A stretch of DNA of 64,000 nt, from NCBI RefSeq assembly GCF_020085105.1, contig NC_058055.1:8382822-8446821 (forward strand), read 5' to 3'. Each line of letters starts with the position of its first letter. The stretch's first letter is position 1. Position numbers and translations under genes: made by a program. Of the stretch, positions 1-64,000 are shown piece after piece. This DNA comes from Siniperca chuatsi. Lineage: Eukaryota > Chordata > Actinopteri > Centrarchiformes > Sinipercidae. The notes beneath the pieces are model-generated. The model saw only the letters and a program-made list of their open reading frames with translations. It did no database searches and was not told where the DNA came from.

Positions 1-1190
1 CCACTTGCTTATCTAAGTAAATGATCATGTTATTCAAAAGATGTCATACTTTCACTCAAAAGCAATACTCCAAATGTTGCTAAAAAACTGGACAAGAGGC
101 TGACTTGCCTGTGCTCGTGCTGTTTCCTAACAAAAACATATGCATCTATATCTAAATATTTAATCTAAATGCACATACAGTAATATTAGATGACTGCATT
201 ATATATATGCAACATTTCTCTCATAAACGCCTCCAAATGAGGATTTAATCAATAAAAGAAAAAGGCAGCTGCAGAGGAACATCTAAGGAGACAGAGCAAC
301 TTGCTCTAAGCATATCAATGAATCAGTCACAAAACTTGGCTTGTTTCTCAGATAAATGATAAGAAATATGTCATATATGACATATTAATGCCTCCCCAGT
401 TGTCCTCAAAGTTTGTGCTTTCACCGGTCATAGGCTATTGTTGTAGCTGTCTGTTTCTTCCTTTGCTTCTTTCTAACAAAAATGTTTCAATTCTGTAGCG
501 TCTTTCCACCAACTTGGGTTTGTTTAGCCATCTGAAATCTGTCTTACAAGATACAACATGTATGTGTCTGGCGGAGAGTGTTCATTTGTGGCCTAAGCTT
601 ACATGTTTTGGGGGTGTGTAAACTATATACTCCTAAAAAATGACTTAACATGGCTTTGTGCTTTTTGGTAGGCTATCTGCCAACGTTATGTTTCGTAAAT
701 GAAAGTCTGAGCAGGATGAGGGGACTTTGCCAGGTTAGATCTTTGTGATGGTGTCACTCTCAATGGTGTATGTATCTGGTTAGGTTATGCCTGGCGATTA
801 TAAAATGTAATTGATCGTTTTTTGTTGTTGTTTGGTTGTTTAATATAGGCTGTATTCGTCAAGCTCTTATGTAAGCATCATTTGCCATTTTTCTCTGTAC
901 ATGCAATATGTACACAGAAATCTGTATGGAAAAGCAATTTCTCAAGCTATTTCTCAAATTCAATATTTGATTCCAGTAGATTTTTTTTTTTTTTTGCTAG
1001 ATTTTAATTGGGATAGCAATTTGACACTTGTATTAAGAAAACGCAATTCCCTGCTGTGTTTCTAACATATTTCATATTGAAGCAGTTTATGGGGCTTGTG
1101 TTGAGGACAGCCTATAGAAAAACATGGTGGGAGCGCACTTGTGCCTGCTATAATGAAACTTTATCAACTCAGTGATAAAAGCACCCACAG
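1..1190. other. Intergenic, no gene recognised
   Basis: AT-rich sequence with no convincing exon on either strand. It holds a T15 run at 981-995 and nothing else that I can name. Confidence 0.6.
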
Positions 1191-1196
1191 CACCTA

Positions 1197-1817
1197 TTAC
1201 ATCAAACAAAACAAACAAAAAAAACCCCACAGAACTCCTTGCTTAGTCTGCCTGTGGACTTTAGGGGTTGAACACATATATGCAGGGCTTTTCATGTGCC
1301 ACACCATTCCTAAAACACTCTCCACTTTCAGTTTACATGATGTGGTGGATGATGCTCTGGCATTTTGAATAGTATTAATAAAATTCTGTTTTAGCCCTTC
1401 TCCAATTACCACAGAGCGAGACAGTTTGGACGGGGGTGAAATATCTGCCCACGCGCCTGAGAGAGCAGGTCCCTTCTCAAAAGGAGGGACCATGGGTGAC
1501 CACAGAAAGTGTTTTAGTGTTAGAAAGACTGCTAATAACTCCAAATAGTTGATATGGGTTTTAATTGGAGATGTCTGTTCCATACCACATTTACTGTCCT
1601 GCTGTGCTATTGCCCTCAAAACCCACTCTGACGTTGGGCATGCTTTCCAACAATCCAGACATAAAGAGAGTGAAGCTCTGTCAGTCCCCCCAAGATCTCT
1701 GTTCTCCCAGAGAATGTGTATATTGGCTATATAATACTGCCCCGGTGGTGGCCAACTTTGGTCAAGAAAAACAAACCACAGTTGTTTTTCTTGTTGTCTT
1801 TTAAAGAATTGTAACAC
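1197..1817 (-). mobile_element. Decayed DIRS-type retrotransposon fragment
   Basis: The minus strand keeps about 200 codons open. Part of this resembles the RNase H to tyrosine-recombinase stretch of DIRS elements. The piece HINYLELLAVFLTLKHF fits the usual RNase H core (His-Ile-Asn, Leu-Glu-Leu, then a hydrophobic helix). Further on, FINTIQNARASSTTS fits the usual start of the recombinase domain, where an 'NTIQNARAPST'-like motif is common. Only about 65 residues separate the two motifs, far fewer than in an intact element, so the middle appears deleted. No terminal repeats and no complete polymerase were seen. The assignment rests on remembered family motifs, not an alignment; chance similarity cannot be excluded. 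Confidence 0.45.
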
Positions 1818-2099
1818 GGCCCTGATTGACTAGCCTTGGTGGAGAGGGAGTTGAAAGGCTTTTCAGGCCAGGTGGCTTTGGTGTTTTGAGCTCCGACATG
1901 TGCCGCAGCAGGGACATGGGCCTTAGGGTGTTTAGGGATGTGGAAGGGGGGATTGGGGGCAAAAGCCTAGCGTACCATCGGATCTACACTCCTGCGGGAC
2001 TTACACAAGGAAGGTACATAACCAGAGCTAGTAGGATCATGAAGGATCCTCACCACCCCTGCAATGGCCTATTCTAGCTTCTACACTTAGGCAAACACC

Positions 2100-5000
2100 T
2101 CTGTAGCCACAAGTCTAACACAGAGAGACTCAGAAAAAACTACGTCCCTGAGCCCCTCAGGATGATGAACTAAATCTGTTTCTGAGGGTGTAATTTTTCT
2201 TTATTATATAGTCATATAAATATGAAAACATGCACTTTAACCTTTAAAGACATATTACATATATTTATAATTAATTTATAAAATGTATAAGAATATGAGT
2301 TATCTTCTCAAGAGACTATGACTTCTTCCAAGAACTCGGGAAGTTGCCTCATGGCCCTCTTAGCTTGGGGCAATTTCTTTCCCTCATAGTGGGACTGAGG
2401 AGCCTCTGGCGTGATGGTGGACCATGGAATTTTCAGCCTTTCTGCTGCGCATTGGCACACTTGTGTGGAGACACTCTTTTAATGTTTTATAGTAACTTGC
2501 AAATGAAGAGGTTGTCAGGTAGATAATGTACAGCAATGACAAGTGAAAGGAGCTCCTCTGGGATGTCATCTGATGTCATAATGTGTGTGAAAAATGGTCC
2601 ACATGGCCTATAGTTGATCAAGGAAGCGCATGTGTCTTTCTATAGACAGAGAGTAGCCGCTGCATCCAGACTATGGTACATACACACCAAGGTGAGTGCC
2701 AGTGTTCCAGCAGGGTGAAAAGGTTGAAGAAGGGCAGAATCTTGGCTTTCATAATTATTCGGTTTTAACAAAGCTGGGCTAACAAATCTGGCTCATGACC
2801 TTTCACAATTGCCATACCATCTTTCACTCCTCTTTGCATCATCCTTCTAGCTATCAACCATGGCATTAATAGTAGTAACAACAATATCTGGACACAAATA
2901 GAGATCATCTGTCAGGTAATTCCATGTTAAGCATGGCAGATTAACAGTGACAGCTCAAATTTACAACACATACATGCAGGATATATATGAAAAAGTTGAT
3001 GTAAATCAGCTGAACTGAAAAAAAAAGATATCAAAAACCTCCAGCCCAGACAATATACAGTGTTCATCTGGTCTGAGATTAACAAACTAACATCTATCTG
3101 ATCTACTGAAGAGTCATCTATCTTTTCAAAGAACCAATATTATTTAACTGAAATGAGATGGATGAATAACTGCATTTACTTCTAGTTCAGCAGTCAATTA
3201 GACATTACAATCTCTCAGTGAGAACCATGGTAAATGGATGAGGGCTCACGTCCCACAGACTAGGATAATTAAGCTACAAGTCATCCTGTAGAACTAGCTG
3301 AAGTTGAGCAGCATCTGATCTGGCAGATTATTGTGTGCTCTGGGCTGTCACTGACTTTTACAACGAGTTCCCCTTTGAGACGTGACCTCAGTCAGGGTCA
3401 GACAGCCCTCTTTCCTCCTCTGATCCTCCTTGTGCTTTACTGGGGCATCTCAAATCTCATGGAAGCATGACTCGTGCATTTATATAAGATTATTCTCAAC
3501 AAACCCACACAGAGAGGAGCAGTCTGCGCTCAGACTGAATGGAGCTTTATATTTCTTAATGCAGCAAATAAGGATTAAGGCATTAAACCAAATATAGTTC
3601 TCACGATAGCTGGAGGAACAATTACCCTCAGTATGCGCATGGTCCCATTATAGGCATCTACATGCTAAATTTGAACAAACGTGTGAAAATCCCAACCTTG
3701 GAGGTTTTATGTGCATGTGTTGCATTTAATTATGTTTTTCCAAGCACTGAATGCCAATGTTCTTCTGACTACACACAATTCAGCTGGTCTTTCATTGATG
3801 TTGCTATCAATAACACAGCATCAGATGGATGAAAAATAATCATGAAATGATTAACAAAGCCACCAGAAGTGAAACAAGAAACAAATGTTGCCATGAAAAA
3901 GATTTTTTTTTAAATTTTTTATTAATGGTGCCTTACAGTGCTATTCTTTTCGAATGGGAAGAATGAGGCCATATTTGCAACTGTAATAAAAATGGGTAAA
4001 ACACAGATAATAATGGTTCAAAATAGAACAGGAAAGTACAATTGAACTAAAGGGACAACCTCCATTAGGAGCATTATTTTTATAGATCACTATACGTGGC
4101 CCCACTACCCCTTTTGTTTTGTGTTACTGTCTCTTTAGCTTTAAAGCTTTAAAAAGATTCTAAGCTGAAATCAAACTCATGAACTGGTTTATTTGTTATG
4201 CTGCTCCTGTTCAAACAAACCTGGGAACCAATATATAGGATTTGTGTAAAATTGATGGTGTAATTCTTTTATTTAATTAAATTTTTCAAGGTTGAAAATA
4301 TAGGCTGAACTATTCAAGGTGGCCTCAATGTAGCCACATGATCTTTATTAAAATTCAAATCTTTATTTAATATTTCAACCATACAATAATTATGCACTGT
4401 TAATATAAGAGAGTATTCTGAGAATACATTCTGGTAAGTAAACTTCACTGACACCTCCACTATAAACCAGCTATTGATTCTAAATAAACACAAGAAGGCA
4501 CTGATACCACGACACGAGCTAAAAAGGCTGCGTTCATAGCTTTGTTTTATATTCACAGTAACCACCAGATGACAGCATTGCACTTCAGAGTTTGTTTCAT
4601 CTAGCCTCATATAACCTTGTCCCACAGCCTTTTCCCTAGAATTATGGTACAACATGCACACGCAGGGTAAAAAGGATTACAATAAGTCATTACGGTAACA
4701 TCAACACACAAGTGTCAAATGGCGAGGTTAAATCCTAATTGGAAAACATCTGATCAGAGAAAAAAGTGGTTAACCACCTAAAATTATGACTCAAAATATC
4801 AAAGGAATTTTGGGGAAAGATTGTAGTAATAACTTATATTGTTCAGTAAGATTAACCTTCATCTCATTAGTTTCTGGGGAAAAACTTTTTAATAGTGTGA
4901 GTAATTTTATGAAATTACATTGCCATGATTCAACCTAAAAACAAATTTACTTTAGTACTAAAGGCTATAACTGCTCCTCTGTTTTTGGAGGCTCGGGTAG

Positions 5001-8000
5001 TTCTAGAGTAAACAATACTGTACAAACCATTCAAATTAAACTTCAATTATGACTTGGTATTTACCTTCAAGAGCACTGTGAATAAATTGTTAAAGTGGAC
5101 TGAGACAGCTGACCCAGAGTGGACACGAAGGGTAAACACATTGAACTTGTTCCATTCAGTGTCATCTGTTTGTCTTCAGATGAGTCATTTGACAGGTCAA
5201 GAAAATTGTCACGAGGAAAAAAATATTTACTCTTTACTTCCTGTGTCTTACCTACAGTATATGATGACTCAGAGACTGACTGTGGGTATCAATCTGAAGT
5301 CTCAATGTTGCGCAAGTATCATAGTACTTTCGAAACCTGAAAATCACTGTATATGTTTAGTTCTCATCATGTAATCTAATAAAAATGTGTGAGAAATTCA
5401 CATGCCCGTGCTTGCTAGACTTTCTTGTGCCTGTAAATTGTTTTTTGGTGGCAATAAAACCTGTTTGGCTGGTGAGGTAACTGAATTAACTCCAAATCTT
5501 TCAAGCCGCTGTTGCCAGACCATAATGTAGCTGTGCAACACAGAATAAAGTCAAAAGAGAAAGTGGTTCTTACAGGCACCATTCAGTCAGATTAACATGT
5601 ACCTAATTTAAAAATTTCCATTGTACACATTTATGTATGTAACAAAGATTAAATTTGAAAATCCAATCCTCAAGCAAATACTAGAGCAAAGCTCTATCCG
5701 GCTGAAAACTGACATTAAAGTCCTGGGATTTCCTCTCATGTTGTCATAGTGAACTGGTCAGAGCAAACTGTCATCTGAAAACAATTCTCCCTCAGGGCAC
5801 AGTGCTACTGAAAATAAAACTTCCAGTCTGAGCTTCCTGGATTCATTATTATTCATTTTGCTAGTGTGTCAGGAGGAAGGCGTTTACTTTAGGTGTTTAG
5901 GATACTAAGGAAATGATTTGTTGCAGTGGTGGTGGTGGTGGTGCCCACATATGCTCACATAATTAGTAATACGTAAAGACAGAATATAAACCAATGGAAA
6001 AGATTACAAAACTGACAGTAAAACATGCAATATACTAATTTACAGGAAAGACAAAAAAAAACAAAGTTTGTTTTTTTCCCTCTGTTTACTGCACCAGCCC
6101 AGAAGAGTGTCTGATGGGGAAGTGAGTGCTACAGATAATAAAGACAACAAAGAACAAACGCATTATATTGTCCAGTGAGTAGATGTAGGAAAGTGCCTTG
6201 ATCAAGAAAGCCTGTCATCTATCTCATTTACTTTTGGCAGGGAATGATTCAGTCATACATTCTGTAGTCTAACACTTGAGTAAATACAGTATCAGGCATC
6301 AGCTTAACCAGACTCTGCAGAACATCAGGAAACCCTGACTCATACTCTGCTTTCCAAATAATAACTGGGGATAGTTTTGTTGAAAGCCTACAGTACATCT
6401 GATGTACTTATTATTAATTGGATGTACTATATGATGTCATAACAACAGGACCTATCAATGCACAGTGCTCATACCTACAACTGTTGTTTTATCCCATTCA
6501 TCTGGGTTGTCATTTAGCTTCTGAACTGTGTCTCAGAGCCCGCGAGCCACTCCTGCTGCTGTTTGTTGATTTTCCTGGTTTAAAAATGCACCTCCTCCAT
6601 GGCAGAGTGGACTTTAAGTCAATTCTGCTGACCTATGGCAGACAAAGCACATGCTTCTGTCTGTGCAGTGCACAGAGAGCCATTTAATGTGTCCTATAAC
6701 TCAAGCACATGACAGACAGACACACACACACACACGCACACATCCACACACGTGTTGAAAATGAAGATTACAAAGCCAACAAAATTATATGTGTGAAAGA
6801 ATGTGATATTATTCTATGTAATACTTTTTATTTTTTAGACTTAGCATTGGGTTGTAAATAAACAAACATATGCAAACACACTGTGTGATATTTGCAGGAA
6901 ATATGTAAAACAAGATTCAGACAAAACAGGTAATACAGGGCAATACCACTTCTTTATAGAATAGAATATAATACCTGAAAAAAGGCATGTGGTCCATATG
7001 ATGTAAGAGATGATGAGTCTGGTGTCTGGCATAAAAATTAATTAGGTAATCGAAATGATTTGTAAAAAGCCAGATCCCTTGCTGGTAGTGGGTACCCCAG
7101 CTCATGGCTCCCAACTGCCATGTTTAGATGTTGATTCTTCAATTTGTGTATAATTAAAAACTAATAAGTATGTTTGAGGTTAAATCTCCCTGAACTTAGC
7201 AGTTCAAATGAGCACAACAAATAGCTTACTTATAGAAAATAGATATACATATAGTCCTGAAAATAGGAAATGGCTGTCGATCACATCACACAGTGTAATG
7301 TGATTTATTAGACTCATGTCTCCCGATGATATTATCTTAATTGTGTGGAACTTAATTTTCCACTCAACTTCCACTTACATCAATGCAACTTCCCATTTTG
7401 GATGCAGTTGCCTTTGTTTACATGACACAAAGTATGTATTGGCTTTATGTCTTGGCTTTAATACACAGCTATATAATACAATAATGGCTCTCTCCTTGGT
7501 ACTCTACACTACCTATTCATGAAAATATGTGAACAACAAATAGTATTATAAATACTTAGATTGTAGGCACTTAACTTCTTATAGGAGGCTGGAGTTATAA
7601 TTCTGATCTAATACATTAGCCTACAATATACTGTACTGTATGTACTATGTCGTTACATATTGTAGCCATATGTGATGTGCAATTATTCTAATGTATTATA
7701 AATGTACAATAGCTTTAAATGTTGTAAAATGCCTTGTGGTTTTGAATCACCCTGTGTTTTTCTGCTTACCAAGCATCTGCCAGTGTTAGACTTGGAGTAT
7801 TATGAATCATGCTGGCTCTTAACTGTCCACTTTTGTTTTGGTATGATCAAATAATATGACATTTTAAAATGTTTATGATAAACTTGACATTTAAAATTGT
7901 ATTGTATTCATATTCATTAGAAATTATACAAACCAAATCATTACAAATCAAATTAGCTTCATTATATATTTTTGCAACCACGTTTGTAGGTTGTCAGGTT

Positions 8001-8050
8001 TGGTTTGTTTGCTATCTATCTATCTATGGTGTCCGTCTCTCAGCGTAGGG
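2100..8050. other. Intergenic, upstream of cldn7
   Basis: About 6 kb without a recognisable exon. It contains short microsatellites (GGT at about 5928-5941, CA at about 6719-6735) and AT-rich runs. A segment at about 3200-3660 is less AT-rich, with a TATA-like element at 3479-3487, but no reading frame follows it. Open frames here are short and have no family resemblance. Confidence 0.6.
8011..8026. repeat. CTAT tetranucleotide microsatellite
   Basis: Four tandem CTAT units just upstream of the cldn7 promoter region. Confidence 0.8.
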
Positions 8051-8084
8051 GTCTGTTTCAGGAAGCACTGACATCATGAAACTT

Positions 8085-8214
8085 CAGGTGTTTGACGCTA
8101 CGGCTGATGAGTCGAAACTGCGTGCGCGTCCCCGCCCACCTGTAACAGAAACCGCCTAAAAAAGCTCGCTCCCGCTAGTCCCTTTCCATTCAAGGTGCGG
8201 CTGAAGAACAGGTG
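8085..8214 (+). promoter_or_regulatory. cldn7: Putative cldn7 core promoter with E-boxes
   Basis: A GC-richer island precedes the claudin start codon. A TATA-like CTAAAAAAG lies at about 8156-8164, followed about 25-30 bases on by a pyrimidine-rich stretch that could hold the start site. CAGGTG or CACCTG E-boxes occur at 8085-8090, 8137-8142 and 8209-8214, with a fourth in the leader at 8398-8403. This is the core recognised by Snail/ZEB repressors of epithelial genes. The motifs are visible; their use as a promoter and in repression is inferred. Confidence 0.4.
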
Positions 8215-8451
8215 CGTGAAGACCGTGCCGTGAGACTATAAAGTGAAACATCATTGTTGTCTGCTAACTTGTTTTCAGAAAGCTAAGGAATACGTACATA
8301 GAAAATAACAGACAAACAACTTCCTCAGCAACAAAGCAAACCCAGCTAAAAACCGTCAGATTGAGAGTAAGTTAGTGGGGGATTTGTACCTTCAGAGCAG
8401 GTGGACGTCGTCTTTGTTGATTCGCCTTCGAGTCGTTGAAGAAGAAGTGAA

Positions 8452-9011
8452 ATGGCCAACGCGGGTCTGCAGATTTTGGGATTCGCCCTGGCCCTTTTGG
8501 GTGTAATTGGATTGATAATTGGCACAATTTTGCCCCAGTGGAAGATGTCCGCTTATGTTGGGGACAACATCATTACAGCGGTGGCCATGTACGAAGGACT
8601 CTGGATGTCCTGTGCGTTCCAGAGCACAGGCCAAATCCAGTGCAAGGTCTACGACTCAATCCTGCAGCTCAACAGTAAGTCACACAATTACTGGATTCAA
8701 ATTATGTGTCGACAAAATTCTTGTCCTTTGGTACAAAGAATCGAAATTGTTATATTTGTATCCATATTATGGGTAGGCCTAATAGCTTGAAAGCACCTGA
8801 GTATCTGACTTTTTTTCTGTATAGGCCTCAAAAGTACCCTAAAAGTCTAAAGTCACATAGGGCTACTGTGTATTTTATCACTGGAAGCTTATCTCTGCGG
8901 TGAAACTCGTTTCAAAGTTAATTCAACTAATTTGACTCCTATACAAAAACATGTAGTACTGTAATCGTGTAACAAGAAATGATGCAACACACTGGCATGC
9001 ACCTGTAGGCT

Positions 9012-9056
<45 letters not shown>

Positions 9057-9177
9057 GTCTTTCGGCCATTTTTGACAATTATTCCTGAGCTTTCTTTTAC
9101 AACATTTGGCTGTTCCCGTGGCTTTGGGCTAATGGTTTAGTCACTTATTAACACGCCTTCTTATTCATTCAGAATCC

Positions 9178-9252
<75 letters not shown>

Positions 9253-11885
9253 GTTTAAACCACACTGAGGCCTCACCTGCACTGTGCAGCAGAGCGGCTT
9301 GATGGTTCAGTGCCAGAGATTATTTGTAAAAAGCCAAATTCTTACATTCTTTCCACTTGATAGGCGGGAATGTGTGCATCACTTCTACACTTAGGCAATG
9401 ATTATCCTATAGCCATTGGTCAGTACAGTTATCCCTGCATGTGTGGAAACCCCTATAGTGTAGGACTTACATTACACAGCATAGGTAGTTACAGGTTACA
9501 CAGACCCTGTATGAGCCACTGTTTAGTCAACATATCTAAATACCAGCCCCACAACAGTTGCTTTGTCTTTGGCCTAGAGGGCAGCAAATTAACGCAACCA
9601 TCCTTTGCTGTGTTTTCGGCCCAAAAATGTTGACTCTTACTTACATAATGTCTGGAAAAGTTCTAGTAAATGCAGCATTTAGTGTAATTTGAAGTGTTTC
9701 AACAGTTATACATTAACCAGGTTAAACAATTACAAAAGGCCCCACCTCCGGGCTATGGTATGTGGCAGTGTGGGTGGTTTAGGGAAATTTATTTCAAATG
9801 AACTGTTTATTCATTGGTAATCATGTAGGCCATTAGCAAAGAAGAACATAAAGCTAAATGAAGAAGTTGGAACAATTGTTACAAACAAGTCAAAAATCAC
9901 AAATTTGTGTACTGTATCTGTCTTTATGACTTATCTTAAAGCAGTGGCTAAATGGGTCAATGGTGGCACGACCGTTGGATTCTTCATTGTACATGTTTCA
10001 AATTTAACTAATGGATTGCCTGAATGCCACTGAGGAAAATCTTCTGTACAGTTTGATGTATAGGTCCCTCCCTGTGTGCTTAGCTTGCTACATAATCACT
10101 ACAATGCACTTACTACTGTAAGTTACTTGTTGACTTGTGAGTTGGAAGTTCACAAAACTGTCCATTTCCTCCAAATAGCTTATGTGTCTCTTGTTATTTT
10201 TGCTTTATTATTTTCTATCTCACTTATCAAAATGTTTGATACAATATCTGTAGCACAATGAGTCTTATCGCCTCTTCAAATATGAACACAAACCAACTTT
10301 GATAAACATTGTGTGATTAAAGCTGTGGTTAGATATGGAGCAAGTGCACAAATAATAGCTCATTATTCAGAAATACCTGCTCAAGATCTACAAACACACA
10401 CCTGAAGTTCAGGAACAATTGACACCAAAACTGGGAAAGTGTGACAACTAGACTGTGACTCTTTAGTTGAAGCCACATTGGGCATTCTTCACATTTTGTA
10501 GAGGGCCTGTATCATTCTGGATGGTAGTTTGAACCTACAAAATGTCCACCTGCTGATAAGCAGGCTGTGAGTACTTGAAATTGGGAGTGTCTTCCTTATA
10601 ATGAAACCTGAAACCTGGTTAGACCTGTTTCTGACTTGCATGCATACACACCCAATCCCCCACCCCCCACCCCAGAGTTTCTTCCCACTTCCGGTTAGAG
10701 ACAGTTTCTGTGGTTCGTTGTTATTGGGAGCGGCAATGAGACACAAGAGACAGAAGCCACTGTGTTGTACATGAATGGACAGTGTTTGTTTGCACTGCTT
10801 TTATTTTTTGTTTTTGTTTTTTTTTACAAATGTTGGCTTCTAAATCCACAAAAGCAAAACATAATAGAGGCTTTTAATAGAAGTGTACAAATCACTGTAG
10901 AAATTAATTTCAAATGCCAATAACTGTTTGTTACTCCTATTAAGTGTTAAATATTTGACACACTAACTGATGGATTAACCCTATCCTGTCCTCTTTTCCA
11001 GGTGCCCTCCAGGCAACTCGCGCTCTCATGATTGTGAGTATTATCGTAACGGTGGCTGGCTTGGGCGTAGCCTGCATGGGAATGAAGTGCACCAACTGTG
11101 GAGGAGATGACAAAACGCGCAAGTCCCGCATTGCCATGACTGGTGGCATTATCATCCTGATTGGATGTAAGAAGCCATTTAATATTGTTGTTTTGTTTTT
11201 TGTTTTTTTTTTGTTGTTTTTTTTTTTGTTTGTTTTTGGATTCATAACAGTTTCAGTGATTATTCTTCTTTACTTTCCCACAGCTTTGTGTGCCATTGTT
11301 GCTTGCTCTTGGTATGCTCACGACATCATCCAAGCCTTCTACAACCCTTTCACCCCTGTCAATACCAAGTAAGTACATATAAGCCGAAAACTTCACCTTT
11401 TTATGCGCAATTTTTGTGCCTGTGCTGTTTTTTATTTTTATTTTTGTATTAAATTGAATCAAATTTACATCGCCAGTCAGAGCAGTTGCCACCCAACAAT
11501 AAACTGAATATACCTTTTTAGCACAATACAATGTCTCCAAACATGTTAGATGTGCTGGTTTGTCTAAGATACCAGCTTTAAGCTCTTCCTCCCCCTTCTG
11601 TAGCCAGACGTATGTGTGTGTGTGTGAGCACTCCTAGTGCTGATGAATGTGTTGTGCATGTTTGTTTTATATTAGTTAGAGCTCAGCTGGCATCTGTTAA
11701 CCCTTCTGACTTACTGTAACTTCTCTTTCTGAAGGTACGAGTTTGGTTCTGCCATCTTCATTGGCTGGGCTGGAGCATTCCTGGCTGTAATAGGAGGTGC
11801 CATGCTGGCAGCATCGTGCCCCAAAAACAAATCTACACCGAAGTATCCCATCTCCAGACCCCCCAGCAGCAAGGAATATGTTTGA
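8452..11885 (+). CDS. cldn7: Claudin-7 (tight-junction protein), 4 exons
   Basis: Four-pass membrane protein that seals and sets ion selectivity of epithelial tight junctions. Coding exons are 8452-8674, 11002-11166, 11284-11368 and 11735-11885; all introns are GT-AG and the phases join cleanly to 207 codons plus stop. The claudin signature of the first extracellular loop is complete: Trp30, then Gly49-Leu50-Trp51, Cys54 and Cys64. Membrane segments lie at about 8-28, 80-102, 117-138 and 161-185. A GMKCT segment follows TM2 and the C-terminus is SSKEYV, whose last residues form a PDZ-binding tail as in claudin-7. Length matches the family (human claudin-7 is 211 aa) and the start MANAGLQ aligns with that protein. 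Intron 1 (2.3 kb) holds a T41 run and a long AT microsatellite. Which teleost duplicate (a or b) this is cannot be decided here. Confidence 0.93.
9015..9055. repeat. Poly-T tract (41 T)
   Basis: Uninterrupted T41 in cldn7 intron 1. It could be the poly-A tail of a minus-strand retroposon, but no body is recognisable beside it. Confidence 0.85.
9182..9244. repeat. (TA)n microsatellite, about 31 units
   Basis: Pure TA dinucleotide run in cldn7 intron 1. It is likely to be length-polymorphic and prone to assembly error. Confidence 0.9.
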
Positions 11886-12735
11886 ATAGGACAGGACTGA
11901 AGGAAGGAACACTTTGAATTGGATTAGCATGAATGTCAGAGATTAAAACGTTGAAAAGATGTATCCCAGGAGGTGACCAGTACCTGTTTTTTATTTTATA
12001 TTTTAGTTTCTGTAATGTTACTGTAATATTTTTTAACAAATGCATTAAAGTTTTAAATGACGGCTGTTTACTTCTTAAAGAGCCTATTGGCCTTGCCCTG
12101 TCTGGAACTACAGTCAGTACTTACTGATGTGTATTCTATCCACCTAGTAAACCTGTAAAGCTCTAAGTTCAAATTAAAGTGAGACACTAATGATATTATA
12201 TAACTTGGTATGTAGAAAACATCTTTCACATGCTGCATGCTCCAGTGTACAGTGCATTAGAATGTACATTGTGTTTGTGAATGCACTGACTAGAAATCAG
12301 TAAATGCAGTGGACAACTCTTACACCATTTGTTACTGTGTAGGTTAAGCATCTGGCACCTGAGCAGTGATTTGCTACCATTATCTCTACGTATTTGTGCC
12401 TTATTTATATGAACATGACAAATCATTCAGTAACGCTGTACGCTATTGTTTTTAATCAAGTGCTGGAGTGAAATTGTAACTATAAATTACAGTAAACTGA
12501 TTCCTTTTAACTCAGATTGCCAATGTTTTTGCTGACGTACATAAAGCATGACAGACGTGAACTATATTTGACTTGTCCTATAATTAGTTTGTGTGAATGT
12601 GGCTGGCTTATTGCATCTGCTTATTTTTTTTATTAGTCACAATAGCTGTTGCACTCTAAATTAATTTTTTTTAAAACTAAATTGTGATTTTGTGAAGTTT
12701 GTGTTGTACATCAAATAAAAGTGGACACTTGACTG
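11886..12735 (+). other. cldn7: cldn7 3' UTR and polyadenylation signal
   Basis: AT-rich sequence after the claudin stop codon. An AATAAA signal lies at 12714-12719, with a plausible cleavage site some 15 bases on, giving a 3' UTR of roughly 850 bases. The end point is inferred from the signal only. Confidence 0.6.
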
Positions 12736-12739
12736 TTTC

Positions 12740-15250
12740 TAGCTTGTGGAAATGCCTTTTATGCAAAGTAACTGTAAACTTGCATAAAAGGAAATGCAGC
12801 TCAAAGTGCTTTACAAAATAAGACAATTGGGGGGGGCTCTATCCACTAATATACACACCAATAGTACAATAATAAAGTACACATTAGCTTAGTCCTTGGG
12901 GTAGTGTTGAGGAAAACCAGTTCATAAACCACACATGCTGTGAAACCTACAGCTGGCGTGAGCAGATGTTATTTAATTCTGAACACACTATCCTCAAACA
13001 TGCATTTAGAAATGTTGGTGAGCAAATGTGACAGACTCAGGTTGCAGATGATTTTCTCACTGAGGCAGGAATCTGAAAGCATCAGGGCCACACTGTACTC
13101 TGGCTGGAAGCCATCTTCTTTTGAGTTGATGGATACACAGCATCATAATGGCTAACGAAATGAAAGTTGCTTTGGTTTTACTGCCACCGTGTGGTGTATA
13201 TAGGTAACTGCTTTAAGTTGGGGTAGCTGCTATATGTACTGTACATTATAGTGTATTATGTTTTCAAGTATCAGTAAAAGTCTTGTGTATGCTGGCTCAT
13301 CTGCTGTTTTGGATCCATTTTAAGCTGTTACAGCGATGTGGGAAGTAATACTTTACTACAGTGGAGCATTTTCACCTGAATGCACCTTATTCCTCCTGTT
13401 CTTTTTACACTGTGTCTCATCTCCTCTCACTTTGTCATTATACGTCTCCAAGTTATGATTCATGTGATTTATTAGACCCAGCAGTGTATTGTTCTAGTTC
13501 TCCTTTTCCTCTGTTCTCATTCTGCCGTTCATTCTCTAATCATTATTCTTTCCTCCCCTTAGGCCAGATCCAAAGAGTGATAATGATTTCACTCCTAAGT
13601 GGCCAAACCACCTGACCCCAGTCTGCCTCTGTCAGTACAAGATTTTATATCTACACTGTGGTGTGCTTTGAGAGAACTTGCTTTGGGGTCATCCTTAATG
13701 TAAATAATGATAATAATTGGGCGTAGGTGCATACTTTGTCGATGTATTCGTCAAATGAACACTTGCTGATTAGTTTAATTTGTCATAAAGCCCTTTCTGC
13801 TCATTATTACCTTCCAATAAATGACCACTTAAATAGAGCAGTTTTACTGTCAGGGTGATAAAAGGGTGATGCCCAGTAATAATTCAAGTGTGATGGCCTG
13901 GATTTACTGTGATAAATAGCCCTAGTTTACTGATTAGAGGAGCCAACAGATGTATTGTTGTCAGAATTTATGCAGGGAGGCAAATGTTTTCCAATAAAAA
14001 GTTTTATTTTAAATTCCAGCAGAGAAGAGGAGGGAAGGAGTCCTCCCATCTGCGAGAATGAGAGGGAAAGAATATTTCCCACAGGCCACTCTGAATGCTG
14101 AATACTGTGACACACACGCTGTTATTAATGGTCTTCAAGTGGCCTCATTACCATGAGCGAACCCACTACCCAAACTGTTGTGAAATAACTAAACATGTAC
14201 ATACACTGGTTCTTGAATGACTGGAGTCATATGCAAGGGACTTGTGTTTTCTTGTGTTAAAGTTGCACAATATAGTTGGACAATATTTTTTTAAAATGTA
14301 AAATACATCCAATGCCTACCAGCCTAAATAACAAAGCACAGCTGCAATGCAAAAAAAAAGGGCCTCATCTCCCCAAAACTTGAATTAAATCGAGTTGATA
14401 TTAGATACAATTCTCCACCCACACAAAATAAATAAACTCTTAATCTGAGGGGAAGGGGGAAGTTGTCTGCTTTCCCTGGACTTTTCAAGTACCTTTGTCT
14501 CAACTGTTTTTGAATCACCTGTACATCTCCACACGTCAGATGACTAGTTCAATACTGAGGTAATAAATGACACTCAAGTTGGATGATGTGCAATTTTCAA
14601 TAGATTTTTCTCATGTGAATACAGCCATTTTGCTCATGATTGCTGCTTCTGCTATTCTGGCACTTATCATTCCAGTCTGTCCACCTACAGTCATGTTAGT
14701 GTGGTTCTGTCTGTTATGTGAAGTTCTTGAGATTACACCTTTGCAAAGTTGTTGTTTAAAGTAATAGTGTATGATTTATGATTCGTTTTAGAATGCCTAT
14801 ATATTTGTCAATTTATTATGGAAAGCATACGGTCTAACCATCAGGGTTTATATCACAGGATTCTCAGTTGTGACTCATAGTTCAGGCTCATGTTTCAATA
14901 AGAGCTGAGCAAAATAGGCTGACACTGCGGAAAACCGTTCCATAAGGGTAACTTGACAAAACAAAATGCAACAGATCCTGCTTACGAACATGGCCCATGT
15001 ACTTCTTCTTCGATATGAGTAAACATCTGCTCTCACCATTGGTGACAGTGTTAAGATAACAACTTTCTGTCACTTCCAACTCTCTCTAAATCTCTGTAAA
15101 ACACAGTACAGGACGACTATAACAAAAGTGATTTGATCAAGGGTAACAAAATGCAAACAGTCCAGGTGTTACACTTTTTGTTAGCCAGTGTGCAATAAGT
15201 GACCCTTGATTTAATCACAGTAGTTCTACAGTTTGTAACAACAGAGACAG
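12740..15250. other. Intergenic between cldn7 and LINE remnant
   Basis: No gene recognised. The block at about 13650-14010 is rich in TAAT-type and AATAA words and looks less decayed than its surroundings; it may be a conserved non-coding element (see findings). Confidence 0.5.
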
Positions 15251-15279
15251 AACATTATAATTATACTGTTAAACTGACT

Positions 15280-17042
15280 GCTGGCTGCTTCCCTGATGTC
15301 TGGAACCAGGGACTAACTTCAGAGCGTCAGCAGCAACCTTGGGAAACTATTCTGTAGAATCCTAAATTCCAGGATACTTCCTTTATTCAAGAAAAAAACA
15401 AAAACATACTTAGTAAATGTCAAATTGGCTTTCTTCTAAATTACCAAACCTCTGATTATATATACACCTTATACATACACAGTAATTAACAAACATATCC
15501 ACCAAAACAAGGGAGGCAAAACATTTGCTTGTTTCATCGATTTAAAAAAAGCCTTCGATTCCATTTAGCATGAAGGACTTTTCTTCAAAATCCTTCAAAG
15601 TGGAATAGGTGTATCAAATGTTTGTACAAGCACAACTGTGTGCTGTGAAAATTAACAAAGAGTATTTTACTCAAGGACGCGGTGGGAAGCAAAGATGCCG
15701 TTGAAGTCCGACATTATTTAACCTGTATATAAATGAACTTGCAGACCAGTTGGACCATTCAGCAGCTCCAGGCCTCACACTCTGAGACACAGAGATAAGA
15801 TACCTGCTTTATGCAGATGACCTTATTCTGTTGTCCCCAACCAGAGATGGTCTTCAAAATAACCTGACCATCCAGGAACAATTCTACCATAATTAGGCTG
15901 TGGAGGTAAATTTGAAGAAAACCCAAATCATGACCTTTAAAAAAAAAAAACAACAGATATCTGGAAAACAAATACTATTTTACTTTGAATGACACCCAAA
16001 TTAAACACACAAAAAATATACTTACCTTGGTCTGACCATATCTGCATCAGGGAATTTCAAGACGGCAATAAATGCACTCAAAGAAAAAGCATGCAGTGCA
16101 ATGTATGCATTAAAAACCAAGTTATTCAACATTAACATTCCAATTAGAATCTGGATAAAAATATTTGATAATGTAAATTTACCAATAGCTATATGTGGAA
16201 GTGAGATCTGGGGCCCGCTCAGTAGATTGGAGCATGACTCATGGGACAAACACCCAATAGAGGCCCTCCACACTGAATTCTGTCGAAGAACTCTAAACGT
16301 TCAAAGGAAAACACCAAATGACGCCTGCCGAGCAGAACTGGGACATTTCCCATTACTGTTAAATGGGCAATAACATTTTGGACACATCTAAATTCAAGTC
16401 CAAAAGACACACTTCCATTCAAAGCACTAAAAACTCAAGAGCTGATGGTGAAGCTAACCGACCAGGCTCCCATCAGCACTGATTCAAAACAACACAACAG
16501 AATAAAATTAACCGTGAATCAGTCAAAAGATCTATGTTTAGAACATTGGAGAAGTTAAACAAAAACCCAAAGTAGACTAAACTGTTATTTGACTTTAAAC
16601 AGAGAATACAAATTAGCTGAGTATCTCCACTCTGTCAGATGATCCTGACCAAATACAGGCTCAGTTTGATAGGGGAGGTAGAGACAGAGACGCACTTCCT
16701 CCTCCACTGTGAGAAGTTCTCTCCACTACGGGGAAATAGCCAAGAAAATAACAAACTCCCTAATGTTAACCCCAGAAGAGAAACTGATAGGTCTCATAGG
16801 TGAAGGAACAGCAGCTCCTCTGGCAGCTAAATATGTATCTGCCTGCCACAGACTGAGGGATTTACAATCACTATAAAATAGTGAGTTGTATTGTATTAAA
16901 TTGTATAAAATTGTAGTGTACTGTATTGTATAACAATCAACATACATATGTGACACCTGTGTAATTTATATGTAATATATGTTGCTTTGGCAACAACATA
17001 TTTTTGTTCATGCTAATAAAGCTAACTGAATTGAATTGAATA
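15280..17042 (+). mobile_element. Broken non-LTR retrotransposon (LINE), 3' part
   Basis: 5'-truncated LINE with many stops and frameshifts. In order, the plus strand shows a reverse-transcriptase block with FACFIDLKKAFDS at about 15522-15560, a degraded counterpart of the YADD catalytic box at about 15810-15830, and a C-terminal block beginning YLGLTISASGNFKTAINALK near 16019. A better-preserved stretch runs about 16101-16370, followed by a cysteine/histidine-bearing piece (FLLHCEKF) near 16700. The 3' end is a short repeat of GAATT at about 17028-17042, the usual tail position for LINE insertion. The clade is not assigned. It cannot code for an active protein. Confidence 0.75.
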
Positions 17043-17049
17043 TTTCAGT

Positions 17050-19260
17050 CTCAACATTGTGTTATATTCTGAAACAAAATAAGAGATCATAGACACACAA
17101 ATCACAGTAATGCAGCGATTTGGAGGTAAAAGAAAACCGCTATCCCCTATACATTTCTCACTAAAACATGCTTTGTCATACTATGTTCCACCAGGACATC
17201 ACACTGAGAGAAAAAGTATTATTGGGACAACATGATCATAAAATTGGCAGTGAGAAAAATACAGAATGTCAAGTAAAATGTAAATGGGCCCTTGGTGCCA
17301 TAATTATACTGGAAACAAAACACATTTTGGCTGCAGAATCTGATGAGTGCAACATGAACTATATTTTGGGATATATAACATGACATGAAATATCAGTATT
17401 ATAGTGTATGTAAGAGGACTCCTTTCAGCTTTTGAATAATAATGTCTTGTTAATGAAGTACAGACAATAAGAAAGCAGTTGGAAGAAAACACTTTTCTAC
17501 TTTCTTTTACTGTTTTCTTGCGCTCATTCTTTATTAACTGGTGGGATGCTTTTTAGTCACTTTAGTCAGGCAATTTATAAGTTTTCTGAACTGTTTTCAC
17601 ATTCAGTGGTACTCCTCATGACCTGTGAGCAGACCAGAGGCCCCTAACTGGGTTCCAATTACTTCATGATTAAAAGAGAAATCATACAAGTAAAAAGAAT
17701 ACATATTTTGAGATGAGGGGCTGATTTCCTCAGTAGTTTTTTAGAATCCCAGGATGTAATGTGCACCTTTTTAACAATCAACTAAGTAAAAAAGTATTCT
17801 GGACAGGTTTAGGATAGAAATGACTTCTAATTTACATATTTGATTCTACACTGGATGTCCAAAGAAACAAGACATTGTTCTGTTTATTAAATTTTAATAA
17901 GTAAACTGCTGCTGCAAAAAAAAATCAAATTTAGTTAAATGGGCAGATAAATGAATTCTTCAAATATCAGTTATTCTCACTGCAGAGAAATAGAACAATG
18001 GCAATGTTTCAACATTTTATTTAATCAATTTTGGGATAGTCCATCCAAACCCACAGCATATATAAAGTCATACAAACATGTACTTGTTTCTTGAGAACAT
18101 GGAATGATCTGCTGTAACAGGCCTCATGCATCAACATTTACATTTGTAATGTTACTTTAACCGGTCAAATGAGTACAGAATGTGTGGCTTCATTAAACTT
18201 GTGAACATTTCTCAGAACATTATAACATCTTCAAATCCTGGTTTGGAAAATTATAAGCAACTCACAATTTTAAAAAAATAACTATTTGCAGGTTCCTTCA
18301 TGCATTCAGTCACTCCGAGTTAAGTTCTTAACCTTTGGCCTATTGGCTATCAGTAGTCATGGCAATACAAAGTGAAACAGACCCCATCTCCACTTATGCC
18401 AATGACAGTGCTGAAATGGGTAGGCCGCTTCATTTGTGATACTGTGTCCTTAAGGTTAACACATCTTGTTGCAACCAAATGGTTGATCATTTCCGGACGG
18501 TAAAATACATGAAAAATTCTGATACAATGTTTGAAACTGAAACTAAGTGGACACTTATTTTGTTATGGGAGCTTTACCTAAGGAATCTCACAATAGCATA
18601 AACACTCAAAACATTTCAAAAAGTGCAAAGTTTCTTTTTACGTTCATGACAGTAATAGACAAATCAATATTGCTCAATCAATATCATGATCACTGCTGAC
18701 GTCAACCAAAAATTCTGCTTTACCAAAACTGACAAAAGATGTGACGATTGCCGACATTATCCAATGTTTTATTGACCGTTAAATGGAATGAAGTTTCTTG
18801 AGCTGCTTCGTTGCTCGTCTTGTGTGCTTTTAAGTGTGTGTGATAATCTGATGCATTTTTATTATTCTGCATGAGGCCAAATCAACCTTTACTGTGTGTG
18901 TGTGTATGTGTGTATATATATTTAAAAAAAACAAAAAAACAAAAACCAAACATATTCTCCATACTGGGGATGCCAACAATCTAGCGAGAATTTTCTTTAC
19001 AGATTTGCAAAGATGCAGATTTGTAAGTAGGTTCTCCCAGGGTTTATTTAACAAACCAGATCATTTCTCTGCCCTAATGAGAGAGTGATGGAGGAGGAAT
19101 CCATATCACCATCCCTCTAGTCTCTTCATACAGAAGGGCAGGTGGAGCTGGACTAGACTTAGAATTAATGAAGTGTGAGGCACAGAGTTTGGCTTCAGAG
19201 GGTTTGAGAGGTGCTATGGGTATAAACAAGTCATAAAATTGGATAATAAAACCACTGAGA
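17050..19260. other. Intergenic and npm1 3' flank
   Basis: No exon seen. On the minus strand, possible AATAAA signals for npm1 lie at 18858-18863, 18768-18773 and 18016-18021 (read as TTTATT on the plus strand). I cannot tell which is used. Confidence 0.4.
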
Positions 19261-19263
19261 TTG

Positions 19264-22200
19264 TTATTTAGCATCCTTCACCGTCTGTCTCCACTTCCAC
19301 AGCTCTGCAACAACCTAAAGAAAAAACAAAAAATTGTGTTAACATGGTGGCCTACGTCATGTGACAGGAACAAAGACATTTAAAATATCTAAACACAAAA
19401 AGGAACAAAACCAAATCACTGTTCAAATTCTTTCCTGTGTACATTCTTTCTGATCTGCTCCTGTACATAAAGATTTCAGTGTATTTACTTTAACATTACT
19501 TCCACTGTGTGCAATTTGAAAATAGTGGTAGGATAAAAAAATAAATAAATAAAAAAAAAAAAAAAAAAAAAAGAGTAAAAAGCAACAAAGACTGGGCCAG
19601 TTTCAATCAGGACTGCCACCCCTTCTTTACAAATGTATACCATCAGAATTTTAATTTGAAAGATGCTCATTTCCTATCATTACTCTAAAATGCAAAAAAG
19701 AAAATATGCTATAAATCACAAAAAATGACATTCTGATTCTGAACATTTTTAACCTCTAGTTAAGATTCATCTTCCAGTCAAATTCTTGAGATGGGAGGAC
19801 ATCAGTTTACAGCTAGTACAGTAAACTAGTACTGTTTATGACACATTGCAGCTGTTAAGGAAAGGTCTGTATGTGTAACTGGCAAAGTTAACCGTGACCA
19901 GATTTCAGTTAAATTGTTTGGGTAGGTTAAAAATGTCAAATTTAATTCTGAGAGACATCAACTCATGAATGAGAAGCATCAGCAGTAACAAGCTTGTTTG
20001 TTTATGTTAACATGTCTTTCCCAAATTTTATAGCCAATAAACTCAAAATAAACTTATAAAATACAGTTTCCTAATTAATTTTCCTAGATAATTTATGGCA
20101 ACAATGGGTGATAAATATTGCCCGGCACCATGAGCTTGTACTGTACCTTGGTATCTGAGACTCTATAACCATGCTTCACGAAGTTCTCAAACTTGGGCTG
20201 GAGTTTAGGTAATGTTACTCCCTGTAAAATGGAAAAAATTACAACAAATGAGCAAATTCAAACGGTCTTTAGTCATGCCATATATTACCCTTTTAAAATG
20301 GAGGACAAAGATAATAAAACAAACTGATTTAAAAAAAAAAAAAAAAAAAAGGACACCAACCTTCTTCACTGCCTCCATCATCTTGGCTTTAATCTCAGGA
20401 AGCGTTAAAGTTCCTTTGGGAGTTGGTGGGGTTTTAGGTGACTTGTCACCCTTACCTTTAGGAGTCTTTTCCTATAAAAGAACAAGTTTAGATATTAGGA
20501 AAGAGGAAAGTTTTTGTTTGTCTTACCAATTGGAGAAATTAAAATTTGTATAAGAGAAAACTTTATAGGCATTTATAATTTTTGAAAATATGAATATACT
20601 GACGACATCCAACAATGGTTAAGCAGAGGTTAACCAACATGCTATTCAGTAGTAGTCCAGTTTATGAAAACAAATTGTTACCTGCTTTGTGGCTTGAGTG
20701 CTGGGTTTAGGACTCTTGCCATTCTGAGCAGGGGCTTTTTTGGTTGGTGTTGGCTTGGCCTGTAAAAAAATTAGCAGCTGTTAGATGGGAAAGAAGTTCA
20801 TTCAGCTGGAACTGCCAAAAATTCTATCAAACAGGTGCTTGCCTTAACAGGTGACTCTTCCTCCTCACTCTCCTCGTCCTCATCCTCTTCATCGTCCCTA
20901 AAAAAAACAAAAAAACAAACAAACCCAAGATTAAATATCAAAACAAAAAAGGGCATACAATCAAATACATTTAGAAGTTATTTAGAACGGATGCAAATCA
21001 TTTCTGTGTCTTGGAGAAAGGCTTGTAGGAAGCCGCAATATCTTGTTTTCCCCCACTGTTTCATTATATCTGAACACTAACAGACATTATGCTAAAAAGC
21101 TCTTTACATGCAATGTGAACTGTTATTTTATGTTACTCAGGTAGCAGTACAACTCAGAAGCCAAGTTATTTCCATTTACAAAAACAGGCAGATCTAAAGG
21201 CACACCTGTAAATCAAACTAACCTAGAACAGCACTCCCTAAACACAAAGTCAAGTGGACAGGAGCGTCACTGTCAAACTTCCAAATAGAAAAGTAGCCGT
21301 TTCCGAACAACTTGAATGACACATCAAATGTTTAACATGGACCGAAGCACATCAACATTTCACTTGCAAACAATCAAGCTGTTGAAAGATGGAAAAAATT
21401 GGATTCTCAAATGTGGCAAGAAGTTGTAAAATTGATGTCATGTCATTAAGACATAAATAACAAGGAAACTTTCATAAAGTTTTAAACTATTGTTGAATTA
21501 CATATTATATGTAATATTTTAGATAAAAATGTGCTTTAAGTTGACAAGTAGAACAGACTTTGATTTTAGCGTTGAACATTTGAACACCACTGTGTTCGTC
21601 ATCTGAAAAGGTTAGCATAGCGTGAATGTGTTTGAAGCTTGACACTCACTCATCTTCGTCGTCATCATCATCATCATCATCGTCGTCGTCATCCTCCTCC
21701 TCCATGTCCATTTTAATTTTTTTCTGTGGGGAAGTAAAAATTAGGTTGTGGTCATTTGAATTTTGACCAATTTGAAACTAAAATAGTAAAGGATGGAAAA
21801 CAAACCTGAGACTTGAGGGCAGGGGAGGAAGCAGGTCTTTTCTTTGATGTTGTGACATCTTCCTCCTCTTCTTCATCATCATCTTCATCAAAAGACTGAT
21901 CACCCTCCATCACTTAAGAACAATTTAGAGATGTTAGACTAGTTTTAAAACACTTCCACCAAAACCAAATGGATATTGCTGTGAGATATAGATGATAGAA
22001 GCTTGCTTATTCAAACATCGAAATTAGTTACTAAAGCATAAAGCCTAGCAATCCCCACAATAAGCAGACACTGAAAATATACACAACTTTTTTTTTGCTT
22101 GCAATAAATACTCACTGACAAGGTGTTGTCCACTGATATGGATTGGACCAGAACCTGCCTTCAGACGGAAAATCGCTGGTGGTGTGATTGTGAAACCACC

Positions 22201-25046
22201 GAGACACACCTGCAACAAACACTCAACATTAGCATCCACGTTGTACGGTGTTGAAAGGTGCGCTCTACACTAACTGGGTGCTAGTGTATTTATACCTAAG
22301 CAAAGAAAACAAGACGTTTACTTACACTTGGCAGGGTAGAGGGCTTAAGTGAAACCAGCGCTGCATTGATTTTCTGACCCTCTGTGTCTTGTCCTTCCAC
22401 CTCCACCATGTGAAGTTCATCTTTCGTGGTGGGGTCCACACAGGCCTAAAGAGGACACGGCAACAGTTGATTGTAATTCTATGTTAACCTTTAGGGTGCT
22501 TTCACACCTGACCGGTTTGCTTCGATTCAAACAAACTCTGGGGCGTTTGCCTGTTTGGCTCAGTTTGTTTGTGGTGTGAAAGCAAAGCAGACCAGCCACA
22601 TGATTCGGTGATGGTTTTTATGTGATTTTAGCAGGAATCCAAAACAATACAATTAAATCCATCTGCTGATCGTCAACTGTCAAGAAAGTAATCTGTATAA
22701 GCGCTGTACATAACCATTTATCGGATATCACCTGGTAACCATGGTAGCATGTATCGTGAGTCATTTTCTTGATACATAAACTGGAGGTATGTTAAGCCTG
22801 CGCCCTATTCTGTGGAATTTAGCAGTTCCTTTATCAAAAGTAAGTGAAAAGGTGCGTTCCCCTCCTGTTTCTACTCATTTGACAGCATTTATGGCATATG
22901 AGGTCCAGTTAAGAGTTTATACTATGAATGCTGATAATCATTTTTTGTGAGCTCTGTGTGACACCAGAAAAGATGCAGTGTGCAGCATGACTTGCTGTCA
23001 GTCACAGAATTTTATTTAAATCCTGAGTGCTTCAACAAAATGAGTGTGTGGAACATTTGTAAGAAACAAAGAGGCCAGCATGTATGACTGTTTGCGTGTG
23101 TGTACCCCAGAACTACAGTGGGGAAAAACCCATTGACCTTGTTAGAGGGGTGTTTAGATAAGACTCAAATTGGGTTTCAACCTCAGGCATGTCATTAAGA
23201 AAATGTGAGTGTAACTTAAGCACTAAGCATGAGCAGGTGGTACAACATTTTTTATTTTTTTTTAAATCACCTTATGAGACAGTATGCTAATTTTTAACTA
23301 CCAATTACATTTAAACTACTAATTAAAATGTGGTTTCACCACTTAGAATTCAGTTTGCTTCATTCATATTCAGCTTCTTGTGCCACATCCAGGCACACGG
23401 GACCTTATTCTCCACATGTTGATTGGCGCACCATTTCTCAGAGGCTGCTAACAGAGCACACTATTCAATTAGCCAGCCTCGAGCCACTTGACACTATGCC
23501 TTTTTTAAAATAATTTAAAGCAAGTAATTAGGTTTATTCAATCAACTGTAAATCTCTGTACACAGTGAGTGCAATAGCCAAAATATAACGGCTATAATAT
23601 ATAACATACTGAAAAATAACGGTTGCATATACTGTACCCTTATCTTTGTTCAATATCGATTGAATCCATATACAGTGGTGAAAAAAATTCAAAAGTGGTT
23701 TCAAAAATAGTGTCCAGCAGAGAAATATAGAACATCTGACAAGTTATAATAAATGACATGTGTTTAAGCCACCTTTGAACACCTTAGATGTCAGGGTACT
23801 TACCATCCTTAGATCTAGCTGATGCTCAAAGTCATCGTCCTCAGGATTGAACACTACCTCCTTACCAGCTTCCAGCACGCACCCTGATGAAAAGATTTCA
23901 AATAAGAAAACAACTTGCGCAAAATGTCCCGACAGCAGTAGTTTGAGGGCTGAAGCATATAAATACTGAGATTTTATCCTGTGACAGATTAGTAATTTGC
24001 TTTATAAAACATAACCGAAAAGACAGATGTGAAAAGGTGACTTCACTGTAGTGTGCTTTCCCTCAGACAGGCAATGATTTGGGTGTAAAGTGCTATATTT
24101 CAAATGCACACAAGAGGGAGCCACACAGACTACTGATATGAATATTTCCACATGGCCTTAACACAGGGAATCCCCTCAATTAGAAATTATTTCCCTGAAA
24201 ACTATGTGGTGCAAATTCAACTATTGGAAGTAGGTGTTGCTTCATAACAAAATGTGAAGGTGAGAACAATGGCAGATAAATACACTGTTACTGTTCTTCT
24301 AAATTAGTTAAGAATATAAACTGGGTGCTGGGATGCAGAGATACAGATGATCCAAGAAAACTTGATAAATTCATGTTGATATAGTGTGACCTGATAGTTA
24401 ATTCAGTCACAACGACTTTAATGGCCAAAAACCATTATTAAGTGTTTGCTGGGAAAGGGTCAAACAAGGTAAGGAGGTCTACATTAAATCCGGAGGAGGA
24501 AGTCAGCAGGGTCCGCATGTGTTTGGTCCCACGTTCAGATGGCTTTTCCAGACGGACTAAAAACTCAGGTCTAACTTTAAGCTAAAGTTTTCAGTTAATC
24601 AAAATGAGATGTAAATTAAACTATAAAACATTTTCAACGTCTAGTGTAAAGAAAATGCTTAAATATCAACATTGTGCACAACACATGGGCGCCGCCATGT
24701 TGATAGCTAACCACGTGTAACGTTATGGCTAACTCAGACTGTCTAAAGCCGCGCTGTTCACCAGGTCTTTAACCTCCTGCTACAATATTAGAGTGATTCA
24801 TAACGCACGCAAGATATTACACTTTAAATGACTTAATATTACAATAGGGACATTAAGTTACCTTCCATTATAGAGTGCCAAACGTAACTAAATAGCTGAA
24901 TTTATTCGTTTTCTTGTCCTGATAACAGCAGTCAGACATCAAGACACGTAATGTTAAACATCTTGAAGTCACACACGACATGCAGAAGTTATCTCACCGT
25001 AAAGAAAGGTCTGTGGTGCCATTGGTTCCTCGTCTAACCCGTTCAT
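19264..25046 (-). CDS. npm1: Nucleophosmin (nucleolar histone/ribosome chaperone), 11 exons
   Basis: Abundant nucleolar chaperone that binds histones and pre-ribosomal particles and shuttles between nucleus and cytoplasm. Exons in transcript order: 25046-24998, 23883-23804, 22445-22326, 22209-22116, 21912-21806, 21723-21650, 20897-20843, 20759-20682, 20471-20361, 20221-20147 and 19314-19264. They total 894 nt in one frame: 297 aa plus stop (human NPM1: 294). Residues about 13-115 are the nucleoplasmin core, with signature pieces [24 protein letters not shown] and [13 protein letters not shown]. An acidic patch (122-133), a bipartite nuclear-import signal (KKRPASS to KKIK, 138-154) and a long Asp/Glu tract (about 158-189) follow, then a Lys/Pro linker and the C-terminal nucleolar-targeting helix bundle ending [12 protein letters not shown]. 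The two Trp residues needed for nucleolar retention are present at 287 and 289. The intron after the acidic tract has a GC donor. Whether it is the a or b duplicate is unknown. Confidence 0.95.
21662..21700 (-). repeat. npm1: In-frame GAT/GAC repeat coding for poly-Asp
   Basis: Twelve consecutive Asp codons, six of them identical GAT, inside the acidic tract of npm1. A trinucleotide run like this can vary in length without breaking the frame. Confidence 0.8.
22490..22600. mobile_element. Small MITE-like element in npm1 intron
   Basis: The words GGTGCTTTCACACC (from about 22496) and GGTGTGAAAGC (near 22573) form an imperfect inverted pair flanking about 60 bases, as in a short non-autonomous DNA transposon. 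Autonomous parent and target duplication not identified. Confidence 0.45.
22605..23800. other. npm1: npm1 intron 2, no further feature
   Basis: Intronic sequence with a TTTTTTATTTTTTTTT run near 23250 and nothing I can name; the short open frames here have no family resemblance. Confidence 0.5.
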
Positions 25047-25180
25047 TTCTTTTTAGATTAAAACGCTGACAACCTGCTGCTTGTCTGCGACAAAAGAATA
25101 ACCAACTACTACTGGTAGACAGTGACTAACGTGGGACTCCGCCTCCTGTCTTCTTCTCCTTCTCTTTCCTGCTGAATAGA
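25047..25180 (-). promoter_or_regulatory. npm1: npm1 5' UTR and probable promoter
   Basis: The minus strand upstream of the start codon carries an in-line Kozak-like context (AAAGAAATGAACG) and a short purine- and GC-richer block at about 25130-25170. No TATA box is obvious, as expected for a housekeeping gene. Boundaries are a guess. Confidence 0.35.
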
Positions 25181-25664
25181 AAACCAACAAGAGTAACAGC
25201 GCCACCCACTGTACCACAATGTGTAAAGCACACAGCACAGCCCTCGTCATTGATAGCTGTATTAAAATTAAGGACGTACATTTGGGCCTGAATAATATGT
25301 TACACCTTGATTATTCTCTTTTCTAGAAGCCAAACATCTAGTTGAACCGCTGCTAACTGGTATTTTTCCTCTGGCCATTGAGGTTGGCAGGAAAAAAAGG
25401 TTCTTAACTCTGTGATTTAATGTCTACATGCAGTGATGATTTAAGAATGTCAGATTTCCACGAGATGGTTAGACAAAACTCTGAAATATTCAGGTGTATA
25501 GATGATCAAATGGTTGTTTAATCCGGATGTGTTTGAGTTAGCTAACTTTGTCTCAAAAGCCTGGAAAGGAAGGCGAGATGGACTATTTAATAGTATTAGT
25601 AATAGTATTTACTGTCCTGTATTAGTAAATATTTGTTAGTGATGAATTTTGTTGTGGACAATGA

Positions 25665-25958
25665 AGGTCTGCAGTGCAGATTGAGTGGATTGGATGTGGC
25701 TTATGTGACATTGTGGTGTTTTGTGCCAAACTTAAAACCCACTTATTTAGAATAGCTTTTAACACTCAGTGGCCCTGTGACACTTCTCTTTATCTTAATG
25801 TTGTTATGTGCTCTGCTGACCTATTTGTACTTTTATTATTATTTGTTATTATCATTATTATTTTTTTATCTTGTTTTTAATGTTGTACAGCACTTTGGTT
25901 CAGTTTCGGTTGTTGGAGGGTGCTATAGAAATAAAGTTTGATTGATTGATTGATTTTG
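25665..25958 (+). mobile_element. LINE 3' end, L2-like
   Basis: The 3' tail of a non-LTR element: an AT-rich stretch, the words GTTGTACAGCACTTTGG and CTATAGAAATAAAG, then a GATT tandem tail (25941-25956). The CACTTTG...TATA-AATAAAG-tail arrangement is typical of L2-type ends in fish. The coding region is missing. Confidence 0.6.
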
Positions 25959-25969
25959 TTAGCCCATGT

Positions 25970-26032
25970 GAGCTGGGCATAGTTGTATGCATGACACGAT
26001 AATAAAAATGTCATTCATTCATTCATCCAGCG
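25970..26032 (+). mobile_element. Second retroposon-like tail
   Basis: The words ACACGATAATAAAAATGT followed by tandem CATT units (about 26011-26027) look like the 3' end of another short retroposon, directly downstream of the L2-like tail. No body is visible. Confidence 0.35.
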
Positions 26033-26724
26033 TGCAGGTTGTAGAAGGCTATATAATTTAATGAACATTCTACAAAACTATGTGTACGCTTTTCAGAATA
26101 ATTATGAAACCACAATATATGGCAATAACAACTACCAGTTACACTACTTTGCCATTTGTCCTCAGAGAAAATATTTTTCTATATTTTGTTAGTGGGATCA
26201 AATTTTTAACCAGAAGGAGTTGTATTTCTAAAGATAACTAAGTAAACCTATAGTGAGATCTTTATCCCTGTGCTTTTTTCTAACTGTAATTGCTTTATCC
26301 AATCTGGATCTCTGTTTGTAGGCTAAATTCATGTTGGGTGTTATTGTGCTGTATGTCTGCAGCATTTTCTGTTTGAATAGCTGATCTTGAATTATACATA
26401 TGGGTGAGGAATTAAAGAAAAGAACTGTCTTAGTAAGGTATTGGGCCACCACGAGCCAAATGGCTTGGAATCTGGGGACTGTGAAGGCCATGGCCTATGA
26501 CTCACATAATGCTCATACATATCAAACCATTCAGTGACTCCTTTTGTCCTGTATGGAAACACCTGCATTTATTATGTTTCTCCACTCATTTATTTAGGTT
26601 TCTTCTTCGATTTATGGTTAAATTATACATTTTCTTAGCATACACAGAATAAATGCACACAACCGCAGACCCCCACACACACACACACACACACACACAT
26701 AAGAAGAAAGAAAACACCACTTAG

Positions 26725-28234
26725 TTTAATAATTTACATATTTATTCTTATGGCTTAGAATTAACTTTCTATTTTTGTGAGATTTAACAACTCTGTCAGA
26801 TATCAGAAACCAGAGGCTGTGATGTCACACTCATGTACCATACAGCAAAGAGTTGCTCCACTGACAGCAAAAAGAACAGTGATGAATATTTTAGTGCTTT
26901 AAACTACTATATCATAGTGAGTTTTCTATTATGGTGGTGCTTTCAAACACACACTGACTCAAAGAAAACCATGTGCAGGTAACTACAGAAGTCACCCTGT
27001 TCTGTCTCTACCTGTATGTCAGTGTGACATCACAGATTGGGTTTGGATGGAGGAGGAAAGTGCCAAATGTTCACTAATACAGATGCAGCTGTCCTCAGTG
27101 TCATCAAAACAATCCAAAGCTGCCATTCAGTGGTATTTGAATGGCCCAGCAGCTACCATCTGACTGTTTCTTGTATAATGACATACCTTTGAGCAAGATC
27201 ACTTAGGTTGTACCATACAAATATTTTACTGTCATTGTGTTACTCTCCGAGTTGCACCTTGGTCACCTGTGCAAATAAAGATACTGGTTTGATGATTACA
27301 AGCCCCTCTCGATGAATTATTCAACATCTTGGTTTTGCGAGCACTTCATCACGAAATCCAAAATGTATGCACATTTTTCACAAAACTTGTTTTGGGGTTT
27401 TTTTTTTTTGTACATTTTTGACAACACACTGATTTGACCACAAGAAGCGAAGCAGCAGGTGGAAATATAAAACGAATGACTTGATTTCTTCTTTCTTTTC
27501 ACTAAAACCTAAGTTCCAACATAGACAAAGACAGGCACACACACACACACACACCACACAAGACCAATGTAATGTACTGTTTCCAAATTGTTTGACGTTC
27601 TACTGTAAGCTTTAGACAGAGTCTTAACAATAAGCAGCAGACAGACTCAGCAGGCAAGCGACAGCCAGGTCATCACAAAAGTAGAGAGGTCACTGCAACA
27701 GTGAAACCAACACATGACTTTTGAAATATGCCATATCTGTCAACCACTAGATGCATGAGATAAATACAGAAATCCTTATGGCCAAATTCCCATAACAACA
27801 AATGTGACAAATGTTTGGAGATTGATCAAAACCTCTTGCAAAAGCATGCGCTTATATTTGGGCAAAAAAAAAAAAGTTCTGCTGGTTGAACAATAGCGCT
27901 TTGCTGGTTGGGAGCAGCCTTGTAATGTATAAGAGCATCTTTATCTTTAACAGGCCAATCTTCAAGACAGAATTGAGAGCGATGTCTTTTACGTCCAAGT
28001 CTGTCACATCAGTCACTTTGTATTGTGTGTTAAAACTCTGCAGGAAGGCTAAAATTCCAGTACAGTCCTTTCATTCAAGTCATTGTGGGGCAATCGGGCT
28101 GCATCCAGACCACAGCTGGATAAGATGGGAGGAGGAGGAGAGACCGGACGTATTGCACATATGCATCCACACACACGCACTCACACCAAGCCCTCTCATT
28201 TTCCATGTCTTTGTCGCCATCATCTCCTCTTGTC
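26725..28234 (-). other. kcnip1: kcnip1 3' UTR (inferred)
   Basis: After the kcnip1 stop codon the minus strand runs without exons to an AATAAA signal at 26741-26746 (TTTATT on the plus strand), the first clear one reached. This implies a 3' UTR of about 1.5 kb. It contains a CA microsatellite at about 27537-27554. The end is inferred from the signal only. Confidence 0.45.
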
Positions 28235-31200
28235 CTAAATCACGTTTTCAAACAACTGCATCGATCTCATCATGGTTTCGTCCTGCGGAGAGAGAAGACA
28301 AGAAATCATGGCAGAATGATGCACCCCTGTATATGGTAATGTATAGTCAGCCCTGCTACATAAGTTGCATGAAGACAGCAGCTTACAGATATAACATCAT
28401 TTTTCATTACACATTAAACAGCACATCAGATTCAAGTGTTTCGAAACTCTGGAGAACATGTTGATGTTTGGATAAGTCAGAACACCGGGGAATGCCCTAC
28501 TCTAAGTAAACAAGTTTGTAAAAAATCTACAAAGGTAGGGAGAAGATCAAACAAACTATTTAAATATTTACAAGATCAAACTAACAATTTACATATTTAC
28601 AGGAGTAAGAGTGAGAGAGAAGCTCAAACGAACTATTTACTCTCACAGAAGAATCAGAGAAAATATTGTTCTATGTTGTGTATGTATTGTAGAAATTCAA
28701 CTATTTATTATCTTAAACTATGTATGTATTTATCTATTTACTTATGCAAAACTATTTATGAATCAGTATCTGTTTACATGAATGTAAAGGTGTGTGTATT
28801 AGTACATATCAGAGAGGAATCAGAAAATATTATTCTATACTGTGAATGTCATATAAAGAGTCAACTATTTATTATCTAAAACAATGTATTTATTTATGTA
28901 TCTATTTATTCATGCAAAACTATTTATGAATCAGTATCTGTTTACAAGAATGTGAAGGTGTCTGTATTTGGCTATATATAGAATTCGTCCTCATCATCAT
29001 CAAGATCCTCATTGCTTCCCTCCTGTGTGATGGTGAGTTTAGGTGCAGAGCTTGAGGGGCACGGTTTAAATGAATAGCCAGCTGAGGTTCCAAAGAGTTG
29101 CAGCACTTTATTTGGCAGCTTATGCTCATAGCATGAATCCCCAGCCATCTTCAGGCCATATCTGATATATAGAATAGAGCTGAGGGTCTGCAGTGACATA
29201 CGGCTCCAGAGTTTGGTTTTCACCACACCCATTTGACTGAATAGCCTCTCTACTTCAGCATTTGAGAGTGGGAGGGAGAGGACAGAGACTGCAGCAGTGG
29301 CCAACTCCTCAAATGGGTTTAGGTCAGCTGCATCCCTGCAGTTTTTAACCTCATTCCAGAATGCCCTTGTGTTAGCAGTTTCTTCCCACTTAAGCAGGTG
29401 GATGTTCCTCCACTGTTTGATGACTTTGTCAATGGTGGAAGGACAGTATCCCAAAAGGCTGGTAATTTTGGACATGTCTGCCAAGCTTTTGTTGTGCCTC
29501 AGTGTCTCCCCCACATTAAAGAGAGACATATGCTGCAATATCTCCATGTTAGTGGGGAGCCCTGCCATCAGCTCATTTGCCAAGGATATGGTGTAGCTCA
29601 CACATCTCATCTGCACATTGCTCTCATTTTCAGAGGAGAGGCTCAGTTCTGCTGCCTTGGCCTCACATGTGTAGCCAAGGTATGGCTTGGGGCTGATGTG
29701 CCCTTCAATGGTTTTTTGAGCACATCAATCAATTTTAGCCAACGGGTTAATGACACTGTTGCAGACTGACAGATTGTACACCCCTGTCATCACAGATGCA
29801 GTGTCTGTGCCAATGCCCAGGAGGTTCTCTTTTTTGAGGGAACATTTCTCAAGGAAAGTCAAAATAGTTCTGGCTATTGACCTGGTATCCCCACCCTCCA
29901 ACTCAATCAACTCAATCTAAAAATGTGGAGATCACCGTTTCCTTCTCTTCATTAAAGTAGCGGACCACCACACCAAGGTACTTTGACACGCTAATGTCGG
30001 TGGATTCATCACGGTGGAGGAGACTGTATTTCTGGTCACCAACACCATCCACTAATTTTTTAAGGAAGCATGGTGCCAGCACGCCATTCATCATTTCCGT
30101 ACACTTAGTGCGGTGCATCCGGAAATGTGTGGCAGCAACAGAATCTGCAAAGGCAGCTTTTTGAGTGCCACACCGATGTGGTCGACTCCCATTCCTTCCT
30201 ATAGTTGTGTATAGTTTGGAATTTGACATGGTAGCAAAAGTTTAAGGACCCAGGAAAAGCAGAAACAGTTGTGAGAAAGTTAAAGCAGTAATGGGAGAAG
30301 AATGGATGCATGATTAGCTTTTTATTACTTGTAAATATAAAATAAATCACAAATAAGTCACAGCAGTGGTAAAACTTTGAAACAAAGGGAAAAAGAACAA
30401 TGCAGGCCGGGAAAGAAATGGTGATCAGTGATTGGTAGCTTGGCACAATGTCTGGCACGACTGTCAGGCATGCGCAGCTCATTTCTATGTCTGACTCCCT
30501 CCTGTGCAGCTCGCGGTGCAGCTGCTCTCTCTCTGAACTCCCAGCGAGCAGCGTGACGGCGTCTCCTGCCTACCCCACACGCCACACCTACTGACTGCCT
30601 GCACACGGCGCAAGAGGATCATGGATCATGTAGAAGAGGTGAGGGAGAAATGTCACTAGCTGTCTCTCAAAAGTTGCTAAATTTGTCTATAGTCGCTTTT
30701 TAGAAATAAAGTCGCTAAGAGGGTCTGAAATCTAGTGACAAATGCGTCAAGTTGTTTCCAATGAAAGTAGCTAGCACTAGCTTCAAAAGTCGCTAAAAGT
30801 CGCAAGGTGACGTCATATGCTCATTTGTATGTTGATGACGCCATCAAGTACCATTTGCATACAGCGCAGTGCAGTGAGGGAGCAATCACCTAAATTTAAG
30901 AAATCTTTGGTCAAATAATCACAAACTCACTACAGGTTCATCGTGTATTTGAAGTAAGAAAGTAAAAAAAAGAGAAAAAAATTAAAATTCTACAAAGGGA
31001 TGGAGGAGGGAGAAGATCAAACGAACAATTTAAATATTTACACGATCAAACGAACTATTGACATATTTACAACCTGTAGTAACATCTTAATCCAGAGAGA
31101 AAGCGTGAGAGAGAAGCACAAACAAACTGTTTCCATATTTACAAGCTATAACATCCTCATCCAGAGATCCGGAGGAAAAGAGTGAAGCTGCCTGCCCCAC

Positions 31201-34200
31201 ACACCACACACTTAACTTGGACTCCCTGACATCTGCACATCTTATCAAGAGATGCCATCAACTCAGTTTTCCCTGGACATCTCGCATCCAAGTACTAGCC
31301 ATGCCCACACCTGCCTAGCTTCAGTCATTCAGCAGAAACAGGGTACATGTTGGTATGGCTGCTGGCTGTTGCAGTTGACAGCTCCAGAGGTTAGAAAGGG
31401 AACTTCTGTGCTTCGATTGAATGTTACATATTGTTTCCCAAAGGTCAAGAATTAACTTCCATGCTCAAATTTTAAATGTATTTTTACATACATATAACAA
31501 ACATGTATAGGAACATCTCTAAGTAACTGTAGGTACATTCATGCATTTTATGATCTGTTTCTTTATATATTCTTTTGAAAGTTGGTAACATATGGTTAAA
31601 TGTTTTTATATATTTTTTTACATCTTTTATTATTACATATAGAAATAGACAGCAACGACAATACATACCTCCTGGCAGGCTATAATAAACTCCTCTAAAG
31701 TCACCACTCCATCTTTGTTTTTATCCATTTTCTATGGAAAAAACAATGTAATATAATTTAAATCAGTATCAAATAGAAGCAAATATTGAATAATTATGTT
31801 GCTGTGGAAATGTGTTGTGAGCTCATGTTGCAGCGAACCTAGCATACAAAAACTGTAGAAACTATAGAACACAAACTAGAGAATAAAGAAAGGTTAAAAA
31901 TAGTTGCTATATGGACTGTAGGGACTAGGATTTCTAGTCATATAAAACTTTATAAGCCTTATTCAAAAACGTGTAGTACGTATACTGTATGTATAGTACA
32001 GAATGCATATGTAAAGTGTCTCTATAAAACCAGAGAGGTTAACTGGGAAACTTCTGGGATATGATAAGAGACATTAAGAGTAAACACAATGGATTTAAAA
32101 TCACCTGTCACTGTTAACAAAAATGTTGACTTTTGATTCTTATTGATGTTAATCTTATGTATTGGAAATTAACCTGAAAAAAGGCATCCACATGCTGCTG
32201 TGGGACATCTCCCTTTAGGGCCGGGTAGGTGTATTTGCCCATCATATCATAGATGGCCCTCACAATATCAGTCATTTCCTGAAAGAAGAGAAGATTCACA
32301 TTGTGGTGAGACATAGACTTTAGATGGCACACAAACCACTGTATACATTGTGACAGCGCAGTCTCACCTCTCTGTTTATGTAGCCATCTCTGTTAATGTC
32401 ATAAAGGTGAAACGTCCACTCAAGCTTTTCTCTCAGTGTTCCTCGCAGCAGTATAGACAAGCCCATTACAAAGTCCTGGCAGCAATGGAACAGAAGACAA
32501 ACTCAGATTCTGAAAGCATCATAGCACATGGAATAAAGAAAGGAGCAATATTTGACATAAAATGCAATTACAAAGGAGGATGAGGATTGTTTTTACCTTA
32601 AACTTAATGGATCCATTGTTTGTAGTGTCAAATGCATTGAAAAGATAATGTGCGTACATGCTTGCATCTGCAACACACACAAAAATGAATGTGTAAGGTC
32701 TCCTGTTATGAAAAAGCTTCACAGAGCAATGAAAAAGTAACATTGCACTTTACCTCCATGAGGGAAGAACTGTGCGTAAATGTGTTTAAATGTCTCCTCA
32801 TTTACCACACCACTTGGACATTCCTGTGGGAAAAAAAGAATTAAGGTTACTCTACTCAATGACATCAATGTTTTTTTTTCCTGTTTGTTGGAAGAATTCA
32901 CCAGAACCGTGCAGTCTCAGTCATGTGACCCTAATCATATTTGTCCTTGGAGTATCTTCTGCAACAAACATATTTTAAGATGTGAGCCAGCCACCATGAA
33001 TGGCATGCTAACATTTGTTTTCTAACATTATTTTACTCTGACACAACTCAGACTTCATTTTGTACAGTCAACACTATTTTTTTTTACCTTCAGCAGAAAA
33101 TAAATAGTTCCCAGTAATTGTTCATAGCAAAGTCTTTAGTTTGGGATACATCAGCTACAGTTAAAGATAGTTTCAGGAAAGTAACATTTCTGCCATGCTA
33201 GCAGATTATGGCTATATCTCAACAACTGACTTTTTGTCCAGCACTACCAGCAGGTCAAAGTTTTAATTTGTCCAATATTTTGGTTCAGACCAAATACTGG
33301 CAAAACTAATAACATTTACATAAGTCTCAGCTGGTCATTGTGTTTTGTGCTAACTAGCAAATGTCTGCATGCTAACACACTAAACTAAGATGGTGACCAT
33401 GGTAAATATTAGCCTATACAACTGCTAAACATCAGCATGTTAGCATTGTTATTGTGAGCATGTTAGCATGCTAACGTTTGCTGTGCCTAACAACAGCCTC
33501 ACAGAGCCGCTATCATGGCTGTAGACTTAGTCTTGTTCAAATAGAAATGATCTGCATGGCTAGATACCACCAGGGGTAAACAGGAATTGGGGTGATCTAA
33601 ATCTTAAATTGAAGTATCTGGAATTCATGCTCTGTACCAAAGTAATGTAATAATAAAATCAGAAAATGTGGGATTACATTCTTGAAACCACGATAGAGGA
33701 TCTGCAGCTCCTGTTTGGTGAAGTTAGTTTGGGCTTCCAGTTGCTCAAGACCCTCTGGCCTGTGACACACCGTTGTCATCTCGAGCTCATCATCTGTTTT
33801 ATCTACAGGGAAGAGAAAGTGAGAGAGATAGAAAGAATAGTTATTACAGAGAATCATGTCAAGACTTTTACAATGCATAATTAACATATGCTCTTCCCAT
33901 TCTTTAGAAATATGAAAACTGTAGTACACAGGAAAGAGACAACTCAGCAAAGCTTGAGAATGTTAAATCAGCAGGAAACACGTTGAAAATTTCATTAGAC
34001 AGCAGAAAAATAAGGCAGAAAGAGGATCACATAGAGGTAAAAAGAGAGAAAAAGCTGGATTTGAGAATAACAGCATGTACTTCACAAATAGATTTGCCCT
34101 TAGGAGTTGTGGGATTTTATTAATGGCAACATGGTGCTCAGTTTCGGGTGCTGTGGAGATGGATGGTGGTTAATGATGTGAAGAGTTCTGGTCCTGCTGC

Positions 34201-37200
34201 GGGCCAGTGTTTGTCACTACGACTGTCTCCAGCTACAGGGCAATACTAACATCCCGACATCCGGCAGTGGACACAATCCACACACCAATGAGTTCTCAAA
34301 CATGAGCAAACATCCAAGAGAAAACAACCACATAAAGTGCTCTCTGGAAGTCTTTTATTGCATTCACTGGCAGCGGCAGAACATTTGAAAGAATGGAGAA
34401 AAATGAAACCTAAAGTAGGCGGATCACACACATACAGCCTTATATTGGTGTGGCAGGATGGCATATTTACACAAGGTGGACTCAGTAACTTGCATGGTTA
34501 CTTTTTTATCCCAACTGGTCCCTGAGATATAAGCAATATATTTTGCTGTTATGCAGACCAACTGATATTATCCTTGGATGAATTATTTTAACACAAGGAT
34601 CAAAACCCCATTCAGTCCTGCTAAATTCCACAATGAAAGCTGACCAGCAAGTGATACATTAATGACTTGACAAATGTTCACATGTAGGCACACACGTGAG
34701 TCCAAACAAGCTTTTGTAACTGTGTCAGCATCATCTGGCTCAGTCAGCCTTTAAGAAAAGGAGATTAAAATGAATATGATACTCCTGCTTTTTGGATGGA
34801 GGTGGTGACCCATTCATTTCAGCCCATTCAACAGTGGTGTCAAGATTAATCCTCAACACTGAAACTGTATCTGGTATCATGCATCATCTGCTAGAGTTAA
34901 TCTTAATTAGAATTTCATATCAAATATCCTGATGGTCATCCACTTTTTTTTAGCAATTCCCAGAGGCTGCATCCGAAGATAAGTTCTGAAAGTAAGCTCT
35001 AATCAGCTGTATTTGTGTCTTTGTACAAGAATAATTGCTTCTACTTCAATCTTTGAGTCATTTTCAATTGGATTCTGCTTGTTACTTATTAGATTTCAGT
35101 TTTGATCCAAGCCATCGGTACACCACTTGCAGCTGCACACTTGCAATTACGTGTGTTTACTAAGATGAAACATGTTCTCAAGGCTTACAAATATGTAGGT
35201 TACACACAGTATTTATGAGGCTACCCTATTAGCTTTTTGCTAATTTAGAAATAATATGAAATAACAAAATACAAGTTTGAAAGAGATCTTCCACATGCAT
35301 GGAAAACTATAAGAATAATCCAGAGAGATACTACACCAGCTAGTATAACCAATTTATTGTGATATTAGCATATTCTGAGACAGATTTGTTGTTCCTTTTT
35401 ACAGATTCCCCCTTTTTAGGCTACTACTGAATGCTGAACTAGTGTGGAATATTTAGAATATTTACTGTCAGTTATCAGCTGAACATAGAGTGGGTGGTTA
35501 TGTATTGCTTTCTCTCAATCTTCCTCCTCCAATCTGAGCTCATGTTCCTCCTCCCTGATCCTTGTTGTCATGGGGATGGACAGAATGTGAACAGTGGTGG
35601 GTATATTGGATCAACTGATTAAAAAAAAGGTGTCAAACACAATTTGTACATTTATTTTCCCAGTGAATAAAAGTACCTCATCACATGAGGTGTTGTTTTG
35701 CTGTGCTTGTATACATGTATTCTTTCTGCCGGGGAGCATTTGCTTTCCAAATAGTGTGATCAGAAACAGATGAAATGAAATGAGGGTGAGAAAAGGAAAC
35801 AGGCAGAGGTGTTGATTAGAGGAGGGGTGAGACATGGAGAGTTGGGGAGGGAGAAAGGAGGTGGCAGAGTGTGAAGAAAAAAAAGGGGAGAGGAAGAGAA
35901 CAACACATGGCAGAATAGGATTACACAATATGTTTAAAGAACAAAAAAAGACCAAAAAAGAGGGATTTAGTGAACGACAAACACTAAGCTAGTGATCACA
36001 AAAACAAAGATAAAGATTAAGTAACTTTTACTCCGGTTTTGCTCAAGTCAAACCCTGTCACTAACCTTTCTGACTTCATAAGGGTCAAGGGTCAACCACT
36101 AGAATGTGAAATATTTACAAAAGCATCATAACCAATAAATAACAGAAGCAACTATTCAGTGAGTTCTTTACGTAGAATAGGACACAACCTAACTTTGATG
36201 CTCACATGTTGATTGGACTTCCATAATAACACACAAGGAAGCATGATAGCTCATTTTGCTTGTAAGGACCAGGGCTATTGGCTATTGATTGACAGTGTGA
36301 TAGACCAATCGGTTCGTTTGCTAGCATCACTTAAACATTAAACAGTGAGCGGGACGCCGGTGTTCCGCAGGGACTGATAGGGTTGACAGGTTATATCTTG
36401 TTTGTTTAATCCAGTAATTGCCTGGAGTCTCTGCTTGTTGCCTTGCAACCTCACAGTGACGACAAAACTCCAGGAAGCTACTGCCCCCAGCCAAGAATTC
36501 GTCCGGCACATAACCAACCATAAAACCACAATGTGTCACTTGCACATGTTGTAATTAGTGAGTTTTAGAGATGCTGGTAGGCAGATTCTTTCTGTGAAGA
36601 GAGCCAGGCTAGCTGTTTCCCCCTGCTTTTGGTCTTTGTGCTAAGCTAAGCTAACTGGCTGCTGGCTGTAGCATCATATTTACTGTCCAAACAATAGAGT
36701 GGTATAAATCTTCTCATCTATCTCTCGACGAGAAAGGCAACAAGTGTATTTCCCAAAATGTCAAACTATTCCTGTATTTCTAACGACAAAAAAAAGGTTA
36801 TTTCACACTGACAGCAATTAGTTTCTATTTTCTTTTACTATATATTTTTTAACATTCATGTCATGGAACAACAGCAGCTGTTGCTTCAAATCTTCACATG
36901 TATCCACCATGCTGGTGACATATAGAATGGCTGTGCTGGTGGCAGGTGGCACAAACAGCAAGTACTCCAGACAGAAATATCCAGCATGTTTTTGAAAAAA
37001 GATTTTGGCTGGTTTTGCACATATACAGTACATTTACTGTATGCTCAGTGGTCTACGACATCGTATTGTATACACTTAGCTTTGTAACTCTGACTTATTT
37101 TTATTTGTATACTGCTTCAACCTACCTCTCTGCCCAGTTGTAATACTTATTTTCCCTCCTGGGAATCAATAAAGTCTCATCTATCTTGTCTTAGCTTATC

Positions 37201-40200
37201 TCACATACCTCTGCATGGCTGATAACACAAGACAAACTTTAATGGAGCTAAAAAAAAACAGGATGACCTCAGTACATTATTTTTCTATTTTGTTCAAAGG
37301 CTTTCGAAAGGCTTTTTATCAAAACAAGGACAAATGATTCTATCCCGTCTGTGCAAAAACAAACACCAAGCACTGCCGGTGTCTTGTGGCGTGTTACATC
37401 TAACGTCAAAGAGTAATTGCTTTGTTTGCTGGTTCGTCTGTTTTGTCTCTATTTCATGTTGCTATAAATTCATCATTCATCCTAGCTGAGTATTGTATTG
37501 TACACACTCTCTTCTTGTGCCCCTTCAACCCAGTCTCCATGACAACGAGGATCTCAAGCATAAGGCCAGGGAGAGGTATGATATGTGAGCTGCGTTTTAA
37601 TTCACATGCTCTCGCCTGAACCCTCATTCGCTCCCCCTTTCTCTTTCACTCACTCACTCACTCACTCACTCACTCACTCACTCACTCACTCACTCACTCA
37701 CTCACTCACTCACTCACTCACTCACACATTCAACGGGCAACCACCCATGCACAACACACACACATAATCATAGAGTCAGGGGCAGTGATTTTGCTCTCTA
37801 GTTATTTTCAAGGACATCCTACTTCATGGCATACTGTAATCTCTCCATCATGAGTTATGCTTCACACCTCTTCTCACTTGATCCCTCACAATTTAAAAAA
37901 ATAACTATTCTTATTTTCTGTTTTTCCATATTCTTGTATATAAAAATTGCATCAATGCTACTGGTTAATGTACTTAGCATGTATATGCCATTTGGCTATT
38001 TTTGCTGTTTTCTGACTGATTTCCTTGTTCAAAAATGTAGAGTCACTCCACAGACATATGGCAAACATATAAATGTTATTGCTTATGTTAAATGTGCATG
38101 TGTACAATGCATAGAAAATAACAAACACAATTACAACTGGTCCAACTTATTATCTGAATCTTTTCTTTCTGTGTGTGTGTGTGTGTTAAGGTTATTTCTC
38201 TCTGCTCTCCCTCTCAGTTTAGTCTAGCTTTCTGTTGCTCTTTTGTCTTCTCACCATCTTTTTCTGACTAATGTTTACATACCTCTGGATGGTCTCCTCT
38301 GCTTGGTTTGCATGGTCAAAGTGCCCACCACTGCACCCATGTTGTCACCGTGGAAACCAGCCTGGTCAAACAACCCAGAGTAATAGTCCTCTATTTATTT
38401 CACGATTTTGTAGCCTGTTGTTCTGTCTTTATCAGCCTCCACAGCTCTGTATCTTAAAGGGGCTTTGCCCCTGTTGACTCTTCTCACTGGTTTCAGATCT
38501 CTTCTTTGAGCTGATTCTCTTGGCTTTCTGATCTCTTTCTCCAATCACACACACAAGCTGCACACTCCTGCGCCACTCCCTCCGTTCTGTGCCTCATTCT
38601 ACTCATTTGTCATCCTTTCCCCCTCTTTCTAGCTCCCTGCCTCCTCATGCCCTCATGTTATTGTGGAGTGCTGGTAACCGATGCTGTACTCAGGAATAAC
38701 ACAACTGACAAGTGAATGGTAGCAGGTGAAGGACATGTATTTAAAGCTCACGGATCGTCATTACTTGTTTCTCTCTTTACTGCCCTAACACATATATACA
38801 CACACACACAGACACACACAGAGACACACACACAACCATCTCAACGACGGTTAATGATGACTTCAGTCCAATACCACTTCAAATTAGTGCTCTGCTCCCT
38901 GAGACATGGTTTGTATCATAATGAGCCTGTAGATATATGTTAGCTGTGAAGGCTGCCCACTGGTCTGTGTGTGTGTGTGTGTGTGTTAATTCACCACAGC
39001 AACGCAGCTAGACCTTTTCCTCTCTCTCTCTCATTCTAATGTGGAGGGCAACAGAGAGTGAGTGTTTTTTTTTTACTGTGGTGCAAACATGTGTGTTTAA
39101 CGGTGTCATTGTATTTTCACGGAGCAACTTCAATTGAACAAGAAAATGACTGTGTGCATTGGGGGAAGGAAAGCAGTGGGAGTGAGTAATGTTTATTTCC
39201 CTACAAGTGCTGAGCCTAAAAAATCAACCAGGATTGTTGGAAGCAGAAGTAAACGTTTATTATATTATAAATGCCTTTTCTACTTAAACTACCACTTAAA
39301 CTAATGAGTAAAAATACAGTATCACTACACTCTGTTTTAGGATTTGATATGTTATCTGACACAAAGGGGCAGTGATTCTCTGCAGGACTCAGCTGAAGAT
39401 CAAAATTCTCAATAAATTGATCTAAGGTGAGGCATTTAAAAAGCAACTGCTTTGGTCTATGAGAGATCCATGTGCTGCATGGAGTGAAGCTCAGAAAATG
39501 TGAATGTCTTTTTAAATATTCCACTGGCTGCAGACCAGAAATGTAAATGCTCTCTCTGCCTCACTCTTTCTTTGTGTGTGTGTGTGTGTGTGTGTGTGTG
39601 GGGGGAATTTTTTAAACCTCTCTTGGTTTAAAAAATTCATGGACTGCCATTTTTTCAACGCCGTTTCAGCTTTCTTGTTTCTTGAAAGTTACGTTCCACT
39701 TTCTCTGTTAGAGCTGTAAAAAGAGCAAAATCCATGTGAAAGGAGTGCGGTGGCATTGACTGGCAAAATACAGATGTTAAACTCTGTAGTCTTTCATAAA
39801 TAGAATATTTATTCTGTTATTGTTGTGCAAGCCTTGAAAACTTATCCCTGCTATGTCTTTGTCTACACTGTTTGAATAGCAGAGGACTGCGCAGAACAAA
39901 GTATGCAGGTCACTAAGTTGTGTGTGTTTGTGTGTGCAGTCCTGTGATTGCCCTGGTGGAGCTGAGGTAAAAACTTTAATGCATTGATTAATTAAACATA
40001 AAGTCATGTATAATTATTTTAAATCTCTCACGCAAAGTGTCCTACCTTTTGCTTACTGTCCTGTTCCCTTTTGCATCCAAATTTTCTACCATTTAAATAT
40101 TGTCACACATAAAATAAAGAAGTGACCTTTTCACCTATACAAATCATTTAACACTCGTGCATCTCATGCAGTGATTTCCCTGCATTTGTCTATCAAATAT

Positions 40201-43200
40201 TCATTAGTTTTACTTCCCGGAAAAATCAGCACAGTCACTTAAGCTCAGGCTGGGACGCATAAATAAAAATTGATAATGAAGTGATATCACAGATGTTTAA
40301 ACAATCTTTCCCTGCCACAGCTTCCATTATAAATAGAAATAAACGCACTGACACATCAACACACATACAAACATTTGCAGATGGAGAATTAAGTATTCAG
40401 ATTACTATAAGTAACCAGTTGTAATCCCCATGACAGATGTTTGCCATCTGGAACTGCCTTTCTGCACCGTATCACCCTGCACAGTGACAAGCACCAAGGA
40501 CACTGACTTTATAATCTCTCATTATGTTTTAACCAGTTCATGATCTCCACAAGTCAGCTCACCACCACCAACAGGCAGGACTCACCAGTCACGACTGTGT
40601 TGAGGCCCTGTTGAAAAGGTGAAATATCAATGAAAATTTTATCAAGATTAATGAAGTGCTACTCACTTTATCTTTTGTATATCATTATTCCAATTCACAT
40701 CCATAATAATCAATAGATGCATGACTGCATGACTTTCTTTTGCAAATAACATGTACTTTTATTTCTGAATTTCCTCCACTCTTTCAATCTCCCACTGCAT
40801 TCCCCCACTGGTTCTCTAGTCTTATGCAAGAGCTCCCATCAGTGAATTATTTCATCTCTGCTGCTCTCTCCTTCACCTTGACATTCCTCTATCACCTGCA
40901 TACTCCAGATCAGAACTAGTTGTGCTTTAAGCCGCAGCCTGAGCCTCAGGTCTGTTTGACTGAATTTTTTAACTGGTCAGACAAGAAGAGCCATTTAACC
41001 CCCCATATTTTGGTTATTTGAAATGTAGGTTGTAACAAATATTACTTTTCTACCTATATTGGTACAAGGTTTTTAAAAATACTGATTATATAAAATGTAT
41101 TTCAAGAAGAGGAATTGAATAATAACAAAATAGAATATACATCTTTTCTTTTGTCTTTGTCTTGTATTAAAAATGTATATTCAAGTATGTTGAATGAATG
41201 AGAAGTTACAAAAGTGGGGAGCGGGGAGTAAAAGCCCTGTTATCTTCCACACTGTACTCACTCACACAATCATGTGCCGCTCATACTGTACAGAGCCGTG
41301 CCCTCAAAACAAGACAAATATTCTTTGGAAAAATATACCACTGGCTCTTTTCGATGAGATGGATTATATTTAGAGCACAAAAGTCACGTTCAAGTAACTG
41401 TCCACACAAAACAGCTGAAGAACACCTTTTCAACTGTGTCTAAAGAGAAGAGTGTGATTGATATAAGTCAGCACAGTCACAAATTGTAAAATTATGACGG
41501 TGACTGTATCTGTGTGCTTAACTGGTTCAGACGGCGAACAGTCACAACTTCTTTTTTAAGTTGTTAGCAGAGAGCTCCCAGCTCACTCCTCTTTTGTTAT
41601 GTTGTGGTGTTACTCTGTGAACAACAGGTGGCAGCAGAGTACAATGTTTCCTGATACAATCAGCAGCTTGGGACTATTGCAAGCTCATTTTGCTCTTGAC
41701 TAAATATAACATGAGCAGAAATGAACAGAGTACAACAATGAACATGTAGGCAGAACCTATAGTACCCTACTTCAATACTACACATCACCCAACCACCACC
41801 ATACTGTTCACTGCACCAAATACTTGTCTATCAAAAGGGCATTCTGAATGTAAATATCAGATAGTAAAACAATGAGGCTGGAGAGATTTAATGTGGAGAA
41901 TGAAACACACAGAGGAAGCAAGAGATAAAAATAAATCTAGAAGAAGGCGGTTACATAAAAGTGTGTAGTGAGGTGATGTAAAAAATTAAAAGCAGAGACA
42001 CACACTGTCAGCTCCAATCCACTGCCTTCACAGCCACAGAATGGGGGGAAAAAATGAGAGGAGAAGGAAGAGAGAGTTTTTGGGGAGAACAGTTCACAAA
42101 TGCAGGGTAATGCTGGGTAATTCTGCTCTATGTTTTGGTCACAGTAGAGGTTAGGTAAAAGTACACGGGACATAGATCTGAATCTGTCTCCGCAGTGGGG
42201 GATGATGCGACTCTTGCTGCAAGGTTATGCACTTAGAGGACACATGTGACTTGTAATAGCGAGGGACAGGTGCAGCATGGGGCAGCATGAGTGGGTTTCT
42301 GTCTTCACACTCCTACTGTTTCCAACAGGACCTGAGTCTATACTGAAAATGGTGTAAACACAAGAACGTGTAAATTACAGTTTAGGCAAACACATCAAAA
42401 TACTCACCATTTTGGTCTCAACAGGATTCTTCAAAGCGAGACTATGTAACTTTTGCTGAACAGTGGTTACTGTGGCTACAAATGACATTTATGTGATAAT
42501 GCTAAATGCTAAACTACTTTTTAGCATTTAACTAAAGCAATTTGTAACAGTAGCACAAGTGGAGTAGAGTGATAACGTCAGTGAACTGACTCCATACATT
42601 CCGTTATACAGCAATGTTTACTAAGATTAGCCACCATAAGCTACTGGTCAGAGTGCATTTTGTTTCTTATGAATTGAACTTTATATTTGTAAGTGAAAGA
42701 ATGTGTTATTTGTTCTCTCAAAAGTTACACAGTCCTGCTTTAACACAAGATGATGTCGAGGGGAGAACATTTTCAGGGTCATTTTATTTACTTTATTAAT
42801 TTAATTACATTAATTTATTACATTAAAATTCAAGCCAGTATCAGTTAACTCTAAGCATTTCCGTTTTAATATTTAGTTATCAGTTTTTGTTTAATGTTAA
42901 TACATAGCTTATTTTTGTCAGACTATCACATATGGAAATGTTAATACTTGGGTTAGGGGTAAAAGTGTTGATAGTTACTTAGTGGCTCATTTAGCTGCCA
43001 ATGCTAACTGAATAGTTAGCTAATGTCCATTATGAGTATTAGCCTTACATTGCACAAGCTGATAACTGTTTACATTACACAATAAACACAACAGTACAGT
43101 ACAGTAAAGCCTAGCTGGTGCTCAGGTGATTCTGAGTAGAGATATTACAGTACAACAGTCCAAATTACGCATTACCTGGTCATCCCCAGTTTGTGCCTCC

Positions 43201-46200
43201 TCGATTCCTTCTAACCACCTGAATGAAAAAATGTTCTGTTTGTTTGCACAATAAAAGAGATTTCTAATCCGTTTCCCAAGTTGCGTCTCTTTTCTCCTAT
43301 TCATACTTTCAAATACACCAGTACACTTATAAATCAGACACACTATCAGTCACATCCCCAAATGAAACTAGGAACTTTGCATGCATGGACACTGACTTGA
43401 TAGTGTTGTTCGGCAGTCATAAGGATGAAATCAAGCAGCAGTTGCTTTTTTAGGAAAAAAAGCAAGCTTGTCTCAGATATGTCAACAGCTACAGTATCAA
43501 ATTTCTCATTAAGTTTAAATTTTTTTGTGGCCTTACAAATTACAACAAAACAGTTTTAAAAGCAGAACTATGTGAAACAAGTGTATAAAGTATAAATAAA
43601 CACTTCAGGACCATAAAATACATTAACCACAAGGGATCAAAGACTAACAGCAAGTGCAAGTCAGTGCCCAAGGCATCTCACCACCCCTGTTTCCCCAACT
43701 CTGACACTACAGCTTGCAGTGTTTAAAGGTCTGAAAATGAATATGCATGGTGCTGCATTTGTACGGAGAACATATAAAGGTCAACAGGCAGAGTTTTATG
43801 GTTCATGTCACAATCTGTATAAGTGTGTGCAGGCAAATATGCATACCAAACTAAACTACTGGAGATACGTGTGTGTTGGAGATGAGGGACTTGCATTTTT
43901 CAGTCTACCTGATGTGCTTGCATGTGTGAAGCTGAATACGCATGTGTGTGCATATTTTCATGTCATCTTCCATGCATATGATAGCATGCAGTTCCTCTGC
44001 ACAATCTGCAGAGCAGAGCTGATGACATGATTATGAGTGAATTGTGCAGAGAAAAATTTCAGTCTAGAACGCAACTACAACCACAATGAAAAAATAGACT
44101 ATTGGCTCACGTGCTATATATCAAGATCAACTCTTTCCATTCTGTTGTTTGAATATATCTTATATGTCATCATGCCCAAAGAATATGTATGTTTTCCATG
44201 TTGCTTTCATGACCACTAAAATTAAATGAAAGACATGATGGTTTTGCAAACATTACCCAGTAAATGGAGCTCTCAGTCCCTTTTTGGTTGTGAATATACC
44301 TAAAACGTATATTTTGGACAGATTAAAGGTACGATCTGTGATCCAAATGTAAACAAAAGCTAACCCTGTTGTTAAAAATGAAAACACAAACTTTCAAACT
44401 GGTATTATGCACATTGATTGACAGATATTTTAATACATGGACAACAGTGGACAACCATCAAATTTAAGACATTCATAAAAGACTGGTCTGGATTAGGAAT
44501 TACGTTTGGTTGAGAAATACAATACAATACAAATTGTGTATGTGTATCAGTGTATCTATACTGTATGAACCTTCCTCAAATTTACATGGAGAAAAAAATG
44601 ACCATACCATGGATATCTTTTATTTAGGTTTTTTTTTTTTTACATTTATGGACACAATAATGGGAACATATGCACAATATGTTATGCAATCTAATACAAT
44701 ATCCTTACAAAAAATACTGAAGTATCTGTGTTAATGTTCAGATTTTATTGAGTCTGTATCAGAAACATGTTGATTCAACTCAAGTTCTTAGTTCTTAGTG
44801 TTTTTGTACTAAATTGCATTGTGTTAGACAAGTGTTACTGTTAGTGTGTCCACCCCTTTTAAATGTGTATATAAAAGCTTTGGCACATTTATCCTGAGAT
44901 ATCACAATGAGGATGTGATATTGCATAATTCCCACTTAAAAACACACATTCATTGCACCAAGTGTTGTTTTGCTAAATTAGAAAGCTATGTAGCTATTTT
45001 CCCTTCATTAGCAGGCAATAACCATAAATTCAAAACTTAAACAATTCCCACTGTCGCTTGAAATGATAGAATCATTGGGCCCAATTTTAGACAATTTATA
45101 ATTTTGTATTTTGACTAGAGGCACTTAATAAATTCAGCGACACTCAATTATGGAATTAAATGAAGACCCGGCCTCTGTGCTGCCCAATGCACAAGCATCT
45201 CAACCATAAGTAACAAAAGGTCAGTGCAGAGGGTAAGATAACTGGCATCTACAAATAATGACAGTAGGGAGCTCGGGAGGTGTCTTGGAGAAAAACAACT
45301 AATCCGTACACTCGATTTAATAATTCATGCTCTCAATTTAATAGTTTGTGTGCACAGATTACTTAACTTGTGCTCTAGATTTACTATTGCTTTTGGCATG
45401 AAGCAGCCACTTTCAAGTCTCTCGCTCTCATGCTGCCCAAACTAAGCCAAAGAGCCACTCTTTAATGAAAAATATACAGTAGGTGTATAAGTGCTGCCTC
45501 CTCACACAGGACAATGTCTGAACATCAGGCTTTTTCCCCACATTATTACTCTACTTTGGTATTTAGTCCAAGCAACTAAATGTAGGTTTGGAATTGTTCA
45601 CCTATTTCTTTGTTATATAAAAGGATGGATAGTCCAAAGTCTCACTACAGATATGTGGCTGCATCGCATGACCTAGATTGTCAACCCATGCAGCCATAAG
45701 TAGGCTGTATTATTTCAAGAATAGCACAGTAGCTGACAAAGCCACCAGTTTAGAACACATAGTTTCACTCTGTGCAGGTCTGTGAGAATTTGGTCACTTG
45801 AACAGTATGAAGATAAAACAGTACAGATCAAAATTGGATGGATTTCTGCTTTATATGGGAAGCAGTAATATTGTTGCTCCTGTCAATTGCATTTTAATAC
45901 TTTTGACAGAAACTGTAGAAAATGCCTGAATAGAATCATCATCATTTTACAAGGTACCAGCTATTAAGCTGTATTCTTACAAATAGTTTGTAATAGTAAA
46001 TATCCCAAACACATATAAAGGTCAATTTGTGAATTTATTAATTTGTAGTCATCACAGCGTGATGGGATTGTTGCTCTTTTTGTGTGTTTGCTCTGTCAGG
46101 TTCGCTTCATTGCAGTGAATATGCTTGCACATGATTTAGAGCTAGATAGTAAATGTTTCTGGTTGGAAAATAAGCAGCTGGTGACTACATGTTTATTGGA

Positions 46201-47652
46201 GGAGACAAATGCTGGAAAGAATAGTGAGCAGGTTTAACTTTAAATATATATGAGACCAGAGGTTTTTCTGAAGTGACAGCAGATCAGTGTGTTTTATCAG
46301 TCGTGACTTGACTTCCAGCTGTACTCTGACTTGGTGACTCAGCACTTGTTTTTTGCTGTGAAGGTGAAAAGTAACTTTTAACTAAAGGGTGATGGAGGTC
46401 CTGAGGAGAAAGAGAGCCAGGGCTTTTAGCACGAAGATGATGAACACGACAAGAGGTTGAGAGTGCATTGCTTCTGTTGCGTAAGGGGTGTGTACCGATG
46501 GCGCATACACGACCTCATCATTCAGCTATCTTCAGGATCATACAGGAAGTCCTAATCCATCGCAAGTAAAAGCTACCCCATAGGCAAACCCAGCAAACCC
46601 TTCCTTTTTAACACCCTTGTTGGCAGTTTACTGCAAACATGCGCATTATTAACAAAATAAACCATACTACAACCACTGATGTACCTGTCCATCACACCAT
46701 GGCCTTGGCATTGTGGAAATGTGAGCAGTTCAACCAAAGAGTGAATTTTCCTTCTCAGATTGTTTCATTTAATTGTTTTAGAATAAAATGTATTCAGTAT
46801 TTTACAAGAAAAAAAGCAAAAAATTGTGAAAAGTCAGAAATAATAAACATAATTCTGTGTAACAGAAATAGTTTGTCACCCCACAAATCCTCTGTTCTTA
46901 TCTGGCTCATCTGATCTGATGGCTCAATATAGCTGCCATCAGCACAGCACCAGTTGCAGTATATCATACTATTCCATTGTCTAAAACTCACCAAATGTTT
47001 GTCCTCAGAGACATTAGCAGTTCAAACTCAGTTATGCAAATATTGTATAGAATTGTATTGCATTTCCACATCAAACCATGTTACAGCGAGGGCTCAGTGT
47101 CTTGCTCAAGGACACTGTGACAGGACATAAGGCTGTTGATGAATAGACTACACTTTGGGAATTGAATCTTGACCTGGACCATATGTATATCACAATATAT
47201 CAGAACTTAATAGTGGCATGCAAATGGTATATATTTGGAAAAGAAAGCTATAATTCCATTGACAAAAGTTGTGAGTCTTAAAGCGAAGGTATTTCAAAGA
47301 ATTGAAGTTGTGGGATATCAGTGGCTATTGACACTAACATTGTGTTTTTTACACACTATTTTCTGAAAACACGACTGGATCACACTATCCCAGATATCAA
47401 CAGTTTTTGGGTTTCAAGACACTCTGATATCCCTTTAATAGCCCTCTCACAAAACCACATAGTATCTAATCAAGTACACATGAACAAAAGTTATGAACTG
47501 TGTAAATGTGCATTTAAGTGAACAATGTACAGTGAATCTGCATTAGAGTAAAAAGCCACAGTACCTTTTGTGAGAGTTCCTGAGACCAATCTCTGCAGGG
47601 ACTGGATTAATTTGAGCAACCCCTGCCTGCAGCGGCTGGTACAGCCAGCCAT
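28235..47652 (-). CDS. kcnip1: Kv channel-interacting protein 1 (KChIP1), 8 coding exons
   Basis: Neuronal calcium sensor that binds the N-terminus of Kv4 potassium channels and raises their surface expression and recovery rate. Exons in transcript order: 47652-47565, 33802-33678, 32823-32754, 32667-32597, 32475-32368, 32278-32174, 31731-31669 and 28282-28235. All are GT-AG and in phase, giving 225 aa. After the 29-residue variable N-terminus the core begins [20 protein letters not shown]. It then has a degenerate EF-hand 1 (ECPSG in the loop) and EF-hand loops 2 (108-119), 3 (144-155, [12 protein letters not shown]) and 4 (192-203, [12 protein letters not shown]). The protein ends MQLFENVI. 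Pieces such as [17 protein letters not shown] and [11 protein letters not shown] match KChIP1 better than KChIP2-4, although the last residues resemble KChIP3/4. Neighbourhood with npm1 supports kcnip1. An alternative first exon is listed separately; the last intron carries a hAT transposon. Confidence 0.93.
28650..28967. repeat. Tandem duplication of about 168 bp
   Basis: Two copies, about 28650-28800 and 28816-28967, share long words such as CAACTATTTATTATCT and GAATCAGTATCTGTTTACA at a spacing of about 168 bases. They lie at the 3' side of the hAT transposase remnant. Confidence 0.8.
28972..30229 (-). pseudogene. hAT transposase remnant
   Basis: Three open stretches read in order on the minus strand: 30229-29912, 29910-29725 and 29616-28972. 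The first contains [20 protein letters not shown], which fits the start of the RNase H-like catalytic core. The second continues [17 protein letters not shown] and a [12 protein letters not shown] piece. The third ends with [17 protein letters not shown], the hallmark C-terminal hAT dimerisation segment, and an acidic tail before the stop. The frame breaks at a run of six A's near 29710 and again near 29911, and no zinc-finger N-terminus is intact. It is therefore inactive. The family relation to ZBED/SCAND3-like transposases is by motif only. Confidence 0.8.
33236..33565 (-). repeat. Dispersed repeat family A, copy 1 (inverted)
   Basis: This kcnip1 intronic block is the reverse complement of the block at about 53390-53640. 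Shared words, read on the minus strand, include ATTAGTTTTGC, ATTTGGTC...GAACCA, TATTGGACAAA and GTTAGCATGC. It is rich in self-complementary GCTAAC/GTTAGC words. No coding capacity; probably a MITE or other non-autonomous element. Confidence 0.75.
33810..36320. other. kcnip1: kcnip1 long intron, part 1
   Basis: Intron sequence between the shared exon at 33678-33802 and the alternative first exon. A purine-rich stretch occurs at about 35800-35960. No nested gene is seen; I looked for a KCNMB1-like gene, which lies inside KCNIP1 in mammals, and found none. Confidence 0.5.
36340..36795 (-). repeat. Dispersed repeat family B, copy 1 (inverted)
   Basis: Reverse-complement relative of blocks at about 55955-56345 and 59110-59400. 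Shared words on the minus strand: ATAGTTTGACATTTTG, GAGAAGAT, GTTAGCTTAGCTTAGCA, GGGGAAACAGC, CTGGCTCT and CTCACTAATTA. The family has a fold-back structure (TAGCTTAGC against GCTAAGCTA). Confidence 0.75.
37040..37195 (+). mobile_element. Retroposon 3' end
   Basis: The stretch ends with CTCCTGGGAATCAATAAAG and a CATCTATCTTGTCTTAGCTTATCT tail-like low-complexity run. A GGGA-TCAATAAAGT-ATCT ending is typical of a fish LINE/SINE 3' terminus. No coding part remains. Confidence 0.45.
37647..37725. repeat. (CTCA)n microsatellite, about 19-20 units
   Basis: Long, almost perfect tetranucleotide run in the kcnip1 intron, about 650 bases 3' (in transcript sense) of the alternative first exon. Confidence 0.95.
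38170..39601. repeat. Cluster of CA/TG microsatellites
   Basis: Short runs at about 38170-38186 (TG), 38799-38834 (CA with interruptions), 38967-38986 (TG) and 39573-39600 (TG, the longest). Confidence 0.85.
38283..38340 (-). CDS. kcnip1: kcnip1 alternative first coding exon (myristoylated type)
   Basis: The minus strand encodes [19 protein letters not shown] followed by one base and a GTATGT donor, so it joins in phase 1 to the shared exon at 33802-33678. It matches the common KChIP1 N-terminus (MGAVMGT... then QRRPSKD). Gly2 keeps the N-myristoylation context that anchors this isoform to vesicle membranes. This isoform would be 215 aa; its own promoter should lie just upstream, around 38350-38700, but I see no clear core element. 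Confidence 0.85.
39610..42425. other. kcnip1: kcnip1 long intron, part 2
   Basis: Between the two alternative first exons. No exon is convincing. A 22-base segment at 40586-40607 (minus) has good acceptor and donor sites but would break the frame (see rejected items and findings). Confidence 0.5.
42430..42742. mobile_element. MITE with inverted termini
   Basis: The left end reads TTCAAAGCGAGACTATGTAAC and the right end, on the opposite strand, reads TTAAAGCAGGACTGTGTAAC. Together they give an imperfect terminal inverted repeat of about 25 bases around 313 bases of non-coding DNA. It lies in the kcnip1 intron. The superfamily is not assigned. Confidence 0.7.
42750..47560. other. kcnip1: kcnip1 long intron, part 3
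   Basis: AT-rich intron leading to the upstream coding exon. No gene, RNA gene or clear transposon recognised; short open frames have no family resemblance. Confidence 0.5.
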
Positions 47653-47720
47653 CCTGAGGTAGTGGCAGGGATCAGTGGGGCCGAGGCTTCACCAGAGAAA
47701 AACAGTTTCCTCCAGTATAT
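47653..47720 (-). other. kcnip1: 5' UTR part of kcnip1 exon with start codon
   Basis: Upstream of the ATG at 47652 the minus strand keeps 68 bases of leader. It then meets a textbook acceptor: a run of ten T followed by AG at 47721-47722. The exon therefore starts at 47720 and another, non-coding exon must lie upstream. Confidence 0.65.
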
Positions 47721-48317
47721 CTAAAAAAAAAAGGTTTTAGCTTGCAAGTGTCTCCACAGTGTCCTTTCAGGGGATGTTGCTATAATGTGGAGAGCGATCC
47801 GTATTGCAAAGAAGAATATGCCTCAGTAGTTTTTGTGATGTGACATATTAAGGTCCTTTAAGGGGATCCTTGTGGAGAAAAAATTAAGAACTGGGATAAA
47901 TAATAATTCACCTGCAAAATAAAGCTTGTAACGTAGCTTAAAAACAAAACGATTACACCAGAGTACCTGTTGACTCAACCACTATTCACTCAGGTACATT
48001 TCACTCACTCAGTCAGAAACCGATGCTCACACACTCAAAGGAACAAACACACACACACTGTGGTGAAGTTTAGAGGCACGTATTGAAACGGTGCTAGAAT
48101 TGCTAAAATGACCAAATGGGCAGAGATGTTGACTGGAAATTAAAAATCCAGACCTGTACGTCAAACTTTTAAAAAAGCAAAGTTGTGTTCCACAAACCAA
48201 AATGAGGCAGAAGATAAATTATTAAATGGACTCCAAAAGTAAAACGTGAAGAGCCGTGTGCTCTGGAAGTTCTGTTCGCCCAAGAAAAAGCCAAGAACCT
48301 CGTCCAGTTCTTCTCAC

Positions 48318-48590
48318 CTCCAATCTATATTTGTCTGATCACTTTTTTCTTTTTTCTTCTGTCTTGTGAGGTAGCAGTTTCTCCTCCAGTATATATTTCT
48401 GTGTGAGGTTTTCCTCGGGACTGCAGTGGGAGCCCTGCGGCTGTGGTCTGTGGAGGAGCTCTGCTCTGGTGCTCTCAGCATATCTGTACTGCAGAGAGCG
48501 CCAGCAGCCACCACTGTACCCGCCCTCTCTCCTCTATGCTCCCTCCTACTGTCTTGCATTTGTGCTTCCTCACTCTCAGTCTTTTTTAGA
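48318..48590 (-). other. kcnip1: Probable non-coding first exon and promoter of kcnip1
   Basis: This block is markedly more GC-rich than its surroundings and ends on the minus strand with GATTGGAG and a strong GTGAGA donor at 48317. A TATA-like CTAAAAAAG lies at about 48586-48594. Splicing to the acceptor at 47721 would remove about 600 bases. No conserved reading frame was seen, so it is taken as leader. Exon status is inferred from splice signals, base composition and position. Confidence 0.5.
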
Positions 48591-48639
48591 GCCTACACAG
48601 TTGCATGATCCATGATCCAGTAAAAGTTTATATTTATAT

Positions 48640-50380
48640 TTATATTACAACTTCTTCTCCCATTGTGATAACAAATAAAATTGCATGACAATCATTCACA
48701 GAATTTTACTTGAAATTGCACAATATTATCATATTCTTGCGCTCATCTTACAATATACTTGGACACATCGTCAGTGCTGTTGTATTTCTTTTTACAAGAG
48801 GTCATATTACAGCTTAAAGTGAAACATCACTAACACAGTCTCCTGTATTAAATCAGTACATCTTTATGTCTGCCTTATGAATTAGACATTTATGGCTTTA
48901 CTGTACTTTCTCCACCCAAAAGTCACATAAGTGAAGAAAACTACACCCCAAACCTCTTCTATAATCTATTTAAGTGTTTAAACACTTAACATTTAAAAGT
49001 TAGTTTGAAATTATATGAACTATTACTATGTTCATATTAGTTTCATTTTTGCTGCGCCAACAGCCATATCGCAAACGATTAGGAACCTTTCCCTGCAGAA
49101 ACTGTCAAGATCACAGTACGTTATACCTAGCTCTCTTCTGTCAACAAATGGAAATCCTTAGTTAAAATAACAAGGTACACAAATATTATTATACAGCAAT
49201 GCATACCAATTAAGTTTCTGCTTTAAGAAAAGAGCTGAGTCTGGGGATGGGACAAGAGAATGCGTTTACAATATGATGTATACACTTTCTTCGTACATAT
49301 CAATATGTACCAAGTGAACTGCTGTGCATCTACATGTGGATATATTTTAAAAATATAAAAAAACATGGATCGAAAAAAGAAATCCCTGTCTAAAAATACA
49401 TAGTGGAACAGAGGCTACCCCGGAAGAATGGCTGTCCACAGCAATAATATTAATCACCATCATCATTATTATCTGTACAGCTATAGCAGGAAAGTACATC
49501 TGTAATCCTGAATGCACATTTTTGTCGCTATGGTGATCAGGCACCCACCAGAACTGAGAGGCTATCATTGCTGAAATAGAACCAAAAGGTCTGTGCCAAA
49601 TTCACATGTATGCAAGCAATCGCCCATAAACACACAGTCTACTCTATCACAAAATGACTCTAAGACAGGTTATGTAAGCCTGCAGTTTGCTTGTGGAGAC
49701 AGGGCTTTTTGTTTCTCACTCCACTGGACTGGGGAAATGCTCGGGGAGAGCATGACGCAGTGCTTCCTGCGTCTATTTTTCTCCCCCTCATCCTCTGTCT
49801 TGTCTATATTTAATGCTTATAGATTCTATTTATCTCCTCACAGTCATAGTCACCATTGCATTTTAGGAGGTCTTTATCCCACAGTATCTATCTCTATCCT
49901 GAATGTCTCACAGAAAAACAAAACAAAACAAAAAAACAGCAAAAGGAAGACCATTTCGTGACTTGAGGTGGTTGTTTGCACAATCTTGTTTAGATCCCAG
50001 GAGAGGAGCACTTTACTCACGGAGTGGCAGAGTCATAGCAGCACTGTGCCAGCTACGCTGTCAAAAGGAGAATAAGTATGTGCAGAATATTAGTAATTAC
50101 AGTTAAATTATAAACAGTAATTATTACAAAGCAGTGAACTTAAGCATATATTTTGTTTTTCAACCTAGTAGTATCAACCTATAGACTCTCTTTTGTTATA
50201 CTTTGTCACAATGGACTTTCACCTTTTATTTGTGACTTTACTTGCTCTACTTGGAGTTAGTGCAGTATATTGCTGCCAACCCTAAAAAGACACATACATT
50301 TTGTATTATTCACCAGTTTTTATGGCATGCTGCACATAGAAATTGTCAGCAAATCAGTCTGTTTTGCTCTTAGCTGCTAA
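48640..50380. other. Intergenic between kcnip1 and hrh2, part 1
   Basis: No gene recognised. AT-rich, with a purine/A-rich tract near 49910-49950. Confidence 0.5.
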
Positions 50381-50381
50381 G

Positions 50382-50545
50382 CAGTGGTGGATGAAGATCC
50401 TTTACCTAAGTAAAAGTACCAATACAACAATACTTCATTAAAGTCCTGCTATCAAAATCTTACTGAAGTAAAAGTACTGAAGTATTATCAGCAAAGTGTA
50501 CTTTAAGCATTAAAAGTACTCATTCTGCAGTAAAATGTCACCTGT
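50382..50545. mobile_element. hAT-type non-autonomous element, left part
   Basis: It starts CAGTGGTGGATGAAGATCC and continues with repeated TAAGTAAAAGTAC and GAAGTAAAAGTACTGAAGTA words. A CAGTGGTGGA start with AAGTACTT-rich subterminal repeats is typical of an abundant hAT-derived family in spiny-rayed fish. Related words recur at 51685-51850 and 52085-52175, so the element appears broken up by later insertions. Confidence 0.65.
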
Positions 50546-50719
50546 GACGTAAGTTTGGCATTTTGGCCGTCGCCATCTTGGTTTTTTGGAGCCAGAAGTG
50601 ACCATATTTGGACAAGAGGGTGGAGCTGGGGAGGGATACACATTGCTACGTCTCTATCCTGATTGAAAGGTCGCTGTGGTAGTGACTTGTCAATCACAAG
50701 GCAAAGCAAGTTTCTTTGT

Positions 50720-50965
50720 AGCACATTTCAACAACAAGGAAATTCAAAGTGCTTTACATAAAACATAAAAGCAACATAGGGCAACATAAAAAGACATTTA
50801 AGAACATTTAAGAACACTTAAAAATAATTAAATAGAAAATAAAAACAAGATAAAACAGGAAAGTAAAAGTTACAGTGCAGTGTAAGAAATTAAATGATTT
50901 AATAAAAGGCAGCAGCAAACAGAAATGTCTTCAGTCTTCAGTTTTCTTGGCGTTTGTTCCAGATA
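50720..50965. repeat. Interspersed repeat of unknown class
   Basis: A TTCAAAGTGCTTTACATAAA motif is followed by repeated AACATAAAA/ACATTTAAGAAC words and an AGAAATGTCTTCAGTCTTCAG block. A similar CTCAAAGTGCTTTACAAAAT lies at 12800-12820. The pattern is that of a dispersed retroposon, inserted between two parts of the hAT-type element. Confidence 0.5.
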
Positions 50966-51684
50966 TGTGGTGCATAAAAGCTGCTTCTCCATGTTTAGTT
51001 TTGACTCTGGGGACAGAAAGCAGACCTGTCCCAGTCGACCTGAGAGGTGTGGACGGTTGATAATGTAGCCACGCCCTAAAGCATATCCTGCTCTATCGTC
51101 TGTTTTACTCTAACATAATTGCTGTATTAAAGAAGACTTGAAACTAGCAATTGAGACCATCAACTTATGGAGAGCCATTTCATTCAAAACCTCACCCAAA
51201 GTGCACACCACCTATCCAGTTACCAGACACCACCTACCCAGTGGACATCATGTGTGACCCAGTTGACAGCACAGAGAAACCCAGTTGGACGACCCACCCA
51301 GCTGGGTAGCGCAGGGTACTGGGTGAAGTTAGTCTTCAGGCCTTTTTGCCAGAAAGGATTAATATTACTGCTGCATAAATGTGTATGTTGCATTTTACTG
51401 CTGTAGATGTTCCAGGCTGAGCTAATTACAACTACTCTAATACTGTTGGTAGTTTAATCTACAACTATGCATTATATTCTAGAAGATCATGTTTGTAGCA
51501 TTGCTGTCCTGTGAGTTAGAACCACATGTCTCTAAAAAGTCAACTTTCATGAGCTAAAAAAAACAGCCTTTGTGACAACAACATTTTCCAGCTAATCCAA
51601 GGGAGATTTAAATAGTTTATTTAGTTTAAGAAGTACATAAAAGTAACATTAGGAGATACATGATTTTCACGGGACAGGAAGGGT

Positions 51685-52175
51685 ATGAAAAATTGTAATC
51701 TAAAAAGCAACCTGCAACTAAAGCTGTCATACAAATATAGTGGAGTAAAAATACAATCTTTGGCTCTGAGATGTAGTGGAGTAGTAGTAAAAGTTACTCA
51801 AAAATACTCAAGTACCGCAAATGTGTACCTAAGAACAATACTTGAGCTGACTAAACATAACATAAAACTAAGCATAATCAAGTAAAACCTAACCAAATCG
51901 TTTTGGAAAGTTTTGAACTGGTGTCTTTTGGATCAAGGCCCTGTGTTTTACCCATTCATCCACCACAATCTCCTCCCATCAATGACTTTGTTGCTCTTTA
52001 TATTACATCTGATTTCCTAAAACCTTTCAGGCAGAAAGGCCACTGGCACTATCCGGCTGGGTGGAGTAATAATGTATATATATATGTATATGTATAATGG
52101 AGTAAAAAGTACAATATATCTCTCTGCAATGTAGTGAAGTAGAAATATCAAGTAACATACTTAAGTACAGTAGTT
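51685..52175. mobile_element. hAT-type non-autonomous element, right fragments
   Basis: AAAGTTACTCAAAAATACTC and CAAGTACC words at about 51790-51815 and AAGTAACATACTTAAGTACA at about 52150-52169 match the subterminal repeats of the left part at 50382. The expected CCACCACTG right terminus is absent. Confidence 0.5.
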
Positions 52176-53374
52176 AAGTATATGTATGTGTGTATGTCCC
52201 CAAGCCTTTACATTCCATATCATGTAGCACATTACATCGCAATAAACAAACCAAAACTAATTATTGGGCCAATGTACCAGCCACAAATGTGATTTACATT
52301 CCTAAAATCATGTTTCCTAATGGATCCTGGCATTTATTGTGACAGCATACTGATCATTTTAGCAGCAATACCCTGCCATATTTGTGATCAACATCACTAT
52401 AAAAGCCAAAAGATGAAGAGGAAGAAAAACAATTCTGAGTTAGGCCTACATGAAAAATACCAGTGTCCATGGTGATATGGGGATATAAATAAATAAATTC
52501 GCAAAATATTACTTTGGCATGTGTTTGGGGAAGACAGTGTTGCCATAGTGAAGCCAATTCCGTGAGTAGAAGAAACAAGAAGAAGATGTTTAAGAGTTTC
52601 TAAAAAAAATAAGCTATACATTTTTAATGATATACTGGCTTTGATTTGAATGTCATACCCAGTGTTCACTCAGTCATTCATTTTCATAATCCTGGCGAGT
52701 GAAGCCACATATTTTCCACTTCCTCAGGGCTGGCTGTTCAGTGCTGTCAGTAAAAAACAGGCAGCCACTAAACTCTGCAGCAGCAGTGCGTTGCCTCCTA
52801 CACTCCTAAGCCCCCGCACTGAGCATGCTCAGACAAACCTTCTGGATCCGTAGACAGGGTTTAGCATTCATATGCACATGGAAGGATGCAAAGTGACAAG
52901 AACAGTGGGAGCTGAGATATCTGGAAGTGCGAGGCAGAGCCAACAGCTGCTTTATTACTAGACCCACACTCACAAACACATATACAGTAAGCATGCAAAC
53001 ATGTCCCAGCTGTATCTTTAGCTTTTCATAATCATTTCATTGCTAAAGACAGAGGTAAGTTTAATGTGGAAACAGCCAAAACCTGCTGGAGAAAGCAGAT
53101 CAGGTTGGCTATGGTATGTACAGTAACATAAGAACACCAACAGTATAAGTAATAGGATTTATCATTGGGAGAAGAATGACTGTTGAATAGTAAACAAGTT
53201 ATTTTTTTTTGTGGTTAAAAGCTGCAGGCTAAACTTATGTGAAGTAGAAGTGAAGTTTATCTGCAACATTCAGTTGGTACAAGTTTTGTGCAGAAGTACA
53301 TGTTGAATGCTGCATGTTGAGAACTAAAGGTACAGTCTAGGAGCCTAGCAGCTCTGTGAAGCTGTACGCACAGT

Positions 53375-53645
53375 GGCACAGTGGTGCTTTGAGCCAAATG
53401 CTAACATCAGCGTGCTAACATGCTCACATTGACATCTCTGATGTTTAGCAGGTGTAATGTTTACCATGTTCATCATGTTAGTTTAGCATGTTAGCATGCT
53501 AACACTAGCAAATTAGCATTAAACACAAAGTACAGAGGCTGATGGGAATATAATTAGTTTTGCAGATATTTGGTCATGAACCATAGTATTGGACAAAAAT
53601 AAACATTTTGCCTGATGGTGGCACTAGATGAAAAGTTGGTTTATT
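53375..53645 (+). repeat. Dispersed repeat family A, copy 2
   Basis: Plus-strand copy of the block found inverted at 33236-33565. It contains several GCTAACATG and GTTAGCATGC words, the ATTAGTTTTGC-ATTTGGTC-TATTGGACAAA series and ends GGTGGCACTAGATGAAAAG. Confidence 0.75.
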
Positions 53646-53649
53646 ACAG

Positions 53650-55950
53650 TTATTACAGTTTATCCTGTGGGGAACATGAATTGCATGACTCACAGACCAA
53701 CATTGCCATCCATAGAGCCATGCCGCTAGCGTGGCTAAAAGTCACAGTACAAGGCAACCAGCAAAGAAACAACACGTCATTTAAGGAGAAAATATTGAGA
53801 AAAAAGACAAGAAAATCAGTTCAGAAAAATTTGTCTAGCACTGCAAAACAAGGCACCACCTCTTTTGCAGGTGGCACTTATGTAGGTACAATGAAAAAGT
53901 GCTCAGAAATCTGAAGCCACATAATGAAGATGAGTGTTCCTTGTACAGCACACTGTGTTACAGCAGAGTTGAAGGTATGAACATGATTCATCACCTTTTG
54001 GGCACACACACAAGAAATCTGCAGATTAGAAATGAGACACATTTTGTCTGCTATTAAAAGTATAAATTGGACTGAAGAGTTCTTCCATTTGCTTGTGTAT
54101 AGCCTGACCAACTGGCAAACCTCCACAAAATTCACTCCCAGTGCAGCCTGCGGAAGAAATTTGTTTAATTATCCATGGCAACTGCTATCCTGTTCAGGTC
54201 CACTGGGAACAATAAGGATGTGTGACTTAACAAACACCAGCCACCACTCCAATCAAATACAGTCGCAGTATTTGCAGCAGTACAATGCAGGCTCAAATGG
54301 TTGTGGAGAAACAAAAAAAGGAATCTTTTTTTACGCTTTGCACCTCACCACCCACCTTACCTCCTACTCAGTTGCATAATGTATGAGGTTATTTAACCAC
54401 TCTTATCGCATTCCCATGACAATAAGAAAATGGATAGATTAGACATAAATAAACAAATAAAACCAAGTGGACAAATATGATGCAAATCTAAATTGACTAA
54501 TATACATCAGTTAATAATTTTTGAATTCAAAATCAGTGTTTGATGATTGATGATAATTTTTTGGAACACATGCAACATCCAAAAATCCTAAATAGTCAAC
54601 TCCTTTCCTTAGATAATGAAGTCATCTCCTTATTTCCTTTTATCTGTAATTTTCTTGACGTAGTTCCATGTCTCTTTCCTGCTCTGCTTGATCTTTGTAC
54701 TGAGGAGAGTCCTCATGGACTGAAACATCTCCACCTTCACTATGCACCACTATGCACCTTAATTAAAATTTAAAATCTTATTTTTTTAGGCATTTTTCTA
54801 CTCCTAAATCTCAAACCTGATCCTCTCCATCCAACAGTTACATTTCTGAGGATTTTTTGTATTTAATGACTTGGGGAGTTTCAAATGAATCAAATAGACA
54901 TCTTAAACTCTCAGTCCAACCTTTTGAGGACATACTGCCACAATGACATGCTGTCTTGTACCAGATAGTCCAAAACATGATGCTGTCAGTGTATCTTTTA
55001 GGAACCTTCTCCAACTTGTGTCCACATGGTATTTCTGGTGAAGTCTACAGAGTGAAAACTAGTTTATACTGCCATCTGGTGGAGATACATTCAAAGAACA
55101 GAACAATTACTGTCCTGTTCTCTTTGATAAAGGCTGCAGTATGCCCCATGGAGGCACCACAAACTTAGCAGTGTATCCTTGTGAATCCACTCACTGACAA
55201 ATGTGCATGTGTATGCTCAGCCAGTCAGGCTGAACCTATTCAAATCTATGAATGCTGCCCATACGAAAAGGCAGCAGCTTCACCATGGCCAGATTAGCCC
55301 ACTAGGGGGCCCTGTGTCATAAATTAGCTATGGGCCCAGACTGTCTTCTGTTTGTGGTAATTTGCTAAAGTGCTTGTACATTTTGACACAGGGCTCCTCT
55401 ACAAGACAGGTAGACAAGACAGGACCACAAACCAACCAACTGCACCCAGTGCTTTGGGGCCCCTGAGGGTCTGGGACCCTTGGGAAGTTGCAATCTTTGC
55501 CTGGTTGTATCACCACTTCTCCACCGTTTCACTTCAGAGAAAACAGCTGACAAAACCACTATAACTGGCTTCTTCAGAAGATTCTTGCAGTCAACTCTCA
55601 CACACAATGGCACTGCTCTGCCTCATCAGTTAGCACTGCTACAGTTAAATAGTTGGCAGCAGTGGGCTTTTTGTCAGTGATTCCTTTGCCCCTGTGTTCA
55701 ATGCACTGCTCCTACTCATCCTCTGAAGGCAGAAAAGTATTCAGACTCAGACATTTGGTGAGGCAGTTTTCCCCACATTCACCGTAAAGAATAACATTTC
55801 TGTAACACTGCATTCCCAGTTTCTAAATTAGTTTATGCCAGGATTTGTGGCTGTTCTGACTGGTGTCAAAGTCAATAACAATATGAGTAAATCTTTAAAA
55901 GATTATATTAGCTAACACAATGAACAGATATTTAACTAAGGCATGGTTAC
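53650..55950. other. Intergenic between kcnip1 and hrh2, part 2
   Basis: No gene recognised. A 99-codon open frame starts inside repeat A and has no recognisable domain. Confidence 0.5.
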
Positions 55951-55954
55951 ATTT

Positions 55955-56345
55955 CTGTATATTGGGAAATAGTTTGACATTTTGTGAAATAACACTTCTT
56001 GCCGAGAGAAAAGAAGATCGATACCACCCCCATATTTGTACGGTAGGATAAATATGAAGGTACTGCCAGCAGCCGGTTAGCTTAACTTAGCACAAAGCAT
56101 GGATACATGGGGAAACAGCAAGCTTTCTGGCTCTGGCACAAACAAACAAGATATAACATGTTAATTAGTGAGCTTTAGAGATGCTGGTAGGGGAATTTTG
56201 TTAACTTTGGAGACAACAAGGCATAGCTGTTTCTCTGTTTCCATTTTTTGTGCTAAGCTAAGCTAACCAGCTGGCTCTAGCTTAATTTAATAACCATACA
56301 GACACAGGAGTGGTATCAGTTGTCTAACTCTCAAACAAGCGTGTC
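55955..56345 (+). repeat. Dispersed repeat family B, copy 2 (fold-back)
   Basis: The most complete of three copies. The left arm has GTTAGCTTAACTTAGCACAAAG and the right arm TGTGCTAAGCTAAGCTAAC, so it can fold back on itself across about 180 bases. It is preceded by ATAGTTTGACATTTTGTG, also present in copy 1. Confidence 0.8.
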
Positions 56346-56368
56346 CCAAAACTATTATGAATATTCTT

Positions 56369-56759
56369 TTAAAGGACCAGTGTGCAGTATTTAGTGGCAT
56401 CTAGTGGTGAAATTGCAGTTTGCAACCATTTGAATACCGCTCGCCTCACCCTCCTCTTCCAAGCGTGTAGGAGAAACTACGGTGGCTGTGAAACTCGCGA
56501 AAAACGTGAAAAGCCCTATCTAGAGCCAGTGTTTGGTTTGTCCGTTCTGGGCTACTGTAGAAACATGGCAGTGCAACATGGTGGACTCCATGGAAGGGGA
56601 CCCGCTCCTTCTGTAATATAACCGGCTTATTCCAAGGTAAAGAATACACAACGATTCTTATTTTCAGGTGACTATACACTAATGAAAAATTCATATTATA
56701 GTCTATTTAATCCATTTGTGCCAATAGCTCCTCCTAAATGTTACACACTGTACCTTTAA
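56369..56759. mobile_element. MITE with TTAA ends
   Basis: The left end reads TTAAAGGACCAGTGTGCAGT and the right end, on the opposite strand, TTAAAGGTACAGTGTGTAAC: a terminal inverted repeat of about 20 bases. The ends touch TTAA, the target preferred by piggyBac-type transposases. The interior (for example AAACTCGCGAAAAACGTG) resembles a family I know to be common in percomorph fish. It abuts repeat B. No coding capacity. Confidence 0.75.
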
Positions 56760-56769
56760 GTAAGCAGTT

Positions 56770-59050
56770 AACAAATACATCTGTTTATGACTTAAGTGAA
56801 CTCTGTTCATTACATCTTACATTACACATTAATTAATTATATGTAATCATGCCAAGAAATGTATGAAGTATGAAAAAAGGGATTACTGTTGTGTTCTGTC
56901 TCCGGTGTGGAACTTTTACCTCCTCGATTATACAGTTTACCATATTAAAAGTTCACCCTTCATTCACTGACATGGTTATTGATAAAATTCATACATTTCC
57001 ATTGATTTGGAATAATGATTTTCTTCTCCTGGTTCAATCACTTTTTTTTTATTGTTCTCCATAAATATAATTAGTGTTTCTTTGGAACTGGCACATAGCA
57101 GACAATATGTAGTATTGTGATGCTGTTTCTACTTTCTGGTTTGCAATGTCTTGTATTGTAATCACATTGATTACAATAACAAACCTCTCCCTATTTGTCA
57201 TTTGTGTTATCATGGTTTCAACCCTGCAGTTCATCTCAAATACTGTTGAAAAGAGAATTCTCTTTGCATCCTTAACCGATGCAGACATGGCAACCTTATA
57301 AATCAGGCTCCATCTCTACTGTTGGGTTATTTCCTAAAACACTGTACCTACATCTGTCTGGTTTAATTGTATGTGGTCTATTAACACAAATAAATAATTG
57401 TTCACACACAGACACACACCAAAACAATAGCAATACAACTGTTGACATTGAGATAAAAATGCTGCTCTTTGTACAGCCGGTGGGATTTTATTTATCTTTG
57501 TGTTATAGAGATGTAACATAGGAAATGATAAGAGTAAACAGAGATAATCACAATGAAAATGAGAGCCTCGACATCTCAGATCACGCTAGGTAGTGCGGTA
57601 TATAAATAATGAAACAAACAAAAAATATTGGATTAGCACACTTCTGAGTCAGCGATACATTTTCATAAAACACACGATGACGCACACTGCATGGAGCCAT
57701 TGTGGACCTGTAAGTCTCTTAACACAGTTTTAACATGATTAAAAAGCACATTATTGGACTGTTCTATCATGTGGCTTGACTATCTTGGGATGCTGATAAT
57801 CAGAGGTGGATCCTTTTATTTTGCACATTATTCCTTTTGTTCAGTATTTTAGAGTCCTGGTTCAGTTGCAGCACACTATTTATCATCAAACATTTACAAA
57901 AGCCCAGAACTCTGGCTGATGACGTTTAAATGAGACTATTCATGAAAGGCACTTGCCATTACAGTATGAATGCATTACAAACCAGAGCTAATGCATCATG
58001 TCCCTGATTTTTGTATTATCTATACATAAATAATAACCTCCTTTTTGCATTAGTTATACATATGTAATAATATATATATATGATATATGATATACATTAA
58101 TTATAATGTACATTTTTATATACAATATGCAGGTAGATTTCAGAGCTTAAATACACAGATTAACAAAGATTGGCAACCAAGTAATAACATTTTGAACTAT
58201 CATTTTATTGTGTAATTAAAAAAAAGAAACATTCGGTGTAATTCACCATCACAAAGAAAAAAGATGTGAAGAACACTTGCATCTCTCATTCATTTAACAA
58301 GGACATGTGTTAAAAGCTCCAAAACCTTCACAACAAAATATCATTATTTCACATAATCCATCTCTTGTTGAATAGTTGAAACAGCAAGCTGGATGGCCTG
58401 CAGTGGCTGTAGTTGTTAGGACTGATGGTGTGTAGAGCAAGAACATAGATATCTAATGAATTAATTTAAGTCTTGATGGCTAAATGTGATATTGCATCAT
58501 TATTCATTTGTAACTGGTCATTGCCAAATGTCACAAATGTAAATGATCTTTCCAGAGTTTTATATGGCTAAGAAAAGAAGAGCATCCAAATTGTACAGGA
58601 CTGAACAGAAGTCTAGTAGAGGTTTACCAGTAATTTTCAAATGCATCCATTATTTTCGATTGACATGCAATGGCAACAAATGATTGCACATTAAACCAGC
58701 TTTCTAAAGTCATCACGCAGCAAGTTTCCTTTATTTTATTACCAGCTATCCCATTGTTCTACCTGAAAGTAAATATATACAGTTAAAATATATAGATTAA
58801 TAAATAGACTTCTAAAAAATGTAGAAATTAAACAATACATTTATATAAACAATACATTTTTGTAACATTTGTCTATGGTGACGTTTGGCAAGTATGATAA
58901 TGATTTGGCATTCATGCTATTGTTTTAAGTATTTAGGCCTTCCCTTAAGAACTACCAGTCTGTAGTGGACCTATAAAAACATAAAAAAAAAAGCACTCTC
59001 AGGTCAAGTAGGGGGAAACTTATTTGTAAAAAATACAAAACAAAAAACAC
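56770..59050. other. Intergenic between kcnip1 and hrh2, part 3
   Basis: Strongly AT-rich; no exon or named repeat recognised. Confidence 0.5.
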
Positions 59051-59056
59051 CAACCT

Positions 59057-59057
<1 letters not shown>

Positions 59058-59105
<48 letters not shown>
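59058..59105. repeat. (AAT)n microsatellite, about 16 units
   Basis: Perfect TAA/AAT run, immediately next to repeat B copy 3. Confidence 0.95.
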
Positions 59106-59106
<1 letters not shown>

Positions 59107-59109
59107 CAG

Positions 59110-59400
59110 TTTGACATCATTTTTCAAGAATGTTTTGGGAAAAACACTTAATTGCTTTCTTGCTGAGAGTTAGATGAGAAGATCGACAATTAGCAATTAG
59201 CCTAGCTTAGCATAAAGACTGGAAGGAAGGGGAAACATCTAGCCTGGCTCTGTCCAAAGTTCCAAAATGCACCTATAAGCATCTTTAAAGCTTAGTAATA
59301 AACATGTCATGCCTTGTTTAATTAGTATAAACAAATAAATAAATAAAACAACTTTTTGTTACAGGGAACGATGTGCTATAACTACTTCTTGGCCAGAAGC
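59110..59400 (+). repeat. Dispersed repeat family B, copy 3 (partial)
   Basis: It shares ATTAGCCTAGCTTAGCATAAAG, GGGGAAACATCTAGCCTGGCTCTG and the TTTTGGGAAAAACACTTAATTGCTTTCTTGC lead-in pattern (in shorter words) with the other copies. It lacks the right arm. Confidence 0.7.
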
Positions 59401-59409
59401 AGTGACTTA

Positions 59410-61295
59410 GACAACTAAGATGTAATTTTTAACTATGCAGCAGTTACTGCAGCCTGTAAACATCTTATTTCCATGTTTTTTTCCATGTCTGCACAAAATC
59501 ACATTTGGCATGTAAATAAAGCCATAGAGCCTCCTCAGATGGATTCCAGTCAGTTTTATAGAGGCAACTCTTTTACCTCCATGTCGCTGCACATGCAACA
59601 CTCTGAGAGACCTTTACTGTGCTGGAAATGGACTGAAAATGACAGTATTACAAGTTCATCTTCTTCATTTCAGAGGACTCAGCTGCATTTAATGCTACCT
59701 ATAAATGGTCCTGCACCTTCATTCTCACTGTTTACTCCTCTGCCACCTGACCTGATTTAGAGTTAATGACTTCCATTTTATATGTCACTGTGCTGCTGCT
59801 GGCTTGATTGCTTCCACTTTCAGACCTTATATTCGTGAAGTGTGATCTAATGTCTCCTCCTTGGCAGCATCCGCTCTTCTACAAGTTTGAGGCAAGTCAT
59901 CAATTCATCCCAATAGGGATTTCCTTAGCTTTCCCTGCTTCAACTTATCAACCTACTTCAACTACCATCGACGACACCAAGGCTCACATTAAACTTTAAT
60001 TACAATCACACTCAGCATTCCTTGTCTTGTTACTGACAATGCTTGAAAACCATTTCCATCTGCACATTACCATTGATGGTCTTGTTTAATCATTAAAAGG
60101 ATGTAATACTAATACTCATTATACAGTACAGTATCTGCAATATATTGATAGCCTATATGCAAGAGTGAGTCTTATTAGCATAAAATGGTTTAGAAAGTAA
60201 TGAAAAAAAATGCATTTAAGGGACAAATATACTGCATACTTACAATACATAAACATGCAATTTTATTATTCTGCCTTTGCATATAGAACTTATTTTATTA
60301 ATATATTAACTATAAAAGTAATTAAATATTACTTGGTATCACAGCTATTCCAATTTCCTTACCACTGAACACAAATAGTAAGATATTTCAGCTGTCTGTG
60401 CATAAGAATAATCACAGCAACGTATACAGTACATAAAGATAGCAAAGTTGTAACGATAATTTCATGGATGTAGATTTTACATGTGTGTCCAGCAGAAGTC
60501 TTAAAAATAGTCAGAATAGTTTGGAGCAGCTTCATTGTAAACCATGTGACTTCATTGATGCAACCAGTCCTCATTATAACTCGGAGGGTTAGACGGTGTT
60601 GCAGGTATGTATAAATAATAAGAATACACTTATTTTAAATAGATGTCTGGTCCAATTGCAGTTAATCTGTTGAAACATCCAGGAAGTCATTAAGGTCATC
60701 CTGCTTGGTTCAAGTCAAAGAAACACATATTGTACATATCAAATCAACTTGCTGGTCACTTATTCTCTTTCATTGGCAGGATTGAGGGGAGAAAAAATAA
60801 ACAATTTGCAAACTTTTAACCACCTGTGTCTCCATGCGGCTTGCTGGAAAACTTAATGAGTCATCTATTCATTCCACTCAGCTCAGCTCACACGTGTCTA
60901 ACAGACATTTCAGAAAATAAGAGAAAGTAAGAAAATAATGGGCACCTATTGACTAAGCACATGGACTTTGGATTTGTTTCATGTACTACTTTTGTATCCA
61001 GTACACTAACAAAATAAATACACTAAACATCTAACTGATACTGTAAATGGTTAGCTAATCTGGTACTGTGAGTAGTGGAGCAGGTTTGTAATTTTCAACA
61101 TTTTGCTGCCAGTCCAGCAATGGAACAACACATCCATGGCATTTCACCTTGGCTCATCAGGGATAGTGTTCCTCTTGTGTTGGCTGAGGCTCTTCCTCTC
61201 ATTTTCTTTCTTAACTGTGTCTATATGTTTCTCAGACTGTTGGGAAAGCCCTTGTCCATTAGTAAAGCTCAATCGTTTATGCACAGACACACGAG
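59410..61295. other. hrh2 3' flank and intergenic
   Basis: No exon recognised. Several TTTATT (minus-strand AATAAA) words occur between 60280 and 60310 and could end the hrh2 transcript; which is used cannot be told. Confidence 0.45.
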
Positions 61296-61299
61296 TAAG

Positions 61300-62621
61300 C
61301 TACAGTTTTCTGCGAGACAGTCCTCTGCAGAAAAGCAGCTCTCCATAGGCCGTGCGAAAATCCCTGTTGAAGGCTGGATACAGGATGGGGTTAAGAGCAG
61401 AGTTAAAATATCCCAACCACAGGACCACAGAGTGAAGTGTAGTAGGAGGGTTTGTCTTTCCCTTTATTCCCATGCAGGTGAAAAAGGTGAAGTAGGGGAA
61501 CCAACAGATGACAAAGGCCCCCAGTACAGCTGCCAGAGTCACTGTAGCTTTGTGCTCTCGGGCTATGGCTGCAGTTGATGCTGTGCGTGCAAATGATGGA
61601 GTGGTAGCACGAATACGCCGCACCTGAAAAGATTGGTTAAGAAAAGGTTAGAGAGCCAGAAGACACAGAAAATGATATGAGCTCACTCAATGATCTGACG
61701 ATAAAGGATTTAATACAGCAATACGTTACAAGTGAACATGACTCTGTGAATATCTTAATGTCTGCTGCAAATGTTTGTGTCCACTAAAATGCAGATCACT
61801 AATACAAAATCATTTTTCCGAAATAGTAGCCTCAGACAGATGCAAAAAGGAAAGCGTGCCTCAAGTTATGACCTTTTATATCCCACCTCAGCATCAGTTT
61901 TAGAAAAATAATAAAACACACTGACCTGTTCTTGTGCCACTCTGAATATGCACAGATACATTCCACACATGAGCAGCAGAGGCAGGTAAAATGAGCCAGT
62001 GGCATAAATTAGAACATAGTTGTTATTCCATTCAAACTGGCAGTAGCGTCCCTCCTTGTCCTCTTCCCCCATGCCCCAGTCCAAGTGCTGCACTCTGTAG
62101 TCTGCTGTGTTCCAGCCCAGGTGGATGGGCACAAAGGACACAGCCAGTGACAAGGCCCAGATGGCGATCATGGCCAGTGTCACCCTTGGAGGGGTAACTC
62201 TCCGGGAGTAGCTAAGGGGAGCTGAAATGGCTAGGTATCGGTCCACACTGATGGCCAGCAGGGTCAGGATGGAGGATGTACACAGCAAGACATCCAGTGA
62301 GATGTAGATGTTACACAGGGCTCCTCCGAGGGGCCATTTTCCGCTGCGCAGCTCCACAGTGGCAGACAAGGGCAGCACTAGCAGGCCTAGCAGAAGATCT
62401 GTCACTGCCAGCGACACCACAAAGCAGTTAGAAATGCGCCACAGTCGACGGCTGAGCCCAACAGCCAAACACACCAGCACATTCCCACCAATGGTCAGAA
62501 TGATGAAAGTTACCAGGACCAGCCAGCGGAGAGCTGTGGAGATCATGGTGACCTCCTCTTCAGGCTCTGGGTCGCAGTGCTGCTGCTGGTTTCTCAGTAG
62601 AGAATGTTCAAGCAGGCTCAT
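61300..62621 (-). CDS. hrh2: Histamine H2 receptor-like GPCR, 2 coding exons
   Basis: Class A seven-helix receptor; H2 receptors couple histamine to Gs and cAMP. Coding exons 62621-61926 and 61623-61301 join in phase 0 through a GT-AG intron to 339 aa (human HRH2: 359). Visible landmarks: Asn47 (TM1), Asp75 (TM2), Asp110 in [11 protein letters not shown] (TM3 amine anchor), DRY at 127-129, the Cys103-Cys194 pair, CWFPY at 272-276 (TM6) and NPILY at 310-314 (TM7). The best H2-specific matches are [36 protein letters not shown] and [12 protein letters not shown]. The TM5 site that carries Asp186 in human H2 is Tyr206 here and the Thr190 site is Ser210. The cytoplasmic tail is short, ending SRRKL, with no palmitoylation cysteine beyond Cys331. 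The N-terminus lacks an N-glycosylation sequon. The intron falls in the third cytoplasmic loop. Confidence 0.88.
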
Positions 62622-62794
62622 CCACTTATCTCAAAACTTTCTGCCAATTCACTTTCCCATCAGACAATCCTTTCCATGGCTCCTGTGTATACAGGTAATC
62701 AGGTTCAGAAGTAGATCATCAGTGGAAAAGCACTTCCCAGCCATCATCTTTTTTCACAGTGCCACTGTTGTTGGCCTCCAAAGCAAAGACTTCC
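62622..62794 (-). other. hrh2: hrh2 5' UTR within first coding exon
   Basis: The minus strand upstream of the start codon shows a credible acceptor (TTCTTGTTCTTCATCAG) with the exon beginning at 62794. The leader therefore seems spliced to a farther upstream exon. It contains short upstream ATGs. Inferred from splice-site quality. Confidence 0.45.
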
Positions 62795-62799
62795 CTGAT

Positions 62800-64000
62800 G
62801 AAGAACAAGAACAATAACAATGGTTATTACTTGAAAATTCACGTCACCATATAATGACATTTCATTATTTGTGTATATCAAAAGTAAAGCATGTTTATCT
62901 TGACATTGGGGAGCTGTCGCCTAGAGATGGGAATATTTACTAGAGAGAAAGCATTTGACTAAAAGCTAAGCTATATTGTGCATCACTTCTAGGCTAATTC
63001 AAGACAAGATCTTAAAAATAATCACAAAACATTGAGAGTCTTAGGAGTAAAATAAACAAATCCAAGATCTCCAGTCTAAAAAAAGAGATTCCTGTGTATC
63101 CAACCACATTAAAAAAAAGTATTTTAAGACATTTTATTGGCTATTTTTAGAAGGCACGCATACTTCTTCACAGATGAGTTTGCTTCCACACATAAAGCAG
63201 TTTTTTTCTTTTCAAAAGAATAAGATGACTGAATATTGAACTGTATGAGTAAAACATGATCCATCTGGATCACCAGACTTGGTGGCATTTGTCTGTGAGG
63301 TGCTCTTTCAAAGCCCCAGCTGTTGAGCCTTTCAGGGAAGCTTAGCTATTCTTTTTTTTTAATCATCAGACCGCATTCTAAAATCACAAACAACAAATAG
63401 GTACAATAATGCTGTGTTTCGAATGTTTTCTAGTGTTTTAAAAATAAAACTAATGCCAACATAAAAAGTAGTCCAGCTCTAACTGCCTGAGACTGCTGTA
63501 TATATTTTGCATGTTTGATAGTGCTGTCTGCTTCCTTATTACAATAAGGCCATCTGATGTACTCCCATACAAAATAGATGACATTTGGCGTGGACCGATA
63601 GTTCTCAAGTTCTCTAATTAAGGTTTGAGGCAACAGCAGACTGATAGTGACAATGGATGGTGCTGTATTTAAGAGGCCGAATCATACAATTGTATCATTA
63701 TTATACTATTTCTATTATTGTAAATAATAACACATGCACTCTTAGTACAGAATGCATGCAGCTATGGCTTTAAACCTGTGACCACTATTCATTTTATTCT
63801 ATTAATTTTATTTTTTAAACAAATTGTCATGAAACTTTGCTGAAAGAACACTTTAAAACTTTTAAATAGGCAAAAATATGAGCTTGTATTATATAATTTA
63901 AGTCAAATCATCATATCATGGCTAAATCCGCTCCCAGCTCCCAGGTGCTGTTTGATGCACAACTGATCCTGAACTCTGAATACTCTGATCTCCTTGGGGA
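62800..64000. other. Upstream of hrh2, no gene recognised
   Basis: AT-rich sequence to the window edge. The non-coding first exon of hrh2 may lie here or beyond the window; I cannot place it. Confidence 0.5.

Follow-up and report, generated by a model that had tools for sequence, protein, structure and literature searches.

A receptor gene of Siniperca chuatsi carries a tyrosine at the site of Asp186 of the human histamine H2 receptor (H2R), which raises the question of what such a receptor recognizes: another amine, histamine held in a different way, or histamine as usual with other consequences for H2-selective ligands. A preliminary description of the locus had put forward the first two options, taking Asp186 and Thr190 as established histamine contacts. 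Here, we considered the gene model, the identity of the gene, the placement of the substitution and the published pharmacology of the human and zebrafish receptors. All coordinates refer to the window, that is, the whole stretch of 64,000 nucleotides analysed.

Gene model and receptor class

The gene lies on the minus strand and encodes a seven-helix receptor in two exons (62621/62546..61926 and 61623..61300, stop included). Counted from the first Met at 62621, exon 1 (61926..62621) encodes TM1-TM5 and ends, as an open reading frame, at the splice donor CAG/GTCAGT. It is followed by a GT-AG intron of 302 bp (61624..61925; phase 0, in-phase) and by exon 2 (61300..61623), which encodes TM6-TM7, a short C-terminal tail and the stop. 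The reading frame is open through both exons. Translation more probably begins at Met26 (ATG at 62544-62546), which sits in an ACCATG context, than at the first Met. In the zebrafish hrh2b mutant d8, eight base pairs, TTGCTAGT, are deleted after nucleotide 162, at residue 54 (PMC5334454). The equivalent eight bases here are CTGCTAGT, and the first of them is nucleotide 163 when counted from Met26 (residues 54/55). The numbering of the zebrafish start thus matches the count from Met26, which favours this start. The protein would then have 314 residues, compared with 335 in zebrafish hrh2b (PMC5334454) and 359 in human H2R. The tail stops shortly past helix 8 (window positions 61300-61330, ending in LSRRKL), so few phosphorylation sites would remain in it.

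Both exons match Pfam 7tm_1 (E 1.3e-46 for exon 1, 8e-16 for exon 2), and the landmarks N1.50, D2.50, R3.50 (DRY), W4.50, P5.50, W6.48 (CWxP) and N7.49-P7.50-Y7.53 are the same as in human H2R, as expected for a class A (rhodopsin-like) receptor. The aspartate at position 3.32 that characterizes aminergic receptors is present as Asp110 (Asp85 from Met26; GAT at 62292-62294), equivalent to human Asp98. In phmmer searches against PDB chains, human H2R was the top match for both exons (E 2.7e-55 and 1e-33). It scored 191 bits for exon 1, against 138 for the β3-adrenergic receptor, the next kind of receptor, and 119 bits for exon 2, against 77 for the octopamine β2 receptor. H2R accounts for the top five PDB entries with either exon, so that, among solved structures, HRH2 is the closest receptor relative. 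The H2-like assignment, the retained TM3 aspartate and the intact class A landmarks of the preliminary description are therefore borne out. A pseudogene, which that description had already thought improbable, is ruled out by the two open exons, the canonical splice sites and the presence of the landmarks tested.

Compared with human HRH2 (PDB 8yn3, 8pok, 9ixj and 7ul3), 165 of 303 aligned residues are identical, including 104 of 163 within the transmembrane helices, whose ranges are approximate. The human motifs DRY, CWFP and NPxxY are all found. The two proteins differ at 5.42 (D to Y), 5.46 (T to S), 6.58 (R to M) and 7.35 (E to H), and the fish receptor has eight more residues in ECL2, six more in ICL3 and a much shorter C-terminal tail. 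The extra ECL2 residues fall before the cysteine of this loop, in an acidic-rich segment (62043-62108, minus strand). Scans of a genome-contig collection and a viral-contig collection for a related locus found none.

Relationship to the teleost hrh2 copies

We take zebrafish hrh2b to be the copy on chromosome 10 and hrh2a to be the copy on chromosome 14. Using human NPM1 and KCNIP1 sequences as tblastn queries, two neighbours were located on the minus strand: exons of npm1 at 20147..23884 (best E 4e-16; the match at 23884-23798 has E 0.002) and exons of kcnip1 at 28238..38340 (best E 5e-31; first-exon match at 38340-38278 with E 7e-4; last-exon match at 28285-28238 weak, E 0.05). The order is therefore npm1 (20.1-23.9 kb), kcnip1 (about 28-38 kb) and hrh2 (61.3-62.6 kb), all in the same orientation, and a TLX3 homeodomain query gave no match in the 64-kb window at E up to 1. 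In the published comparison, zebrafish chromosome 10 and the corresponding fugu, Tetraodon, stickleback and medaka chromosomes show Hrh2 in linkage with Kcnip1 and Npm1, while in the chromosome 14 type Tlx3 is flanked by Kcnip1 on one side and by Hrh2 on the other (PMC2446394). The window displays the former linkage, with no Tlx3 between Kcnip1 and Hrh2, and differs in this respect from hrh2a. The absence of tlx3 is supportive rather than decisive, because zebrafish chromosome 10 is said to carry Tlx3b too (PMC2446394).

The published zebrafish oligonucleotides point in the same direction. The hrh2b qPCR reverse primer (PMC10196818) matches the joined exon ends at 19 of 19 bases, where the best of 60 shuffles reached 15. 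In total, 19 zebrafish oligos, ten for hrh2b (the 8-base deletion included) and nine for hrh2a, were slid along the coding sequence with 60 shuffles each, and the best match exceeded the shuffle maximum for 5/10 and 2/9 of them, respectively. Placement by protein register retained nine of the ten hrh2b oligos (the qPCR forward primer, with no match above the control, was dropped) and three of the nine hrh2a oligos. Within this register, base identity was 124/159 for hrh2b, as expected for another species, and 46/60 for hrh2a. Four of the nine hrh2b oligos in register (TALEN R, deletion, crRNA and RFLP R) have no shuffle-beating score by themselves; RFLP R matches 12/20 bases in register but 14/20 elsewhere, and the TALEN R and genotyping R oligos share five bases. 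At the amino-acid level, identity was 38 of 46 codons for hrh2b and 16 of 18 for hrh2a, which does not separate the copies: hrh2a, the sister copy, encodes a similar protein in these three conserved stretches. The 46 hrh2b codons, a small sample at positions chosen by primer designers, comprise 20 identical codons, 18 silent differences and 8 residue changes, and this excess of silent over replacement differences is the pattern expected under protein-level constraint. The likeness to zebrafish hrh2b thus lies in the exon-junction primer, the numbering of the start and the gene neighbours of the chromosome 10 Hrh2, and on these three lines we conclude that the gene should be regarded as a teleost hrh2b.

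The window contains other elements around these genes. Beyond npm1, as seen from hrh2, two claudin-family open reading frames (8440-11372, plus strand; PMP22_Claudin E 1.6e-12 and 1.5e-16) probably represent exons of a single claudin gene. A fragment of the C-terminal dimerisation region of a hAT transposase (28972-29724, minus strand; Pfam E 6e-6) lies between the last two kcnip1 exon matches, and a perfect (TCAC)20 microsatellite (37646-37725) between the first and second.

Position 5.42 and the histamine pocket

The codon TAT at 62004-62006 encodes Tyr206 (Tyr181 from Met26) at position 5.42, the site of human Asp186, and TCA at 61992-61994 encodes Ser210 (Ser185 from Met26) at 5.46, the site of human Thr190. 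The position labels follow human H2R numbering, and those of the pocket agree with PMC10901899. As the preliminary description had acknowledged, a shifted gap in ECL2 could in principle restore an aspartate at 5.42. Nevertheless, the spacing between the ECL2 cysteine (45.50) and Pro5.50 is 20 residues in both the fish receptor and human H2R, the phmmer alignment has no gap between this cysteine and FYLPLL, and the fish stretch from Cys45.50 to Pro5.50 is devoid of aspartate. A gap shift is thereby ruled out and the change from Asp5.42 to Tyr is not an alignment artefact; both proposed TM5 replacements stand, and tyrosine in place of aspartate is confirmed from one sequence.

The rest of the pocket is largely conserved. 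Ten residues surround histamine in human H2R, namely D98, V99, T103, D186, T190, W247, Y250, F251, F254 and Y278 (PMC10901899). Eight of them are identical in the fish receptor, the exceptions being D186 and T190. In the outer pocket, Arg257 (6.58) is replaced by Met and Glu270 (7.35) by His. With approximate helix limits, TM5 has narrowly the lowest identity to human H2R of the seven helices (11/24, compared with 12/25 for TM4 and 18/24 for TM6), and Ser5.46, Ala5.43 and Val5.39 all differ from the human residues.

The role in histamine binding that the preliminary description gave to these TM5 residues is only partly supported. In the cryo-EM structure of human H2R with histamine and Gs, D186 is beyond hydrogen-bonding distance of histamine and T190 is 6.5 Å away from it (PMC10901899). 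In the same study, D186T lowered surface expression and, at adjusted expression, left histamine-dependent signalling unaffected, yet it abolished the response to amthamine, a ligand that D186 contacts (PMC11187927); earlier work cited there considers residue 186 crucial for H2-specific antagonists (PMC10901899). Other data are less clear-cut: D186A retained about 50% and T190A 17% of wild-type histamine activation, some histamine tautomers touch D186/T190 in docking (PMC10295836), and in simulations, in which Asp98 is dominant, a minor and less favourable pose places the amine at Asp186 (PMC7766521). Therefore, Asp186 as a histamine contact is an older model, weakened by recent structures and yet not dead, and its status as an established contact, together with that of Thr190, is the part of the preliminary interpretation that is outdated. 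Since the aspartate is not needed for histamine signalling (PMC10901899), we do not treat it as defining the HRH2 gene family, although the fish protein departs from the human Asp5.42/Thr5.46 pair.

Among the mouse histamine, serotonin, dopamine, acetylcholine and adrenergic receptors counted in one survey, H2 is the only carrier of Asp5.42, and in the clade III TAARs of fish position 5.42 is likewise a switch in amine recognition (PMC4695389). These TAARs have Asp5.42 and mostly lack Asp3.32, the reverse of the receptor described here, which is not a member of that family. The literature searched yielded no treatment of residue 5.42 for the H2 receptors of fish, and the consulted parts of PMC3221663 contain nothing on H2 at this position.

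Expected pharmacology and alternative readings

From the sequence, the gene model, the alignment and the neighbouring genes, we infer, with fairly good but far from full confidence, that the locus is a teleost hrh2b whose protein most likely still binds histamine and signals through Gs/cAMP, with a reduced or altered sensitivity to H2-selective ligands. The gene would be one of the two histamine H2 receptor copies left by the fish genome duplication. Histamine would be held through a salt bridge to Asp3.32 and a hydrogen bond to Tyr6.51, and Gs/cAMP signalling would be kept; both are likely because 3.32, 6.51 and most of the published pocket residues are unchanged. The replacement of aspartate by tyrosine at 5.42, with serine at 5.46, would take away the acidic anchor of H2-selective ligands, so the receptor should be less, or differently, sensitive to amthamine, dimaprit, famotidine or tiotidine. 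Taken alone, the loss of Asp5.42 thus points to changes in how H2-selective agonists and blockers bind and not to another amine, and we expect a histamine receptor that differs in its H2-drug pharmacology rather than a receptor for a new amine.

Some observations count against an unchanged histamine response. Tyrosine is far larger than the threonine or alanine tried in human H2R and could disturb histamine, given that the bulky pocket substitutions V99Y and S150W abolished human H2R activity (PMC10901899). The outer pocket also differs (Met6.58, His7.35), and the 17% activity of T190A (PMC10295836) points the same way, although Ser5.46 still has a hydroxyl. Because of the bulk of the tyrosine, the suggestion that histamine is bound differently is possible.

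A stronger version of this suggestion is that the receptor was neofunctionalized, Tyr5.42 and Ser5.46 together with Met6.58 and His7.35 reshaping the pocket either for another main amine or for a new histamine pose in which the tyrosine hydroxyl contacts the imidazole. Indeed, both polar TM5 positions and two outer positions have changed around a conserved core. Nevertheless, we consider it unlikely, as the polar partners of histamine at 3.32 and 6.51 and six more pocket residues are identical to those of human H2R, and human H2R tolerates the loss of Asp5.42 for histamine (PMC10901899, PMC10295836). H2 ligands also act through zebrafish hrh2b (PMC10196818), an argument relevant only if the tyrosine is common to zebrafish. 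In spinal-injured zebrafish larvae, somatic loss of hrh2b, unlike that of hrh2a, abolishes the effect of cimetidine on il-1beta expression, the H2 agonist betazole acts in the opposite direction to cimetidine, and joint loss of hrh2a and hrh2b raises the il-1beta reporter signal, a relationship that the authors call complex (PMC10196818). The larval sleep of hrh2a/hrh2b double mutants is normal (PMC5334454). Since the cimetidine effect needs hrh2b (PMC10196818), there is one fish in which some H2 ligands do work through an hrh2b; if zebrafish hrh2b has Tyr5.42, cimetidine would act there without need for Asp5.42.

Less probable still is that Tyr5.42 is a functionally meaningless change of one lineage or individual, an allele or a sequencing error. 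It was observed in one sequence, and GAT (Asp) and TAT (Tyr) are one base apart, but the gene is otherwise intact and the accompanying changes at 5.46, 5.43 and 5.39 suggest a real divergence of TM5. Finally, the gene might belong not to hrh2b but to an H2-like clade that adjoins HRH2, named GPR187 (PMC6504862) or "Unknown" (PMC4338800). This we regard as highly improbable: the lineages for which PMC6504862 names GPR187, in the parts consulted, are gar, coelacanth, an amphibian, sauropsids and lampreys, teleosts not being among them, and the synteny and the zebrafish junction primer favour hrh2b. The substitution in this hrh2b is best regarded as real, correctly placed and plausibly of functional consequence in a gene already known.

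A broader scenario, which we regard as doubtful, is that hrh2b throughout an entire lineage of fish swapped Asp5.42/Thr5.46, the determinant of H2-selective drug binding, for Tyr/Ser after the genome duplication, giving a natural histamine receptor blind to standard H2 agonists or blockers, or one tuned to another amine. In that case, studies of H2 drugs in these fish would reflect hrh2a alone. If the tyrosine is limited to Siniperca chuatsi or to one allele, it would be a minor curiosity. Fixation in fish hrh2b would make the gene a naturally occurring test of a residue under debate, which older models treat as a histamine contact and the cryo-EM structure does not. A receptor that had evolved without the equivalent of Asp186 and nonetheless responded to histamine would favour the structural view, and would caution that one of the two fish H2 receptors may escape the H2 drugs applied to fish.
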